This document shows positions 1 through 64,000 of a stretch of DNA of 64,000 nt, in pieces (within the stretch, counting starts at the first letter, position 1; every line of letters starts with the position of its first letter). The stretch is from Brachyspira aalborgi (GTDB lineage Bacteria; Spirochaetota; Brachyspiria; Brachyspirales; Brachyspiraceae): NCBI RefSeq assembly GCF_008016455.1, contig NZ_SAXU01000001.1, positions 1,860,001 to 1,924,000 on the forward strand. Reading direction: 5' to 3'. Below the pieces are notes generated by a model that was given only the letters and a program-made list of their open reading frames with translations, had not been told where the DNA came from and did not search any database. The translations under genes and the position numbers were made by a program.

Positions 1-1349
1 TCTTTATCTTTAATTTTATAAATTATATTCCAAGCCAAAGGTTCTTTTAAAGCTCCGTTATAACTTAATTCATGCATCGTAAATCTCGTTATAATTTTTT
101 CTTTGCTTGAAGATATTGGTTTTAAAGTTAATTTTGAATAGAGATTATTTGCTCCAGCGTATATATCGTTAATATTTAATTCTAATTTGCTTAATATAGG
201 ATTTTCTATAGGAATTATTCCGCTTGCTATTATATTTCCGTTTAATAAATTCATTATAGCGTTTGACAGAACTATATTATTATTAGTTAATTTAGCTTTC
301 ACAAATAAATCGTAAAATTTATCTTTCGCTTTCAAATCCATATCCAAATATAAATTTTCATTTTCTTTTCTATTTCCAACAACATTTATATTTGCATATT
401 TAAATCCTTCAATAGAGTTGCTTATGCTTTTTATTCTGTTATTGTCTAATTTGACGAATTTATGAACTATCGGCGTATCCAAAGCTATATTCATTAATTT
501 GTAAATAGTATTTTTGTCTATATCGATATTTGTAATTGAAAAATCTAATCTCTTATCGTTATAATCGTATATTAAATTCGCCAAAATATCATCGTAGTTT
601 TTTAACTCTCCTTCCATTTTATCATTATAATCGTTTGTAAAATCTAAATTATATTTAAATAAATCTTTCTTTTCGTCATGTCCTAATATTATAGAATGAA
701 TTTCAGATAAATCGGGACTGCTTTCCATCGAAAAATATATTGAAGTTTTATCGGGCAAATTAATATTATAAGATAAAAAATATCTATAAGTTCTAAAATT
801 TCCATTTAAAGAATCGAGAGATATTTCTGACACTTCGCCGTTGTCTACAATTTTTGTAGAGAATTTTTTTATTCTTATATTTTTATCAATAAACAAATCG
901 GTAATATTATCTATAGCGGTTTTTATATCGCTGTTGTTTTTTGAAGGCTTATCTGTTTTTTTATTAAAAATAGAATTGTCAAATAAAGCGGGATAAAAAT
1001 TAGCGTTATTAATATCGGCTTCGCTAAACATATAAAAAATATCTCTATTTATTAAAAGCCTTAAAGGATTAAATCTAACGGAAGCAAAATCTAAATCAAA
1101 AAAAGCGTTTGAATTATTTTTTGAATATAGTTTAACATCTTCTAAAATAATTTCTAATTTATAAGATACGCTAATATCCGATATCGATATATTTATTGGT
1201 GAGACTCTATTTATATAAGATACGATATTGTCTAAATATTTTTGCTTATTTTTCAAAACCAAAGTCGCGCTAAAAATTGTCGGAATTAAAAAAGCTAACA
1301 AGGTTGTCGCCATATACATTTTAAATAAAGAGCGCTTTTTTTTACGCAC
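1..1349 (-). CDS. AsmA/TamB-like envelope protein, 3' end outside the window
   Basis: This is an open frame of about 449 codons running off the left edge, so the C-terminus is missing. The start is a GTG at 1349-1347, with GGAGG nine bases upstream; two in-frame ATGs follow at 1319 and 1313. The N-terminus is basic (VRKKKRSLFK), followed by one hydrophobic segment (about residues 13-30). The rest is a long soluble region rich in Asn, Asp, Ile and beta-type residues with no recognised catalytic motif. One anchoring helix plus a large periplasmic beta-rich body resembles AsmA/TamB/DUF748-type lipid-transfer proteins, but I cannot name the family firmly. It is divergent from the PTS genes to its right. 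Confidence 0.6.
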   Translation of the reverse strand, partial: MRKKKRSLFKMYMATTLLAFLIPTIFSATLVLKNKQKYLDNIVSYINRVSPINISISDISVSYKLEIILEDVKLYSKNNSNAFFDLDFASVRFNPLRLLINRDIFYMFSEADINNANFYPALFDNSIFNKKTDKPSKNNSDIKTAIDNITDLFIDKNIRIKKFSTKIVDNGEVSEISLDSLNGNFRTYRYFLSYNINLPDKTSIYFSMESSPDLSEIHSIILGHDEKKDLFKYNLDFTNDYNDKMEGELKNYDDILANLIYDYNDKRLDFSITNIDIDKNTIYKLMNIALDTPIVHKFVKLDNNRIKSISNSIEGFKYANINVVGNRKENENLYLDMDLKAKDKFYDLFVKAKLTNNNIVLSNAIMNLLNGNIIASGIIPIENPILSKLELNINDIYAGANNLYSKLTLKPISSSKEKIITRFTMHELSYNGALKEPLAWNIIYKIKDK

Positions 1350-1500
1350 TAGGGCGCGCCTCCAAATATATTAATATTAATAATAATAACCTATTTTTAA
1401 AATAATTGTTATATATTAAATTTCGGTATATAAGGCTTATAATTCATTTATATAATAGCAAAAAAATTGCGAATTTTATATATATATTATTTTCAAAAAT

Positions 1501-1528
1501 TTGACAAAAAATAAAAATACTATAATAT
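1501..1528 (+). promoter_or_regulatory. Sigma-70-type promoter of the PTS gene pair
   Basis: TTGACA lies at 1501-1506 and TAATAT at 1523-1528, 16 bp apart. An overlapping TATAAT at 1521 would give only 14 bp. It sits about 30 bases ahead of the PTS IIA start. Confidence 0.6.
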
Positions 1529-1559
1529 AAGGCTATTATTTAATTTATTTGGAGCTTTT

Positions 1560-1991
1560 ATGCTTAAAGAGTTTATAAAAGGAAATGTAAAAATAGTCGA
1601 TTCGGTAGCAAATTGGGAAGAGGCTTTGAAAATCGGAGCGGAGTCTTTGGTAAGAAACGGCAATATTGAAGAAAGATATATTCAAGCGATTATCGATAAT
1701 GTTTATAAAAACGGTCCTTATATTGTTCTTATGGATGGAGTTGCAATGCCGCATTCTCGCCCCGAAGAAGGCGTTATAAAAAAAGGAATGAGTTTTCTAA
1801 AAGTGAAAAACGGCGTTGATTTTTATAAAACCGAAGAAAAAGTTTATTTGTTTTTTACATTAGCGGCTGAAGATTCGGATGGACATCAGGATGCAATCGC
1901 CGAACTTGCGGACTTTTTGGGAGACGATGAAAAAGTTGAAAAATTAATAAAAAATGATATTGACGAAGAGGGTTTACTAAATTTATTATAA
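1560..1991 (+). CDS. PTS sugar transporter subunit IIA (mannitol/fructose/ascorbate type)
   Basis: The product is 143 aa, the usual size of a free EIIA of the fructose-mannitol/UlaC family. These cytoplasmic subunits take phosphate from HPr on a histidine and pass it to IIB. The active-site histidine is His65 in the motif MPHSRPEEGV, and a second conserved block (GHQDAIAELADFL) lies near residues 110-122. The ATG is preceded by GGAG. The IIB gene follows 34 bp downstream, so the two are probably co-transcribed. No IIC permease is nearby, so the sugar cannot be assigned; the closest type by eye is ascorbate (UlaC). Confidence 0.85.
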   Translation: MLKEFIKGNVKIVDSVANWEEALKIGAESLVRNGNIEERYIQAIIDNVYKNGPYIVLMDGVAMPHSRPEEGVIKKGMSFLKVKNGVDFYKTEEKVYLFFTLAAEDSDGHQDAIAELADFLGDDEKVEKLIKNDIDEEGLLNLL

Positions 1992-2025
1992 ATTAATATT
2001 AAGTTATAATATGGAGGATAAAATT

Positions 2026-2334
2026 ATGTTAAAAGTATTAGTATCCTGCGCTAACGGAACGGGAACAAGTTTAATGATGAAGAAAACGACTGAAAATGTA
2101 TTAAAATCGTTAGAAATTAAAGATTTTGATATTCAAACTTGCGCTTTATCGGGCTGCGAACATTCTGCCGTTAATTATGATATTATATTTTGTCCTGTAA
2201 ATTTTATTGATATGTTCAAAGAAGCTATCGATAAAGGCGTAAAAGTTATAGGCATAAAAAATATTCTTTCTGAATCAGAATTCAAACAAAAACTTGAAGA
2301 ATCTGGATATTTGGAAGATTTGAAAAATAAATAA
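2026..2334 (+). CDS. PTS sugar transporter subunit IIB (ascorbate/lactose-like)
   Basis: The product is about 102 aa. I choose the ATG at 2026 rather than the in-frame ATG at 2011, because 2011 overlaps the GGAGG ribosome binding site at 2013-2017, which has ideal 8-base spacing to 2026. The N-terminal phosphocysteine loop VSCANGTGTSLM is typical of IIB subunits: Cys accepts phosphate from IIA and hands it to the incoming sugar at IIC. It follows the IIA gene in a two-gene unit. The next gene is an exoribonuclease, so the IIC partner must be elsewhere or the pair serves a regulatory role. Confidence 0.85.
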   Translation: MLKVLVSCANGTGTSLMMKKTTENVLKSLEIKDFDIQTCALSGCEHSAVNYDIIFCPVNFIDMFKEAIDKGVKVIGIKNILSESEFKQKLEESGYLEDLKNK

Positions 2335-2374
2335 TACTTTTTATTATTTAAAAATTAATTTCATTTATAAATTT

Positions 2375-4111
2375 ATGATAACTATTGAAGAGTTAATAAG
2401 AAAATTAATAAAAAATCAAATTGATTATAATGTATTTATAAAATTCAATTCAAAAACCGTAATCGAAAAAACCGCATTGACTAATTTAATAAGAAAAGCG
2501 ATTAGCGAAAATTATATTCAAAAAACGGACAATAATTTATTAAAAATTACGAAAGAAGGAAGAGAATATATAAATAAACTTGAAGGAAAAGAAATAGCTC
2601 CTAAAACAATTCAAAATAAAAAAATATCGGTAAATCCGCAAAATGCAAAATTGGATTCAAAAATCATAGCGGAAGCTTATAATATAAAATCCGATTTTAG
2701 CGAAGAATTATTAAAAATCGCAAACGAAATAAATAATAATGCAATATTTGATTGTAAAGATAGAATTGACTTAAGAGAAATAAAAACAATAACTATAGAC
2801 GGCGAAACTTCAAAAGATTTGGACGATGCAATAAGCGTAGAAAAAATTGAAGATAATTATAAAGTTTATGTTCATATATCGGATGTAAGCCATTTTATAG
2901 ATATTGATTCTCCTTTAGATTTGGAAGCTAAAAGCAGAGGAAATTCATCTTATTTAATCGATAAAGTTTATAATATGTTTCCCGAGATTTTATCAAATAA
3001 TATAATGTCTTTAAATGAAAACGAAGAAAGATTTGCCTTAACTTTAATTTTTATTATTGATAAAGAAGGCAATATTTTAGAATCTAATATTTTAAAAAGT
3101 TTAATAAAATCCGACAGAAGATTATCTTATAATTATGCGGAAGATATTATAAATAAAAAAGTCGAAGAAGAAAATTGGCTTTTGGAATTAATAAATAATT
3201 CTTTGGATGTAAAAAATATTTTATATAAAAAAAGAAAAGAAGGCATAGGAATAGAATTCGACAATAACGATATAAAAATAGTTTTAAACGAGGAAGGAAT
3301 TCCTATAGAATTTTACGGAGAAGAAAAAAAGCAATCCGCTCATATAATAGAGGAATTAATGCTTTTGGCAAATAGCGAAATAGCTAAAAAATTAAAAGAT
3401 TATGACGGAGTAATATTTAGATATCATGGTTTGCCTGACGAATATAGATTTAATAATTTTAAAATACTCGCTCATAATAAAGGCTATGAATTAAAAAAAC
3501 TTGAAAATGGCGGATACGATATAAAAGAATTTATAGAAAGAGTAAAAGGAAAAGCGGAAGAAAATTTGCTTACTTCCGTTTTGCTTCGTTCTATGACGCC
3601 ATCTTCTTATAGCATAGTAAATAAAAGTCATTTCGGTTTAGGATTAGATTATTATACTTATTTTACATCGCCAATAAGAAGATATGCAGATTTGCTTATT
3701 CATAGAATAGTTAAATCGGTTTTAATAAATAAAGATAAAGAGATAGATTTAAAATTAAAAGATTTATGCAAAGATTCTTTCGATAAATTATCTATTCTTG
3801 ATAAAACTTCAAATAAAGCCGAAAGAAATGTTAGACAAGTTAAAGCGGCAAGATTCATGAAAGACAGACTCGGAGACGAATATTTTGGAATTATAAGCTC
3901 TATGTCTAAATACGGAATAACTGTTGAAATCGAAGGGCTTGAAATTGAAGGATTTATTGAGTCGCATTATGTCGGTTCTGATTATAGATTTTATCAAGAT
4001 ATGCAATGCGTTTTTATAGAAAAAGTAAAAGCTTATGAACTTGGAGATAGAGTTAAAATTTTTGTGGCAAGCGTTAATGTTGAAAACGGTAAAATAAATT
4101 TTTCTTTATAA
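2375..4111 (+). CDS. rnr: RNase R/RNase II-type 3'-5' exoribonuclease, short form
   Basis: The product is 578 aa, much shorter than typical RNase R (700-800 aa). Residues 1-70 look like a winged-helix domain. The RNB catalytic domain starts near residue 130. Its four metal-binding aspartates are visible as IDGETSKDLDD (Asp142, 148, 150, 151), with the same spacing as in RNase II. Further on are YHGLPDE and the hallmark YFTSPIRRYADLLIHR. An S1 RNA-binding domain forms the C-terminus (from about residue 500). The tandem cold-shock domains that normally precede RNB appear to be absent, replaced by a lysine-rich linker (residues 70-125). The enzyme should degrade structured RNA in the cytoplasm. 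It overlaps the convergent CYTH gene by six bases. Confidence 0.85.
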   Translation: MITIEELIRKLIKNQIDYNVFIKFNSKTVIEKTALTNLIRKAISENYIQKTDNNLLKITKEGREYINKLEGKEIAPKTIQNKKISVNPQNAKLDSKIIAEAYNIKSDFSEELLKIANEINNNAIFDCKDRIDLREIKTITIDGETSKDLDDAISVEKIEDNYKVYVHISDVSHFIDIDSPLDLEAKSRGNSSYLIDKVYNMFPEILSNNIMSLNENEERFALTLIFIIDKEGNILESNILKSLIKSDRRLSYNYAEDIINKKVEEENWLLELINNSLDVKNILYKKRKEGIGIEFDNNDIKIVLNEEGIPIEFYGEEKKQSAHIIEELMLLANSEIAKKLKDYDGVIFRYHGLPDEYRFNNFKILAHNKGYELKKLENGGYDIKEFIERVKGKAEENLLTSVLLRSMTPSSYSIVNKSHFGLGLDYYTYFTSPIRRYADLLIHRIVKSVLINKDKEIDLKLKDLCKDSFDKLSILDKTSNKAERNVRQVKAARFMKDRLGDEYFGIISSMSKYGITVEIEGLEIEGFIESHYVGSDYRFYQDMQCVFIEKVKAYELGDRVKIFVASVNVENGKINFSL

Positions 4112-4666
4112 TTTTTTTTTAAGAAGGTTTATATAAGGTTCTGTTTCTATAGAAGATTCTTCAATTCCTATTTCTTTTAATATCGATTTTAATTTTTTTA
4201 TTTGATTTTCTATCGACTCTTCATTATTTAAAAATTCAATTTCTATAAAGTCGCCCAAATTTTTTATATTCGACACTTCAATTAAAGCGTTTTTATATTT
4301 GAAAGCATAACCTTTTTTTTCTTTTTTAACATATTCTCTATAATCCATTAAAGAAGATAAAAAATTGATTATGAATTTAGATTTTTTTTTGCTTACTTTA
4401 ATCTCTCTCTCTTCATTAACTTCAACTGCGTCTATTATACTTCTTATTTTTGAGCAAAAAGTATAACCGCCATGTTCAATTCTTAATCTTATGCAATTAT
4501 TTAAATTTATATTTCCGCTTTTTATCTCGGAGTTTTTGGCAAAATAAATATCTTTTTTAAAATATTTTTTTTTGAATTTTGCGTTCTTATATAAAAAATC
4601 TAAAGTTGATTTTACATTTTCAATGTAAGCTTTTATTTCTATTTCGGCGTTATTTTTTTTACTCAT
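4106..4666 (-). CDS. CYTH-domain protein (class IV adenylate cyclase/triphosphatase-like)
   Basis: The product is 186 aa. The family signature ExExK is visible at the N-terminus (EIEIKAY), followed by the strand motifs CIRLRIE, EEREIK and a late DFIEIEFLNNEE. These charged residues line the triphosphate tunnel of CYTH enzymes, which hydrolyse inorganic or organic triphosphates or make cAMP (CyaB type). The substrate cannot be read from sequence. The N-terminus starts immediately with the domain, so the ATG at 4666 looks right. It converges on and overlaps the end of the exoribonuclease gene. Confidence 0.75.
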   Translation of the reverse strand: MSKKNNAEIEIKAYIENVKSTLDFLYKNAKFKKKYFKKDIYFAKNSEIKSGNINLNNCIRLRIEHGGYTFCSKIRSIIDAVEVNEEREIKVSKKKSKFIINFLSSLMDYREYVKKEKKGYAFKYKNALIEVSNIKNLGDFIEIEFLNNEESIENQIKKLKSILKEIGIEESSIETEPYINLLKKKL

Positions 4667-4923
4667 TTTAATTTTGTATTTATATTATTTAAATATTTTT
4701 TATTATAGTATTATAAATTATTACTACTAAAAAATAAAGATTTCTTAAATTGTTAGTCATTAAAATTAAATCAATCCATATTTTATCATAACATTTATAA
4801 TTTCAATTCAATAATTATCTTGTTTTTACTACAAAAAATTTAATTTTATTATATAATGATTTTAATAATAAACAAAAATAAATAAAAAATAAATTTCATT
4901 AAAATAAAAAAGAAAATTATAAA

Positions 4924-5544
4924 ATGAATAAAATTAATATAGCTTTGCCGAAAGGCAGATTATTAAAAAAAGTCTACGATTTATTTAAAAAGATAGGATA
5001 CGAAAATAAAGAATTGCTTGAAGACAATAGAAAACTTGTTTTTGAAAATAAAGGAATAAGATATTTAATTGTCAAACCTTCCGATGTCGGAATTTATGTA
5101 GAAAAAGGAGTCGCAGATATTGGAATTGTAGGAAAAGATATTTTGCTTGAAAACTCTCATGATATTTACGAATTATTAGATTTGAAATTTGGAAAATGCA
5201 AAATATGTATGGCTTCAATTAAGGATTATAAAGAAGATATTGAGAGAAGATTAAGAGTCGCCACAAAATATATAAATGTGTCGAAAAAATATTTTGATTC
5301 TATAAATAGAGATGTCGAAATAATAAAATTAAACGGTTCGGTAGAATTAGCGCCGATACTTAATTTATCCGATGTTATTATAGATATTGTGGAAACGGGA
5401 AGCACTTTAAAAGAAAATAATTTAATTGTGATTAAAGATATAGTAGATTATATAAGCTCAAGATTGATTGTAAATAAAGTGAGTTTCAAGTTTAAAAATA
5501 ATTTAATAACAGAGATAGTTAAAAATATTGAGGAAGTATTATGA
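4924..5544 (+). CDS. hisG: ATP phosphoribosyltransferase, short form (histidine step 1)
   Basis: The product is 206 aa, the length of the short HisG_S class, which lacks the C-terminal histidine-binding regulatory domain. It condenses ATP and PRPP. Visible motifs are the N-terminal IALPKGRLL, GIVGKDILLE and the PRPP-binding loop DIVETGSTLKENNL. In other organisms this form needs the HisRS-like partner HisZ for activity and feedback control; no hisZ is in this window. It is the first gene of the histidine operon and overlaps hisD by four bases (ATGA), implying translational coupling. The RBS upstream of the ATG is weak (AAGAAAA). Confidence 0.95.
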   Translation: MNKINIALPKGRLLKKVYDLFKKIGYENKELLEDNRKLVFENKGIRYLIVKPSDVGIYVEKGVADIGIVGKDILLENSHDIYELLDLKFGKCKICMASIKDYKEDIERRLRVATKYINVSKKYFDSINRDVEIIKLNGSVELAPILNLSDVIIDIVETGSTLKENNLIVIKDIVDYISSRLIVNKVSFKFKNNLITEIVKNIEEVL

Positions 5545-6821
5545 TTAAAATTATAAATTATAAAAACGGAGATTCTTTAAAACCAATTTTAGCAAGAAGT
5601 CAATTTAGTTATGATAATATTAATAAAAAAGTTAAAGCGATAATTGAAGATGTAAAAAAAAACGGCGATAAGGCTTTGATTAAATATAATAAAGAATTTG
5701 ATAAAGCCGACACAAAAATTTTGGAAGTTTCTAAAAAAGAAATTGACGGAGCTTATAATAGAATAGATAATAAATTTAAAAAAACTTTGCATTTGGCTTA
5801 TAAGAATATTGAAAAATTCCATAAAAAACAAATTAGAAATGGATTCATAACTAACGAAGAAAACGGAATCGTTATGGGACAAATAATAAATCCGATTGAA
5901 AAAGTCGGCGTTTATATTCCTGGCGGAACTGCAATTTATCCTTCAACGGTTTTAATGAATGTTATTCCCGCGAAAGTTGCTAAAGTGCCTGAAATTATTC
6001 TTGTCTCGCCTCCAAATAAAAATGGGAAAATAAGCGATATTATTTTGGCTGCTGCAAAAATATCTGGAGTCGATAGAGTTTTTAAAATTGGCGGAGCGCA
6101 GGCAATTGCGGCTTTAAGTTATGGAACTGAAAGCGTCCCTAAAGTTTACAAAATAGTAGGACCTGGAAATATTTATGTCGCAACGGCAAAGAGACTCGTT
6201 TATGGCGAAATTTCTATAGATATGTTTGCAGGACCGAGCGAAATTTTAATTATAGCGGATGAAAATGCAAATCCGATTCATATTGCTGCAGATATGCTCG
6301 CTCAAGCCGAACATGATAAATTAGCCTCAAGCGTTTTAATTACGACAAGCGAAAATATAGCAAGTAAAGTAAAAGAAGAATTATATAAACAATTAAAAAA
6401 TTTAAGCAGAAAAGAAATAGCGGAAGAATCGATAAAAAATAACGGAAAAATAATTATAACTAATACTATCGAAGAGGCGATTTTTATAAGCAATGAATTA
6501 GCTCCCGAACATTTGGAAATAAATATAAAAGAACCTTTTTCAATTTTATCAAAAATAAAAAATGCAGGCTCTATATTTTTAGGAGCGAACACTCCCGAAG
6601 CTTTGGGAGATTATTTATCTGGCACGAATCATGTTTTGCCAACAAGCGGAACTGCAAAATTTTCTTCTCCTCTTTCGGTTGATGATTTTATTAAAAAATC
6701 TTATTACACTTATTATACTAAAGACGCTTTGAAAAAAGTTAAAGATAATGTAATTAATTTTGCAGAAAATGAAAAATTGGAAGCGCATGCAAATTCTATA
6801 AAATTGAGATTTGAAAAATAG
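5541..6821 (+). CDS. hisD: Histidinol dehydrogenase
   Basis: The product is 426 aa, full length. It is a Zn-dependent enzyme oxidising histidinol to histidine in two NAD steps. Motifs seen are GVYIPGGTAIYPSTVLMN, AGPSEILIIAD, the zinc/catalytic region DMLAQAEHDKLASSVLIT, APEHLEI and GDYLSGTNHVLPT. Its start overlaps the hisG stop, but about 417 bp of degraded sequence separates it from hisC, which breaks an otherwise compact operon. Confidence 0.97.
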   Translation: MIKIINYKNGDSLKPILARSQFSYDNINKKVKAIIEDVKKNGDKALIKYNKEFDKADTKILEVSKKEIDGAYNRIDNKFKKTLHLAYKNIEKFHKKQIRNGFITNEENGIVMGQIINPIEKVGVYIPGGTAIYPSTVLMNVIPAKVAKVPEIILVSPPNKNGKISDIILAAAKISGVDRVFKIGGAQAIAALSYGTESVPKVYKIVGPGNIYVATAKRLVYGEISIDMFAGPSEILIIADENANPIHIAADMLAQAEHDKLASSVLITTSENIASKVKEELYKQLKNLSRKEIAEESIKNNGKIIITNTIEEAIFISNELAPEHLEINIKEPFSILSKIKNAGSIFLGANTPEALGDYLSGTNHVLPTSGTAKFSSPLSVDDFIKKSYYTYYTKDALKKVKDNVINFAENEKLEAHANSIKLRFEK

Positions 6822-7238
6822 AATTATAATATTTATAGACTTAAAATTATTTATTAATAGCTATATTATTTATACAAATATAAATTTGATTAATGAGGTT
6901 TTATAGTTATGAACGAAAATACACGAAAAATAGATTTTGAATATTTTAAAACATTTGAATGAAGATTAGAAAATGGCGAGATAATTTTAGAAATAAATTC
7001 TTTTATAAATTCATAAAAAAAAAGGGGGGGGGTAAATAATGGCTTTAAATTTTTATATCCTCTCAATTTTAGATTGAATTTAAATTATTGATTATAATAT
7101 CTTTTACAATAGGTTATTTTTATCATTCAGTTTTAAAAAATATTATTTTTATAAAAGAAAATATTTTATAAATACTTTTATTTATATCAAATATCATATA
7201 TAATAATACTTTCAAAAATAATTAATGAAGAGTTTAAT
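6822..7238 (+). other. Degraded intergenic insert between hisD and hisC
   Basis: This is a 417-bp gap in an otherwise tightly packed operon. An ATG at 6909 opens a short frame (MNENTRKIDFEYFKTFE) that hits TGA; reading past that stop the frame continues (RLENGEIILEINSFINS) to TAA. A second stretch further on encodes a hydrophobic peptide (around IISFTIGYFYHSVLKN) but lacks a start and is interrupted. It looks like the remains of one or two small genes. No family was recognised. Confidence 0.45.
7015..7032 (+). repeat. Homopolymer pair A9-G9
   Basis: A run of nine A (7015-7023) is directly followed by nine G (7024-7032). A G run of this length is exceptional in such AT-rich DNA and is prone to slippage. 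It lies in the degraded region upstream of hisC. Confidence 0.85.
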
Positions 7239-8297
7239 ATGAATAAATTTTTAAGCGATAAAGCGAATTCCGTTATTCCTTATGTTCAAGGCGAACAACC
7301 TAAAGATAAAAAATATATTAAACTTAATACAAACGAATCTCCTTATCCTCCTTCAAAAAATGTAAAAAAAACTATTATAGAAAGCGATTTTAACGATTTG
7401 CGTCTTTATCCCGACCCAGATATTAGCGTTTTGAAAAATATAATTGCAGAAAAATATAAACTTGAAAGCGAAAATATTTTTATTGGAAACGGTTCTGACG
7501 AAATATTGGCGTTTTCTTTTATGGCATTTTTTAATAAAAAAGATAAAATTTATTATCCTAATATAACCTATAGTTTTTATTCCGTTTATTCCGATTTATT
7601 TGATTTAAGCGAAAAAAAAATTCCTCTTAAAGAAGATTTTTCTATAGATATAAATAATTATAAAAATTTAGATTCGGGAATAATTATTGCAAACCCAAAC
7701 GCTCCAACGGGACTTTTATTAGAATTAAACGAAATTGAAGAGATAATTAAAAATAACTTAAATAATATCGTTATAATAGACGAAGCTTATATAGATTTTG
7801 GCGGAGAGTCGGCGATTAAACTTATAAACAAATATAATAATTTGCTTGTCATTCAAACTTTTTCAAAATCGAGAAGCTTGGCAGGAATGCGTTTAGGATT
7901 TGCCATTGGAAATAAAGAATTGATAAAAGGGCTTAAAAATATAAAATTTTCTTTTAATTCTTACACTATAAATAGGCTTTCAATTTTAGCGGGAATCGAA
8001 GCTTTTAAAGACGAAGAATATTTTAAAAAGTCCGTTTCAAAAATTATAATAACGAGAGAAAAAACTAAAGAAGAATTAAAAAAATTAGGTTTTAAGGTTT
8101 TAGATTCAAAATCAAATTTTTTATTTATATCGCATAATAAAATTTTGGGCGAGAATATTTATTTGAAATTGAAAGAGAAAGGAATTTTGGTTAGATATTT
8201 TAAAAAAGAAATTATTAATAATTTTATAAGAGTGACTATAGGAACTTATGAAGAAATGATTATTTTTATAAACGCTTTGAAAGAAATTATTAATTAA
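7239..8297 (+). CDS. hisC: Histidinol-phosphate aminotransferase
   Basis: The product is 352 aa, a class I/II PLP aminotransferase converting imidazole-acetol phosphate to histidinol phosphate. Visible are LNTNESPYPPS near the N-terminus, NPNAPTG at about 152, DEAYIDF at about 181, and the PLP lysine Lys210 in TFSKSRSLAGMRLGFA. The start ATG has GAAGAG upstream. It is followed at 44 bp by hisB and begins the second, compact part of the histidine operon. Confidence 0.95.
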   Translation: MNKFLSDKANSVIPYVQGEQPKDKKYIKLNTNESPYPPSKNVKKTIIESDFNDLRLYPDPDISVLKNIIAEKYKLESENIFIGNGSDEILAFSFMAFFNKKDKIYYPNITYSFYSVYSDLFDLSEKKIPLKEDFSIDINNYKNLDSGIIIANPNAPTGLLLELNEIEEIIKNNLNNIVIIDEAYIDFGGESAIKLINKYNNLLVIQTFSKSRSLAGMRLGFAIGNKELIKGLKNIKFSFNSYTINRLSILAGIEAFKDEEYFKKSVSKIIITREKTKEELKKLGFKVLDSKSNFLFISHNKILGENIYLKLKEKGILVRYFKKEIINNFIRVTIGTYEEMIIFINALKEIIN

Positions 8298-8341
8298 ATA
8301 TTTTTATACTTTTATATTTTTTATTTTAAGGAGAATTTAAA

Positions 8342-8929
8342 ATGAGAAAATCGGAAATTGAAAGAAATACAAACGAAACTAAAATTAAAATTAAATTAAA
8401 TATAGACGGAACGGGAAAATATTTAAATAAAACTAAAGTTGGATTTTTAGACCATATGCTCGATTTATTTGCTCGACATGGAAGATTCGATTTAGAAACT
8501 ATATGCGATGGCGACACTCATATAGATTATCATCATTCGGTTGAAGACACGGCTATAGTTTTAGGAAAATGTTTCGCCGAAGCTTTGGGAGATTTAAAAG
8601 GAATAAAAAGATACGGCAATTTTTTTATGCCAATGTGCGAAGCTTTAACTTTGGTAGCGATTGATATATGCGGAAGAAGTCATTTAATTTTTGACGCCGA
8701 TTTGATTAATCAAAAAATTGGAGATTTCGACACGGAATTGGTTAAAGAATTTTTTACGGCTTTTACAAATTCCATGAATATAACGATGCATATAAAAACT
8801 TTTCATGGAGAAAATACGCATCATATTATAGAATCTATTTTTAAAGGTTTTGCTAAAGCTTTATCTCAAGCCGTAGAAATAGACGAAAAATACAAAGACG
8901 AAATTTTATCAACTAAAGGCATATTATAA
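8342..8929 (+). CDS. hisB: Imidazoleglycerol-phosphate dehydratase (monofunctional)
   Basis: The product is 195 aa, covering only the dehydratase domain; the N-terminal phosphatase domain of enterobacterial HisB is absent. The manganese-binding histidine clusters are visible: DHMLDLFARHGRFDL, HHSVEDTAIVLG and HHIIESIFKGFAKAL. A good AAGGAG site lies eight bases before the ATG. hisH begins directly after the stop codon. The missing histidinol-phosphatase activity is probably supplied by the PHP-type gene at 17549. Confidence 0.96.
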   Translation: MRKSEIERNTNETKIKIKLNIDGTGKYLNKTKVGFLDHMLDLFARHGRFDLETICDGDTHIDYHHSVEDTAIVLGKCFAEALGDLKGIKRYGNFFMPMCEALTLVAIDICGRSHLIFDADLINQKIGDFDTELVKEFFTAFTNSMNITMHIKTFHGENTHHIIESIFKGFAKALSQAVEIDEKYKDEILSTKGIL

Positions 8930-9559
8930 ATGGTTGCGATAATAGATTATGGAGTTGGAAATTTATTTTCTTTAATGTCTTCTTTAAATTATGTCGGCAT
9001 AGAAAATAAATTAACGGATAGAGAAAATATTATAAAAAAATCCGCCGCAATAATTTTGCCGGGAGTCGGAGCGTTTAGAGACGCAATTGAAAAATTAGAA
9101 AAAAAGAACTGTGGAATTTTAAAAGAAACTTTAGTTGAAGAAAGCAAAAAAGGAAAAATAATTTTAGGAATATGTTTAGGAATGCAAATGTTTTTTGATA
9201 AAAGTTTTGAGTATGGAGAATATAAAGGACTCGGTTTAATAGAAGGGGAAATTTGTCCTATAGAAAAAGATTTGAAAAATAAAGAATTAAAAGTTCCGCA
9301 TATGGGTTGGAATAATTTAAATATAAAGAAAGAAGATAAAATTTTTAAATATATTAAGAATAACGAATTTGTTTATTTTGTTCATTCATATTATGCAAAA
9401 AATTGTTCTAAAAGCATAATAGCAGGCAGCGAATACGATATTGAAATTCCCGCGGTTGTTAAAAAAAATAATATTTACGGAATACAATTTCATCCCGAAA
9501 AAAGCGGAAACACGGGACTTAATATTTTAAAAGGTTTTAAAGATTTGATTTATAATTAA
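8930..9559 (+). CDS. hisH: Imidazole glycerol phosphate synthase, glutaminase subunit
   Basis: The product is 209 aa, a class I glutamine amidotransferase delivering ammonia to HisF. The triad is visible: nucleophile Cys82 in GICLGMQ, and His188 and Glu190 in QFHPEKSG. The oxyanion-strand motif LPGVGAFRDA is also present. It starts directly after the hisB stop with no separate intergenic space, so it is translationally coupled. Confidence 0.96.
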   Translation: MVAIIDYGVGNLFSLMSSLNYVGIENKLTDRENIIKKSAAIILPGVGAFRDAIEKLEKKNCGILKETLVEESKKGKIILGICLGMQMFFDKSFEYGEYKGLGLIEGEICPIEKDLKNKELKVPHMGWNNLNIKKEDKIFKYIKNNEFVYFVHSYYAKNCSKSIIAGSEYDIEIPAVVKKNNIYGIQFHPEKSGNTGLNILKGFKDLIYN

Positions 9560-9573
9560 GGAGAGATTATAAA

Positions 9574-10287
9574 ATGAAAATATTTCCCGCGATAGATTTG
9601 AAAAACGGAGAAGTAGTTCGATTAGTCGAAGGAGATTATAATAATAAAAAAACTTATTTTACAAATCCTATGGAAGTATTAGATTTTTTTATTGAAAGCG
9701 GAGGCGAAAATTTGCATATTGTAGATTTGGACGGAGCGAGAGGAGGAAATACTTTTAATTTTAAGACGATAGAAAAAATAATTAAAAAATGCGATTTATT
9801 TACTCAAGTCGGAGGCGGAATAAGAAGCGAAGAGACGATAAAAAAATATTTGGATATCGGAGTTGGAAGAGTTATACTTGGAACTATTGCCGTTGAAAAT
9901 TTAGATTTTTTGGAGAAAATGATAAATAAGTATAAAAAAAATATCGCCGTATCGGTAGACGCTAGAGATAGAATGATTGCAATTAAAGGATGGAAAGAAA
10001 TTAAAAAAGAAGATTCTATAGATTTTTGCAAAAAACTTGACGATATGGGAATTGAAACTATAATTTATACCGATATATCGAAAGACGGAAAACTATCGGG
10101 AACTAATTTGAATATTTATAAAGAGCTTAAAAATAAAATCTCTTGCAATATAATCGCTTCGGGCGGAATAACTTATGAAGAGGAAATTATAAAACTTAAA
10201 GAAATGAATATTGACGGAGCTATTGTTGGAAAAGCAATATACGAAAAAAAAATAGATTTGAAAAAAATAATAAAAATTGCAAAATAA
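9574..10287 (+). CDS. hisA: ProFAR isomerase
   Basis: The product is 237 aa, a TIM-barrel enzyme for the Amadori isomerisation step. The catalytic aspartates are seen as Asp8 (FPAIDLKNGEVVRL) and in AVSVDARD. Phosphate-binding motifs are GGGIRSEE, ASGGITYEEE and IVGKAIYE. GGAGAG precedes the ATG by eight bases. It lies 14 bp after hisH and 15 bp before hisF. Confidence 0.95.
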   Translation: MKIFPAIDLKNGEVVRLVEGDYNNKKTYFTNPMEVLDFFIESGGENLHIVDLDGARGGNTFNFKTIEKIIKKCDLFTQVGGGIRSEETIKKYLDIGVGRVILGTIAVENLDFLEKMINKYKKNIAVSVDARDRMIAIKGWKEIKKEDSIDFCKKLDDMGIETIIYTDISKDGKLSGTNLNIYKELKNKISCNIIASGGITYEEEIIKLKEMNIDGAIVGKAIYEKKIDLKKIIKIAK

Positions 10288-10302
10288 TTTTTGGAATAAA
10301 TA

Positions 10303-11058
10303 ATGATAACTAAAAGAATTATACCATGTTTGGATGTTAAAGACGGAAGAGTTGTAAAAGGTGCGAATTTTATCGGGCTTAAAGATGTGAACGACCCTGT
10401 TGAGCTTGCAAAATATTATAATAATTCTATGGCTGACGAACTTGTATTTTACGATATAACGGCTTCTTATGAAAATAGAAATTTATTCGTAAGCGCGCTT
10501 GAAAAAGTTGCGAAAGAAATTTTTATTCCATTAACTGTTGGAGGCGGAATAAATACTATAGAAGATTTTGACAGAGTTTTAAAATCTGGAGCCGATAAAG
10601 TTAGCGTGAATTCTGGAGCGGTTAAAAATCCTAATTTGATAAGAGAAGCTGCGGAAAAATACGGAAATCAATGCGTTGTTCTTTCCGTTGATATAAAAAA
10701 AGTTAATAATAAATATTTAGTATTTGTTAAAGGCGGAAGAGAGAATACTAATATTGACGCTATAGAATGGGTTATTAATGGAGAGAAAAACGGAGCGGGC
10801 GAGCTTGTAATAAACAGCATCGACACGGACGGAATTAAAAACGGCTTTGATATAGATTTATTAAAAGAAATAGCGAGCAATGTTTCAATTCCAATAATAG
10901 CTTCGGGCGGAGCGGGAACTATGGAACATTTTAAAGAAGTTTTTGAAGTGAAAGGAGTTGACGCTGGGCTTGCCGCTTCGATATTTCATTTTAAAGAGAT
11001 AGATATAAAAGATTTAAAAGAATATTTAAAAAATAATAATATAAAAGTGAGATTATAA
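10303..11058 (+). CDS. hisF: Imidazole glycerol phosphate synthase, cyclase subunit
   Basis: The product is 251 aa, a TIM barrel and partner of HisH. It makes imidazole glycerol phosphate and AICAR, which feeds the purine pathway also encoded in this window. Motifs are PCLDVKDGRVVKG (catalytic Asp11), TVGGGI, VVLSVDIKK (second catalytic Asp) and ASGGAGTMEHF. hisIE begins three bases after its stop. Confidence 0.97.
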   Translation: MITKRIIPCLDVKDGRVVKGANFIGLKDVNDPVELAKYYNNSMADELVFYDITASYENRNLFVSALEKVAKEIFIPLTVGGGINTIEDFDRVLKSGADKVSVNSGAVKNPNLIREAAEKYGNQCVVLSVDIKKVNNKYLVFVKGGRENTNIDAIEWVINGEKNGAGELVINSIDTDGIKNGFDIDLLKEIASNVSIPIIASGGAGTMEHFKEVFEVKGVDAGLAASIFHFKEIDIKDLKEYLKNNNIKVRL

Positions 11059-11061
11059 ATT

Positions 11062-11724
11062 ATGCAAAATATTTTAAACATTGATAAATTAAAATTTGAC
11101 GATAAAGGATTAATTCCCGCTATAATAATTGATTATTATACGAAAGAAGTTTTAACTTTAGCCTACATGAATAAAGAGAGTTTAGAGATAAGCTTAAAAG
11201 AAGGCAAAACTTGTTTCTATAGCAGAAGCAGAAAAGAACTTTGGAGAAAAGGCGAGACTTCAAAAAATTATCAGCATATACAAAATATTAAAAGCGATTG
11301 CGATAATGACGCTTTGGTTATAGAAGTTATTAAAGACGGTCCCGCATGCCATACTGGAGCGGAATCTTGTTTTATGAATGAAGTTTATCAAAAAGAAAAT
11401 TATAAAGATTTTTCAATATATAAATTATACGAACTTATAAGAGGACGAAAAATAAATATGACTGAAGGCTCATATACGACTTACCTTTTTAATAGCGGAA
11501 TTGATAAGATATTAAAAAAAATCGGCGAAGAATCTTCCGAAGTTATAATTGGCGCTAAAAACGGAAGCAAGGAAGAGATTATATACGAGCTTTCAGATTT
11601 GTTTTACCATAGTTTGGTTTTAATGGTTGAAAAAAATATAACTTTAAATGATATAAAAGACGAATTATCAAAACGCTCAATTATAGATAAAAAATTAAAA
11701 CAAGAGAGTATGAATAATAAGTAG
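11062..11724 (+). CDS. hisI: Bifunctional phosphoribosyl-AMP cyclohydrolase/PR-ATP pyrophosphatase
   Basis: The product is 220 aa with two domains. Residues 1-112 are His[17 protein letters not shown], then the metal-binding region with SDCDNDALV and [12 protein letters not shown]. Residues 120-215 are the helical HisE domain ([31 protein letters not shown]). It carries out steps 2 and 3 of histidine synthesis and is the last gene of the operon. I saw no strong plus-strand terminator behind it; the hairpin at 11786 fits the convergent gene better. Confidence 0.96.
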
Positions 11725-11781
11725 AGATTATGTTTTTGAAAATATACAAATAAATACAAGCTTTATATAAAGTATAAAACT

Positions 11782-11815
11782 AAAAAAGAGGAACTTATAA
11801 AAATAAATCCCTCTT
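11782..11815 (-). terminator. Intrinsic terminator of the aminopeptidase gene
   Basis: AAGAGG (11786-11791) and CCTCTT (11810-11815) form a stem around an 18-base AT loop. On the minus strand the second arm runs into six T residues, about 30 bases after the pepA stop. Confidence 0.55.
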
Positions 11816-11847
11816 AAATTATTTATTATTATTTACATAATTTTTAT

Positions 11848-13317
11848 TTATTCGTTTTCAACTAATTTTTCCACAGTCTTGGCAAGCAGATAAACTCCTA
11901 CTCCAGTAGCGCCTTTTGAAGTATATTTTTCAGCGACATTTGAATAAGAAGTGCATGCTATATCCAAATGCGCCCATTTGCTTCCTTCTGTAAAATACGA
12001 TAAAAACTGTCCTGCTGTAATAGTTCCCGCTTCTCTTCCGCCCGTATTTTTTATATCGGCAATATCCGATTTTATAGATTCTTTATATTCTTCAAATAAA
12101 GGAAGTTCCCAAACTCTTTCGTAAGTGTCGTTTCCAGCGTCTTTAATAATATTCGCCAACTTTTCATCGGTTGATAATAATCCTGTGGCATGTTTTCCCA
12201 AAGCGATTGAACAAGCTCCCGTTAAAGTGGCAATATCGATTATATAATCGGGTTTATATTTTTTTATTCCGTAAGATAAAGCGTCCGAAAGTATAAGTCT
12301 TCCTTCAGCGTCCGTATTTACCACTTCTACGGTGACTCCGTTATGCATTTTCAAAATATCGCCAGGATTAATAGCGCCGCTTCCCGTTTTATTATCCGTT
12401 AAAGGACAAATTACCGTGACATTAGCCTTTAATCCTCTATCGGCTATTAAAAATAAAGCTCCGCAAACCGCAGCCGCTCCCGCCATATCGTCTTTCATTC
12501 CAAGCATAGCATCCGAAGGTTTTAACGACATTCCGCCCGTATCGAAAGTTATTCCTTTTCCGACTAAAACTATATGCTTTTTAGCTTTACTATTTTTATA
12601 TTGAGCGACAAATAATCTTGGGGGATTTTTACTTCCAGCGTTTACTCCCAAAATTCCGTTCATATTTAGATTTTTTAATTGTTTCTCATCCAAAATAGTC
12701 GTTGTAATTTTTTTCTTTTCTGCAATTTTTTTAGCTCTTTCAATAAATGTTAAAGAATTAATTACATTGCTAGGCTCATTAACCATATCTCTTGTCCAAA
12801 AAATATTTTCCGCTATTTGAGACGCTCTCGCTATCGCGTTTTCTGTGTCTTTTTTATGTTCTGAAACTAAAAGTATGTTTTTAATATTCGTTTTTTCTTT
12901 TAATCTTTTTTCTCCCAAATAATTATTGAAATTATAAGAAGCTAAAAGCATTCCTAAACAAAATTGTTCGTATGATTCCATAGAGCCTATTTCTGCAAAT
13001 AATTCCGCCATATCGACTTCAATATCGCTTATATGCAAATCTTTCATTATTTTTATTAAAGAAGCTCCAGCGCATTTCCAAGTTTCATACATATAATTTT
13101 TAACTTCTCTATAAGTTATATAAATTACTCTCGTATTTTTAGAAAATGCAAAAGCAAACGGAGTAGAGATTGTATAATATTTATCTTTAACCAAACTATT
13201 AAACAAATCTATATATTCCTTATCGAAAGTGCAAACTTTTGGCTGCTCTTTTTCAACTTTTACAAAAATCGCAACCGTATCTTTTTTAATAAAATCTATC
13301 GTATGTTTTAATTTCAT
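11848..13317 (-). CDS. pepA: Leucyl aminopeptidase (M17 family)
   Basis: The product is 489 aa, full length for cytosolic M17 aminopeptidases, which remove N-terminal residues with two metal ions. The catalytic domain shows VGKGITFDTGGMSLKPS (metal-binding Lys and Asp) and the family signature NTDAEGRLILSDAL, which carries metal ligands and the catalytic Arg. The N-terminal 170 residues form the less conserved regulatory domain. An AAGAAGG site precedes the ATG, and a good promoter lies upstream. Confidence 0.95.
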   Translation of the reverse strand: MKLKHTIDFIKKDTVAIFVKVEKEQPKVCTFDKEYIDLFNSLVKDKYYTISTPFAFAFSKNTRVIYITYREVKNYMYETWKCAGASLIKIMKDLHISDIEVDMAELFAEIGSMESYEQFCLGMLLASYNFNNYLGEKRLKEKTNIKNILLVSEHKKDTENAIARASQIAENIFWTRDMVNEPSNVINSLTFIERAKKIAEKKKITTTILDEKQLKNLNMNGILGVNAGSKNPPRLFVAQYKNSKAKKHIVLVGKGITFDTGGMSLKPSDAMLGMKDDMAGAAAVCGALFLIADRGLKANVTVICPLTDNKTGSGAINPGDILKMHNGVTVEVVNTDAEGRLILSDALSYGIKKYKPDYIIDIATLTGACSIALGKHATGLLSTDEKLANIIKDAGNDTYERVWELPLFEEYKESIKSDIADIKNTGGREAGTITAGQFLSYFTEGSKWAHLDIACTSYSNVAEKYTSKGATGVGVYLLAKTVEKLVENE

Positions 13318-13363
13318 TTTTTATCCTTCTTTCTTTATAAAATATTTTTATTAAATTACTTTA

Positions 13364-13391
13364 ATTATATACAATGTTTTTTTTATGTCAA
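13364..13391 (-). promoter_or_regulatory. Promoter of pepA
   Basis: On the minus strand, TTGACA (13391-13386) and TATAAT (13369-13364) are 16 bp apart, about 47 bases before the ATG. Confidence 0.7.
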
Positions 13392-13476
13392 TTAATAATT
13401 AAATTAGAATTTCGCAAATTATCATAATAATTTTTGTTATTATATTTTAATATGGCTTTTATTAAAAAATCTATAT

Positions 13477-14160
13477 TTAATTATTCCTAAAATAATTATT
13501 ATAAATATCAATATCGCTTGAATTTTCTATTATAATAAACTCTACTCTCCTATTTAAAGCGTCAGTGTCATAAGGATTAATTAAATTCTGAACGCCTATA
13601 TTTATTAATTTTATTTTCATAGCGTTTGTTAAATATGACGATACAGCCACAGCTCGCAAATATGATAAATTGGTTTCATTTTTTTTGCTATCGTATAAAT
13701 ATAATATATCGTTAGTTCTGCTTAAATTATAAGATGAATTATCAACATTTTCTCGTCTAGAATTATCCGTATGTCCTTCGACAATTATATTCATAATATT
13801 TGTTAATCCTAATAAAGAAGAAACATATATTATAGTTTTTTCGTATCTATTGACATTAACTTTACTGCTATTTTGTTCAAAAAGTATATTTTCAGGAACT
13901 ATTAAAATTTTTCCTCTTTCGGTTAATCTATATTGATATGCAATTTGTATTTGCGGTTGTATATTTTTTTGAGCTTGATTTGTTGCAATATTATTTGTTC
14001 TCGTATTATTGGCTATAATATTTGTTATTATATTATTTGTAGCCGCATTATTTATTTTATCATTTCTTCGGTTATTAGATATAACTATAGAACTTTGGCA
14101 TGTTATAATCATAATTATTAAAAAAAATAATATAATAAAATTATGAATTTTAAGTTTCAT
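13477..14160 (-). CDS. OmpA-family lipoprotein
   Basis: The product is 227 aa. A hydrophobic signal peptide ends in a spirochaete-like lipobox (IITC, Cys about 21). A low-complexity stretch rich in Asn, Thr, Ile and Ala follows (about 28-70). The C-terminus is an OmpA-like peptidoglycan-binding domain with IIVEGHTDN and a terminal NRRVEFIII. The likely role is tethering the outer membrane to the cell wall. It is a single-gene unit. A second OmpA domain occurs in the toxin-like gene at 37478. Confidence 0.8.
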   Translation of the reverse strand: MKLKIHNFIILFFLIIMIITCQSSIVISNNRRNDKINNAATNNIITNIIANNTRTNNIATNQAQKNIQPQIQIAYQYRLTERGKILIVPENILFEQNSSKVNVNRYEKTIIYVSSLLGLTNIMNIIVEGHTDNSRRENVDNSSYNLSRTNDILYLYDSKKNETNLSYLRAVAVSSYLTNAMKIKLINIGVQNLINPYDTDALNRRVEFIIIENSSDIDIYNNYFRNN

Positions 14161-14300
14161 AATAATTCCTTATTTTCTAATTACAATATTATACAATAAT
14201 TTAAAATTAAGTATATATTTTAATTAAAGAATACTATATTTAATTGTCGACTTATATATCTTAAAATTTTAATTATTATAAAAATTTTTTAAAATAAAAA

Positions 14301-14328
14301 TTGACAATAAAAAAAATAACTATATAAT
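14301..14328 (+). promoter_or_regulatory. Promoter of the pyruvate phosphate dikinase gene
   Basis: TTGACA at 14301-14306 and TATAAT at 14323-14328 are 16 bp apart. A GGGGG ribosome binding site lies just before the ATG at 14367. Confidence 0.75.
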
Positions 14329-14366
14329 AAATATATATTAATAAGATTATTTTACGGGGGCTTATT

Positions 14367-17300
14367 ATGGCATTAAAAAAAATGGTTTACTTTTTTGGGA
14401 ACGGTAAGTCGGAAGGAGCTAAAGAAACTAAAGCGCTTTTAGGCGGTAAAGGTTTGGGTTTGGCTCAAATGACGGAAAGCAAAGTTCCAGTTCCAGCGGG
14501 TTTTACAATCACAACCGAAGTATGCGATTATTATTCAAAAAATAAATCGTATCCGAAAGATTTGAAAAAACTCGTAGACGAAAATATTAAGAAGCTTGAA
14601 AAAGCTATGAATATGGAATTCGGCAACGAAGAAAAACCTTTATTGGTTTCTGTTCGTTCGGGAGCTGCAATCTCAATGCCAGGAATGATGGATACTATTC
14701 TTAATTTGGGCATTAATGAAAAAGTGGTTAATGGAATGATTAAGAAAACTAATAATCCAAGATTCGCATGGGACGCTTACAGAAGATTTATTCAAATGTT
14801 TGGCGATGTGGCTATGGGAGTCGACCATGATAAATTTGAAGAGATATTAGACAATGCAAAACATTCTATAGCTACCAGAGTAGGCAAACCTGCAAAAGAA
14901 GTTAAAGATACGGATTTAAATGTTGATGACTTAAAAGAAGTTGTTGATAAATATAAAGAAATGTATAAAAGAGAAATGGGAGAAGATTTCCCAGAAGACC
15001 CAAAAGTTCAATTATGGCATGCTATAAATGCGGTATTTAGAAGTTGGAATAATCCAAGAGCCGAAGCCTATAGAAAATTAAACGATATAAGAAATCTTTT
15101 AGGAACAGCGGTTAATGTTCAGGCAATGGTATTTGGAAATATGGGCGATACTTCCGCTACGGGAGTTTGTTTCTCTCGTAATCCAGCAACGGGCGAAAAT
15201 AAATTCTACGGAGAGTTTTTAATAAACGCTCAAGGCGAAGATGTCGTTGCAGGAATAAGAACTCCTCAAGAAATTACTCTTGAAGGCAGTTTAGATTGGG
15301 CTAAAAATAATAATATAAGCGAATTTGAAAGAAAAGGAAAATATCCTTCGCTTGAAGAAGTTATGCCTAATGTATATAAACAGCTTGTAAGTTATAAAAA
15401 TCAATTAGAAAAATATTATAGCGATATGCAAGATATGGAATTTACGATTCAAGAAGGCAAACTTTATATGCTTCAAACAAGAAACGGAAAAAGAACGGCA
15501 GCCGCAGCGGTTAGAATAGCGGTTGAACTTGCAGAAGCTAATATAATTTCAAAAGAAGAAGCTATAATGAGAGTTAATCCTTCAGATTTAGACCAGCTTT
15601 TGCATCCTACTTTCGACCCAGAAGCTAAAAAAGAAGCTACGATTTTGGCAAAAGGATTAAACGCTTCGCCTGGAGCCGCCGTTGGTAAAGTAGTATTTGC
15701 AGCGGATAGAGCGGAAAAACAAAAAGAAGAAGGCGAAAATGTAATACTCGTTAGAATAGAAACAAGCCCAGAAGATATTAAAGGTATGAATGCCGCAGAA
15801 GGTATTTTAACGGCAAGAGGCGGAGCGACATCTCATGCAGCCGTTGTTGCAAGAGGAATGGGAAAATGCTGCGTTGCGGGATGTAGCGCTTTAGATATAG
15901 ATTATTCTTCAGGAAGTATGAAAGTGGGAAATGAGATTGTAAAAGAAGGAGATTATATTTCAATAGACGGTTCTACGGGCGAGGTAATGTTAGGACAAGT
16001 TGCGACTAAAGAAGCAGAAATGTCTGAAGATTTTAAAAAGCTTATGAAATGGGCTGACGATACAAGAAAATTGGAAGTTCATACAAATGCCGACACTCCT
16101 CATGACGCTCAAATAGCGCGAAGTTTTGGAGCGGAAGGAATAGGATTATGCAGAACGGAGCATATGTTTTTTAATGCCGATAGAATTAAAAGCGTTAGAC
16201 AATTAATACTAGTTGCCGAAGATGTTAAACAATTGCAAGCTCAAATAAGCGAAGTTGAAAGAGCGGGAAAAAATAATTTGGTTAGCGAATTAAAAGACGC
16301 TTATAGAGAGCCAAAAAGATTATATGATGAAGCTTTGGATAATTTATTCCCAATGCAAATGGAAGATTTTATTGGAATATTTAAAGCTATGGATGGTTAT
16401 CCCGTAACGGTTAGACTTTTGGACCCGCCTTTGCATGAGTTTATTCCTCATGAAGATTCTCAATTAGAAGAATTATCAAACGATATGGGAGTAGCTTTCG
16501 AGAAATTAAGAGCGATAAGAGATAGTTTGCATGAAGTTAACCCAATGCTTGGACATAGAGGTTGCCGTCTTGGTATAACTTATCCTGAAATATACGATAT
16601 GCAAGCAAAAGCGATAATTGAAGCTGCGGTTAAAGTAAGCAAAAACGGAGTTAAAGTTCATCCTGAAATAATGATTCCTTTGGTTGGAACTTTGAAAGAG
16701 CTAAAAATTATAAAAGATAGAATAATAAAAATAGCCGAAGAAGTATTTGAAAAAGAGGGAGTAAGAGTTTCTTATAAAGTTGGAACTATGATAGAAGTGC
16801 CAAGAGCCGCTTTAGTAGCTGATAAAATCGCCACGGAAGCGGAATTCTTCTCATTCGGAACAAATGACTTAACTCAAATGGGAGGCGGTTTCTCGAGAGA
16901 CGACGCGAGCAAATTCTTAAAAGATTATGTCGATAAAGAGATATACGAAAAAGACCCTTTCCAATCTTTAGACCAAGAAGGAATAGGAGAGCTTTTGAAA
17001 ATAGGAGTTGAAAAAGGAAGAGCGACAAATAAAAAACTTATTATAGGAATATGCGGAGAGCATGGAGGCGACCCTGCTACCGTTATGTTCTGCCATGATA
17101 TAGGTTTAAATTATGTAAGTTGTTCTCCTTATAGAGTGCCGATAGCTAGACTCGCAGCAGCGCAAGGCGTTATAGAACAAAAGAAAAAAGCTAAACAAAC
17201 TGCTAAAAAGACGGTAAATAAAGCCGTTAAAAAAGCCTCTAAAAATATAAAAAAGGCTGTAAAAAAAGCGGGAAAAACTTTAAAAGCTTCGGCTAAAAAG

Positions 17301-17384
17301 TCAAACGCTAAAAAAGTATTAAAAAAGAAGTCTACAAATAAAAAAACGGCTTCAAAGAAAAAGGTTGTTTCTAAAAGAAGATAA
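14367..17384 (+). CDS. ppdK: Pyruvate phosphate dikinase with a lysine-rich C-terminal tail
   Basis: The product is 1005 aa; bacterial PPDK is usually about 870-900. It interconverts pyruvate, ATP and Pi with PEP, AMP and PPi. The N-terminal ATP-grasp domain begins GNGKSEGAKETKALLGGKG. The swivelling phosphohistidine is His490 in GGATSHAAVVARGMG. The PEP/pyruvate barrel carries the catalytic Cys (about 909, VMFCHDIG) and ends in the canonical SPYRVPIARLAAAQ. Everything after about residue 934 is extra: 71 residues with 29 Lys and 2 Arg and a single acidic residue, repeating patterns such as KKAVKKA. It resembles histone H1-like tails. It has its own promoter and a strong terminator. Confidence 0.95.
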   Translation: MALKKMVYFFGNGKSEGAKETKALLGGKGLGLAQMTESKVPVPAGFTITTEVCDYYSKNKSYPKDLKKLVDENIKKLEKAMNMEFGNEEKPLLVSVRSGAAISMPGMMDTILNLGINEKVVNGMIKKTNNPRFAWDAYRRFIQMFGDVAMGVDHDKFEEILDNAKHSIATRVGKPAKEVKDTDLNVDDLKEVVDKYKEMYKREMGEDFPEDPKVQLWHAINAVFRSWNNPRAEAYRKLNDIRNLLGTAVNVQAMVFGNMGDTSATGVCFSRNPATGENKFYGEFLINAQGEDVVAGIRTPQEITLEGSLDWAKNNNISEFERKGKYPSLEEVMPNVYKQLVSYKNQLEKYYSDMQDMEFTIQEGKLYMLQTRNGKRTAAAAVRIAVELAEANIISKEEAIMRVNPSDLDQLLHPTFDPEAKKEATILAKGLNASPGAAVGKVVFAADRAEKQKEEGENVILVRIETSPEDIKGMNAAEGILTARGGATSHAAVVARGMGKCCVAGCSALDIDYSSGSMKVGNEIVKEGDYISIDGSTGEVMLGQVATKEAEMSEDFKKLMKWADDTRKLEVHTNADTPHDAQIARSFGAEGIGLCRTEHMFFNADRIKSVRQLILVAEDVKQLQAQISEVERAGKNNLVSELKDAYREPKRLYDEALDNLFPMQMEDFIGIFKAMDGYPVTVRLLDPPLHEFIPHEDSQLEELSNDMGVAFEKLRAIRDSLHEVNPMLGHRGCRLGITYPEIYDMQAKAIIEAAVKVSKNGVKVHPEIMIPLVGTLKELKIIKDRIIKIAEEVFEKEGVRVSYKVGTMIEVPRAALVADKIATEAEFFSFGTNDLTQMGGGFSRDDASKFLKDYVDKEIYEKDPFQSLDQEGIGELLKIGVEKGRATNKKLIIGICGEHGGDPATVMFCHDIGLNYVSCSPYRVPIARLAAAQGVIEQKKKAKQTAKKTVNKAVKKASKNIKKAVKKAGKTLKASAKKSNAKKVLKKKSTNKKTASKKKVVSKRR

Positions 17385-17406
17385 TTAAAAAATACTAATC
17401 TATATA

Positions 17407-17441
17407 AATAACCCTGCTTTTTAATAGCGGGGTTATTTTTT
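17407..17441 (+). terminator. Intrinsic terminator after ppdK
   Basis: AATAACCCTGC and GCGGGGTTATT form an 11-bp stem (one mismatch) around a nine-base loop, followed directly by a T run. Confidence 0.85.
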
Positions 17442-17548
17442 ATAAAAAATATAATTCTAATTAATTTTAATTAATTAGATTTCAAAAATAAATTTTATTT
17501 TAATGTAATTTATGTTATAATTTGTAAAAAAATAAAGGCTTTTTATAA

Positions 17549-18397
17549 ATGAAATATATTTCAAATTTGCATACGCATACAAATTATTGCGATGGTAAAA
17601 ATTCTATAGAAGAAAATATAAAATACGCGATAGAAAAAGAATTTATAAGTTTAGGTTTTTCTGGGCATTCAAATTTTATTAAAGACGATTGTTCTATGAC
17701 GAAAGAAGGCACGATTAAATATTTAAGCGATATAAAAAAATATAAAGAAATATACAAAGACAAAATTCAAATTTATTCTGGCATAGAAGCGGATTATTAT
17801 TCCAACTTAAATAAAAATACCGATAAAGAAATGGCTCTCGATTATAGAATAGGTTCTGTTCATTTTATAGACGACAATAAAAATTATTTTTGCATTGATA
17901 TGTCGAAAGATAATTTTGAAGAAACGATTAAACATTTCGGAAACATAAAAATCGTTATAGAAAAATATTTTGACAATATAATTAAAATGACAAATACTCA
18001 AAAACCCGATATTATTGGACATTTAGATTTGGTTAGAAAATATAATTTAAAAAAGGAATATTTTACCGAAGAGGAGTATTGGTATATTGAAAAAGTCGAA
18101 GAAGTTTTAGAAAATATAAAAGAAAATAATTGCATAGTCGAAGTTAATATAAAGCTTATGAGTAAATCAAATCTTGACGCTCATTATCCTAATAAAATGA
18201 CGATTAAAAAAATTTTGAAAATGAATATCCCTTTAATGCTAAATACTGACGCTCATTCAATTAACGGTTTGGATAAATTTTATTATGAAGCAATTGAAGA
18301 ATTAAAAAAACTTGGAGTAAAAAAAATTAAAATGTTAATTGATAATTCTTTTAAAGATATAGATATAAATATGTTAGGTAAAACGGTAATATTATAA
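17549..18397 (+). CDS. hisK: Histidinol-phosphatase, PHP family
   Basis: The product is 282 aa. The PHP metal-binding motifs are visible: NLHTHTNYCDG at the N-terminus, GFSGHSNF, GIEADYYSN, GSVHFID, IIGHLDLVRKYN and the late NTDAHS. This matches the HisK/HisJ type of histidinol-phosphate phosphatase rather than polymerase PHP domains. It would fill the step missing from the histidine operon, whose HisB lacks a phosphatase domain. It is separated from that operon by about 6 kb. Confidence 0.88.
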   Translation: MKYISNLHTHTNYCDGKNSIEENIKYAIEKEFISLGFSGHSNFIKDDCSMTKEGTIKYLSDIKKYKEIYKDKIQIYSGIEADYYSNLNKNTDKEMALDYRIGSVHFIDDNKNYFCIDMSKDNFEETIKHFGNIKIVIEKYFDNIIKMTNTQKPDIIGHLDLVRKYNLKKEYFTEEEYWYIEKVEEVLENIKENNCIVEVNIKLMSKSNLDAHYPNKMTIKKILKMNIPLMLNTDAHSINGLDKFYYEAIEELKKLGVKKIKMLIDNSFKDIDINMLGKTVIL

Positions 18398-18400
18398 AAT

Positions 18401-18913
18401 TTAAGGAATATTTATAATTTTAGGGTCGCTTTCTTTTTTCTCGACAAACCAATCTTCTTTGCTTTCTGGGTCCATTTCAGCGATTTTATCAAGCCCCATA
18501 CAAAGATAAGTTCCTTTTGCGGTTGCCGCGATTTTGTCGTCATTTAAAAGTATATAACCTTCGCCTTCGTAAACTCGTCCGTTGTCGGAGGTGATTTTTC
18601 CAATTATCCTTATCTCTTCGTTTATTGGAACAGGCTTTTTATATTTTGTTGTTAATGAAATAGTGACTCCCCATTTTTCTTCTCCCGTGTAAGGCATCAT
18701 TGCTCTGCCAATAGTTTCGTCTAAAATAGCCGCCAAAATTCCGCCATGAACTCTCGCGGGATAACCTTGATGAACATCTTTGAATTTTACAAGCGCGCAT
18801 AAAGATTTGTCTTCCAATTCGTAAAATTCCGCTTTTAAACTTAAATCGTTTTTAAATCCGCAAACCAAACACATTCTTGAATTATTTTGTTTATTTAATA
18901 CTTTTAATTCCAT
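18401..18913 (-). CDS. Hotdog-fold thioesterase (PaaI/YiiD-like)
   Basis: The product is 170 aa. The hotdog signature HGGILAAILDETIGRAMM is centred near residue 60, with Asp/Glu as the likely catalytic base; GVTISLTTKYKKPVP follows as the next conserved strand. An N-terminal CLVCG pair may bind metal. It probably hydrolyses an acyl-CoA; the substrate is unknown. It lies three bases from the convergent hisK end. Confidence 0.8.
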   Translation of the reverse strand: MELKVLNKQNNSRMCLVCGFKNDLSLKAEFYELEDKSLCALVKFKDVHQGYPARVHGGILAAILDETIGRAMMPYTGEEKWGVTISLTTKYKKPVPINEEIRIIGKITSDNGRVYEGEGYILLNDDKIAATAKGTYLCMGLDKIAEMDPESKEDWFVEKKESDPKIINIP

Positions 18914-19042
18914 AAATCAGCCTCAAAAAATTATTACTAAATAATATATTTTTTTATTATAAAAAACAATGCTTATATAAATAATTTGACTTTATTTGAA
19001 AACTATTTATAATTCAGAGGTTATTTAATTAAATTTAAAGGA

Positions 19043-19501
19043 ATGAAAATGAAAAATTTTATAAACAAACTAAAACCTTATAGAAATTATATTTTATCTC
19101 TTGCATTACTTATTGGCTTGGCTAATTATTTTTTCTTCGATTATTTTCCGCGCCAAAGGCAAAACAGAGAAAATATTGTTGAGGAATTTGTAAAAAGAAT
19201 AAATCAAAGTCTTCCAAGTAGGATTGACGAAATTACCACAATGACTAAAGTTTTTTATTTTCCTCCCGATAAAATAGTTTTCAATTATATTTTAGAAGGA
19301 GATATATATTTTATTTTAGAAAATAAAGATATATATTTTACGGCGGTTAAAGAAAATACATTGAATGATATTAAAAATAATTCGACACTTTTGAAAATCT
19401 GCAAATCTACGGGAAAAAATTTCAAATTTAGATATTTTTCCGCCGAAAATTCTAACGAAACTTTTATAAACGAATTTATTATTTATGGTAAGGAGTTTTA
19501 A
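19043..19501 (+). CDS. Hypothetical single-pass membrane protein
   Basis: The product is 152 aa. A basic N-terminus (KMKNFINKLKPYRN) precedes one transmembrane helix (about 15-33); the rest is a soluble, probably extracytoplasmic domain rich in aromatic and charged residues. I recognise no family. The start has AAAGGA upstream. It converges on the acetyltransferase gene seven bases away. Confidence 0.7.
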   Translation: MKMKNFINKLKPYRNYILSLALLIGLANYFFFDYFPRQRQNRENIVEEFVKRINQSLPSRIDEITTMTKVFYFPPDKIVFNYILEGDIYFILENKDIYFTAVKENTLNDIKNNSTLLKICKSTGKNFKFRYFSAENSNETFINEFIIYGKEF

Positions 19502-19508
19502 TTATTTT

Positions 19509-19958
19509 TTAGTAAAGCATAGGATAAAAATGAACTCCGTTTTCAATTTTTATAGAATCGGTTATTTGAATAAATCCTAACCTTTTATAAAACTCCAAAG
19601 CGTAATCGCTTGCATTGACGCTGTATTTTTCAAGCTCTAAAATATTTTTAACCTCTTCAAAAAGTTTCTTTCCAATTCCGAATTTAAAATATTTATCGTC
19701 AACAAAGAAAAGCGAAATATGTTCAAAATTTTTTAATTCTATAGCTCCGACTATTTTGTTATTTTTATCTCTTGCGACTAACATTAAAGCGCCTTCTATA
19801 TAAAATCTTAATCGCATATTTTCTTTAGACATAAAAGTTAATATATTATTTATTCCTTCTTCGCTGTCGATTTTAGAATTATATTTTAAATAAATTCTTT
19901 TTACCAAATCGGATATTTCTTCTATATCGTTTATTTTTGCCCTTTCTATTTTAAACAT
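19509..19958 (-). CDS. GNAT-family N-acetyltransferase
   Basis: The product is 149 aa. A typical GNAT layout is seen: N-terminal IERAKINDIEEISDL, then LMLVARDKNNKIVGAIELKNF, then the acetyl-CoA-binding loop region DDKYFKFGIGKKLFEEVK and the C-terminal YALEFYKRLGFIQI. The acceptor substrate is unknown. It overlaps the upstream thioredoxin-fold gene by one base (TAATG), so the two are coupled. Confidence 0.85.
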   Translation of the reverse strand: MFKIERAKINDIEEISDLVKRIYLKYNSKIDSEEGINNILTFMSKENMRLRFYIEGALMLVARDKNNKIVGAIELKNFEHISLFFVDDKYFKFGIGKKLFEEVKNILELEKYSVNASDYALEFYKRLGFIQITDSIKIENGVHFYPMLY

Positions 19959-20317
19959 TATTCAAAAACTTTAATTAATCTTTGAAAAGGCAAATGATTT
20001 CCATCCTTCAATAATTCGCCTTTTTTATAATATCGTAAATACGGAATCAATTCGTTATTCCAAGTATTTTCTTTGAAGTTCATAAAAGATTCGTATAAAG
20101 GACTCTCGTTATATAAACAAATAAAAATTGTAATATCAACAGGCGAGTTTTCTTCGTTTGCTTTTAATTCTCTTTCTAAACCTTTCCAATCTCCACACCA
20201 ATCTTGCGTAAAAATCGCTAAAACATTTTCAGAAGCGTTTTTTATATTGTCGCTTACTTCTTTAGTGTCGATTATATTTTGCATTTCTTTATCGTCTATT
20301 TTCTTAAAAGTTAACAT
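19958..20317 (-). CDS. Thioredoxin-fold protein with a degenerate active site
   Basis: The product is 119 aa. The strand-plus-motif arrangement VLAIFTQDWCGDWKGL (Cys41) looks like a thioredoxin active site, but the second cysteine of CxxC is replaced (CGDW). A classic disulphide reductase role is therefore unlikely. It is the first gene of a two-gene unit with the acetyltransferase. The function is unknown. Confidence 0.65.
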   Translation of the reverse strand: MLTFKKIDDKEMQNIIDTKEVSDNIKNASENVLAIFTQDWCGDWKGLERELKANEENSPVDITIFICLYNESPLYESFMNFKENTWNNELIPYLRYYKKGELLKDGNHLPFQRLIKVFE

Positions 20318-20423
20318 TATTCCTCCAATAATATTTAAGTTTATAATTTAAATCATATAATAAATAATATTTTTTATCAATTGAAAAATCTCCGATAATA
20401 TCGATAATATATCGAGGCTTAAA

Positions 20424-21155
20424 ATGTTTAAAATAATTTTAATATTGGCTATAATGAATAATTTACTATTTTCAGGCAATTTTATAAACGAACAAAAAAT
20501 GTATGGCAGAGTTCGGGATGCGATAAAAGAGAAATATAATTTAATCGAAAATAATTTGAAAAATAATAATATAAAAATCGAAGAATTAAATATATTAATG
20601 ATAGCTTTTAAAGAAGAAGCGATTTTGGAATTATACGCTAAAAATAAATCGGATAAAATCTATAAAAAAATTTGCGAATATAATATAGCTGAAAAATCGG
20701 GAGTGCTTGGACCAAAACGAAAAGAAGGAGATTTGCAAGTTCCCGAAGGTTTTTACAATATAGAAATTTTTAATCCCGCAAGTTCTTATTATTTGTCTTT
20801 GGGAATAAATTATCCAAACGCTTCGGATAAAATAAAAGGCTACAAATCGAAACTCGGAGGCGACATATTTATTCATGGCTCGACTGTTACAATAGGATGC
20901 ATTCCGATAACGGACGATAAAATCAAAGAAGTTTATCTTTATTCTGTTTACGCTACGGATTGCGGACAGAAGAAAATACCCGTTTATATATTTCCGTTCA
21001 AAATGACGAATTCAAATTTTGATTATTATAAAAAATATTATAGCGAAGAATTAATTAATTTTTGGAAAGATTTAAAAACGGGCTACGATTTGTTTCAAAT
21101 AGATAAAGAGGAATTGAAAATAAAAGTCGATAAATTTGGGAATTATATTTTTTAA
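20424..21155 (+). CDS. L,D-transpeptidase family protein (YafK-like)
   Basis: The product is 243 aa. An N-terminal hydrophobic segment (about 1-17) suggests export. The YkuD-type catalytic motif is present as HGSTVTIGCIPITD, with His151 and nucleophile Cys159, preceded by GPKRKEGDLQVPEGFYNI, which is typical of the YafK branch. These enzymes crosslink peptidoglycan or attach or release proteins from it. It is a single-gene unit. Confidence 0.85.
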   Translation: MFKIILILAIMNNLLFSGNFINEQKMYGRVRDAIKEKYNLIENNLKNNNIKIEELNILMIAFKEEAILELYAKNKSDKIYKKICEYNIAEKSGVLGPKRKEGDLQVPEGFYNIEIFNPASSYYLSLGINYPNASDKIKGYKSKLGGDIFIHGSTVTIGCIPITDDKIKEVYLYSVYATDCGQKKIPVYIFPFKMTNSNFDYYKKYYSEELINFWKDLKTGYDLFQIDKEELKIKVDKFGNYIF

Positions 21156-21162
21156 TAATTAT

Positions 21163-21440
21163 TTAATTGTTTGCAATTATGCTTTCCAATTCTTCTATTA
21201 TTTCGGTAATATCGTCGTTATATTCTCTAAACCAACCGCTATTAATTAAAGTTTACCAAATATTAAATTTAAAATCTTCAATATATTCGGTTTCAATATT
21301 CAATAATTTTGTATTTGAAAAATCCACTATAGATTTATAGTATTCTAAATAAAAATGTATGTTAAAACATAAAGATTTTTTAATATATTGTTGATAGAAA
21401 ATTTGATATGGTTTATTAAAGTTTGTGGATTTCTAAATCA
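21163..21440 (-). pseudogene. Remnant of a small gene with internal stops
   Basis: The minus strand carries one reading frame that encodes a protein-like sequence, YQQYIKKSLCFNIHFYLEY then NIETEYIEDFKFNIW, a TAA stop, then TLINSGWFREYNDDITEII and a final stop at 21163. An additional TAG lies further upstream and no start was found. I do not recognise the family. The rest of the 457-bp gap (to 21612) holds nothing I can name. Confidence 0.5.
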
Positions 21441-21612
21441 AATTCTTTGTTATTTTCTTGTCAAGAAAGAATCGCATCAGACTAAAGTCTACCATTGGTA
21501 AATACGGGCAGCGTCAAAAAGAAATACTAAATAATTCATCTTGTTAAAAATATTTAATCGACTATAATTATATTAATAAAAAAATTATATTTTCTAAATT
21601 GGAGTTTTAATT

Positions 21613-22968
21613 ATGATAAAAAATATTTATAATGTTTCAAAAACTTTTGGATTTAAAATTTTTACTATTCTTATATTGGGGCTTTTCCTTTTAATTCCCA
21701 TGACTTTTATCGACTCGGTTGTGAGAGATAGAAAAAATTATCAATCTGAAGCCGTAGACTCGATAATAGAGCCAATCGGAGGAGAGGCAAATATAGAAGG
21801 TTTGATTATCGCGATTCCTTATTTGAAAAAAGTTATATACGAAAACACGAAAGAAATAACTTATAAAAGAGAATATATTTTTTATATGCCAAATAGTTAT
21901 AATATTTTTGGAAATGTTGAAATAAGTTTGCTTAAAAGAGGAATATTTAAAGTTCCCGTTTTAAATTCGACTTTAAATATAAAAGGAAAGTTTGATAAAT
22001 ATAATTCTGATTTGTATAATTTAAATGAAAAAGACGCCGAAATATTATTTGACGAAGCGATTATTATATTTGGAATTAGAAATAAAAAGAATTTACTCAA
22101 ATTGCCTAAAATAATTATAAACGAAAACGAAGAGCTTAAATATTACGAGAAAACCGTAAAAATAAATTTGCCTATGTTTAGCAATATATTTTTATTTAAT
22201 ATTTCAAAAGAAAAATTATTTAACGGTTTTGAATTTGAAACGAGCATTGATATTCAAGGCGGAAATTCTTTGATTATAAATCCTATGGCTTCGGATAATT
22301 ATTTTAATATATCTTCAAAATGGAGCGACCCAAGTTTTACGGGCGGATTTCTTCCTACAAAAAGAGAATTGTCTAAAAACGGATTTAATGCGGAATGGAA
22401 TATCGCAAGCTTTAATACTTCATATAATAAATATTGGACAAGCGAAGAAGAAGATAAAAATAACGAATATGAATTTAAAGATAATCAAAATGCAAATAAT
22501 GTAATAATATCTTTTTTACTTCTTAACGATAATTATCAAAAAATTTTAAGAAGCGTGAAATATTCTATACTTTTTATATTTATTCCTTTCTTTGTTTTAT
22601 TTTTATGCGAGGTAATTTCTAAAAAACGAATTCATCCCGTTCAATATATATTGATTGGAATATCTAACGCGATATTTTATTTATTACTGCTTGCGATTTC
22701 AGAGCATATAAATTTTAATTTAAGTTATTTAATAAGCGCGATTATGGTAGTTTTATTAACTTCAATGTATATAGGTTATATAATAAAATCGAAAAAATAT
22801 ATTCTCTATATGGCTATTGTAGAAATTTTGATTTATATATTTTTATTTGGCATATTGCAACTTACCGATTACGCTTTTCTTATGGGAACTTTAGGATTAT
22901 TTATAGTTATAGCGGCGGGAATGTATTTTTCAAGAAATGTAGATTGGTATGGCGAGAATAATAGTTAA
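21613..22968 (+). CDS. creD: CreD-like inner membrane protein
   Basis: The product is 451 aa, close to E. coli CreD. An N-terminal transmembrane helix (about 15-35) is followed by a large periplasmic domain with the family start DRKNYQSEAVDSI, the motif SDPSFTGGFLPTKRE and then about five closely packed C-terminal helices (from residue 315). CreD is linked to cell-envelope integrity and colicin/beta-lactam responses in enterobacteria; its biochemical role is unknown. GGAG lies upstream of the ATG. It is a single-gene unit. Confidence 0.88.
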   Translation: MIKNIYNVSKTFGFKIFTILILGLFLLIPMTFIDSVVRDRKNYQSEAVDSIIEPIGGEANIEGLIIAIPYLKKVIYENTKEITYKREYIFYMPNSYNIFGNVEISLLKRGIFKVPVLNSTLNIKGKFDKYNSDLYNLNEKDAEILFDEAIIIFGIRNKKNLLKLPKIIINENEELKYYEKTVKINLPMFSNIFLFNISKEKLFNGFEFETSIDIQGGNSLIINPMASDNYFNISSKWSDPSFTGGFLPTKRELSKNGFNAEWNIASFNTSYNKYWTSEEEDKNNEYEFKDNQNANNVIISFLLLNDNYQKILRSVKYSILFIFIPFFVLFLCEVISKKRIHPVQYILIGISNAIFYLLLLAISEHINFNLSYLISAIMVVLLTSMYIGYIIKSKKYILYMAIVEILIYIFLFGILQLTDYAFLMGTLGLFIVIAAGMYFSRNVDWYGENNS

Positions 22969-23051
22969 ATATTTAAAATATTATATATAGACTAATAATT
23001 ATTATTGTAATATAATATCAGAATTATTTTAATTGCTTAATAAAAATAAAT

Positions 23052-24098
23052 ATGGAAAAAGAAAATCAAAGTTTAACAAATGCCGAAGAAACTTCTTACG
23101 ATAATTTGGAAAATACTTCTATAAGACCTAAAGGTTTTTACGATTTTATAGGACAAGATAATATAAAGTCTAAATTAAATGTTTATATAGAAAGCGCAAA
23201 AAAAATAGATGTTTCTTTGGACCATATACTTTTTTACGGACCGCCTGGTTTGGGAAAAACTACTCTCGCTCAAATTATAGCGAATGAACTTGGATGCAAT
23301 ATAAAATCTACATCCGCTCCCGTTATAGAAAGACCTGGAGATTTAGCTTCTATATTAACGACTTTGGGAGAAAAAGATATATTATTTATAGACGAAATTC
23401 ACAGATTAAAAACGGTTGTAGAAGAAGTTTTATATTCTGCAATGGAAGATTTTTTTGTAGATATAAAAGTTGGAGAAGGAACGAGCGCGAAAAGTTTTAG
23501 AGTTAAACTGCCTCATTTTACTCTTATCGGAGCGACTACAAGAAGCGGACTTTTAAGCACGCCTTTATACGACAGATTCGGAATAGTGGAAAGATTGGAA
23601 TTTTATAACGAAAGCGATTTGGCTAATATAGTTAAAAGAAGTTCAAATTTTTTAAATATAGAAATAACCGATTCGGCTGCGCATTCTATAGCATCGAGAG
23701 CGAGAGGAACGCCAAGAATTGCAAATAGACTTTTAAGGAGAATATTTGACTTTGCAATAGTTTCAAATGTTATAAAAATGGATGAAAATTTTGCATGCGA
23801 TTCTATGGAAAAATTGGGAGTCGATAAAAACGGATTTGAAGCGCTTGATAGACAATACTTAAACGCTATAGTTAAACATTATAACGGAGGACCTGTTGGA
23901 ATAGACACTATTTCAGTTTCATTATCCGAACAAATAGAAACTATAGAAGATATTATTGAGCCTTATTTGATTCAATGCGGTTTTATAAAGAGAACGTCGA
24001 AAGGAAGAGTCGCCACAAAAAAGGCTTTTTCTTATTTAAATGTTTCAAAAATATATGACGATAACTATAAAGAGAATAGTTTATTTGATAGTTTATAA
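23052..24098 (+). CDS. ruvB: Holliday junction branch migration helicase RuvB
   Basis: The product is 348 aa. AAA+ motifs are clear: Walker [10 protein letters not shown], Walker B LFIDEIHR, sensor GATTRSGLL and [12 protein letters not shown], with a C-terminal winged helix. The N-terminus is about 20 residues longer than usual. RuvB drives branch migration with RuvA. The damaged M23 gene follows within about 12 bases and would share its transcript. Confidence 0.97.
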
Positions 24099-24109
24099 AC
24101 GAGGAGAGT

Positions 24110-25285
24110 ATTATTCAGACGAGAGATTTATTTGACAAAACTGAAGAATTAAACGCCGAATTAGATAAATATTATATAACGGAAGAAAGCTCAAAAGAAG
24201 CTAAAGATATTGCGAGTAAATTTGTAGGTAATTTAGATTCTAAAAATGAAAAAATAGATAAAAAAAATTCTAAAAGCGATAAAAGTTTAAATAAATATTT
24301 TTATAAATCGCTTAAGAAGAAAAAAGTAAAAATTTATAAAAATCCTTATGTAAAATCAAGAAGCAAATTTATTGGAAAGATAAATAAATTTTTTAAAGCC
24401 TTATATAATTTAACTAGCGGAATAAGAAATTTTTTCAAAATTATAATTAACACTATTATAAAAAAAGGAAATAACGAAAGAAGCATACTCTTATTTTATA
24501 ACGATGACGAAAAAGGAATAAGATAGCCGATTAATAATTTTATTATATTATATTTACTTTTAATATTTTCGTCTTTGGTTTATACGGGAATAGACGCTTA
24601 TTATAGACAAAAAAATGCGGGTAATTTTTATATCGCTCTATCCGATAGAGAAGCTCAAACTTATAAATTAATACAAGATTATAAAACTTCAATAAATAGA
24701 TATTCTTCGGCTTTAATAGATTATAATAATTATTTAAAAAATATTTCTTATAGCATAGATTATAACGATAACTATTCTATTAAAAAAAATGAAGCCACTA
24801 ATATAAACAAAATTTTAAATGAAGTCGATATATATCAAAAAAATATTTTATCTTTTTTAAAAATATCTTCTATATTGCATAAAGAAATTCCAACAGGTTG
24901 GCCCGTTGCTGGCGGCGGAAGAATTTCAAGCGGATTTGGAGCGAGATTATCGCCTTTTACTAAAGAAAAAAGTTATCATTACGGAGTCGATATCGCGGGA
25001 CCTTACGGAACTCCGATTTTAGCGGTTGCCGATGGCGTGATTTCTTATGCTGGTTGGAGAAACGGATATGGTTGGTTTCTTATAATAAATCATGCGAACG
25101 GCTATCAAACCGCTTATGGACATAATTCAAAACTTTTAGTTAGTGTCGGGCATAAAGTTAAAAGAGGCGATAAAATTGCGCTTATTGGAAATACGGGAAG
25201 AACTACGGGAATTCATTGTCATTTTGAAGTTAGAATAAACGGCGACCATAAAAATCCAATGCCTTATTTGAGCGCAAGATTTTAA
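24110..25285 (+). pseudogene. M23 metallopeptidase gene with no canonical start and an in-frame amber codon
   Basis: One frame runs from just after ruvB to 25285, interrupted only by TAG at 24524-24526. Before the TAG it encodes a hydrophilic, Lys-rich region (about 138 codons) with no ATG, GTG or TTG. The GAGGAG at 24101 is ideally spaced for an ATT at 24110 or 24113. After the TAG come a transmembrane segment (NNFIILYLLLIFSSLVY) and a periplasmic region. The LytM/M23 domain follows: YHYGVDIAG, AVADGVISYAG, HANGYQTAYGHNS and the HCHFE zinc motif. Restored, it would be about 391 aa, a wall hydrolase. A TTG at 24575 could start a shortened protein, but without the membrane segment. Confidence 0.75.
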
Positions 25286-25311
25286 TATTCGATTAAATTA
25301 TAAAATATAAA

Positions 25312-26964
25312 ATGAAAGAACATGATTCAAAAAAAAGATATTTAGGAGAATTCTACACTCCTTTAATATTCGCTAAAAAATCTTTGGAATATATAAATAA
25401 AATAATAAGCATAGAAGAATTAAAAAGCGGAAATTATAGAATTTGGGATATGGCATGCGGAAAAGGAAATTTGGAATATTATTTAGATAAATCGGTTTAT
25501 CAATATTTGTATATGTCGACTATAGACAAAGAAGATATAAATTATTGCAAAGATAAATTTAAAAACGCATGCGTATTTCAATACGATTATTTAAATGATG
25601 ATATAGAAGAAAATATAAAATCAAAAGAAAAAATATTTAAAATATTTGATTATAAAAAAATTCCAAATAAATTAAAATCAGATTTGCAAAATAAAAAATT
25701 GAATTGGCTTATATTTATAAATCCGCCTTACGCTACGAGTCAGGTTGCGGGAACAAATTCTAAAAGCAAAAAAAATGTAAGCTCAAGTTTGATAAGAGAT
25801 ATTATGCATAAAAATAAATTGGGAGAATCTTCGCGAGAATTATCTGCTCAATTTATGTTTAGAATAAATAAAGAATTTGTAAACTCAAAAAATATTTATT
25901 TGGCGATTTTTTCAAAGATAAATTATATAAAGGCGAATAATAATCAAAGATTTAGAGATAATGTTTGCAATTATAAATTTGTAAACGGATTTGTTTTTTC
26001 TTCTTTAAATTTTGAAAGCACTTCAAAAGCTATTCCGTTTCCCGTAAGTTTTATAATTTGGAAAATTGCAAATAATTATAATATAAAAAATGAAAATATT
26101 TTATTGAATATATTAAATAATAATTGTGATAAAATCGGCAAAAAAAATTATGCCGTAGTCGATAGAGAAAAATTATTAAATAAATGGATAAAGAGAGTTA
26201 GAAATTCGCGCTCTTTCGTTCCGTTATCTTCCGCCATAAAAGTTAAAGTTTCGGGGAGCGATATTAGAGATAAAATTTGCGATGGTTTTTTAGGCTCTCT
26301 TATGAGTTGCGGAAGCGATTTGCAAAAACAAAATTTAACCGCTATATTTTCAGCTCCTCAAGCATCCGCAGGCTCTCTTTCAATAACAAAAGATAATTTT
26401 CAAAAGGCTATGATTATTCATGCGATTAGAAGAATTACAAAAGTTAATTGGCTTAACGGAAGCGACCAATTTATAATTCCGAAATGCGATATTGAAGGAT
26501 TAAGCGAAAAGTTTAAAATCGACTGCGTTATTTGGAGTTTATTTGCAAGCTCTAATCAAACGGTTTCAATGAATAATGTTTTTTATAAAGATAAATATTA
26601 TAAAATAGAAAATCATTTTTATCCTTTTGATTATAAAGAAGTTTTTTCAAATAATAATTTTTTTGATTATAACAACGAAAAAAGATTTGCATTTGAATAT
26701 TTAAAAAATAAAGAAAAAATTATGACGAAAGAATCTTTTGATTTATTAAATATCGGAAAAGAATTATATAAATTTTTTTACGAAAATATTGAAAAAATAA
26801 ATTTGAATAAATATAAAATTTCTTTATGGGATTGCGGTTTTTGGCAGATAAGAAAATCTTTGAAAGAGATTAAAATCGGGATTGATATTTTAGATAAAAT
26901 AAAATTGAATAGAGAGATTTTGAGAGAAAATATATTTAAAGAAGTTTGGCGTTTTATTTCGTAA
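25312..26964 (+). CDS. Orphan N6-adenine DNA methyltransferase-like protein
   Basis: The product is 550 aa. The SAM-binding motif DMACGKGN (46-53) and the catalytic motif NPPYA (137-141) are those of adenine-N6 methylases, preceded by GEFYTP as in type I/IIG enzymes. The C-terminal 300 residues lack a recognised nuclease motif and may hold the target-recognition region. No restriction gene is adjacent, so it may be a solitary regulatory or protective methylase. It begins 26 bp after the M23 frame. Confidence 0.8.
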   Translation: MKEHDSKKRYLGEFYTPLIFAKKSLEYINKIISIEELKSGNYRIWDMACGKGNLEYYLDKSVYQYLYMSTIDKEDINYCKDKFKNACVFQYDYLNDDIEENIKSKEKIFKIFDYKKIPNKLKSDLQNKKLNWLIFINPPYATSQVAGTNSKSKKNVSSSLIRDIMHKNKLGESSRELSAQFMFRINKEFVNSKNIYLAIFSKINYIKANNNQRFRDNVCNYKFVNGFVFSSLNFESTSKAIPFPVSFIIWKIANNYNIKNENILLNILNNNCDKIGKKNYAVVDREKLLNKWIKRVRNSRSFVPLSSAIKVKVSGSDIRDKICDGFLGSLMSCGSDLQKQNLTAIFSAPQASAGSLSITKDNFQKAMIIHAIRRITKVNWLNGSDQFIIPKCDIEGLSEKFKIDCVIWSLFASSNQTVSMNNVFYKDKYYKIENHFYPFDYKEVFSNNNFFDYNNEKRFAFEYLKNKEKIMTKESFDLLNIGKELYKFFYENIEKINLNKYKISLWDCGFWQIRKSLKEIKIGIDILDKIKLNREILRENIFKEVWRFIS

Positions 26965-27170
26965 TATTAGTTTTTATAATAATAAAATTCAAAATTCTGT
27001 TATAGATTTTTAAATTATTATTTTATATATTTTATTTTTAAAACATTTAATTATTTGATTTATAAATTTTTTAGTATGGTTATAATTTTTCTATTTTAAA
27101 TATTATTAATTTAAGCGTTTGGATTAAATTAATATAATAAACAAAAAATTATTTAGATTAAAAAATACTA

Positions 27171-29618
27171 TTAAGCTGGAACTTCTTCAGCTATAACATC
27201 TATAATATTTTTCTCTTCTAAAGCCTCGTAAGGTATTTTTGCTCTATCTTTTATTATTCTAACAACTATAGGTTTTAATTTGCTGTTAACAAACGCTCTT
27301 CTATAACTTGAAGCAAATACATATTCCAAGAAAGCTTTATTTTGAGTTATTATATTGTCTACTTCATTTGTTAATAATTTCATCTCTTTATCGGATAATA
27401 AGAAGTTTGAAGCCAAATATTCTAAATGTCTTGTGACAATTTCCATCATTGCAACAGTATCGTCTACTATAAACTCATCCATTACAGTTTTAGCAACAGT
27501 TGTAGCTACCATTCCTCCGACAGCACCTCCAACAAAAGAACCGACTATAGGGCCAACTATAGGTATAGGCGATAATAAAACGCCTCCTACAAGTCCCCCT
27601 ATAGTCCCGCCCGTAACTCCGCTTGCCGAAACGACTATATTTTTAATACATTGCATTCCAGATATTCTACCTCTAGCCATTCTTATAATTTCAATAGTCG
27701 AAGTAACGGCTATAGTTGATGACGCAGCAACAGCAGCACCTCGTAATGTTCTGTTGGCTATTTCTGTTGGAGTGCTTTTAGCTGTATGACTTGCATTGCC
27801 ACTCCTTCCTATTTTATACAATCCGCCTCTTAAAAATTTACCATTTGGTAATTTATTGAAGTTAAAATTTATAGCTTCATCTAAAAATAACTTAACTTGA
27901 GGTATTCTTTGCATTTGAGCGGATACCATAAATATAGCAGTTGTTTTTCCAGCCGTTTTTATTCCAATTATTGCTGAAGATTTTATAGCAAGTTTCATAT
28001 CTTTAGTTCGCCAATATGTAATAGCCGTATTAATAGCAAATGATATTCCGCCAGCAGAAAATCCAATAATTGCTCCTTTTCTAAAATCATATAGTAAACT
28101 TTCTATAGTTCCGAATTTAGTCGTATTTACAGCCTGCTCTTGAGTTAGATGTCCCTTTCTAATGATATTTTTAGCATCATTAGGGTCGGTTATACCCTGA
28201 ACTTCACCGTTTTCTATTCTTTTTTCCATTTCTTTTATGGCTGCCTCATATTGGTCTTTTGGAACTTCCAACTGCATAGGTTTTCCATTATCCATATATC
28301 TATATTTGCCATCTCTAAAAGCCTTGTTTACGCTTTCTCGAGCCGTTGCGTAATATTTGGTTTGAATTTTAATGCCATCAACTATTCTATCCGCTCCGTC
28401 TTTAGCGTTATCATCTCCAAGTATCTTTGCATCTTTTCCTTGAATTCTATCTATAAAATCATTTATTCTCTCGGCAGCTACTCCATGTCCACCCCCTTTA
28501 CTAAAAATACTTCTTGCTTCTTCATTAAAATATTGTGAGGCACTAATAGAAGCAACACCCATAGCTCCGCCATCGCTTATGCTTTCTCCTATAGGTTTTT
28601 CTCCAAAATCTTTATCATAAGCTATTTTATAACATAAATTTTCCGTTTCTTCGCACATATCGGAACAGAACCATTCACCTTCTATATTTTCCATCATAGA
28701 CGATAATTTTGCTTTACCACATGAAGCGCAGACTACTATTTTATCTACATTAATATCGTTTACGAAAAAATCGCCATCGTCAAATTCATGCAATTTTATA
28801 TTATCATTTTCAATAATAAAAAAGTCGGATAATAAATTATTTGGTAACGAAAGAGTTTCTTTAATACTGTTTATAGCTATATTTTTATCAACTCTAACAT
28901 CCAATTTAGAAATATCTTCGGCTAAAGATTTACAAGTATTCAAAAAATCTGGATTAAAATATATATCGGTATTAGATAAATGAACTGTATTAACTTTATT
29001 TTTATCTATTAATCTTTCTAAAGTTAACATTAGTATAGCTCTTTTACCTTCAATTTCGTCATCCTCTTTAGCTTTTTTCTGTTTTTTAATTTTAGTTTTT
29101 TCGTCTTTATAATGTATTTCTAATTTTTCGCATAAACCTTCAAAATTACTATATGTTAAACTTTTAATAACTTTTGACATTTTACGCATAAATATTACTA
29201 AATCAAAAGAATAAAATAATGAACCAATTACAAAAATAAAAGCGATTATTCTTAAAGTTATATTATGTAAGATAATATTATTTCCGCTAATTTCTAACGA
29301 TACCGAATAAAATATATATAAAATAGACATGGTATAAACACCAAAATAATAGACAAAACTTACAAATTTTACATAATTAAGTTTTCTTATTTTGAATACT
29401 ACAATATCTTGTATTATTTTTAAGAATATACTAAATAACATTAATAAGCATAATATCGTATGAAAAACGCTTTGCCTTGCATACACTATTAAGGATAATA
29501 ACGCTATTAACGATAATATAGAAGCGACAACTATTCTAATTTTAACAAATTCGAATATCTTGTTTAAAAGTATTGCAACAAGCATAGATAAAAAAGAATA
29601 TAATAAAACTGATAACAT
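27171..29618 (-). CDS. Large accessory membrane protein with zinc site and glycine-zipper region (YeeR-like)
   Basis: The product is 815 aa. About five transmembrane segments occupy residues 1-150, then a charged linker. A four-cysteine putative zinc site follows near residues 308-330 (CASCGKA and WFCSDMCEE). A conserved-looking block lies around 400-500 (GADRIVDGIKIQTKYYATA, KPMQLEVPKDQYEAA, ITDPNDAKNIIRKGH). A Gly-rich segment resembling glycine zippers of membrane-active proteins follows (GGTIGGLVGGVLL, GPIVGSFVGGAVGGM). By recollection the layout resembles the YeeR-type inner membrane proteins of E. coli prophage regions; this was not verified. Its leader carries a pentanucleotide-repeat element. 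The function is unknown. Confidence 0.7.
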   Translation of the reverse strand: MLSVLLYSFLSMLVAILLNKIFEFVKIRIVVASILSLIALLSLIVYARQSVFHTILCLLMLFSIFLKIIQDIVVFKIRKLNYVKFVSFVYYFGVYTMSILYIFYSVSLEISGNNIILHNITLRIIAFIFVIGSLFYSFDLVIFMRKMSKVIKSLTYSNFEGLCEKLEIHYKDEKTKIKKQKKAKEDDEIEGKRAILMLTLERLIDKNKVNTVHLSNTDIYFNPDFLNTCKSLAEDISKLDVRVDKNIAINSIKETLSLPNNLLSDFFIIENDNIKLHEFDDGDFFVNDINVDKIVVCASCGKAKLSSMMENIEGEWFCSDMCEETENLCYKIAYDKDFGEKPIGESISDGGAMGVASISASQYFNEEARSIFSKGGGHGVAAERINDFIDRIQGKDAKILGDDNAKDGADRIVDGIKIQTKYYATARESVNKAFRDGKYRYMDNGKPMQLEVPKDQYEAAIKEMEKRIENGEVQGITDPNDAKNIIRKGHLTQEQAVNTTKFGTIESLLYDFRKGAIIGFSAGGISFAINTAITYWRTKDMKLAIKSSAIIGIKTAGKTTAIFMVSAQMQRIPQVKLFLDEAINFNFNKLPNGKFLRGGLYKIGRSGNASHTAKSTPTEIANRTLRGAAVAASSTIAVTSTIEIIRMARGRISGMQCIKNIVVSASGVTGGTIGGLVGGVLLSPIPIVGPIVGSFVGGAVGGMVATTVAKTVMDEFIVDDTVAMMEIVTRHLEYLASNFLLSDKEMKLLTNEVDNIITQNKAFLEYVFASSYRRAFVNSKLKPIVVRIIKDRAKIPYEALEEKNIIDVIAEEVPA

Positions 29619-29753
29619 AATAACTCCTTATTTTAATTTAATAAAAATAATTTATAAAAACATTTAATTGAATAAATGATTTTACCAAATATGAATTCCA
29701 AATAAATATAATAGTTTTTGTAATTAATAAGTAAACATAAAATTTTAAAAAGT

Positions 29754-29840
29754 TTAAAGCAAATGCTTGGCTTGGCTTGGCTTGGCTTGGCTTGGCTTGG
29801 CTTGGCTTGGCTTCATGAAACTGTAATTTATATTTATCAT
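29754..29840 (-). CDS. Possible leaderless micro-ORF over the CCAAG repeat (element 1)
   Basis: The frame is 28 codons from ATG at 29840 to TAA at 29756-29754. The ATG sits eight bases from the -10 box, about where transcription should begin, so any message would be leaderless. The repeat is translated as an AKPSQ period. The stop lies in CTTTAAAC, a block shared with element 2, where a 29-codon frame ends at the same TAA. It could equally be an untranslated leader RNA. A longer overlapping frame starting at 29859 begins upstream of the predicted transcription start and is unlikely. Confidence 0.25.
   Translation of the reverse strand: MININYSFMKPSQAKPSQAKPSQAKHLL
29765..29813 (-). repeat. 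Pentanucleotide tandem repeat, nine GCTTG units
   Basis: Nine perfect GCTTG units on the plus strand (CAAGC on the minus strand) are followed by a partial unit. It lies between a conserved right-hand promoter and a conserved left-hand block. Copy-number change would shift reading frame unless three units move together. Confidence 0.95.
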
Positions 29841-29847
29841 AATTAAA

Positions 29848-29875
29848 ATTATATAACATTAAAAAAATATGTCAA
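29848..29875 (-). promoter_or_regulatory. Promoter of repeat element 1
   Basis: On the minus strand, TTGACA (29875-29870) and TATAAT (29853-29848) are 16 bp apart. It reads through the pentanucleotide repeat towards the 815-aa gene. The same arrangement recurs at 55762-55790. Confidence 0.7.
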
Positions 29876-29880
29876 ACATT

Positions 29881-30161
29881 ATAATAAAAAAATTAAGAAA
29901 AAATATGATGATTTTATAAAATTTAGCTATTTTTAATTGATAATTTACTATTAGAGCTAAATTTTTTAGAAATTTCATTTTTGAAATAAGTTTAAATTAA
30001 AAAAGGTTATAATTTCAAAAAGTAAAGAGTTAATATTTAAATTTTTTATACATTTTAATCAAAAACGATAATATGCATGCTGTAATCAATTAAGTATTCT
30101 GTTTGCAGGATATCGTCATTGCTAGCAATACACTTTTTTGTTTATTTTTTCTCAATCATTT
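29881..30161. other. Intergenic AT-rich stretch beyond repeat element 1
   Basis: No gene was seen between repeat element 1 and the purL end. It contains an inverted repeat (AAATTTAGCT and AGCTAAATTT, about 29918-29973) followed by T residues and a 12-base palindrome ATTGCTAGCAAT at 30118-30129. No role can be assigned. Confidence 0.4.
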
Positions 30162-33100
30162 TTATTTAAAATATTCAACCGCCGACTTAAACATTTTTAT
30201 GTCGTAATTTCCCAAAACATTTTTATATAATCCTTTTCCGATTCTTTCGCTATGTCCCATTTTTCCAAAAACTCTTCCATCGGGAGATGTAATTCCTTCT
30301 ATTGCATATATAGAACCGTTTGGGTTAAATCTAATATCGTTTGAAGCGTCTCCTTTAAAATCAACATATTGAGTTGCAATCTGTCCGTTTTCTGAAAGTT
30401 TTTTTATTAAATCTTCACTTGCAATAAATCTGCCTTCGCCATGAGATATCGGGACGCTTACTATATCGCCTACATTCATATAAGAAAGCCAAGGAGATTT
30501 ATTTGAAGCGATTCTCGTTCTCACAATTTTTGATTGATGCCTTGAAATCTCATTAAAAGTAAGAGTCGGACAATTTTCATCCGTTTCGATTATCTTGCCA
30601 AAAGGAACTAATCCTAATTTAATTAACGCTTGAAATCCGTTGCATATTCCTAATATTAATCCGCCTCGCTTATCTAAAAGTTTTATCGTCTCTTCTTTTA
30701 TAATATGATTTCTAAAAAATGCTGTTATAAATTTTCCGCTTCCATCAGGTTCGTCTCCTCCCGAAAATCCGCCAGGAATAAAAATTATTTGAGAGGTTTT
30801 TAATTCTTTTGAAAAATTATCAACGCTTTTTTTAATATTATCCGAAGACAAATTATTTATAACCATAATCTTTGCTTTCGCTCCCGCATATTCAAAAGCT
30901 TTTGCGCTTTCGTATTCGCAATTTGTCCCAGGAAAAACGGGAATAATAACTTTTGGTTTTGCAATTTTAATTTTTGAGACGATTCTATTTTTTGTTTCGT
31001 AAGAAAAATTTTTAATCGGTTTTTTATAGGTTTTAATATTGCAAGAATATATTTTTTCAAGTTTGTTTTCGTAAATTAAAGATAATTTTTTTAAGTCAAT
31101 TTTTTCTTTTTTGTATAAAATATATTTTTCAGAAATTATTTTTCCTAAATATATTTCGTCAATATTTTCTTCGGTTTCTATAATAAATCCGCCGTAATTA
31201 TATTTAAATAAATCTTTTAATGAAATTTTAGAATTATATTCAAATCCAAATCCGTTTCCTATGCACATTTTATAAACCGCTTCTGCAATTCCGCCGTAGG
31301 TTAATGTATAGCATGAAAGAATTTTTTTATTTTTCATTAAATTATTTATTTTATAAAAAATAGACAATAAAGATTTTGTTTCGGGCAGTCCATTTTTATC
31401 GTATTTAGGTTTTATAAGATAAACTTTATTTTTAGACTTTTTAAATTCGGGCGATATAATATTTTTTATCTTCGCTGTAGAGATGGCAAACGACACTAAA
31501 GTCGGAGGAACATTGATATTTTCAAAACTTCCGCTCATAGAATCCTTTCCGCCTATCGAGCAAATTTCAAGTTCTTTTTGAGCTTTAAAAGCTCCTAAAA
31601 GCGCAGCCAAAGGTTTTCCCCAACGATTTTTATCTTTTCCCAATTTTTCAAAATATTCTTGAAAAGTAAGATATATTTCTTTAAAGTCTGAACCTGTAGC
31701 TATTAATTTGCAAACCGATTCTATTACGGAAAAATAAGCTCCATGATAAGGACTCTTCTCCATTATAAAAGGATTAAAACCATAACTCATTAAAGAACAA
31801 TTATTAGTTTCTTTTTTTTCAACTGAAATTTTTTGAACCATCGCTTGTATTGGCGTAAGTTGAAATTTTCCTCCGAAAGGCATTAAAACCGTTCCCGCTC
31901 CTATAGTAGAATCGAATCTTTCCGAAAGTCCTCGTTTAGAGCATACATTAATATCTGATAAAAGAGATTTATAACCTTTTACAAAATCTATTGGAATTTT
32001 TTTATCAAAATTTTTAAAAGATTTAATTTTTGCATTTATATGTTTTTTTGCTCCGTTTGAGTTTAAAAATTCTCTCGATATATCGACTATTTTTTTTCCA
32101 TTCCAAAACATTGTTAATTTTGATTCTTTCTTTATCGTAGCAACTTTAACAGCATGCAAATTTTCCTCTTTAGCAAAACTTAAAAATTTTTCAATATCTT
32201 TTTTGTCAATAACTACAGCCATTCTCTCTTGCGATTCGGATATTGCAAGTTCCGTTCCGTCAAGTCCTTCGTATTTTTTCAAAATAGCGTTAAGATTTAT
32301 ATCGATTCCGTCAGAAAGTTCGCCTATTGCAACCGAAACGCCGCCAGCTCCGAAATCATTGCATTTTTTTATAAGTTTTGAAACTTTTGGATTTCTAAAA
32401 AGTCTTTGAAGTTTTCTCTCTTCGGGAGCGTTTCCTTTTTGAACTTCAGCTCCGCATATTTCAATCGATTCTTCAGTATGGGATTTTGAAGAACCTGTAG
32501 CGCCTCCGCATCCGTCTCTTCCCGTGCTTCCGCCTATAAGAATGACTATATCGCCCGCAATCGGTTTTTTTCTTTTAATATTTTTTTCGGGAACAGCCGC
32601 TATAACCGCTCCAATTTCCATGTGTTTTGCTAAATATCCATTATGATAAATTTCATCGACAATTCCCGTAGCCAAACCTATTTGATTTCCATAAGAAGAA
32701 TATCCTTCCGCCGCCGTTGTGACTATTTTTCTTTGGGGCAATTTGCCTTTTAAAGTTTTAGAAATTGAAACCGTAGGATTTGCAGCTCCCGTAATTCTCA
32801 TAGCGCCATAAACATAACCTCTCCCAGAAAGCGGGTCTCTTATAGCTCCGCCTATGCAGGTAGCCGCTCCTCCAAAAGGCTCTATTTCGGTTGGATGATT
32901 ATGAGTTTCGTTTTTGAAAAGCAAAATCCAATTTTCAATTTTTCCGTCAACTTCTATATTTATTTTTACAGAGCAAGCGTTAATCTCTTCCGATTCGTCA
33001 AGTTTTTTAAGCTTTCCATTTTTTTTGAAATATTTTATTAAAACGGTAGCTAAATCCATAAGACAAATTGGTTTATTATCTTTTAATTCTTTTCTAATTG

Positions 33101-33848
33101 TAAGATATTCTTTATAAGTTTTTTGTAATAATTCGTCTTCAAATTCTACATTATCTATAATCGTTAAAAATGTCGTGTGCCTGCAATGGTCGGACCAATA
33201 AGTGTCTATTACTTTTATTTCGGTTATAGTCGGGTTTCTTTTTTCTGATAAAAAATATTCACGGCAAAATTTTAAATCGTCAAAATCCATAGCCAAATCA
33301 TAAGACTTTATAAAATCAAAAAGTTCCTTATCGTTTAAATCTATAAAACCTTTTAACATTTTTACGGTTTTTGGAATTTTATATTTTTCTTTTAATGTGC
33401 CTGGTTTTAGAAAATTTGCCTCTCTTATTTCAACGGGATTTATAATATATTTTTTTATTTCTTCAATATCTTTCTTTGTTAGATTTCCGTATAAAGCGTA
33501 AACTTTTGCGGTTTTAATTAAAGGCTTTTTGCCTTGAGATATAATTTGAATGCATTGAGATGCGCTTTCCGCTCTTTGGTCAAATTGTCCAGGCAAATAT
33601 TCCGTTGCAAAAACAAACGCTTTATTTATATTTAATTCTTTATAAACATTATCAAGTTGAGGTTCAGAGAAAACGGTTTTTATTGCATAATCAAAAATTT
33701 TTTCAGAAATATTTTCGGCGTCATATCGATTAAAAATTCTTAATTTATTTAATCTTTTTATTCCTAAAAATTCCGTTATATCCGAATATAAAGATTTTGC
33801 TTCGTTATTAAAACCGTCTTTTTTTTCTACGAATATTCTATAAACCAT
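30162..33848 (-). CDS. purL: Phosphoribosylformylglycinamidine synthase (large, single-chain)
   Basis: The product is 1228 aa, the single-polypeptide form with the glutaminase fused at the C-terminus. It converts FGAR to FGAM. The central synthase domains show TYWSDHCRHTTF, KNETHNHPTEIEPFGGAATCIGGAIRDPLSGRG and GGSTGRDG. The amidotransferase from about residue 960 shows PVFPGTNCEYESA, the nucleophile motif GICNGFQAL and SHGEGRF. It is the last gene of the minus-strand purine operon, three bases after purD. Confidence 0.95.
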   Translation of the reverse strand: MVYRIFVEKKDGFNNEAKSLYSDITEFLGIKRLNKLRIFNRYDAENISEKIFDYAIKTVFSEPQLDNVYKELNINKAFVFATEYLPGQFDQRAESASQCIQIISQGKKPLIKTAKVYALYGNLTKKDIEEIKKYIINPVEIREANFLKPGTLKEKYKIPKTVKMLKGFIDLNDKELFDFIKSYDLAMDFDDLKFCREYFLSEKRNPTITEIKVIDTYWSDHCRHTTFLTIIDNVEFEDELLQKTYKEYLTIRKELKDNKPICLMDLATVLIKYFKKNGKLKKLDESEEINACSVKINIEVDGKIENWILLFKNETHNHPTEIEPFGGAATCIGGAIRDPLSGRGYVYGAMRITGAANPTVSISKTLKGKLPQRKIVTTAAEGYSSYGNQIGLATGIVDEIYHNGYLAKHMEIGAVIAAVPEKNIKRKKPIAGDIVILIGGSTGRDGCGGATGSSKSHTEESIEICGAEVQKGNAPEERKLQRLFRNPKVSKLIKKCNDFGAGGVSVAIGELSDGIDINLNAILKKYEGLDGTELAISESQERMAVVIDKKDIEKFLSFAKEENLHAVKVATIKKESKLTMFWNGKKIVDISREFLNSNGAKKHINAKIKSFKNFDKKIPIDFVKGYKSLLSDINVCSKRGLSERFDSTIGAGTVLMPFGGKFQLTPIQAMVQKISVEKKETNNCSLMSYGFNPFIMEKSPYHGAYFSVIESVCKLIATGSDFKEIYLTFQEYFEKLGKDKNRWGKPLAALLGAFKAQKELEICSIGGKDSMSGSFENINVPPTLVSFAISTAKIKNIISPEFKKSKNKVYLIKPKYDKNGLPETKSLLSIFYKINNLMKNKKILSCYTLTYGGIAEAVYKMCIGNGFGFEYNSKISLKDLFKYNYGGFIIETEENIDEIYLGKIISEKYILYKKEKIDLKKLSLIYENKLEKIYSCNIKTYKKPIKNFSYETKNRIVSKIKIAKPKVIIPVFPGTNCEYESAKAFEYAGAKAKIMVINNLSSDNIKKSVDNFSKELKTSQIIFIPGGFSGGDEPDGSGKFITAFFRNHIIKEETIKLLDKRGGLILGICNGFQALIKLGLVPFGKIIETDENCPTLTFNEISRHQSKIVRTRIASNKSPWLSYMNVGDIVSVPISHGEGRFIASEDLIKKLSENGQIATQYVDFKGDASNDIRFNPNGSIYAIEGITSPDGRVFGKMGHSERIGKGLYKNVLGNYDIKMFKSAVEYFK

Positions 33849-33850
33849 TT

Positions 33851-35122
33851 TTAATTATTTCCTTTTTTAAGTAAAGCTTTCTCGCCTATATCTTTTCTAT
33901 AATAAGCGCTTTCAAACGAAATTTGTCTTGCGTCTTCATAAGAAAGTTTAATCGCTTTATCCAAAGTATCGGCGATATTTGTTATTCCCAATACTCTTCC
34001 TCCGTTAGTAAAAAGTTTTTCGTTTTCTTTTTTAACTCCCGCAAAATAAACTCTTTCAATAATATCTTTAGGAATATTTATAGCGAAACCTTTTTTATAT
34101 TCTAAAGGATAACCTTCGCTTGCCATAATTATGCAGGCTGCAGATTTATTTTCAAATTCAACTTTTACTTTATCTAAATTTCCGTTAGTAGTGGCAATCA
34201 TAATATCAAGCAAATCGCTTTTTAATAAAGGCAAAATTACTTGAGTTTCAGGGTCGCCAAATCTACAATTATATTCTATTACTTTAGCACCGTCTTTTGT
34301 AATCATAAGTCCGAAATATAAACAACCCTTAAAAGTTCTTCCTTCTTTATTCATTGCCGAAATAGTCGGAATAAAAATTTTATCAAAACATTCTTTTGCT
34401 ATTTCTTTTGTATAATAAGGATTTGGGGCAATCGTTCCCATGCCTCCAGTATTTAATCCCGTATCTTTATCTCCGATTCTTTTATGGTCCATAGATGAAA
34501 TCATAGGAATTATAGTTTTTCCGTCCGTAAAAGAAAGAATTGAAATTTCGACTCCTTCTAAAAATTCTTCTATAACTATTCTATCTCCCGATTTTCCAAA
34601 AGCTTTATCTTTTATAATATTTTTTACCGTGTCAAAAGCTTTTTCTTTAGTTTCCGCTATAATCACGCCTTTGCCGAGCGCAAGTCCATCGGCTTTAATT
34701 ACAGTAGGCATTGAAGCGGTTTTCAAATATTCAATCGCTTTATCATAGCTTTCAAATGTTTCGTATTTCGCAGTCGGGATTTTATATTTTTTCATTAAAT
34801 TTTTTGCAAATACTTTACTTCCTTCAATAATCGCCGCATTTTTATTTGGTCCGAAACATGGAATTTTTATTTCTTCCAAAGCGTCAACCAAACCTGCAAC
34901 GAGAGGGTCGTCAGGAGTCACTATAGCGTAATCGATATTATTTTTTTTAGCAAAATCTTTTATAGCGTTTATATCAGTCGCTTTAATATCAATGCAAATA
35001 GCGTCTCTTTCAATTCCGCCGTTTCCTGGGATAGCGTAAATTTCAGATACATTTTTATTTTGTTTTATTTTTTTTATTATCGCATGCTCTCTTCCGCCGC
35101 TTCCTATAACTAAAATTTTCAT
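33851..35122 (-). CDS. purD: Phosphoribosylamine-glycine ligase
   Basis: The product is 423 aa, an ATP-grasp ligase joining glycine to phosphoribosylamine. Visible motifs are VIGSGGREHAI, TPDDPLVAGLVDAL, the ATP-binding KADGLALGKGV, SSMDHKRIGDKDTGLNTGGMG and the metal-binding EYNCRFGDPETQ. It sits between the AICAR transformylase and purL genes in one transcription unit. Confidence 0.97.
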   Translation of the reverse strand: MKILVIGSGGREHAIIKKIKQNKNVSEIYAIPGNGGIERDAICIDIKATDINAIKDFAKKNNIDYAIVTPDDPLVAGLVDALEEIKIPCFGPNKNAAIIEGSKVFAKNLMKKYKIPTAKYETFESYDKAIEYLKTASMPTVIKADGLALGKGVIIAETKEKAFDTVKNIIKDKAFGKSGDRIVIEEFLEGVEISILSFTDGKTIIPMISSMDHKRIGDKDTGLNTGGMGTIAPNPYYTKEIAKECFDKIFIPTISAMNKEGRTFKGCLYFGLMITKDGAKVIEYNCRFGDPETQVILPLLKSDLLDIMIATTNGNLDKVKVEFENKSAACIIMASEGYPLEYKKGFAINIPKDIIERVYFAGVKKENEKLFTNGGRVLGITNIADTLDKAIKLSYEDARQISFESAYYRKDIGEKALLKKGNN

Positions 35123-35153
35123 GTTTTATCCTATTTATAAATTTTTTATAATT

Positions 35154-36338
35154 TTAATGATGAAATAATCTCATTTCAGTAAAAGCCATAACCATTTTAT
35201 ATTTATTGCATCTTTCTATAACAAGATTATCTTTTAAAGAACCGCCTGGTTGAGCTATATATTTTACTCCGCTTTTTTTTGCTCTATCTATATTATCGTA
35301 AAAAGGAAAAAATGCATCCGAACCTAAAGAAACTTCGTCTATTTCCGAAAGATATTCTTTTATTTCTTTTTCGGTAAACTTTTCGGGTTTTTTGTCAAAA
35401 TATTTTTGCCAAATTCCTTCTTCGCAAACATCCTCTTCATTTTTATTAATATATCCGTCTATAATATTATCTCTTTCAGCTCTACTTAAAGAATCTTTAA
35501 AAGAAAGATTTAAAACTTTTTCATGCCCTCTTAAAAACCAAGTATTAGCTTTATCTCCCGCAAGACGAACGCAATGAATTCGCGATTGTTGTCCCGCTCC
35601 AACTCCTATAGCCTGTCCATCGTAAGCGTAGCAAACAGAATTTGATTGAGTATATTTAAGAGTTATAAGCGATATTATAATATCTCTTATTGCATTTTCA
35701 GTTAAATTTTTATTTTCCGTCACGATATTAGAAAGTAAATTTTTATCTATTTTAAAATTGTTTCTTTCTTGTTCAAAAGTTATTCCAAAAATATCTCTAT
35801 TTTCTTTTTTAGAAGGAATATAATTTTTATCGATAATTATAATATTATAATTTCCGTTTCTTTTAGATTTTAAAATTTCAAGAGCTTCTTTAGTATATTC
35901 GGGCGCTATTATTCCGTCTGAAACTTCCCGCGCGATTAATTTTGCGGTAGTTTTATCGCATTTATCGGAAAGAGCTATCCAATCGCCAAAAGAAGACATT
36001 CTATCAGTTCCTCTCGCTCTTGCATAAGCGCAGGCAATAGGAGAATCGTTTAATTCGTCAATATCGTCATAGAAATATATTTTTTTTAATTTATTTGAAA
36101 GAGGAGAGCCAACCGCCGCGGATGTAGGACTTACATGCTTAAAAGAAGTAGCCGAAGGAAGTCCAATAGCTTCTTTAAGTTCTTTAACAAGTTGCCAACC
36201 GTTAAAAGCGTCCATAAAATTTATATATCCAGGATTTCCGTTTAATATTTTTATTGGAAGTTCGCATCCTTCTTTCATAAAAATTTTTGCAGGTTTTTGA
36301 TTTGGATTGCATCCGTATTTTAATTGAAATTCTTTCAT
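35154..36338 (-). CDS. purH: AICAR formyltransferase, stand-alone (no IMP cyclohydrolase domain)
   Basis: The product is 394 aa. It starts directly in the transformylase domain (LKYGCNPNQKPAKIF) and shows FKHVSPTSAA (catalytic Lys-His), AYARARGTDRMSSFGDWIALS, GQQSRIHCVRLAG and SDAFFPFYDNIDRA. The MGS-like IMP cyclohydrolase domain found at the N-terminus of ordinary PurH (about 520 aa) is absent. The next gene upstream encodes a PurO-type cyclohydrolase, so the two final steps of IMP synthesis are done by separate proteins. Confidence 0.93.
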   Translation of the reverse strand: MKEFQLKYGCNPNQKPAKIFMKEGCELPIKILNGNPGYINFMDAFNGWQLVKELKEAIGLPSATSFKHVSPTSAAVGSPLSNKLKKIYFYDDIDELNDSPIACAYARARGTDRMSSFGDWIALSDKCDKTTAKLIAREVSDGIIAPEYTKEALEILKSKRNGNYNIIIIDKNYIPSKKENRDIFGITFEQERNNFKIDKNLLSNIVTENKNLTENAIRDIIISLITLKYTQSNSVCYAYDGQAIGVGAGQQSRIHCVRLAGDKANTWFLRGHEKVLNLSFKDSLSRAERDNIIDGYINKNEEDVCEEGIWQKYFDKKPEKFTEKEIKEYLSEIDEVSLGSDAFFPFYDNIDRAKKSGVKYIAQPGGSLKDNLVIERCNKYKMVMAFTEMRLFHH

Positions 36339-36350
36339 TTTGTATGCTCC

Positions 36351-37073
36351 TTATAATTTATATTTATTAATAATTCTATCGATTTTTTCTCCCGTTTTCA
36401 AATTCGTATAACGCGAAAATATAGATATTTTATTATCTTCGTTTAATGATTGCCAAATTTTATTTGTAAACTCGTCAATATCGTTTAAAATTTCTATTTT
36501 TTTTGGCTCGCCGTAAAATGAAGGAAGAGGATTATTGTCTTGCAAATAAGTATGTATAAAATGTCCAATTCCGCATACGGATTCATAATCGAAAGTATAT
36601 CTATAACAAGCCTCGCCTTCTTTATTTGCGCTTTTTAGAATGCTTATTTTATAATCAAAATCATTGTCTTTAAAACATAATAGTCCGCTTATTCTTGGAG
36701 TAAAATGCGGAGAATCAGGCTCAAATTTTCTACTTTTTAAAGATTCTTCAAAACTTATTTTATCTTTTAATCCGTTAAATATCGTATCTGTTTGATTGCC
36801 ATTGGTTATAATAAGTTTATTTTTATACTCTCTTAATGCAGCGTAAATTATAAGTTCGGGATTTACAGTTTTATTTTTATCTAAAGGCTCGGTATATAAA
36901 ATATTATCCTTAAAAGAAAAAATACGATTTCTACTATTTGAACTTCTTCCCATAATAAAATAAGAGCAAACGGCATTTTTTCCGTCATTGCTTTTGCCAA
37001 TTATTATGCCTCTTCCAAGATAAGAATTATTTTTTATAATCTCTTCAATATCGTTGATTTTATAAACATCCAA
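36351..37073 (-). CDS. purO: IMP cyclohydrolase, PurO-like
   Basis: The product is 240 aa. The start YLGRGIIIGKSNDGKNAVCSYFIMGRSSNSRNR is characteristic of the IMP cyclohydrolase family first known from archaeal PurO, which closes FAICAR to IMP. Context supports this: it heads the purine operon, 12 bp ahead of a transformylase that lacks its own cyclohydrolase domain. GGAGG lies ahead of the start; a TTG seven codons' worth of bases upstream was not preferred. Confidence 0.88.
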   Translation of the reverse strand: MDVYKINDIEEIIKNNSYLGRGIIIGKSNDGKNAVCSYFIMGRSSNSRNRIFSFKDNILYTEPLDKNKTVNPELIIYAALREYKNKLIITNGNQTDTIFNGLKDKISFEESLKSRKFEPDSPHFTPRISGLLCFKDNDFDYKISILKSANKEGEACYRYTFDYESVCGIGHFIHTYLQDNNPLPSFYGEPKKIEILNDIDEFTNKIWQSLNEDNKISIFSRYTNLKTGEKIDRIINKYKL

Positions 37074-37174
37074 ATTATTTTTCCTCCAAATAATATTTAA
37101 TAAACTTTTTTATCGATTTATAAAGTATAATATATTCGACAAACTTTATTTTATGCGATTTAATTTTATTACTT

Positions 37175-37202
37175 ATTATAATTATAAACTATAATTAGTC
37201 AA
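37175..37202 (-). promoter_or_regulatory. Promoter of the purine operon
   Basis: On the minus strand, TTGACT (37202-37197) and TATAAT (37180-37175) are 16 bp apart, leaving a leader of about 95 bases. I found no purine riboswitch core in the leader. Confidence 0.65.
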
Positions 37203-37334
37203 TAAAAACGGTTGAAATTTATTTTTAGAAATATTATAATTATAATCATTAAAGCGAATAAAATTATTATAAATTATATAAAACGCTTGACTTTTTAATG
37301 GTATTCTAACTAATATTATATGTATTTATCTAAT

Positions 37335-37389
37335 AAATATAATATCTTAAGAGGCTTTTTGTAGAATGTATTTTAAGGATGTTTTTATG
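37335..37389 (+). promoter_or_regulatory. Conserved leader, copy A (ahead of the toxin-like gene)
   Basis: The block from AAATATAATAT through GGCTTTTT and GTAGAATGTATTTT to AAGGA and ATGAAG is nearly identical to the leader of the LPP20-like gene at 55525-55466 (minus strand). It includes a TATAAT box and the ribosome binding site. It suggests a shared or duplicated expression signal. Confidence 0.6.
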
Positions 37390-37477
37390 AAGAAATTACT
37401 ATTAATTCTATTTTTATTCTATAATTTCTTGTTCTTCTAATAATAATAAAGAATATAGAGAAGTAATATCCACTAAT
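37387..37477 (+). pseudogene. Frameshifted lipoprotein signal peptide of the toxin-like gene
   Basis: ATG at 37387 begins MKKLLLILFLF but then stops at TAA. The +1 frame continues as IISCSSNNNKEYREV, a textbook lipobox, and runs into the OmpA/LHH frame. Removing one T from the T5 run near 37411 would restore MKKLLLILFYSIISCSS. It is either a real mutation, a slippage site, or a sequence error. Confidence 0.7.
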
Positions 37478-38410
37478 TTGTATAAAACGAATAAAATACA
37501 AATAGTGAGAGTTAATTTTGATTTTAATAAATTTAATTTAGGAAGAGAATTTATAGAAGATTCAATAATACCAAGTTTAGAAACTAATAAAAATATTGTA
37601 AAAATTTATATAGAAGGACATACCGATAGTAAAGGCAGAGCTGAGTATAATTATAAACTTGGACTTCAAAGGGCATTAACCGTAAGCAATATAATATTTA
37701 CTAACCGTAATTTGCAAAATATAGCATTAAAATCTTTCGGTTATAGCAATTCTATAGCCGACAATCGCACAGAAGAAGGAAGAGCTATCAATAGAAGAGC
37801 CGATATTTTTATTGATTTGGTTGAAGAAACTTTTGAACTTCAAACTAATTTAATTAAAGTCGATAGTAAAAACAAATTTAATATTGATTTAAAAATATTA
37901 TTAATTATAATTTTAATTATTTTATTATTGTTAATTTTATTATTAGTCATAAATAAAATTGCTGCTTTGTCTTTTATATTTGAAAAATTAATAATAAAAA
38001 TATTAACAGGATGGAGTAATGAAATTGTGAATGCAATAGGTTCATGGAAAGAATATAAAATATATAAAAAAGCTGGATTGGTTCAAGCTGAAATAAACGG
38101 TAAGAAATGTCTTATCAAACCTGATATAGATATGGAACAAAAAAGCGACCCATTTAAAAGAGAAATGACAAATGCAGAAAGAATGGAAAAAGGATTTGCT
38201 CCATTAGATAAAAATGGGAAGCCTATTCAGTTGCATCATATAGGACAGCGTCCAGATTCGCCTTTAGCTGAATTGACATTTGAACAACATAGAACAGGTG
38301 GAAATCATACTATACTACATGATAACAGCAAACCAACTGAAGTTCATGGAGATGGAAATCAATGGGACCCAGAAAGAGAAAATCATTGGAAAAATAGAAT
38401 AAATATTTAA
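37478..38410 (+). CDS. Polymorphic-toxin-like protein: OmpA domain, membrane helix, C-terminal LHH (HNH-type) nuclease
   Basis: The open frame is 310 aa from a TTG; the true start is probably the frameshifted ATG at 37387. Residues 1-115 form an OmpA-like peptidoglycan-binding domain (IYIEGHTDSKGRAEYN, AINRRADIFI). Residues 139-160 are a strongly hydrophobic helix. The C-terminus (about 225-310) matches the LHH nuclease toxin pattern of the HNH/Endo VII superfamily: GFAPLDKNGKPIQLHHIGQ (LHH at 252-254), EHR-like EQHRTGGNH and ERENHWKNR. A lipoprotein-anchored nuclease toxin for contact-dependent competition is inferred. The SMI1/KNR4-like gene 19 bp downstream would be its immunity protein. 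The nuclease half is poorer in CpG than the OmpA half. Confidence 0.8.
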   Translation: MYKTNKIQIVRVNFDFNKFNLGREFIEDSIIPSLETNKNIVKIYIEGHTDSKGRAEYNYKLGLQRALTVSNIIFTNRNLQNIALKSFGYSNSIADNRTEEGRAINRRADIFIDLVEETFELQTNLIKVDSKNKFNIDLKILLIIILIILLLLILLLVINKIAALSFIFEKLIIKILTGWSNEIVNAIGSWKEYKIYKKAGLVQAEINGKKCLIKPDIDMEQKSDPFKREMTNAERMEKGFAPLDKNGKPIQLHHIGQRPDSPLAELTFEQHRTGGNHTILHDNSKPTEVHGDGNQWDPERENHWKNRINI

Positions 38411-38429
38411 ATATTATGGAGGTAAAATA

Positions 38430-38843
38430 ATGAGTAATATAATAGAAAAATTAAACTGTATTAAAGATTTAGAAAAAGTAGGAGGTTGTTCTGCAAGTCA
38501 GATAAAATTGGCTCAACAAGAGTTAAATATTACTTTTCCAGAAGAATATATTGAATTTTTAAAAGAATTTGGAACTATAAGATTTAGTTCAAAAGAATGG
38601 TTTGGATTAAATGTTAGTGGATATTTAAATGTAGTTGAAGTCACAAAACAAGAAAGAAGCGTTAATAAAAATTTCCCATTGGATAGTTTTGTATTAGAAG
38701 ATTTAGGAATAGATGCAAAACTAATCATTGTTAATGAAAAAGGGCAAGTATTTTTAATTCAAATTGACAAAAAAGAATTTTTATATAATTCTTTATCTGA
38801 ATATTTAGATATTTGTATAGCAAGAAATAATAAAACAGTGTAA
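38430..38843 (+). CDS. SMI1/KNR4 (SUKH) family immunity protein
   Basis: The product is 137 aa. The SUKH pattern is visible: ASQIKLAQQELNITFPEEYIEFLKEFG, followed by FGLNVSGYLNVVEVT, LIIVNEKGQVFLIQ and the final SLSEYLDIC. Such proteins commonly neutralise the nuclease toxin encoded just upstream. GGAGG precedes the ATG. Its DNA contains only one CpG in 414 bases, unlike nearby core genes, suggesting transfer together with the toxin module. Confidence 0.85.
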   Translation: MSNIIEKLNCIKDLEKVGGCSASQIKLAQQELNITFPEEYIEFLKEFGTIRFSSKEWFGLNVSGYLNVVEVTKQERSVNKNFPLDSFVLEDLGIDAKLIIVNEKGQVFLIQIDKKEFLYNSLSEYLDICIARNNKTV

Positions 38844-38910
38844 CTTAAATAAATTTTTATAAAGTAAATTTTAATTCTTAAATATTTTTATAATGAAATA
38901 TTTATTAAAT

Positions 38911-39846
38911 CTAACTTATAAAAAATTTATCCCCTTTCCAATTTTTAGGAATTCCTATTTCGTTTAATAAAAAATCTTTATTTTTCAATAAATTATCTTG
39001 GCTTAATTTATATAATTGCTGATATATTTTATTTATAAAAAATAAAGTGGAAGTCTTATATATTTCCGATTTCTTTACCAAATATTCTAAAGTAATGATA
39101 AAATTAAAAAGACTATCTTTCGGCAATATATTCCATTCATAATTAGAGGCTAACCGTATATTGTTTTTCTTTGGTATAATAGGTATCTTATTTAATGGCA
39201 AACATAATAATCTTGAATGATGAGCGCATTTATTTCTGATAAACGATATAGAATATAACCAACTATTTAGATATATATGATGATAAATATTCATATATTT
39301 TGCTATTTCACATTTTAATTTATTTTCTGAAGAAGCAAAAAATTTAGATAGGGTCCCTAAACTCATAATTTCAATGCTTATCCATATTGGGAGTTTCGGG
39401 AAATTACTATAATATTTATCTTTATAATGCATAATAAATTTTTCTTTAGAGTTTTCGGCATCCTTAATAAGATTTTTATTAATATTTTTATAATTAGGTA
39501 ATTTATAATTCAAAAATGGGTCACTGTATAACTCTGAAAAACATCTGCTTATAACATTTCTCATATATATTTCTATATACGAAATACAAGAAAAAAGTAA
39601 TTGCCTTATTTTTGTATCTATATTAAAAAATCTATACACTTCTTCAAAAGTCGTATCCTCAAACCGATGGCTTCTTTTATTTGGGTCTTTATTTTCAAAA
39701 ACATACAAATAACCGCTAAAATTATAATAGTTTAAACTCTTTAATAAATTTTTTGCAAAATTCTCGTTAGTTATTTTTAATCCTCTATTTTTAAGAAGTT
39801 CTATATGCTCGTCTATTGATTTATAAGGTTTATTATAACTTGACAT
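38911..39846 (-). CDS. Abi_2 family (AbiD/AbiF-like) abortive infection protein
   Basis: The product is 311 aa. The N-terminus KPYKSIDEHIELLKNRGLKI and the NLLKSLNYYNFSGYLYVF block are typical of the Abi_2 family. A HEPN-type RNase motif is present as RNKCAH (204-209). These proteins abort phage infection, probably by cleaving RNA. It is a single-gene unit next to the toxin-immunity pair. A structured RNA and promoter lie directly upstream, as known for abiF-linked RNAs. Confidence 0.85.
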   Translation of the reverse strand: MSSYNKPYKSIDEHIELLKNRGLKITNENFAKNLLKSLNYYNFSGYLYVFENKDPNKRSHRFEDTTFEEVYRFFNIDTKIRQLLFSCISYIEIYMRNVISRCFSELYSDPFLNYKLPNYKNINKNLIKDAENSKEKFIMHYKDKYYSNFPKLPIWISIEIMSLGTLSKFFASSENKLKCEIAKYMNIYHHIYLNSWLYSISFIRNKCAHHSRLLCLPLNKIPIIPKKNNIRLASNYEWNILPKDSLFNFIITLEYLVKKSEIYKTSTLFFINKIYQQLYKLSQDNLLKNKDFLLNEIGIPKNWKGDKFFIS

Positions 39847-39871
39847 AGTTAAATCATAATTTAAAAAATAT

Positions 39872-39912
39872 GTCCGCAGAGTGAGCTATCAATAGATAAG
39901 CCCTGCGGAACT
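39872..39912 (-). ncRNA. Hairpin RNA at the 5' end of the Abi transcript (abiF-type RNA candidate)
   Basis: On the minus strand, CCGCAG (39908-39903) pairs with CTGCGG (39879-39874), flanked by G-T/A-C extensions. Inside, GCTTATC and GATAGC can pair across a TATT loop. A T6 run follows about three bases after the stem, terminator-like, 19 bases ahead of the Abi ATG. The predicted transcription start (about 39915) places the hairpin at the very 5' end of the RNA. Established knowledge: a structured RNA is associated with abiF genes; whether this matches that motif was not tested. Confidence 0.6.
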
Positions 39913-39921
39913 GTTAATTTA

Positions 39922-39949
39922 ATTATACATTATTTATAAATAATGTAAA
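39922..39949 (-). promoter_or_regulatory. Promoter of the Abi RNA/gene
   Basis: On the minus strand, TTTACA (39949-39944) and TATAAT (39927-39922) are 16 bp apart, immediately before the hairpin RNA. Confidence 0.65.
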
Positions 39950-40085
39950 TATTAATTTTTAAAATTATTAGTATTTTAAACATTTTTTATAGAATATTTT
40001 TACTATAATTCAACATTTACTACAAATCATATGGTAATTTTTGTTAAAAAATAAACTTCTTTTAATTAATATTTATTTAAACATT

Positions 40086-40850
40086 CTATAAATCCACTTT
40101 CTCTCTCATATTTGAAAGTTTTTTTATTGGCTTAATAGATAAACTTTTAAAAATATTTTCTAAATTTTTATAATCAACATTTGGAACTATTATAGAAATT
40201 TTACTTATCAAATTTGGAGATTCAAAGTCTTTATTTTGAGATTCATTCCAACCGACTATTTCTATATTAACCGTTCTTATTCCAAATCTTTCAAGCTCAT
40301 CTTCAATATTTATTCTGTCGGAGTATTCTATTAAATAAAATAAAGTTTTTCTTTTTTTAGCCATAAAATAAGGAACTCTATAAATTGAAGAACTTAAAAA
40401 TATGCATAAGCAACCTATTCCCGATAAAACCCATTGCCCAGAACCGATTACAATTCCCAAACATGCAGTAACCCAAACTATAGCGGCTGTCGTAATTCCA
40501 TGAAGTTTTCCTCTATTTTGTATAATCATTCCCGCTCCCAAAAAACCTATTCCCGAAACTATTTGAGCGGTTATTCTATTATAATCTGGAGTCGTGTATA
40601 ATATCTCGCCGCCTATATTTACAAGTTCGTAATTTTGAAGCATTATAGTTTTTGCAAAAACTTCTTCATAGCATGATAAAATCGCAGCGCCCATACATAC
40701 TATGCTTGTCGTTCTACTTCCGATAGGTTTTTTATGTTGCGCTCTCTCCCAACCTATAAAAATTCCCATTATATAAGCTACCATTATTCTTGTCGCTATT
40801 TCTAAAATACTGTAATCGGATAATATATATTCAATAGATTCTTTTATCAT
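40086..40850 (-). CDS. MgtC/SapB family membrane protein
   Basis: The product is 254 aa. The MgtC signature is clear: four to five helices with GIFIGWERAQHKKPIGSRTTSIVCMGAA, then ITAQIVSGIGFLGAGMIIQ and GITTAAIVWVTACLGI. A cytoplasmic C-terminal domain (about 170-254) may be ACT-like. Family members modulate F-ATPase, Mg2+ or phosphate homeostasis, and some are virulence factors. It is a single-gene unit. Confidence 0.9.
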   Translation of the reverse strand: MIKESIEYILSDYSILEIATRIMVAYIMGIFIGWERAQHKKPIGSRTTSIVCMGAAILSCYEEVFAKTIMLQNYELVNIGGEILYTTPDYNRITAQIVSGIGFLGAGMIIQNRGKLHGITTAAIVWVTACLGIVIGSGQWVLSGIGCLCIFLSSSIYRVPYFMAKKRKTLFYLIEYSDRINIEDELERFGIRTVNIEIVGWNESQNKDFESPNLISKISIIVPNVDYKNLENIFKSLSIKPIKKLSNMREKVDL

Positions 40851-40902
40851 AATCTCGCCGTTATTTTTTATTTGTATTTATAATTATCGAAATAATTTAA
40901 AT

Positions 40903-42354
40903 TTAATTTTCAAAAAATATATTTATAACGGAATTAATATTTATAACGCTTATTGGAAAATATTTTAATTTTTCTATAGCTGAAAAAACCATAAATTTAT
41001 TTTTGTCTAATTTTGAGTTTCTATAATTTTTTATATAATCGAATCCTTTTGAATTAATCAAATTATATTTTATGTTTAAAGTTAAACTTTGATTATTATT
41101 TATAATATCGAAAAAAAGAATTTGATTAACTTTATCGAAATTAATATTTTCTATTTTTTGAAATTCGACAATAAAAAATTTTACTTTATTTTTATTATTA
41201 AAATAATTATATTTAAAATCTATATTTTTTAAATCGTCATAATTTGAAATAAATAAATTGCAATCTTTAATAATATTTTTTAAAAAATTATAATCTATTC
41301 TTTTATTTAAAATTGCAGAAGTTTTTTTACTATCTGAAATTCTCTCTTCGTTATTTATTTTATAATTTGTTAATTTTATTTTATGTTTTGAAATATCTTC
41401 GATAGAAATATTATTTTCCAAATGAATTTTTTTTCTATAATTATAAAGAATATCGTCATAAGAATTTTTTGAATTATCGTAAAATGTCGGAACTACATGA
41501 GAAAAGAAATAAATTTTTTTAGAGTTTAAATTATAAAGTATAGAAGTTAAACCTAAATAACTTGAAGAAATTAAAGGATAAGCTCCCAAACCTATAAACT
41601 CTCCCGAATTTTTGCCAATATATTCGCTTTTAATCTCGCCCGTTAATAATTTAAAAGTTTTATCGTCTTTATTTTTTTTAGCGTTTTCAATAGCTCTAAT
41701 CGTATTATAGATTTTAGATATTGTATGCATTGTAAATATTTTATTGAATAGAATTGTTTTATTTAACATGGCATCTATGTTTCGAGATAAACTTCTAAAA
41801 AGTTTAGAAAGTTCGGGCATATTGTTAATATTTAATTTTGTAGCGATTTGTTCGGCTTTGTCAAAATCTTTTTCATTGCATGCATAAAATCCTTTTGCAA
41901 AAATATTTTCTATAAAATTTTTTGAAATGTTTAAAATATTATCGTCTATAATTTTTTCTTTTTTTTTAATTTTTATTTTTTTTGAATTATTTAATTCTTC
42001 AAAAATATTTTTATTAGGAATTTTATTTATTTTTTTATTTTTAGAATTTTTATTTTCAAAAGATTTTGAATATTCTTTTATATATAATAAAGCTATAATT
42101 ATATGTTTACAAATATTTTGAGAAGGACAATTGCATTTTGTTTCTTTTATGATTTCTGTAAAAAATATTTCAATATTATCAAACGAAATTTTTATTTTAT
42201 CTTCCGCTTCTTCGATTTTTATATTTTTTATATTTTTAAAATCTTTTAACGCTCTGTTATATATTCCTTTATTTGTTAAAGAAATTAAAAAATTTTCTTT
42301 GGTATATTCTTTTAATATTTCTAATTTATTATTTATATTGTTTCTTTTTGTCAT
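40903..42354 (-). CDS. SWIM zinc-finger protein
   Basis: The product is 483 aa. The CxC...CxH SWIM motif is visible at 74-84 (CNCPSQNICKH), a zinc-binding module for DNA or protein contacts. The remainder is Asn-, Lys- and Ile-rich with no other motif recognised. SWIM proteins often pair with SNF2 helicases or MoxR-type ATPases; none is adjacent here. The function is unknown. Confidence 0.7.
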   Translation of the reverse strand: MTKRNNINNKLEILKEYTKENFLISLTNKGIYNRALKDFKNIKNIKIEEAEDKIKISFDNIEIFFTEIIKETKCNCPSQNICKHIIIALLYIKEYSKSFENKNSKNKKINKIPNKNIFEELNNSKKIKIKKKEKIIDDNILNISKNFIENIFAKGFYACNEKDFDKAEQIATKLNINNMPELSKLFRSLSRNIDAMLNKTILFNKIFTMHTISKIYNTIRAIENAKKNKDDKTFKLLTGEIKSEYIGKNSGEFIGLGAYPLISSSYLGLTSILYNLNSKKIYFFSHVVPTFYDNSKNSYDDILYNYRKKIHLENNISIEDISKHKIKLTNYKINNEERISDSKKTSAILNKRIDYNFLKNIIKDCNLFISNYDDLKNIDFKYNYFNNKNKVKFFIVEFQKIENINFDKVNQILFFDIINNNQSLTLNIKYNLINSKGFDYIKNYRNSKLDKNKFMVFSAIEKLKYFPISVININSVINIFFEN

Positions 42355-42485
42355 AGAATTTTATATTATAGTAAAAATTATTTAGTGTAAAGTATTAATT
42401 GTAGATAAAATTATTTATTATAATTAAGAGAATTTAATTTTATAGTTTTTAATTATATGATAATAAACTAAACCATTAATATTAA

Positions 42486-42514
42486 TTGACAAAAATAAAT
42501 CTATCGTATAAAAT
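42486..42514 (+). promoter_or_regulatory. Promoter of the NCS2 permease gene
   Basis: TTGACA at 42486-42491 and TAAAAT at 42509-42514 are 17 bp apart, about 50 bases before the start. No purine riboswitch was seen in the short leader. Confidence 0.65.
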
Positions 42515-42562
42515 ATTATCTTTCATAGAAATGAAAAAATAAAAATATATAGGATTCTATTT

Positions 42563-43873
42563 ATGGAAAAGTTTTTTAAATTAAAAGAAAACGGAACAAA
42601 TATTAAAACTGAAATTATAGCGGGATTTACAACTTTTATGACAATGGCTTATATATTAGCCGTTAATCCCGATATACTTGGAGCAACGGGAATGGATAAA
42701 GGAGCTGTATTTACGGCTACCGTTATATCTTCTTTAATAGCCACTTTGGTAATGGCGCTTTTGGCAAATCTTCCTTTCGCATTGGCGCCTGGAATGGGAT
42801 TGAACGCATTTTTTGCATATACTGTAGTTATAGGAATGGGACAAAGTTGGCAAACTGCTTTAACTGCGGTTTTAATTGAAGGAATTATATTTATAATTCT
42901 TACGGCTTTTAATGTAAGAGAGGCTATAGTTAATAGTATCCCTCTTAATATGAAAAGAGCGATATCGGTAGGAATTGGACTTTTTATAGCTTTTATTGGA
43001 CTTCAAAATTCTCAAATTATAGTTAATAATGATGCCACATTAATAGGACTTGGAAATATAACTTCGGGAAACGGATTGCTTGCGATTATAGGAATTATTA
43101 TAATATCGATACTTTTAAGTTATAATGTTAGAGGAGCAATTTTACTTGGAATATTAATAACTTCTATAATAGGAATTCCAATGGGAATAACAAAATTATC
43201 TCCGCATGGAAGTTTTATGCCTCCTTCTTTAGAGCCTATAGCTTTTAAGTTTGATTTTATAAATATATTAAGCCCAAATATGATTATAGTAATATTTACA
43301 TTTTTATTTGTAGATATTTTCGATACGGTTGGAACTTTAGTCGGAGTATGCACAAAAGCGAATATGCTTACAAAAGACGGAGAAGTGCCAAGATGTAAAC
43401 AAGCTTTATTTGCCGACTCTATAGGAACTGTGGCTGGCGCATGTTTGGGAACTTCGACTGTAACTACTTTTGTAGAAAGCGCTTCTGGAGTCGCAGAAGG
43501 AGGAAAAACGGGATTAACTTCTTTAGTGTTTTCAGCATTAATGTTTATTTCGTTATTTTTATCAAATATATTTTTATCAATACCGTCAGCTGCAACCGCT
43601 CCCGCTTTAATAATAGTCGGATTATTTATGATGACGCCGATACTCGAAATTAATTTTGAAGATTATACGGAATCTATTCCCGCTTTTATATGCATAATAT
43701 TTATGCCTTTTGCTTATAGCATAGCCGAAGGAATAACTTTCGGAGTTTTATCGTTTACTCTTTTAAAATTAGTATCGGGAAAAATTAAAGAAATTTCGTT
43801 ATTCACTTGGATATTGTCGGCTTTCTTACTCTTAAAAATATTTATGCCAATAATACAAAAAATGATTAATTAG
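42563..43873 (+). CDS. NCS2-family purine permease (AzgA-like)
   Basis: The product is 436 aa with about 12-13 membrane segments. The AzgA/NCS2 signatures are clear: FTTFMTMAYILAVNPDIL, APGMGLNAFFAYTVV, VDIFDTVGTLVGV and GTSTVTTFVESASGVAEGG. It imports adenine, guanine or hypoxanthine with protons. It would be a salvage route complementing the de novo purine operon in this window. Confidence 0.93.
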   Translation: MEKFFKLKENGTNIKTEIIAGFTTFMTMAYILAVNPDILGATGMDKGAVFTATVISSLIATLVMALLANLPFALAPGMGLNAFFAYTVVIGMGQSWQTALTAVLIEGIIFIILTAFNVREAIVNSIPLNMKRAISVGIGLFIAFIGLQNSQIIVNNDATLIGLGNITSGNGLLAIIGIIIISILLSYNVRGAILLGILITSIIGIPMGITKLSPHGSFMPPSLEPIAFKFDFINILSPNMIIVIFTFLFVDIFDTVGTLVGVCTKANMLTKDGEVPRCKQALFADSIGTVAGACLGTSTVTTFVESASGVAEGGKTGLTSLVFSALMFISLFLSNIFLSIPSAATAPALIIVGLFMMTPILEINFEDYTESIPAFICIIFMPFAYSIAEGITFGVLSFTLLKLVSGKIKEISLFTWILSAFLLLKIFMPIIQKMIN

Positions 43874-43883
43874 AAAAATTATT

Positions 43884-43922
43884 AAGGCGAGGTTGATTAT
43901 AAAAAATCCCTTGCCTTTTTAA
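43884..43922 (+). terminator. Intrinsic terminator after the purine permease
   Basis: The inverted repeat AAGGCGAGG and CCCTTGCCTT is followed by a T run, directly after the permease stop codon. Confidence 0.75.
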
Positions 43923-44062
43923 TTATTTATTTTAAGAATAATTTAAAATTATAAAATCAATATTTTAAATTTAAATATGCGATTTATAAAAAAGATTGTT
44001 TTATTACTGATAATATATTATAATTTAAAAAATATATTTATTAAATTAAGGAAAATTAATTA

Positions 44063-44845
44063 ATGAAAAATTTAAAAATAATATCATGGAATGTAAACGG
44101 AATAAGAGCGGCTTATAAAAAAGGACTCGTTGATTTTATAAAAAAAGAAAATCCCGATATTATATGTTTGCAGGAAACGAAAGCTTTTGAAGAACAGCTT
44201 CCCGAAGACTTAAAAAATATAGAAGGTTATAAATTATTTCTTAATCCTGCCGACCCAGAAATTAAAAAAGGATATAGCGGAGTAGCGATTTATTCAAAAT
44301 TAAAACCTAATAAAGAAATTAAAAATAAAATAGGAAATCAATTCACGGATAGAGAAGGAAGAATATTATCTTTAGAGTTTGACGATTTTGTTATATTCAA
44401 TGTTTATTTTCCAAATGGCGGAAAGTCTGAAAAGCATTTTGAATATAAATTAACTTTTTACAAAGAGATTATTAAATATTTAAGCAAATTGAAAAACGAA
44501 ACCAATATTATTTTATGCGGAGATATGAATATCGCTCATGAGGCTATTGATTTAGCTCGCCCAAAAGAAAATGAAAAGAGCATAGGTTTTTTGCCCGAAG
44601 AGAGAGCGCTTATAACAAAATTTTTAAGCAAAGGATTTACCGACACATTTAGAATGTTTGTTAAAGAAAACGGACATTATAGTTGGTGGGACATGAAAAC
44701 TAGGTCGAGAGAGACAAATGTAGGTTGGAGAATAGATTATTTTTTTGTTAATAACGAGATTGCAAAAGATATTAAAAGAGCGGATATATTAAGCGAAGTT
44801 ATGGGAAGCGACCATTGTCCAATTTTAATAGAATGGAAAAAATAA
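44063..44845 (+). CDS. xthA: Exodeoxyribonuclease III/AP endonuclease
   Basis: The product is 260 aa. EEP-superfamily motifs are complete: SWNVNGIRAAYKKG, CLQETKAF, GDMNIAHEAIDLARP, WRIDYFFVN and GSDHCPI. It cleaves abasic sites in base excision repair. Length and order match bacterial Xth. It is followed 81 bp later by the STAS gene. Confidence 0.95.
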   Translation: MKNLKIISWNVNGIRAAYKKGLVDFIKKENPDIICLQETKAFEEQLPEDLKNIEGYKLFLNPADPEIKKGYSGVAIYSKLKPNKEIKNKIGNQFTDREGRILSLEFDDFVIFNVYFPNGGKSEKHFEYKLTFYKEIIKYLSKLKNETNIILCGDMNIAHEAIDLARPKENEKSIGFLPEERALITKFLSKGFTDTFRMFVKENGHYSWWDMKTRSRETNVGWRIDYFFVNNEIAKDIKRADILSEVMGSDHCPILIEWKK

Positions 44846-44926
44846 AGCGCATAATAAATACTTGATTTTTTTATTATATATAATATATTGCAATTTATCC
44901 GTTATTTTAATTAAAGGAGATTTCAA

Positions 44927-45259
44927 TTGGTAAGAACTATAATTGAAGATAAAACGGCTATTATACATATAGAAAAAAATATTATATCGGAAAATGTCGA
45001 TATACTTGAAGATAAATTATCTTATATAAAAAATTTAGGAGTTTCAAATTTTATTTTTGACTTTCATAAAACGGAATATATGTGTTCTTCAGCTTTGGGT
45101 TTAATCGCCTCAATTTTAAGAATCTCTTCAGAGAAAGGAGGAAAAGTTTATTTTTGTTCTTTGACTAGTCAGTTAAAAAAATTATTTGAAGCTATGAAAT
45201 TTTTGAATATAGTAAATACAGCCGCTAATATTGAAGAGGCTTTAAATAAAATAGATTAA
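44927..45259 (+). CDS. STAS-domain anti-sigma factor antagonist
   Basis: The product is 110 aa. It uses a TTG start with AAAGGAG seven bases upstream. The phosphorylatable serine region is MCSSALGLIASILR (about 50-63), and the fold matches SpoIIAA/RsbV-like proteins. It presumably binds a kinase/anti-sigma factor in a partner-switching pathway; no partner is adjacent. YggT follows nine bases later. Confidence 0.85.
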   Translation: MVRTIIEDKTAIIHIEKNIISENVDILEDKLSYIKNLGVSNFIFDFHKTEYMCSSALGLIASILRISSEKGGKVYFCSLTSQLKKLFEAMKFLNIVNTAANIEEALNKID

Positions 45260-45268
45260 TGGATTTAT

Positions 45269-45592
45269 ATGCTTATACGGATTATTGATTTTATATATGT
45301 TTTGATAATACAAACTTTAAGACTTTATTCTTTTATATGGTTTATTTGGATTATCATAAGTTGGTTAACCGCATTCGGAGCGATTAATTTGGATTATTAT
45401 AATCCGATTGTTAGATTTTTTTATAATATAACGGATGGAATAATCGACAGAATATTTGGAGATTTTAGAAGTAAATTTATAATCGGCGTAATAGATATAT
45501 CGCCTTTGATTTTTCTTTTAATAATTACTATGGTTTTACCGCAGATAATAAGATTTATATATATTTCTATTTATTATGAATTCTTTAGATAA
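45269..45592 (+). CDS. YggT family membrane protein
   Basis: The product is 107 aa with two hydrophobic regions. The motif SWLTAFGAINLDYYNPIVRFFYNITD resembles the YggT signature (SWxxPxxxNPI). Family members are implicated in cell shape, division or osmotic tolerance. Its end overlaps the next gene by 17 bases, implying a co-transcribed set with STAS and the TPR protein. Confidence 0.8.
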   Translation: MLIRIIDFIYVLIIQTLRLYSFIWFIWIIISWLTAFGAINLDYYNPIVRFFYNITDGIIDRIFGDFRSKFIIGVIDISPLIFLLIITMVLPQIIRFIYISIYYEFFR

Positions 45593-47732
45593 AATAAAAC
45601 AATATATGAGCGAAGGCGATTTTAGAAAAGCTATAAAAGAATTAGATTTAATAATATCTAAAGAACCGAATAACGCCATAGCTTTTTATATGCGAGGAAA
45701 ATCGGCGTTTATAGAAATACAAAATGAAAAATACGATAATAGTTTGGAAGCTACAAAATCTTTAATATATTCTACTATAGAACATGATTTAAATAAATCT
45801 ATAGAAATAGACCCAAATATAATAGACGCATATAGAGGCTTAATGTATTTAAATAGAGTCGTAAGAAATGTAGATAAAGAGAGAGAGTTTGCTCAAATTC
45901 TTTTGGAAAAATCTAAAGAAACTTCAATCGATGCTTTGCTTATTTTAGCGAGCAGTTATTTAAACAATGGAAAAGACGAATCGGATTTTCATCAAGCAAT
46001 CGGTTTTTACGATGATTTTATTAAAAGAGTCGATATTGAAGATAGCAAAATGGCGAGATTTGAAAGAGGACTTTGTTATTATAATTTGGATATTTTAAAT
46101 AAAGCCGATGCGGAAGCGAATAAACTCATTGAAGATTTTCCAATGTATGACGATGCTTATTTTTTGAAAGGAATCGCATTATCTAAAAACTCAATCAATT
46201 CTGATTTTTTTGAAGATGCAATTTTCTTTTTAAATAGAGCGGTTGAATTAAATAATAAAAATTATAACGCTTTGTATGAAATAGCGGAATGGCATTTTGA
46301 AAAAGAAAATTATAGAAAGGCTATTGAAACTTACGGTAAATTGCTTGAAAGTAAAAATAAATATAATTTAGCCTCTTTGCTTGGAAAAACTCAAGCGTTT
46401 CATGATATGATTATTGAAAGCGGAGAATATAAAGAAAATGAAGAAACAAATAAAGATTTGGATGAAGCTTTTAATTTAATTGATAAAGTTATTGAAATTT
46501 TAGGAGACGATATAAAGAGCGTTCAATATAAATATTATAAAGGAAATTTATATTCTTATAAAGGCGAGATAGATAAAGCGAAAGAAGAATTTGAAAAAAT
46601 TATTAAAGAGATAAAAGATATAGACGATTGGCTTTATCAGAGAATTTCCGAGTTTTATTATAATTATGCAGAAAACAAAGACGATTATAAAAAATCTTTA
46701 GAATATTTGGAAAAGATTAAAGATAAAAAAAATTCAATTTATAATTTAATGATATTTGTAAATTACGAATTAAAAAATTACAAAAAAATAGTTGAAATAT
46801 GCGAAGAGTTTTTAAATAGATTTTTATCTTTAAATAATAATAAAGATTTTGAAGATATTGAAGAAAATAATATTTATTATATAAGATTTATTTACGCGTA
46901 TTCTTTGCAAATGATTGGCTCTAATAATTACGATTTGATAGTTGAAAATTATAAAATTTGTCTTAACGATGAAACTTTAGATAAAGCTTTAATATATAGA
47001 AGCATTGCAAAAATAATGATGTATAATATGGATTATAAATATTATTTGGAAGGAATTGAAAATTTAAAATTATCGATGCAATTAAACGATGCATTATCTT
47101 ATTATTTATACGCTAAAGAATTATTTTACGGAAATATTATAGCGCCTTGCCCCGAGCTTGCAATTGGACTTGCTAATAATTCAATAGAATTGGATGCAAA
47201 TTTGGAATGCGCTTATATTATAATGGGAAGAGGTTATGAGCTTGGCAGAGGAGTTGAAAAAAATGAAAATAAAGCTTTTGAAATATATTGTAAAGCTAAC
47301 GAAATAGCGAAAATAAATAATTCAAAATGTTCATGCTCAAAAGCCGCTTTGGCTCACTGTTATTATAACGGAATAGGAGTTAAAAAAAATCAATCTAAAG
47401 CTTTAAGCATAGTAAAAAAAATAGCCGAAACGAGAGGAAGATTTTCTCATAGCCATATAGCTTTATTATATTCTTATTTCGCTCTCAATAATTTTGAAGG
47501 ATTTGATTTGAAAAAAGCTCTATCTTTATTTAATCAAACTTTGACTCATTATAGCGATTTATCAGTCGTTATGACGCTAAAAAGATTGTATAAAAAATTA
47601 GGCAGAAATAAAGATGTTAAAAGAATGATTAAAATCGAAGCGGAAACTTTAAAAAGAACGGGAGAGTTTAATTTAAATTATTTAAGAAATTATATTAAGA
47701 ATTTTAAGAATTTTTATCCGATTCCTTTTTAA
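45576..47732 (+). CDS. TPR and Sel1 repeat protein
   Basis: The product is 718 aa, with no signal peptide. Tetratricopeptide repeats span much of the protein (such as GDFRKAIKELDLIISKEPNNA, then NYNALYEIAEWHFEKENYRKAIETY). Sel1-type repeats lie near 570-640 (GRGYELGRGVEKNENKAFEIY, AHCYYNGIGVKKNQSKAL). It is a cytoplasmic scaffold; partners are unknown. The start overlaps yggT. Confidence 0.85.
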   Translation: MNSLDKIKQYMSEGDFRKAIKELDLIISKEPNNAIAFYMRGKSAFIEIQNEKYDNSLEATKSLIYSTIEHDLNKSIEIDPNIIDAYRGLMYLNRVVRNVDKEREFAQILLEKSKETSIDALLILASSYLNNGKDESDFHQAIGFYDDFIKRVDIEDSKMARFERGLCYYNLDILNKADAEANKLIEDFPMYDDAYFLKGIALSKNSINSDFFEDAIFFLNRAVELNNKNYNALYEIAEWHFEKENYRKAIETYGKLLESKNKYNLASLLGKTQAFHDMIIESGEYKENEETNKDLDEAFNLIDKVIEILGDDIKSVQYKYYKGNLYSYKGEIDKAKEEFEKIIKEIKDIDDWLYQRISEFYYNYAENKDDYKKSLEYLEKIKDKKNSIYNLMIFVNYELKNYKKIVEICEEFLNRFLSLNNNKDFEDIEENNIYYIRFIYAYSLQMIGSNNYDLIVENYKICLNDETLDKALIYRSIAKIMMYNMDYKYYLEGIENLKLSMQLNDALSYYLYAKELFYGNIIAPCPELAIGLANNSIELDANLECAYIIMGRGYELGRGVEKNENKAFEIYCKANEIAKINNSKCSCSKAALAHCYYNGIGVKKNQSKALSIVKKIAETRGRFSHSHIALLYSYFALNNFEGFDLKKALSLFNQTLTHYSDLSVVMTLKRLYKKLGRNKDVKRMIKIEAETLKRTGEFNLNYLRNYIKNFKNFYPIPF

Positions 47733-47851
47733 CAATTCTTTGTTATAAATTGATTTGATATATTTGTTGGATATTTTATTAATATTTTTTATTTATAAAA
47801 AATTCAGGCTGTAGGTTCACATAGCGAGCTTTTTAAGAAATAGAAAATAAT

Positions 47852-47884
47852 AAAAGCTATCGGGATTAATTTGGTAGCTTTTTT
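47852..47884 (+). terminator. Intrinsic terminator in the gap after the TPR gene
   Basis: AAAAGCTA and TAGCTTTT form an 8-bp stem around a 15-base loop, with T residues following. It is 120 bases after the TPR stop codon. The rest of the 297-bp gap holds nothing recognised. Confidence 0.65.
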
Positions 47885-48029
47885 AGTTTATGGAAAGTTT
47901 CTTTATTTTTGAAATAGAATTTAATTTTTATAATAAGATTTTTTTGAATAATTATTTTATTAATTTACTTTTAATTTATTAAATTTTTTGTTATAATTTG
48001 TTATTACTTTAATTTTGGAAATATAAAAA

Positions 48030-49580
48030 ATGGAACAACCAAAAGTTTATAATACAGAAGAAGATTTAATTAAATGGCTTAAATATGATTTAAAAGAACA
48101 GAGAAAAGAAATAGCAAAAAGTAAAAATATTGATATAAAAGAGGTTAAATATAAAGAACTTGTTTTAAATTTTGGAAATAATAAAATACCAATCAAAGAA
48201 AATGAAAAACTGCTACAAGGTGGAAATATTACTAAATATATAAACTGTTTTATTAGATTTGACTTGATTTTGGAAAATATTCTTAAACATTTTAACATAG
48301 AAGAGCAATATATAATAATAATAGAAGAAGAAAACAATTTTCAATATTTAATATGCCCTTTTAAAGTTAATATTAGCCATTGCATTTTTGAGGCAACAAT
48401 CATACGATTTTATGGTACAATATTTGAAGAAATTGTTAGTTTTGTTAATACTACATTCTATAATGAAGTAGATTTCTTTGCTTTAAAATTTATTAAAGGC
48501 GTTTATTTTGATAGAGTAAATTTTGATTGTGGTAAAAATATAGTATTTAATGATGTGATTTTTAAAAATAAAGTCGATTTTTCAGATTTACATTGGAAAA
48601 ATAAATTATTATTTTATAATATAAATTCTAATTTAGAATTTAATCTATCTAAATTAAATATTATAGATGCTTTAGAAATTATAGAATTTAATAAAAATAA
48701 AGAAGATAATTTTGCCTCTATAATTAATTTAGATAATATATCATTTGAAAATTCAAAATCTTTATTATCAATAAAAGATGTAACGAACACAATAGAGAGC
48801 GTTAGTTTAAAAGGTATATACATGAATGGGAGAATAAACTTTTATAATATTAAAATTAAAAATATTAATTTACAAGGAACAAATATAATCGGAGATTTTT
48901 CAGATATAAATTGTGAATATGATAATCTCTCAAATTGGCAAACTGCAAGAATTTTTAAACATGAAGAATATAAAAAATCTAATACTATAAAAGCTTTAGA
49001 ATACCATGCCGAAGAAATAAAATTGTATAAAGAAGAATTAATAAATAAACCAAATAAAACTCTTAAAGATTTTGGGGATATATTTTCTATTTATTTAAGT
49101 TCTCTATATAGCGATAACGGTTTGAATTGGGTTAAATCTTTTTTATGCACAATATTATTTTCAATTTTATTTTTCACAATGTCATATAATATTTCATGTA
49201 TTCCTATATTTACAATTGCTTTTATTTCTATTTTATATGTTTTGCTTTATAATAAAAATATTTTAAATCATATATTTGTTTCTGCAATTATTTATATAAT
49301 AGTTTCAATAGTATTTTCATTTATTTATTTTGAAGGTTATAATAATATTGATTATGTTATAAAAGAATTATTTAGTTTTATAGCTCCAACTAATTTTTCT
49401 CAAATATTATATGATAAAGAATATTTAAGTTATATATACGATTGCAAAAGTAATATAAAAATAATATGTTTTATAGAAATAGTATTTAAAGGAATATTAT
49501 ATTTTTTAGGCAAAATAGCTTTTTGGTATGGCTCGGTTCAAACGGTTCAAGCGTTTAGAAAATTTAGCAAAAAAGAATGA
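48030..49580 (+). CDS. Pentapeptide-repeat-like protein with C-terminal membrane domain
   Basis: The product is 516 aa. Residues about 110-300 show the pentapeptide pattern with a bulky residue every five (VSFVNTTFYNEVDFFALKF, VYFDRVNFDCGK, VDFSDLHW). From about 365 there are four to five hydrophobic segments, and the end FWYGSVQTVQAFRKFSKK resembles pentapeptide/ion-channel-type membrane proteins. It is clearly CpG-poor (about 13 in 1551 bases), unlike core genes, suggesting acquisition. The function is unknown. Confidence 0.65.
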   Translation: MEQPKVYNTEEDLIKWLKYDLKEQRKEIAKSKNIDIKEVKYKELVLNFGNNKIPIKENEKLLQGGNITKYINCFIRFDLILENILKHFNIEEQYIIIIEEENNFQYLICPFKVNISHCIFEATIIRFYGTIFEEIVSFVNTTFYNEVDFFALKFIKGVYFDRVNFDCGKNIVFNDVIFKNKVDFSDLHWKNKLLFYNINSNLEFNLSKLNIIDALEIIEFNKNKEDNFASIINLDNISFENSKSLLSIKDVTNTIESVSLKGIYMNGRINFYNIKIKNINLQGTNIIGDFSDINCEYDNLSNWQTARIFKHEEYKKSNTIKALEYHAEEIKLYKEELINKPNKTLKDFGDIFSIYLSSLYSDNGLNWVKSFLCTILFSILFFTMSYNISCIPIFTIAFISILYVLLYNKNILNHIFVSAIIYIIVSIVFSFIYFEGYNNIDYVIKELFSFIAPTNFSQILYDKEYLSYIYDCKSNIKIICFIEIVFKGILYFLGKIAFWYGSVQTVQAFRKFSKKE

Positions 49581-49627
49581 AACTATAAATTAAAAATAAA
49601 ATAGCATATATTTTTATAATAAAAATA

Positions 49628-49656
49628 AGGGGCAGTTATTAAACCGCCCCTATAAA
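49628..49656. terminator. Bidirectional terminator between convergent genes
   Basis: AGGGGC (49628-49633) and GCCCCT (49646-49651) form a GC-rich stem with AT-rich flanks on both sides, between the convergent ends of the pentapeptide and TerB-like genes. Confidence 0.8.
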
Positions 49657-49672
49657 TATTTTTTTAATAATT

Positions 49673-50221
49673 TTAATCTTCTTCGTCAAAATCATTATTA
49701 TCAAAATATTCAAATGCTTCTTCAAGAGCGGTCACTATATTTTGATACATCATATTATTTAAACCAAAATTATTCTTTGCAAATAAATATGCATCATTAA
49801 CTTCATCGTCCGTTAAATTAAATCCTACTTTAATTAAATAAACCATATATAATTTTTTATTATTTAATTCAACTTCCATATTTACCAAAGCTGTGCAACA
49901 TGCGCATATAAAAAATATTTTAAGTTTATTTCTATCTATTCTACCCGTTTCTATATCTTTAATAATCTCTTCAGGAGATTTATTAGAATTACATATATCT
50001 TGATATGCTAATTTTAACTTTTTCTGAATTTGAACTGCAATCATGCTCTCATTAGGAAACATGGTATTATATAGTTCCGTTGCCATTTGTATATCTTGTG
50101 CAGATGCATTACCACTATCGGCATAAATTACAAGGCATAAAATTTTTAATAAATGGTCTTTATCGTTAAAATTTATAGCCGAATTAATAGCACCTTCTAT
50201 GAAATCTGAAAATAATCCCAT
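49673..50221 (-). CDS. TerB-like helical protein
   Basis: The product is 182 aa, acidic and helical. The start MGLFSDFIEG and the stretch HLLKILCLVIYADSGNASAQDIQMATELY resemble the TerB/DjlA-N fold associated with tellurite resistance and membrane stress modules, but the match is by eye only. It lies three bases after a zinc-ribbon gene in the same direction. Confidence 0.5.
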   Translation of the reverse strand: MGLFSDFIEGAINSAINFNDKDHLLKILCLVIYADSGNASAQDIQMATELYNTMFPNESMIAVQIQKKLKLAYQDICNSNKSPEEIIKDIETGRIDRNKLKIFFICACCTALVNMEVELNNKKLYMVYLIKVGFNLTDDEVNDAYLFAKNNFGLNNMMYQNIVTALEEAFEYFDNNDFDEED

Positions 50222-50224
50222 AAT

Positions 50225-50881
50225 TTACTCTCCTTTTATAGCGTTTGTTAATTTATTAAAATTAGTTATCATAAAATACTGACCAAGAAATATACCAGCT
50301 CCAGCGGTAAAAAGTGATGTTAAAGTCCATAATAAAATAACTCCGCTTGATTGTTTTATTATAACATTATAACGAGCTGCTGCATTTTTTATCCTTTCAG
50401 AATGCTTATATATCCAATAAAAATAATAAAGCCCAAAAGTCATAGCGGAAAATACTAATACTAAAATAGAATTTGGACTTTCTCCTTCTTCTCCGCAAAT
50501 AAGGTTCATATCTTTTATAAAACCCCACCAAAAATATACCATATATAACCCTCCCGTTAGAAAAGTTAATATAAGATATATAACAAAATCTCTATTTTTC
50601 TTTATTTTTGAAAAATCTACTGTTTCATTATTTTGGATTATATCAACCTCTTTAACAATATTTATATTGTTTTCATTACTAGATAAATTTTCCGACTGTT
50701 TAATATCATTATTATTTTCTGATATTTTATCGATATTATTATCTAATTCTTCGTTTTTTCTTTTTCTTCTACTCAAAAGCCCTCCTTGATTATTCACAGA
50801 AAGACTGCTAATTGAAGAACCGCATAAATCACAAGATTTTGCATCATCGTTAATTTGATTTCCACATTTTGGACATAACAT
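50225..50881 (-). CDS. Zinc-ribbon protein with DUF4234-like membrane domain
   Basis: The product is 218 aa. An N-terminal zinc ribbon (CPKCGNQINDDAKSCDLCG) is followed by an Asn/Asp-rich linker and a C-terminal DUF4234-like region with three to four helices (FVIYLILTFLTGGLYMVYFWWGF, FGLYYFYWIYKHSERIK). The role is unknown. It is in tandem with two related envelope-type genes. Confidence 0.75.
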   Translation of the reverse strand: MLCPKCGNQINDDAKSCDLCGSSISSLSVNNQGGLLSRRKRKNEELDNNIDKISENNNDIKQSENLSSNENNINIVKEVDIIQNNETVDFSKIKKNRDFVIYLILTFLTGGLYMVYFWWGFIKDMNLICGEEGESPNSILVLVFSAMTFGLYYFYWIYKHSERIKNAAARYNVIIKQSSGVILLWTLTSLFTAGAGIFLGQYFMITNFNKLTNAIKGE

Positions 50882-50912
50882 AATTTACTCCTTAAAAAAT
50901 ATATTAATTTAT

Positions 50913-51698
50913 TTACATAGCCAATTCGTCAAAATCTCTACTTACGGAATTATTTACTTCTATTTGAACATCATACTTGCCTAATATATTAAAAACGGTT
51001 TTAAGAGCTTCAATAAGTTTATCTCTATCGTTTTTATTAGTTAAATGTATATTTAATAGCGGACTTCCATTTTTATCAAAAAATGTAAATTTGTAGAACT
51101 CTCCGCTTGCTAAAAGAGTATTAAGAAATATATTTTTATTATATTTAAAAGTGCCTTTAGGACATGGTAGAGCGTCTATTTTAAAGCTTTTAACTTGAAT
51201 TGCAAACACTTCTTTTAAATGAAGTTCATCCTTTAAAAAACTAAATTTTGTTTTATTATTTTTAATTAGAACTCCATTTTGCATGTCTATAAATACTCCT
51301 CGAGGATTAAGTTTAGTAGCTATTATTAGCATAACTAAAGGAAATATTATAGTAAAAATTACCACAAGTAAAAAAGAAAAGAATATGAGAACTGGCGTAT
51401 TACTATAAATTATATACCAAAATGCTCCCCCGATAACCATAGATATAAGAACTACATTTATTTGCATAATATTATATCCGTGGTCAAATCTTGATTTTAT
51501 TCCTTTTATATCCATATAAAAATCAGAAGTTGAATTACTATCATTCTTAATATCTTTTATATCAATATAATTAGTATTGTTTTCCGAACTACTAATATTA
51601 TTAATTTTTTCTTTATTAGTTGGTTCGATTTTACCTCCGCAGGAAGAACAAAAATTCATTCCTTCTTTAATTTCTTTTCCGCAATTTGCACAAAACAT
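50913..51698 (-). CDS. Zinc-ribbon membrane protein
   Basis: The product is 261 aa. It starts with a zinc ribbon (CANCGKEIKEGMNFCSSCGG), then a Ser/Asn-rich linker, two hydrophobic segments (about 80-125) and a soluble PH-like C-terminal half. It is the upstream neighbour of the DUF4234-like gene and probably shares its transcript. The function is unknown. Confidence 0.7.
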   Translation of the reverse strand: MFCANCGKEIKEGMNFCSSCGGKIEPTNKEKINNISSSENNTNYIDIKDIKNDSNSTSDFYMDIKGIKSRFDHGYNIMQINVVLISMVIGGAFWYIIYSNTPVLIFFSFLLVVIFTIIFPLVMLIIATKLNPRGVFIDMQNGVLIKNNKTKFSFLKDELHLKEVFAIQVKSFKIDALPCPKGTFKYNKNIFLNTLLASGEFYKFTFFDKNGSPLLNIHLTNKNDRDKLIEALKTVFNILGKYDVQIEVNNSVSRDFDELAM

Positions 51699-51732
51699 AA
51701 TTTTTCTCCTTTTTTTTAAAAATATATTTAAA

Positions 51733-53130
51733 TTATTCAGTAGCTCCTTCGTCTACTAAAAGTTTTATTATCTCATTCTTCTTTGAGCTATTTATAGCGT
51801 AATATAAAGGCTTTTTCCCTTTTTTATCCGCATAATTAACATCCGCTCCGTATTCTATTAATAATTTCACTGCGTCAATATATCCTTTCTCACATGCTAT
51901 AGTTAAAGGCGTATGTCCCCATCCGTCCCTAACATCTATATCTACGCCAGCATCCAACAATAATTTTACAATTCTATATTCATAGTAAATTAAAGCGGTA
52001 TATAGAATAGGCTCTTTATCTATGGTTATATCGGCGTTATTTAATAAAAGTAATTTTACTATATCTACATTTCTTTTAATTACAGAATAAACTAATGCGC
52101 TTTTTCCCTTATAATCAGTATCATTTCCATTGTCTTTAGGTAATTGATTTATATCCACGCCTTTATTTATAAGAAGTTTAGCTATATTCACATTTCCTAT
52201 TCGTATAGCTGTATGTAAATAATCTTCCCTGTTATCTATACTTGCTCCAGCATTAAGAAGTATAGAAACTCCTTCTATATTGCCAGATAATATACAATAG
52301 GTTAAAGCGGTAGCAATATTTACACCATAAGATTTAACTTGCAAATTTAAATCCGCACCAGCGCTTACTAAAGCTTTTAATAAATCGTTATATTTTAATG
52401 CCGAAGCTATCATTAATGGCGTTAAATATTCGTTATTATTTATAATAGTATATATTTGTCGCCCTCTGGAATTTGTATAATAACCATTATATTCGTATAT
52501 TCTTATATAACGATTTATATCGATTAAAATGGCTGCCTCTATATCTTTAATATATTTTTCACCGCTTCTTTTCTTTATAATTCTCTCTAAAGCGGCTCTA
52601 TCTCCAGAAGTAACAACATTTTTATAGCTTTCATCTCCGAAAATATCAATATCGACTACTGTCCTTCCTCTCGTTCCCGTTATTTCATTAATTATTTGAG
52701 GAATAAATTGAATAACATCTTCTATATTCCTAAACGATTTACTATCGCCCGTAATATTTTCAAAAGTTTCAACATTTATCATACTTACTATAAGAATATT
52801 ATTCCTTCCCAATTTCTTTACTTCGCCTGCCAAGACATATTGAGCATTTAAAGCGCGTCCTATTACTATTCTTGTAGTTTCGTCCGTCAAACCGTTTCTC
52901 TGAAAGTTATGTTCTTTCATGACTTTTTCAAGTTGACTATTTCTAGTAAGAACTTTATAAACCTTTCTTTTGCTTAATTCGTTTGCAAACATAGAGGCTA
53001 ATGTATCTCCTTCTTCTTCTCCATTTACGCTTGAAAAAGGCAAAACCGCAACAGTTATTTTCTCTGCCGAAAACAAATTATAACTAAATAAGGCTATAAA
53101 TAATATAAATATTTTCTTTATCATAATCAA
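51733..53130 (-). CDS. Exported CsgG/FlgO-like protein with ankyrin repeats
   Basis: The product is 465 aa. A signal peptide (about 1-21, ending NLFSA) precedes a CsgG/LpoB/TolB-N-type domain (ITVAVLPFSSVNGEEEGDTLASMFANEL, then ARALNAQYVLAGEV-like). Ankyrin repeats fill the C-terminal 250 residues (LTYCILSGNIEGVSILLNAGA, GHTPLTIACEKGYIDAVKLL). The fusion suggests a periplasmic adaptor. It lies in a cluster with LPP20-like exported proteins. Confidence 0.8.
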   Translation of the reverse strand: MIMIKKIFILFIALFSYNLFSAEKITVAVLPFSSVNGEEEGDTLASMFANELSKRKVYKVLTRNSQLEKVMKEHNFQRNGLTDETTRIVIGRALNAQYVLAGEVKKLGRNNILIVSMINVETFENITGDSKSFRNIEDVIQFIPQIINEITGTRGRTVVDIDIFGDESYKNVVTSGDRAALERIIKKRSGEKYIKDIEAAILIDINRYIRIYEYNGYYTNSRGRQIYTIINNNEYLTPLMIASALKYNDLLKALVSAGADLNLQVKSYGVNIATALTYCILSGNIEGVSILLNAGASIDNREDYLHTAIRIGNVNIAKLLINKGVDINQLPKDNGNDTDYKGKSALVYSVIKRNVDIVKLLLLNNADITIDKEPILYTALIYYEYRIVKLLLDAGVDIDVRDGWGHTPLTIACEKGYIDAVKLLIEYGADVNYADKKGKKPLYYAINSSKKNEIIKLLVDEGATE

Positions 53131-53146
53131 ATCCTTAAAATTTACA

Positions 53147-53734
53147 TTAATAAATATTTTTAACTATCCAATCATAAGCAGGATTATTATGTTTTATCCT
53201 CTTTCCATCTTTATCCGTGAATTTAAAGAAATTACCGCTAAATTTAAATACTTCATCGTTATTATCAATTAAATATAGATTTTTTATAGAAAATATAGCT
53301 AATTTCTTTTCTTTACCTTTGCTTTTATATTCTTCATTACCTATATTTAAAAATAATCTACTATTTTTTACTTTCCAACTTCCAGCATTTTTACTAGTTG
53401 AAATCTTAATTGCATTTATTAAATTATTCCTCAATTTATCCGAAATAATGCCTCCATAATAGTCATTATCCGTATTTAAATCCGCATCATAAGTAAATGC
53501 CGAATATCCTAATTGATTATTTTCATTAAAATATAAAGCTATATTATGTAGATATGTAATTTTATAACCATTAATTTTTTCAGATATTGCTATTTTGCCT
53601 ACCCACAAACCAAGCATATAATCTTCGTCTATATCCTCAAATCTCATATTTAATATATAAAAACCGATTTTATATAATACGAAAACTATAATTATGAAGA
53701 TTATTATTTTTGTAAAACATCCTTTTTTATTCAT
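53147..53734 (-). CDS. Hypothetical exported/single-pass protein
   Basis: The product is 195 aa. A basic start and one hydrophobic helix (about 9-27) precede a beta-rich domain containing DYMLGLWVGKIAISEK and NAGSWKVKNSRLFLNIGN, reminiscent of lipocalin-like domains that report 'lipid or ligand cost', but not firm. It is 16 bp upstream of the CsgG/ankyrin gene and co-directional. Confidence 0.65.
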   Translation of the reverse strand: MNKKGCFTKIIIFIIIVFVLYKIGFYILNMRFEDIDEDYMLGLWVGKIAISEKINGYKITYLHNIALYFNENNQLGYSAFTYDADLNTDNDYYGGIISDKLRNNLINAIKISTSKNAGSWKVKNSRLFLNIGNEEYKSKGKEKKLAIFSIKNLYLIDNNDEVFKFSGNFFKFTDKDGKRIKHNNPAYDWIVKNIY

Positions 53735-53762
53735 TATTTAACCTCATTAAATTATATAAGTC

Positions 53763-53795
53763 ATGGGATAATTATTTAAAACATAATTACCCCAT
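53763..53795 (-). other. Hairpin between cluster genes
   Basis: ATGGG...CCCAT, extended by TAATTAT/ATAATTA, forms a 12-bp stem (one mismatch) around a short loop. There is no T run, so it may be an RNA-processing or attenuation element rather than a terminator. Confidence 0.4.
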
Positions 53796-53803
53796 AAAAT
53801 TAA

Positions 53804-54442
53804 TTATTCTTCATTGTTTTCTATATATTCATAAGTCAATTTATCCATAGCGGATTTTACTCGAGATTTAGTTTCTTCATTTTCGCCCGATATTGCTTTT
53901 TCGACTTCGTTATTAATTATTCTCTTCATTATATCCGAGTCGATAAGATACAAAACATAATATTCGTATTCCTGTTGTCCTTTTTTAGAACCGTCTTTAT
54001 ACTCTTTCAATATCCACCAATCGTCTTCTCTTCTCAAGCCCGATATTTTTACTTTAGATACAGAAGTCGTAAGAGTTTCCATAGTTCTTTGAAAACTCTC
54101 ATCTCCGCCATATTCGGACGCCGCCGTCATATCGGTAATTGATTGCGATAAATATCTTGCAACCTCGCTTGAAGAATTTACCCTTTTAGCCCAGCTTTCC
54201 ACAAAGTTTAAACTCTTACCCCGTCCGCTTATGATAAAAGCCATCTTGTTAGGATAGTCCTTTTCTAAAGCCGTAGTTCCCTTAAACATCCATTTAGGCT
54301 GTTTAGCTTTTTTTCCGCCCCTTTGGTCGATGATATCGTATTTTATTCTTTTCCTTTGGGCGAAAACATTTTCCGAAAAGAATAACGCATTTACAAATAT
54401 AAACGCGAATACGAAAATAAGTTTTTTGTTAGTGTTAAACAT
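53804..54442 (-). CDS. Hypothetical exported protein (LPP20-like cluster)
   Basis: The product is 212 aa. A signal peptide ends near AFA/QRKR (about residue 28). The body contains QPKWMFKGTTALEKDYPNKM and FVESWAKRVNSSSEVARYLSQ, similar in style to LPP20-type proteins with WxxxG and a DA..A helix. It follows the LPP20-like gene by 24 bp and is probably its paralogue or partner. Confidence 0.6.
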   Translation of the reverse strand: MFNTNKKLIFVFAFIFVNALFFSENVFAQRKRIKYDIIDQRGGKKAKQPKWMFKGTTALEKDYPNKMAFIISGRGKSLNFVESWAKRVNSSSEVARYLSQSITDMTAASEYGGDESFQRTMETLTTSVSKVKISGLRREDDWWILKEYKDGSKKGQQEYEYYVLYLIDSDIMKRIINNEVEKAISGENEETKSRVKSAMDKLTYEYIENNEE

Positions 54443-54466
54443 AATTTAACTCCTTAATTAATTTTT

Positions 54467-55468
54467 TTAATATTTTATTCTTTCAAATCTGCCGTCTAAA
54501 TAATTAGATAATTGAGACGATAAATTTGAATTAATATCTTTAACTAATTTATTCATTATTACTTTTTTAGCGTCTTTTTCTGAAGCTCCGCCGTCCTTTC
54601 CTTTATACTTAAAAGAGGCAATTCTCTCTCCGTTATAATTTATAAGTTCTAAAATTAAAGTATAATTCATAATATACATTCCATATCCCGTGTCATTTCC
54701 GTCAAAAGTAAATTTATCTCTAAAAATATAACTTGGATTTGAACTAATCTTAAATCCTAAATCGCTTATAGAATGTTCTATTGCCGATTCTATATTTGGA
54801 GTAATATCAAAAGCTTCAATTCCAAAAGATATTTTTCTTTTAACGCTCTCCATACTCGATTTTATTCTTTCAATTCTATAACTATCTAAAACATCTATTT
54901 TTGAAGAGTTATCTAATATTGATAATTGATTTATAAAATTTTCATTCTTTTCAGAAAATATATAAGCTATATATAAAGTATAATATTTATCAAATAAATC
55001 TTTTTCGCTATTTGATTTTAATATATAAGAATCTATAATTTTTATATTGTCCTTAATCTTTTTATTCAAAAGTAATGCGGTTTCTTTTTTATTTAAAACG
55101 GCTATAACATAATATTTATTCTTTTTTGTATCATAATATCTTGAATCTATCTTTACATTTATAAGATTATGCTTTGCTTCTATTTTAGTGCTATTATCCA
55201 AACTCCTAATTTCTTCTACTCCTAAAGAAGTTTCAATATATTTTTCATTAGCTTTAGTATCTACCGAAATATTCATTCCAAATATATTTGCTAAAATAGA
55301 ATAAGCGTTATCTTCCGCTTCTTTCTCGCTTATTCCCTGCCCAACTCCTACTTCGTAAATATTTTTATCATAAACTTTTTGAGGATTTAATATCCATTCT
55401 GGTTGTTTTTGTCCATAAAGATTTATTCCAATATTTAATAATAAAATACAAATAAATAATCTCTTCAT
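54467..55468 (-). CDS. LPP20-like exported protein
   Basis: The product is 333 aa. A signal peptide (about 1-19, LNIGINLYGQ) is followed by the LPP20 pattern QPEWILNPQKVYDKNIYEVGVGQGISEKEAEDNAYS-type helix, and later KNKYYVIAVLNKKE. In other bacteria LPP20 and CsgG/LpoB domains occur together in outer-membrane assemblies, which suits the downstream CsgG/ankyrin gene. It is the first gene of the minus-strand cluster, with a conserved leader and a pentanucleotide-repeat element upstream. Confidence 0.7.
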   Translation of the reverse strand: MKRLFICILLLNIGINLYGQKQPEWILNPQKVYDKNIYEVGVGQGISEKEAEDNAYSILANIFGMNISVDTKANEKYIETSLGVEEIRSLDNSTKIEAKHNLINVKIDSRYYDTKKNKYYVIAVLNKKETALLLNKKIKDNIKIIDSYILKSNSEKDLFDKYYTLYIAYIFSEKNENFINQLSILDNSSKIDVLDSYRIERIKSSMESVKRKISFGIEAFDITPNIESAIEHSISDLGFKISSNPSYIFRDKFTFDGNDTGYGMYIMNYTLILELINYNGERIASFKYKGKDGGASEKDAKKVIMNKLVKDINSNLSSQLSNYLDGRFERIKY

Positions 55469-55525
55469 AATAAAAATCTCCTTAAAAATACATTCTACAA
55501 AAAAGCCCCTTAAAATATTATATTT
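55466..55525 (-). promoter_or_regulatory. Conserved leader, copy B (ahead of the LPP20-like gene)
   Basis: It is nearly identical to 37335-37389, reading AAATATAATAT, GGGGCTTTTTT, GTAGAATGTATTTTT, AAGGAG and ATGAAGA. It contains a TATAAT box and the ribosome binding site. Confidence 0.6.
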
Positions 55526-55664
55526 CCGTAATAAACATTTAAATAAATAAATGCTTTCTGCCGTGTAAAAATTAATAAATTCAAAAAAGAATTTGAATAA
55601 GTTTTTAATATATAAACAGAATAATATTTTATAATTAATAAGTAAACATAAACTTGAAAAAAGT

Positions 55665-55754
55665 TTAAAGTGATGCTGAGCTGAGCTGAGCTGAGCTGAG
55701 CTGAGCTGAGCTGCCGCAGAATTTATTGTTTATATTATTACCATTTACTTTCAT
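55665..55754 (-). CDS. Possible leaderless micro-ORF over the CAGCT repeat (element 2)
   Basis: The frame is 29 codons from ATG at 55754 to TAA at 55667-55665. As in element 1, the ATG is eight bases from the -10 box and the stop falls in the shared CTTTAAAC. The repeat encodes SSAQL periods. It could be a non-translated leader instead. One additional 5-base unit would put this frame in register with the downstream LPP20-like gene, with no stop in between. Confidence 0.25.
   Translation of the reverse strand: MKVNGNNINNKFCGSSAQLSSAQLSSASL
55675..55713 (-). repeat. Pentanucleotide tandem repeat, seven GCTGA units
   Basis: Seven perfect GCTGA units on the plus strand are followed by a partial unit. 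The left flank shares a 21-base identity (TAATTAATAAGTAAACATAAA) plus AAAAAGTTTAAAG with the repeat at 29765-29813, although the repeat unit itself differs. Confidence 0.95.
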
Positions 55755-55761
55755 AAACGAA

Positions 55762-55790
55762 ATTATAACATTTTAAAAAATAAATGTCAA
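55762..55790 (-). promoter_or_regulatory. Promoter of repeat element 2
   Basis: On the minus strand, TTGACA (55790-55785) and TATAAT (55767-55762) are 17 bp apart, reading into the repeat and on to the LPP20-like gene. Confidence 0.7.
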
Positions 55791-55895
55791 GCGTTAAATT
55801 AAAAAAAATTATAACTAAAAAAGAATTTGATTAAACTAACAAAATAACATATACTATCAAAATTAACAAAATTATTTATTTTGGATTATAATTTT

Positions 55896-58553
55896 ATGGA
55901 AGAAGATTTTTTTACTGTAAACAAAAAAGAAGAAAATTCAAAATTAACTCCCATGATGAAACAGTATAGAGATATAAAAGATAAATATTCCGATAGCATT
56001 GTGCTTTTTCGTATGGGAGATTTTTACGAGGCTTTTTTTGAAGATGCCGAAAAATTAGCGCAAATATTAAGTATTACATTAACTAAAAGAGCTAATGTTC
56101 CAATGTCGGGATTTCCTTATCATGCGATAGACGGATATTTATCGAAGCTTGTAAAGTCGGGAGTAAAAATAGCGATTTGCGAACAGATGGAAGACCCGAA
56201 AACAGCTAAAGGAATAGTAAAGAGAGATGTAACTCAAGTTATAACTCCAGGCACAATATCCGAAAATAAATATTTACAATCGAAAAGCAATAATTATTTA
56301 GCTTCAATTATAATTTCAAAAAATCAACAAAATGTTGCAATTTCTATATGCGATGTTTCTACGGGCGAATTATATATTACCGAAATAGAAAACGAAAACT
56401 TAAAAGAGATTATAGAAGAAGTTTGCGAAGAGATAATAAAATTTTATCCGAAAGAGATAATGACTATAGATTCTTTAAAAGAAAATGAAATAATAAAAGA
56501 GATACAAAAAAGATTTTCAAAAATATTTTATAGCCATACTCCCGATTATTTTGCAGAATATTCTTATGCTTATAAAACTCTTATCAATCATTTTAAAACT
56601 TTATCTTTAAAAAGTTTTGGCATAGAAGACAAACATTTATTAATATCTTTAGCGGGTTCTACAATACATTATATAAGCGAGCTTGCAAAACATTCTTTAG
56701 AGCATATATCTAATATTAAAATTTACGATAAAAAAGCTACAATGACTTTAGATTATGCGACAATATCGAATTTGGAAATACTTACAACTATAAGAAATGA
56801 TAATTATAAAATGACTTTATTCGACACTATAGACAGAACAAAAACTTCTATGGGAGCGAGATATTTAAAAAGAATTATTGTAGAGCCTTTGCTTAATATA
56901 AACGAAATAAATAAAAGACTCGATAATGTTGACTTTTTTTATAAAAACATAAAATTAACTTATAAAATTAGAGATATATTAACGGATATAGGAGATATTG
57001 AAAGGCTTACTTCAAAATTAGCTTTGGGCAGAATAAATCCTAAAGAATTAGTCGCTTTAAAAAGATTTTTAATTTTATCTTTGGAAGCTATTACGGAGCT
57101 TGCGATAAACGATTTTGAAGAAGCGAATTTTGAAGAAGTTAATGATATAAAAATAATAATCGATTTAATAGAAAGAGCGATACTTGAAGACCCGAAGATA
57201 ACTACAAACGAAGGCGATATAATAAAAGACGAATATAATGAAACATTAAAAAAGTATAACGAAGCTAAAAGAGAAAGCAGAAATTGGATAAGCGAACTTG
57301 AAGGAAATTATAAATCTGAAACGGGAATAAATAGCTTAAAAATAAGATACAATAATATTATTGGTTATTATATAGAAGTTACAAAAGCCAATGTGTCTGC
57401 AGTTCCAAAAGATTTTATAAAAAGGCAAACTCTATCAAACGGCGAAAGATTTATAACAGAAAAATTAATGGAATACGAAAGAATAATTAACGAAGCGAAT
57501 GAAAAAAGTTACGCTTTAGAATACGAAATATTTACTGAAGTTAAAAATAAAGTAAGCGATTATTTAACTTCAATATTAAAAATGGCAAAAATAATTTCAA
57601 TAATAGATGTTTATTCTTCGCTTTCAATTTTAGCAAAAGAAGATAATTATACCAAACCGATAATGACAGAAGACGGAATTATAGATATAAAAGAAGGCAG
57701 GCATCCCGTAGTTGAAGCGAATTTAATTGACGAAAGTTTTATTCCAAACGACATTTATTTAGATAATAATAAAGAACATTTGCTTATAATAACGGGACCG
57801 AATATGAGCGGAAAAAGCACTTATTTAAGACAAACCGCTTTAATAGTTTTACTCGCTCAAATAGGTTCTTTTGTTCCCGCCTCAAGCGCAAAAATATCTA
57901 TAGTCGACAGAATATTTACAAGAGTAGGAGCGAGCGATAATATTGCAAGAGGCGAAAGCACTTTTTTAGTCGAAATGAATGAAACCGCTTATATTTTGAA
58001 TCATTGCACAAATAAAAGTTTAATAATTATGGACGAAATTGGAAGAGGAACTTCCACTTATGACGGACTTTCAATAGCTTGGGCGATAGTAGAATATTTG
58101 ACTAGCGAAGAAAATAAAAAGTCAAAAACTTTATTTGCAACTCATTATCATGAACTTACAATGCTTGAAGATTTGGACGGCGTTAAAAATTATAAAGTGT
58201 CGGTTGAAGAATATAAAGACGAAATTATTTTTATGAAAAAAGTTATTGAAGGAGCTGCGGAATCAAGTTATGGAATTTACGCCGCAAAAATAGCGGGAGC
58301 GCCAAATAAAATTATAAAAAGAGCGTCTGAAATATTAAAAAAATTAGAAAACGAAGCGGGCATTCAATTTGAAAATATAGAATTAAAAAATAAAAAATCT
58401 TTAGAATTTCTGCCTTTGTATAATAATGATAACGAAATAAAAACCGTTATAAAAGAAAGCGAAATTGAAAAAGAAATTAAAGAATTGAATATTAATGAAA
58501 TTACTCCGATTGAAGCGATTAATTTAATAAGTAAGTGGAAAAAGGATTTATAA
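55896..58553 (+). CDS. mutS: DNA mismatch repair protein MutS
   Basis: The product is about 885 aa. The mismatch-contacting Phe-x-Glu is in FRMGDFYEAFF near the N-terminus. The ATPase shows TGPNMSGKSTYLRQ (Walker A), SLIIMDEIGRGTSTYDG (Walker B and signature) and FATHYHEL. I prefer the ATG at 55896 with TTTGGA upstream; an in-frame TTG at 55881 would add five residues. No mutL is adjacent. Confidence 0.96.
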   Translation: MEEDFFTVNKKEENSKLTPMMKQYRDIKDKYSDSIVLFRMGDFYEAFFEDAEKLAQILSITLTKRANVPMSGFPYHAIDGYLSKLVKSGVKIAICEQMEDPKTAKGIVKRDVTQVITPGTISENKYLQSKSNNYLASIIISKNQQNVAISICDVSTGELYITEIENENLKEIIEEVCEEIIKFYPKEIMTIDSLKENEIIKEIQKRFSKIFYSHTPDYFAEYSYAYKTLINHFKTLSLKSFGIEDKHLLISLAGSTIHYISELAKHSLEHISNIKIYDKKATMTLDYATISNLEILTTIRNDNYKMTLFDTIDRTKTSMGARYLKRIIVEPLLNINEINKRLDNVDFFYKNIKLTYKIRDILTDIGDIERLTSKLALGRINPKELVALKRFLILSLEAITELAINDFEEANFEEVNDIKIIIDLIERAILEDPKITTNEGDIIKDEYNETLKKYNEAKRESRNWISELEGNYKSETGINSLKIRYNNIIGYYIEVTKANVSAVPKDFIKRQTLSNGERFITEKLMEYERIINEANEKSYALEYEIFTEVKNKVSDYLTSILKMAKIISIIDVYSSLSILAKEDNYTKPIMTEDGIIDIKEGRHPVVEANLIDESFIPNDIYLDNNKEHLLIITGPNMSGKSTYLRQTALIVLLAQIGSFVPASSAKISIVDRIFTRVGASDNIARGESTFLVEMNETAYILNHCTNKSLIIMDEIGRGTSTYDGLSIAWAIVEYLTSEENKKSKTLFATHYHELTMLEDLDGVKNYKVSVEEYKDEIIFMKKVIEGAAESSYGIYAAKIAGAPNKIIKRASEILKKLENEAGIQFENIELKNKKSLEFLPLYNNDNEIKTVIKESEIEKEIKELNINEITPIEAINLISKWKKDL

Positions 58554-58578
58554 TTTTTTTAGTAAACAAATAAAATTT

Positions 58579-59601
58579 TTATCTCTGTATTCTTCCCGAA
58601 GCGTCTCCGTTATAAACTGTCATAACCTCGTCAATGCTTACAAGATTAAAATCGCCTTCAATAGAATGTTTTAAACAACTTAATGCGGTTGCAAACTCTA
58701 AAGCCTCTTTATCGTTTTTGTCGTTTAGAAAAGAATAAATTAAACCCGCTGAAAAACTATCGCCTCCGCCGACTCTATCGACAATTTTAATTAAATATTC
58801 TTTTGAAAAAAAATATTCTTTGCCGTTATAAAGCATGCAAGACCATAAATTTTCGCTTGCGGATATTGAGCCTCTTAAAGTAATTCCGACTTTTTTAACT
58901 TTAAATTTATCGACAATTTTTTTAGCGACTTCTTTATAACCTTCATGAGAAAGTTTGCCTTCTATAATATTGCTGTCTTTCGCTTTTATTCCAAAAACTT
59001 TTTCGGCGTCTTCTTCGTTTGCCATGCATATATCGATATAAGGCATTAATTTGCTCATCGTTTTATTTGCCTTTTCGGATGTCCACAATTTTTTTCTAAA
59101 ATTTAAATCTAAACTAACGGTAAGATTTTTTTCTTTAGCTTTTTTGCATGCTTCAATGCATATTTCGGCTACATTTTCTCCTAAAGCGGGAGTTATTCCC
59201 GTCAAATGAAACCATTTCGCATTATTAAATATTTTATCCCAATTAAAATCTTTTATACTCGCTTTTGAAATTGAAGAATTTGCTCTATCGTAAATTACTT
59301 TAGAGCCTCTTTGACTTGCGCCTTTCTCTAAAAAATATATTCCTATTCTCTCTCCGCCTATAACTATATTTGAAACATCAACTCCATATCTTCTTAACTC
59401 GTTTATGCAAGCTTGTCCTATATCGTTATTTGGAAGTTTTGTGATAAAAGCCGTATTTATACCAAGATTTGATAAAGCTAAAGAAACATTAGCCTCGCCG
59501 CCTCCAAATCTTGCATCAAAAGAATCGGTTTGAATAAATCTCAAATTTGAAGGAGGAGATAAACGAAGCATTATTTCGCCGAAAGTAATAACAGAAGCCA
59601 T
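58579..59601 (-). CDS. kdgK: 2-dehydro-3-deoxygluconokinase (PfkB family)
   Basis: The product is 340 aa. PfkB motifs are GGGEANVSLALSNLG near the N-terminus and the catalytic DRVGGGDSFSAGLIYSF. The start GEIMLRLSPPSNLRF and the overall length match KDG kinase, which phosphorylates 2-keto-3-deoxygluconate from pectin or uronate breakdown. Other sugar specificities are possible. It is a single-gene unit converging on mutS. Confidence 0.85.
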   Translation of the reverse strand: MASVITFGEIMLRLSPPSNLRFIQTDSFDARFGGGEANVSLALSNLGINTAFITKLPNNDIGQACINELRRYGVDVSNIVIGGERIGIYFLEKGASQRGSKVIYDRANSSISKASIKDFNWDKIFNNAKWFHLTGITPALGENVAEICIEACKKAKEKNLTVSLDLNFRKKLWTSEKANKTMSKLMPYIDICMANEEDAEKVFGIKAKDSNIIEGKLSHEGYKEVAKKIVDKFKVKKVGITLRGSISASENLWSCMLYNGKEYFFSKEYLIKIVDRVGGGDSFSAGLIYSFLNDKNDKEALEFATALSCLKHSIEGDFNLVSIDEVMTVYNGDASGRIQR

Positions 59602-59678
59602 AATAAATCCTTTAATAATTATATCGATATAATATATTATATTTATATTATTTCAATAATATATTAAAGGAATTGTTT

Positions 59679-62600
59679 TTATCTTACATAATAAATATCT
59701 TTAGGTATATAATCGTCTATCATTACCGCATCTTTAAGATTTCTTTTGCTTTGAATTGCCATAACATTATAAGTAGCGACTCCTATATTGTTATTTTCAA
59801 GTATAATAGTTCTTTTTTCCATTCTCTCCAAATCTATATTTGAAGTTCTAATTTGGTCAAAATATTCGCTTGCCAATACGAAATTCTTAAAAGCTTCTCG
59901 TTCGTTTTGAGCGTTATTTTCGATTGTAGAATTATAAGCGTAGGAAACGCCCATATTATTATAAAGACTCGCCAAATAACTTAAAAGGAAAAAATCGCTT
60001 TCCGTTCGCATTTCAAGTCTGCCCAATTTTTCTCGTCTTGCTAAAATTTGATTAAGAGCGTTTCTGTAAAAACCGTTCGCCAAATTTGCTCTATCCAAAT
60101 GAAGTAAAGAATTTCCTAAAGCATAAGAAACAACGCTATTGCTTGGATTTTTCTGAAATAAAGCGTTAAATCCTTCAAAAGCTCTGTCAAATTCGTTATT
60201 TAAATAATAAATCCATGACAAATTATATAAAAGCTTATCTCCTCTTAATTCTGGAGGCAAATTATCGTAAGCAAGTTGATAATGTTCTTTTGCCTTTTCA
60301 TAATCTTTATCCTGATAAAAATACAAATTAGCCAAATTATAATTAGCATCTGGATAGGTTTTATTTATTTCTAAAGCCGCGTTGAAATTATTAATCGAAT
60401 TTCCAAATTCTCCTAAATTATAATAAATTTGTCCAAGCATATTATATACGAATTCTTTTCCTCTTCTGTAAGGATTATTTTCAAACATAGGCAAAGCGGT
60501 ATTAATCAATATGTCTCTCGCTTTCTCATAATGTTTTAATCTTGCTTGATAATCTGCATATCCTATTATAGCTTCTAAATTAGAAGGATATTTTTTTAAG
60601 ATTTTTTCAAGCAAAGTTCTTGAGCCATAAAAATCATTATTGTTTAATAAATATCTTGCCAATTTAGGATAAACATCATCGTCTATATATCCGCTTTTCA
60701 AATTATTTATATGTTCTTGAAGCGCTTTAACTTGCTTATAATTATCCTGATATATTCTTATAAGCATAGCTCTCTTTCTTGCAATTACATTATCTCCAAA
60801 AAGATTTATCATTTGAATATAATTATTATAAGCGTTGTCGTAATAATTAGCTTGAGATAAATTTTTTGCTCTGCTTATCATTAATATTCCGCGCTCATCA
60901 TAAACAGTTTTTAATTGATTTTTCTTTGTAACATAAGAAAGCATATCGTTATAAAGTTCTTCGCCTTTAATATAGTCTTCTTCGGATAATTGTTTTTCGC
61001 CTTTGCTTCTATAATAATATCCGAATAAAACTCTGCTGTCAAAATCTCGCGGTTTTATATTTAAAGCTCCTTCTATTTTAGCCAAAGCGCTGTCAAATCT
61101 TTCTCTTTCTATATAGGCTTTTCCGTATCTATTAAACCATTTTATTTGTTTTGGTTTGAGTTTATCGCCTTGAGCAAAATTTATTTCCGCATTATTATAA
61201 GCGCCTTTATATATATCTGCTAAACCTTTCTTAAAATATTCGTTTGCTTTAATTGGTTTATAAACAAATTGATACGACAATAAAACTATTCCAACGAATA
61301 ATATTAGAAATACGGCGGCTACTCTTATTATATGAGCATAATCTTTAAGAGAATTAGGAATTGGTATAAGTTCCAATATTCCGCTTTTTCCATATTCTTT
61401 AATGCTTAAACCTAATTCTCTATTTATTAATTCTGTTATATCTTCGTTAGATTTTTCGCTATCTAAAGCTTCTAATAATTCTCTCATTGAAGCTTGGTCA
61501 AGTTTTTCATTAAGAATAGCGTCTAATACATGATATCTCGTTAAAGGCGAAAGATTTTTTATACTGTCAATTACTTTATCATGGTCTATATTATCATCTA
61601 CATTTTCGTATCTTGAAGCGCCTAATTTATCGGCGGTATCTGGAGAAGGCAATGAAGTTCCGCCTTCCATAATTTGAACGGGAGCTTCTTCTTTTATTTC
61701 GTTAGTATTTTCTATGCTATCCAAATCTGGCAAATCGTCAATTTCTTCTTTAGTTTCGTCTTTTGTAATTTTATCTTCAGTTTTTTCAGGTTCTTTATAG
61801 TTTTCAGTTTCTTCAGGAATCTTGGTATCTTCTTCGTCTAATATATTTTCTAAATCGTCTAAATTAATATCTTCTTCTTCGGATTTAGCTTCAATTTTTT
61901 CGTCTTCTTTTTCTTTATCGCTTTCAATTTTTGATTCTTCTTCTATATCGTCTAATATGCCTTCCAAATTATCTAAATGAGTTGCATCTTCTTCTGCTTT
62001 ATCCTCAATTTTTTCAGACTCTTTTGATTTGCTTTCCTCTTCTTCGTCTTCTAAAATTCCTTCTAAGTCTTCTAAATGAGAATCGTCATCTTCAATTTTA
62101 TTTTCCGATTTTTCAATTTCTTTATTATCTTCAAATTTTAAATTGTCATCGTCTAATATATTTTCTAAATCGTCTAAATTAATATCTTCTTCTTCAGATT
62201 TAGCTTCAATCTTTTCGTCTTCTTTTTCTTTATCGCTTTCAATTTTTAATTCTTCTTCATTATCTAATATATTTTCTTCAGATATATCTTCTTTAATTAA
62301 ATTATCTTCTATTATGTTATCTTCAATATAGCTATCTTTAGACTCTTCGGCTTCTTCTATTTTCAAATTATCATTATCTAATATTTCTTCTAAATTTTCA
62401 TTGTCTTCTTTAAAATCGTTTTCTTCAATATCGTTATCGTTTTCTTCTAAAGTTTCTTCTATAACATTATTATCAAAATCGCCCGAATCCGACAAATGAG
62501 AAATATCGCTTATTCCTAAATCATTAGAAATATTTTTATCATTCGTATTATTGCTATTTTTCGTATCAGACAAATTATCGGGCAAAGGCAAATCATCCAA

Positions 62601-63026
62601 AATGGGCAATTTATTTGAATCGCCTTCTTCTAAATTATTTTCTTCCAAATTCAAATCGTTTATATCGCTTGAAATTTTTTCGTCTTCTTTTTCTTCTCCA
62701 AGATTATCGGGCAAACCCAAATCATCCAAATTGCTCAATATTTTATCGTCTTCTTCCAATCCCAAATCGTTAGGCAAACCTAAATCGTCTATATCATTAT
62801 CTTTTATAATATTGTCTTCGTCATTTGATAATAAATTGTCTATTTCGTCTATTGAAGGCAAATCGTTATCTTCCGTTGGTTTAGAGTTTTCCATATATTC
62901 GTTTGTGAAAACCGACTTAAAAGCATCGTAATCGTTTTTTGATAATTCTTCGGGCAGCTTTTTATTACCAATTAAAAGGGCAACGCTTCCCAATCTTTCT
63001 AAATCTTCGATTTTAGGCATATACAA
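59679..63026 (-). CDS. Large TPR membrane protein with highly acidic repetitive N-terminus
   Basis: The product is 1115 aa. Residues about 55-450 are dominated by Asp, Glu, Ser, Leu, Asn and Lys, with repeats such as INLDDLENILD and LPDNLG. A transmembrane helix lies near 565-590 (IIRVAAVFLILFVGIVLLSYQF). At least ten TPR units fill the rest (FKKGLADIYKGAYNNAEINF, YPDANYNLANLYFYQDKDYEKAKEHY). The acidic part is cytoplasmic by the positive-inside rule and the TPRs are external, or the reverse. It may be a scaffold; no enzyme motif was seen. A pair of about 100-bp near-identical direct repeats lies inside it. Confidence 0.8.
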   Translation of the reverse strand: MYMPKIEDLERLGSVALLIGNKKLPEELSKNDYDAFKSVFTNEYMENSKPTEDNDLPSIDEIDNLLSNDEDNIIKDNDIDDLGLPNDLGLEEDDKILSNLDDLGLPDNLGEEKEDEKISSDINDLNLEENNLEEGDSNKLPILDDLPLPDNLSDTKNSNNTNDKNISNDLGISDISHLSDSGDFDNNVIEETLEENDNDIEENDFKEDNENLEEILDNDNLKIEEAEESKDSYIEDNIIEDNLIKEDISEENILDNEEELKIESDKEKEDEKIEAKSEEEDINLDDLENILDDDNLKFEDNKEIEKSENKIEDDDSHLEDLEGILEDEEEESKSKESEKIEDKAEEDATHLDNLEGILDDIEEESKIESDKEKEDEKIEAKSEEEDINLDDLENILDEEDTKIPEETENYKEPEKTEDKITKDETKEEIDDLPDLDSIENTNEIKEEAPVQIMEGGTSLPSPDTADKLGASRYENVDDNIDHDKVIDSIKNLSPLTRYHVLDAILNEKLDQASMRELLEALDSEKSNEDITELINRELGLSIKEYGKSGILELIPIPNSLKDYAHIIRVAAVFLILFVGIVLLSYQFVYKPIKANEYFKKGLADIYKGAYNNAEINFAQGDKLKPKQIKWFNRYGKAYIERERFDSALAKIEGALNIKPRDFDSRVLFGYYYRSKGEKQLSEEDYIKGEELYNDMLSYVTKKNQLKTVYDERGILMISRAKNLSQANYYDNAYNNYIQMINLFGDNVIARKRAMLIRIYQDNYKQVKALQEHINNLKSGYIDDDVYPKLARYLLNNNDFYGSRTLLEKILKKYPSNLEAIIGYADYQARLKHYEKARDILINTALPMFENNPYRRGKEFVYNMLGQIYYNLGEFGNSINNFNAALEINKTYPDANYNLANLYFYQDKDYEKAKEHYQLAYDNLPPELRGDKLLYNLSWIYYLNNEFDRAFEGFNALFQKNPSNSVVSYALGNSLLHLDRANLANGFYRNALNQILARREKLGRLEMRTESDFFLLSYLASLYNNMGVSYAYNSTIENNAQNEREAFKNFVLASEYFDQIRTSNIDLERMEKRTIILENNNIGVATYNVMAIQSKRNLKDAVMIDDYIPKDIYYVR
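61834..61932 (-). repeat. Direct repeat, copy 1, in the acidic coding region
   Basis: About 99 bases, nearly identical to 62149-62247 (offset 315 = 105 codons). It encodes the block with DKEKEDEKIEAKSEEEDINL. It is in-frame, so recombination would not break the gene. Confidence 0.85.
62149..62247 (-). repeat. Direct repeat, copy 2, in the acidic coding region
   Basis: Partner of 61834-61932, with only a few base differences by eye. Confidence 0.85.
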
Positions 63027-63158
63027 TTTCTATAAAAATTATTTTACATATTCGATTATATTAATCTAAAAAAATATGTCAACTTAATTATCGGATATTA
63101 ATAAAATTACAATAGCTATTTAAAGTATAAATTATTAATAATAATTAATTTTTAACTA

Positions 63159-63186
63159 TTGACTTTTTTTTAATCTATTGTATGAT
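63159..63186 (+). promoter_or_regulatory. Promoter of the tRNA-Met gene
   Basis: TTGACT at 63159-63164 and TATGAT at 63181-63186 are 16 bp apart, about 19 bases ahead of the tRNA. Confidence 0.55.
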
Positions 63187-63204
63187 ATGCAAATCAAATT
63201 AAAG

Positions 63205-63278
63205 GGGCCAGTAGCTCAGTCGGTTAGAGCAGATGACTCATAATCATCGGGTCCGGGGTTCAAGTCCCTGCTGGCCCA
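63205..63278 (+). tRNA. tRNA with CAT anticodon (tRNA-Met, or tRNA-Ile2)
   Basis: A full cloverleaf is visible: acceptor GGGCCAG/CTGGCCC, D-stem GCTC/GAGC, anticodon stem GATGA/TCATC with loop CTCATAA, T-arm CGGGG/CCCTG with TTCAAGT, and discriminator A. CCA is not encoded. An elongator Met tRNA or a lysidine-modified Ile tRNA cannot be told apart here; it lacks the initiator hallmark. Confidence 0.93.
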
Positions 63279-63310
63279 ATTTCCCCTTATTTTCTTAATA
63301 ATTGTTAGTA

Positions 63311-63339
63311 TTGACTTTTTTATTAATTTTATGTATAAA
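63311..63339 (+). promoter_or_regulatory. Promoter of the tRNA-Lys gene
   Basis: TTGACT at 63311-63316 and TATAAA at 63334-63339 are 17 bp apart, so the second tRNA is probably transcribed independently. Confidence 0.55.
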
Positions 63340-63350
63340 CCTTAATTAAA

Positions 63351-63423
63351 GGGCTGGTAGCTCAGTTGGTAGAGCAGATGACTCTTAATCATCAGGTCCA
63401 GGGTTCGACCCCCTGCCAGCTCA
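63351..63423 (+). tRNA. tRNA-Lys (anticodon CTT)
   Basis: Cloverleaf: acceptor GGGCTGG/CCAGCTC (one G-T pair), D-stem GCTC/GAGC, anticodon stem GATGA/TCATC with loop CTCTTAA, T-arm CAGGG/CCCTG with TTCGACC, and discriminator A. CCA is not encoded. Confidence 0.95.
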
Positions 63424-63459
63424 AATGCGAACTATTTTGAAATATATATTTAAAATTTG

Positions 63460-63487
63460 TTGACATTTTTTACTTTATAATTATAAT
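63460..63487 (+). promoter_or_regulatory. Promoter of the right-edge GTPase-like gene
   Basis: TTGACA at 63460-63465 and TATAAT at 63482-63487 are 16 bp apart. AGGGG lies just before the ATG. Confidence 0.6.
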
Positions 63488-63518
63488 ATATTATTAAATA
63501 ATAAAATAGGGGTTAATT

Positions 63519-64000
63519 ATGCCATTCCCATTAATACCAGTAATTATAGTTGCCTCTAGTGTTTTAGTTGGTGGGACTATAATTGGAACTATAGTATATA
63601 ATATAGGTAGAGCTAAAGTTAAAGTAAAGCCAGCTAACTATAAAGATAAAGCAGATGTTACTATTTTATTCATTGGAGAAACCGAAGCAGGAAAAGATAC
63701 GGTTATAGAATTAATAAAAACTCGCAAGTTTTTAGAAAAGCATGAAAAAACTCCAGCATTTAATACTATAGCAGCCACAATAAGTTATAAATCTAATACT
63801 ATAGCGATAGGAAACGCAACTACAGACATTAATTATAAAGATAAAATTAAAATAAAAATTATTAATACAAGCGGTTCAGAACATAGTTTGGAAGACACTG
63901 AGAAAGCGAAAAAACTTTCTCATGATATTAGATGTTATATATTTGACGCAAGAGATTTTTATAATGTTGAAAATATAAAATTTGGCATACAAAATACTAT
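63519..64000 (+). CDS. P-loop GTPase-like membrane protein, 5' part only
   Basis: The open frame has no stop before the window end (160 codons seen). An N-terminal hydrophobic helix (about 4-28) anchors it. A Walker A motif GETEAGKDT is at 53-61, and INTSGSE near 118 stands where a GTPase G3 (DxxG) would be, with Asn replacing Asp. Codon use is CpG-poor compared with core genes. It could be an interferon-inducible- or dynamin-like accessory GTPase; the family cannot be fixed without the C-terminus. Confidence 0.6.
   Translation, partial: MPFPLIPVIIVASSVLVGGTIIGTIVYNIGRAKVKVKPANYKDKADVTILFIGETEAGKDTVIELIKTRKFLEKHEKTPAFNTIAATISYKSNTIAIGNATTDINYKDKIKIKIINTSGSEHSLEDTEKAKKLSHDIRCYIFDARDFYNVENIKFGIQNT

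Follow-up and report, generated by a model that had tools for sequence, protein, structure and literature searches.

Simple-sequence contingency loci are exemplified by lic1A and mod of Haemophilus and by opa of Neisseria, in which the repeat lies inside the gene. The Brachyspira leaders described here share with these loci a short tandem repeat, slippage, the use of frame as a switch and surface-modification targets, but their repeat sits in a separate leader ORF, and the gene keeps its own start, with its frame unaffected at most loci. The nearest known precedent is found in Haemophilus influenzae, where lex2A carries tetranucleotide repeats and lex2B is a glycosyltransferase gene (PMC3116884), so that the repeat again occupies an ORF apart from that of the enzyme. 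However, lex2A/lex2B is a single locus built of tetranucleotides, whereas Brachyspira has pentamers at many loci per genome, in front of many unrelated targets. Leader-ORF coupling by termination-reinitiation, with its ATGA overlaps, is similar in that an upstream ORF stops at a downstream start; in Brachyspira, unlike in ordinary coupling, a repeat switches the frame of that upstream ORF. Phase variation and coupling are distinct phenomena in the GeneTack survey, which puts them in separate classes (PMC3711429), and we found no description in the open-access literature of repeat-driven phase variation or slippage in Brachyspira, or of coupling combined with repeats.

The window analysed here, a stretch of 64,000 nucleotides from Brachyspira aalborgi, holds two such leaders, which are the sole perfect pentamer arrays with TRF scores of 98 and 78 within the 64-kb window. 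A first-pass annotation had described copy 1 as a promoter, an ATG, a pentamer array, CTTTAAAC and a 21-base block, and all of these elements were located where it had placed them, on the minus strand:

29875-29870 and 29853-29848, minus strand: promoter of copy 1, TTGACA and TATAAT with a 16-nt spacer (12/12 consensus match)
29840-29838, minus strand: leader ATG, 7 nt downstream of the -10 box
29754-29840, minus strand: leader ORF in its present frame, by translation 28 aa (MININYSFMKPSQAKPSQAKPSQAKHLL), with its stop TAA within CTTTAAAC
29765-29813, minus strand: CCAAG array, 9.8 perfect copies (TRF score 98)
29759-29752, minus strand: CTTTAAAC of copy 1
29633-29759, minus strand: conserved tail, read as FKLFKILCLLINYK... 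with 10 (or 7) units
29721-29741, minus strand: shared 21-base block TTTATGTTTACTTATTAATTA, with 7 exact copies in the genome
27171-29618, minus strand: downstream gene, 815 aa, with membrane segments at its N terminus; it partially matches the candidate defence family PDC-M09B

The promoter of copy 1 is unmatched in quality elsewhere in 600 bp, and the spacing of the ATG from the -10 box agrees with the earlier suggestion of a leaderless start, if transcription begins where the promoter predicts. The sense strand of the CCAAG array has no stop codon in any of the three frames, and the leader ORF ends at 29754, the final base of its stop codon. With 9 units this stop lies 135 nt before the ATG of the 815-aa gene; the distance would shrink to 14 nt at 10 (or 7) units and to 19 nt at 8 or 11. 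The proposal that unit number could switch frames is supported in that 8, 9 and 10 units give different stops. As two frames out of three terminate 14-19 nt short of the gene, the ON/OFF contrast at copy 1 would be 2:1 and run the opposite way. Rfam models gave no match to 29400-30200 up to an E value of 1.

The same architecture was also said to recur with a different unit and an unrelated downstream gene, and this was borne out at 55.7 kb, where the unit is CTCAG:

55790-55785 and 55767-55762, minus strand: promoter of copy 2, TTGACA and TATAAT with a 17-nt spacer, read directly
55665-55754, minus strand: leader ORF in its present frame, 29 aa (MKVNGNNINNKFCGSSAQLSSAQLSSASL), with its ATG at 55754
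55675-55713, minus strand: CTCAG array, 7.8 perfect copies (TRF score 78)
55670-55663, minus strand: CTTTAAAC of copy 2
55652-55632, minus strand: 21-base block of copy 2
55469-55670, minus strand: tail of copy 2, through which frame +0 runs open into the 333-aa gene
54467-55468, minus strand: downstream gene, 333 aa, LPP20-type lipoprotein (Pfam PF02169, E 5.8e-6)

Both leaders are at present in a short frame, which stops soon after the array, and one further unit would couple either of them to its gene; at copy 2 the added unit would align the frame of the leader with that of the 333-aa gene. Next to copy 2, in divergent orientation, lies mutS (55881-58553 of the window), and mismatch repair could influence slippage rates.

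The B. aalborgi genome (2,504,147 bases in 8 contigs) and related genomes were searched for the block and for pentamers, as the annotation had recommended, and further copies were found. A longer tail pattern has nine exact and two divergent copies (c4 and c8) in B. aalborgi, 11 in total, and at least six in B. catarrhinii Z12, with 0 matches for its reversed control, which upholds the view that the element is regulatory, defined and recurrent, and not a chance microsatellite. The repeat unit does change between conserved flanks, as had been noted: it is CTCAG, CCAAG or CAAAG in B. aalborgi and CGAGC or ACGTC in B. catarrhinii, whose contig ends often fall within the block, as is expected of a repeat. 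The genes behind the tail-block copies are unrelated and encode the 815-aa membrane protein, an LPP20-type lipoprotein, zinc-ribbon proteins, a TM2 protein, a PD-(D/E)XK nuclease and dynamin-like GTPases; at L043 and L046, CCAAG leaders without the block lie upstream of glycosyltransferases. The tail peptide, searched for across other Brachyspira species, is confined to these two related species, with two weak matches besides, which marks the tail block as a family of local spread, whereas the array design extends across the genus. The block was absent from viral contigs, and thus these gave no sign of an origin in a phage element.

Within the tail family, the leader ATG follows the TATAAT box, in copies having one, by 6-10 nt (usually 7), and the leader ORF is open on entering the array in every copy. 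Across the two species, 16 of 17 copies are in the short frame and stop a few bases past the array; in 15 of these the stop codon is the TAA of CTTTAAAC or of a TTTTAAA or ATTTAAA variant of it. This bias has p = 3e-7 if frames are independent and random, an assumption to be read with the fact that some copies are recent duplicates; the subfamily is therefore not a random mixture. Only c9 is in the long frame, running in frame into its lipoprotein gene. The long frame (FKLF..LCLL...) of the tail-block copies extends as far as the downstream start. In c7 it stops 2 nt short of the ATG, whereas in c8 and c10 there is an ATGA overlap and in c3 and c5 an overlap of 20-35 nt; in c2, c9 and g6 it shares the frame of the gene. 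Near 3569 of L057 (minus strand), the LPP20 tail of B. catarrhinii has an extra stretch with a strong hairpin, and the long frame is still open into the gene. Read from the sequence, the tail is an alternative reading frame joining the array to the downstream start codon, a point that goes beyond the first-pass annotation, whose interpretation as a whole is partly supported.

The array design was surveyed by a pattern search for pentamer units containing a GC dinucleotide, together with arrays met by chance in the stretches examined. The pattern was matched in 23 of 26 Brachyspira genomes, some counts being near those of the reversed control, which itself picks up other arrays. AT-rich ACAAT arrays of the same leader design were also seen (L137, 4235-4329; L173, upstream of 1500), so the GC-unit survey undercounts. 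One locus was sampled from most genomes, together with the listed arrays of the B. aalborgi genome, and the strand was set by the nearest leader ATG and gene, blind to frames, to give 43 loci. In 42 of these at least one frame stays free of stops all the way from the array to position -40 relative to the gene start or beyond, where dinucleotide shuffles predict 9.2 (sd 1.9) such loci and real intergenic regions 10.9 (sd 2.5); counted by gene family, the rule holds in 32 of 33, against about 7 expected. These open frames usually either terminate no more than 35 nt from the gene start or continue in frame into the gene, and their stops frequently overlap the start codon (+4, as ATGA, +8, +16 or +19), as in a translationally coupled leader ORF. 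Outside the tail-block family, most of the remaining frames meet a stop codon no more than 20 nt past the array. The coupled frame is occupied now in about one third of the 43 loci. In most loci it differs from the frame of the gene and the leader ORF of the repeat is separate from it, the fused form being limited to loci like c2, c9, g6 and those of the CAAAG lipoproteins. The repeat is perfect, its unit is not divisible by three, and it lies in a leader ORF that is presumably translated rather than inside the ORF of the regulated gene. Judged on sequence by their repeat, frame and slippage logic, these leaders are contingency loci, but not of the classical in-gene form, and their recurring design looks like genus-wide random on/off gene switching.

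Comparisons between species reveal turnover of the arrays. The MBOAT O-acyltransferase orthologues of 14 species have a leader ATG and an array of 5-16 GC units (ATCGC, ACCGC, ACAGC, GCACC, AGCAC, GCACA or AACCG), and the MBOAT leader of B. aalborgi has ACAAT units. The coupled frame ends between -2 and +19 in all 14 species, of which eight are now coupled and six short. In orthologous arrays, unit number, unit sequence and present frame all vary, so that unit number varies and shifts the frame between species. For example, two related species with near-identical flanks are exactly four CCAAG-type units apart and hence differ in frame, and in another pair a single-base difference is present in each of 12 units, which points to repeated contraction and expansion. 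We take this turnover as comparative evidence for slippage, as distinct from within-strain proof. In stretches of B. hyodysenteriae plasmids, examined as a strain comparison, arrays were absent.

Across the genus, array leaders precede genes for glycosyltransferases, FkbM methyltransferases, MBOAT proteins, a dTDP-sugar epimerase, lipoproteins, TM2 proteins and ABC and PTS proteins. Among the tail-block targets, that of c11 (LeoA/LeoBC-like), that of c6 (PDC-S26) and the 815-aa protein (PDC-M09B) have partial matches to candidate defence families, making defence a candidate role for these targets. Several of the tail-block leaders L042-L051 (c3-c11) are upstream of candidate defence-type genes (dynamin-like GTPases and the PD-(D/E)XK nuclease). 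Separately, CAGAG arrays of 8-18 units occur at the 3' end of surface-sugar-type enzyme genes (L136, 1975-2064; L137, 2235-2274; L139, 2432-2476; L148, 1873-1937), mostly followed by a shared cap, GTAATGTTTGAATATGCTTATCGAAAANCGGCAT; these are possibly phase-variable C termini.

We consider it likely that slippage in a leader ORF that is translated turns translational coupling to the following gene on and off, the gain or loss of one unit probably deciding whether ribosomes read through to the gene start. The strong promoter would give an mRNA whose first start codon is at or near the 5' end, and a ribosome would cover about 10 codons before it entered the pentamer array, which is stop-free in all frames. 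Since the unit is five bases long, the exit frame would shift with each unit gained or lost by replication slippage. In the short state, which would take up two of three frames (one of three in the tail-block family), translation would terminate no more than about 20 nt past the array and leave some 60-280 nt of untranslated RNA ahead of the gene. In the coupled state, the ribosome would reach the ribosome-binding site and start codon of the gene, and either stop beside or past them or enter in frame. We infer that the gene is translated more in the coupled state, through the opening of its start region or through re-initiation, and less in the short state. At the MBOAT loci, the ribosome-binding site lies inside a hairpin of up to 13 pairs, which the coupled frame enters; this hairpin has been kept through one-sided changes, with zero double compensations. 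However, start regions on average are no more structured than controls (unpaired fraction 0.40 versus 0.43, p = 0.22), so general hairpin masking of the gene start was rejected and the mechanism may vary by locus. Pairing of the tail block with the ribosome-binding site, which is present in copy 1, was also rejected, being inconsistent across the family.

Besides the average structure of the start regions, the short frame shared by 16 of 17 tail-block copies and the contrast at copy 1, two features count against a switch by coupling, namely that most genes retain a good ribosome-binding site, so that expression might occur without coupling, and that in several families the coupled frame would place an N-terminal extension before the signal peptide. 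Both fit a switch of the opposite sign, in which ribosomes traversing the start region would block initiation or yield a mislocalised, N-terminally extended protein, the short state being ON: the extra residues would precede the signal peptide at c2, c9, g6 and the CAAAG lipoprotein loci, and the short frame predominates among the tail-block copies. We nevertheless regard this sign as distinctly improbable, because the majority of coupled frames have a stop no more than 35 nt from the start codon, in the manner of termination-reinitiation, a stop that interference would not need, and because the leader ribosome would open the hairpin in which the MBOAT start sits. The untranslated RNA of the short state could instead allow Rho or a hairpin to halt transcription before the gene, a phase-variable attenuation or polarity with which array-gene gaps of 60-280 nt and gap hairpins at L043, L046 and L111 are consistent. 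A terminator-like site is absent from 29500-30100, and the gaps are 48-103 nt in 13 of the 14 MBOAT loci, short for Rho, which makes attenuation unlikely.

A functional micro-peptide, as the first-pass annotation had suggested, might explain why the ATG and a short ORF are conserved and why the tail-block copies favour a common frame. A pentamer gives an identical pentapeptide repeat whichever frame is read. Among loci and among orthologues the unit varies, as do the sequence and length of the peptide, and when related tails are compared their substitutions are spread roughly equally over the three codon positions, with third positions not favoured, so that a peptide function is very doubtful. 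The conserved property is instead a frame running open as far as the next gene's start. It is harder still to believe that the arrays alter only the spacing or RNA structure of the 5' UTR: although they do lie between promoter and gene, this would leave unexplained both the frame kept open to the start codon and the stop-free units of the sense strand.

There is perhaps an even chance that the promoter, leaderless pentamer ORF and coupling tail form a portable phase-switch cassette, recombined before dozens of unrelated operons that include candidate anti-phage genes, and giving genome-wide bet-hedging through translational coupling rather than through the gene's own frame. If frame switching of a coupled leader ORF is correct, the leaders would be a clear natural case of phase variation via coupling, in which repeat units change between fixed flanks. 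Brachyspira includes agents of swine dysentery and of human colonic spirochaetosis. As the frame rule predicts the state of each switch from sequence alone, many surface and defence-like loci could be tested at once, and existing isolate genomes can be scored by it directly.
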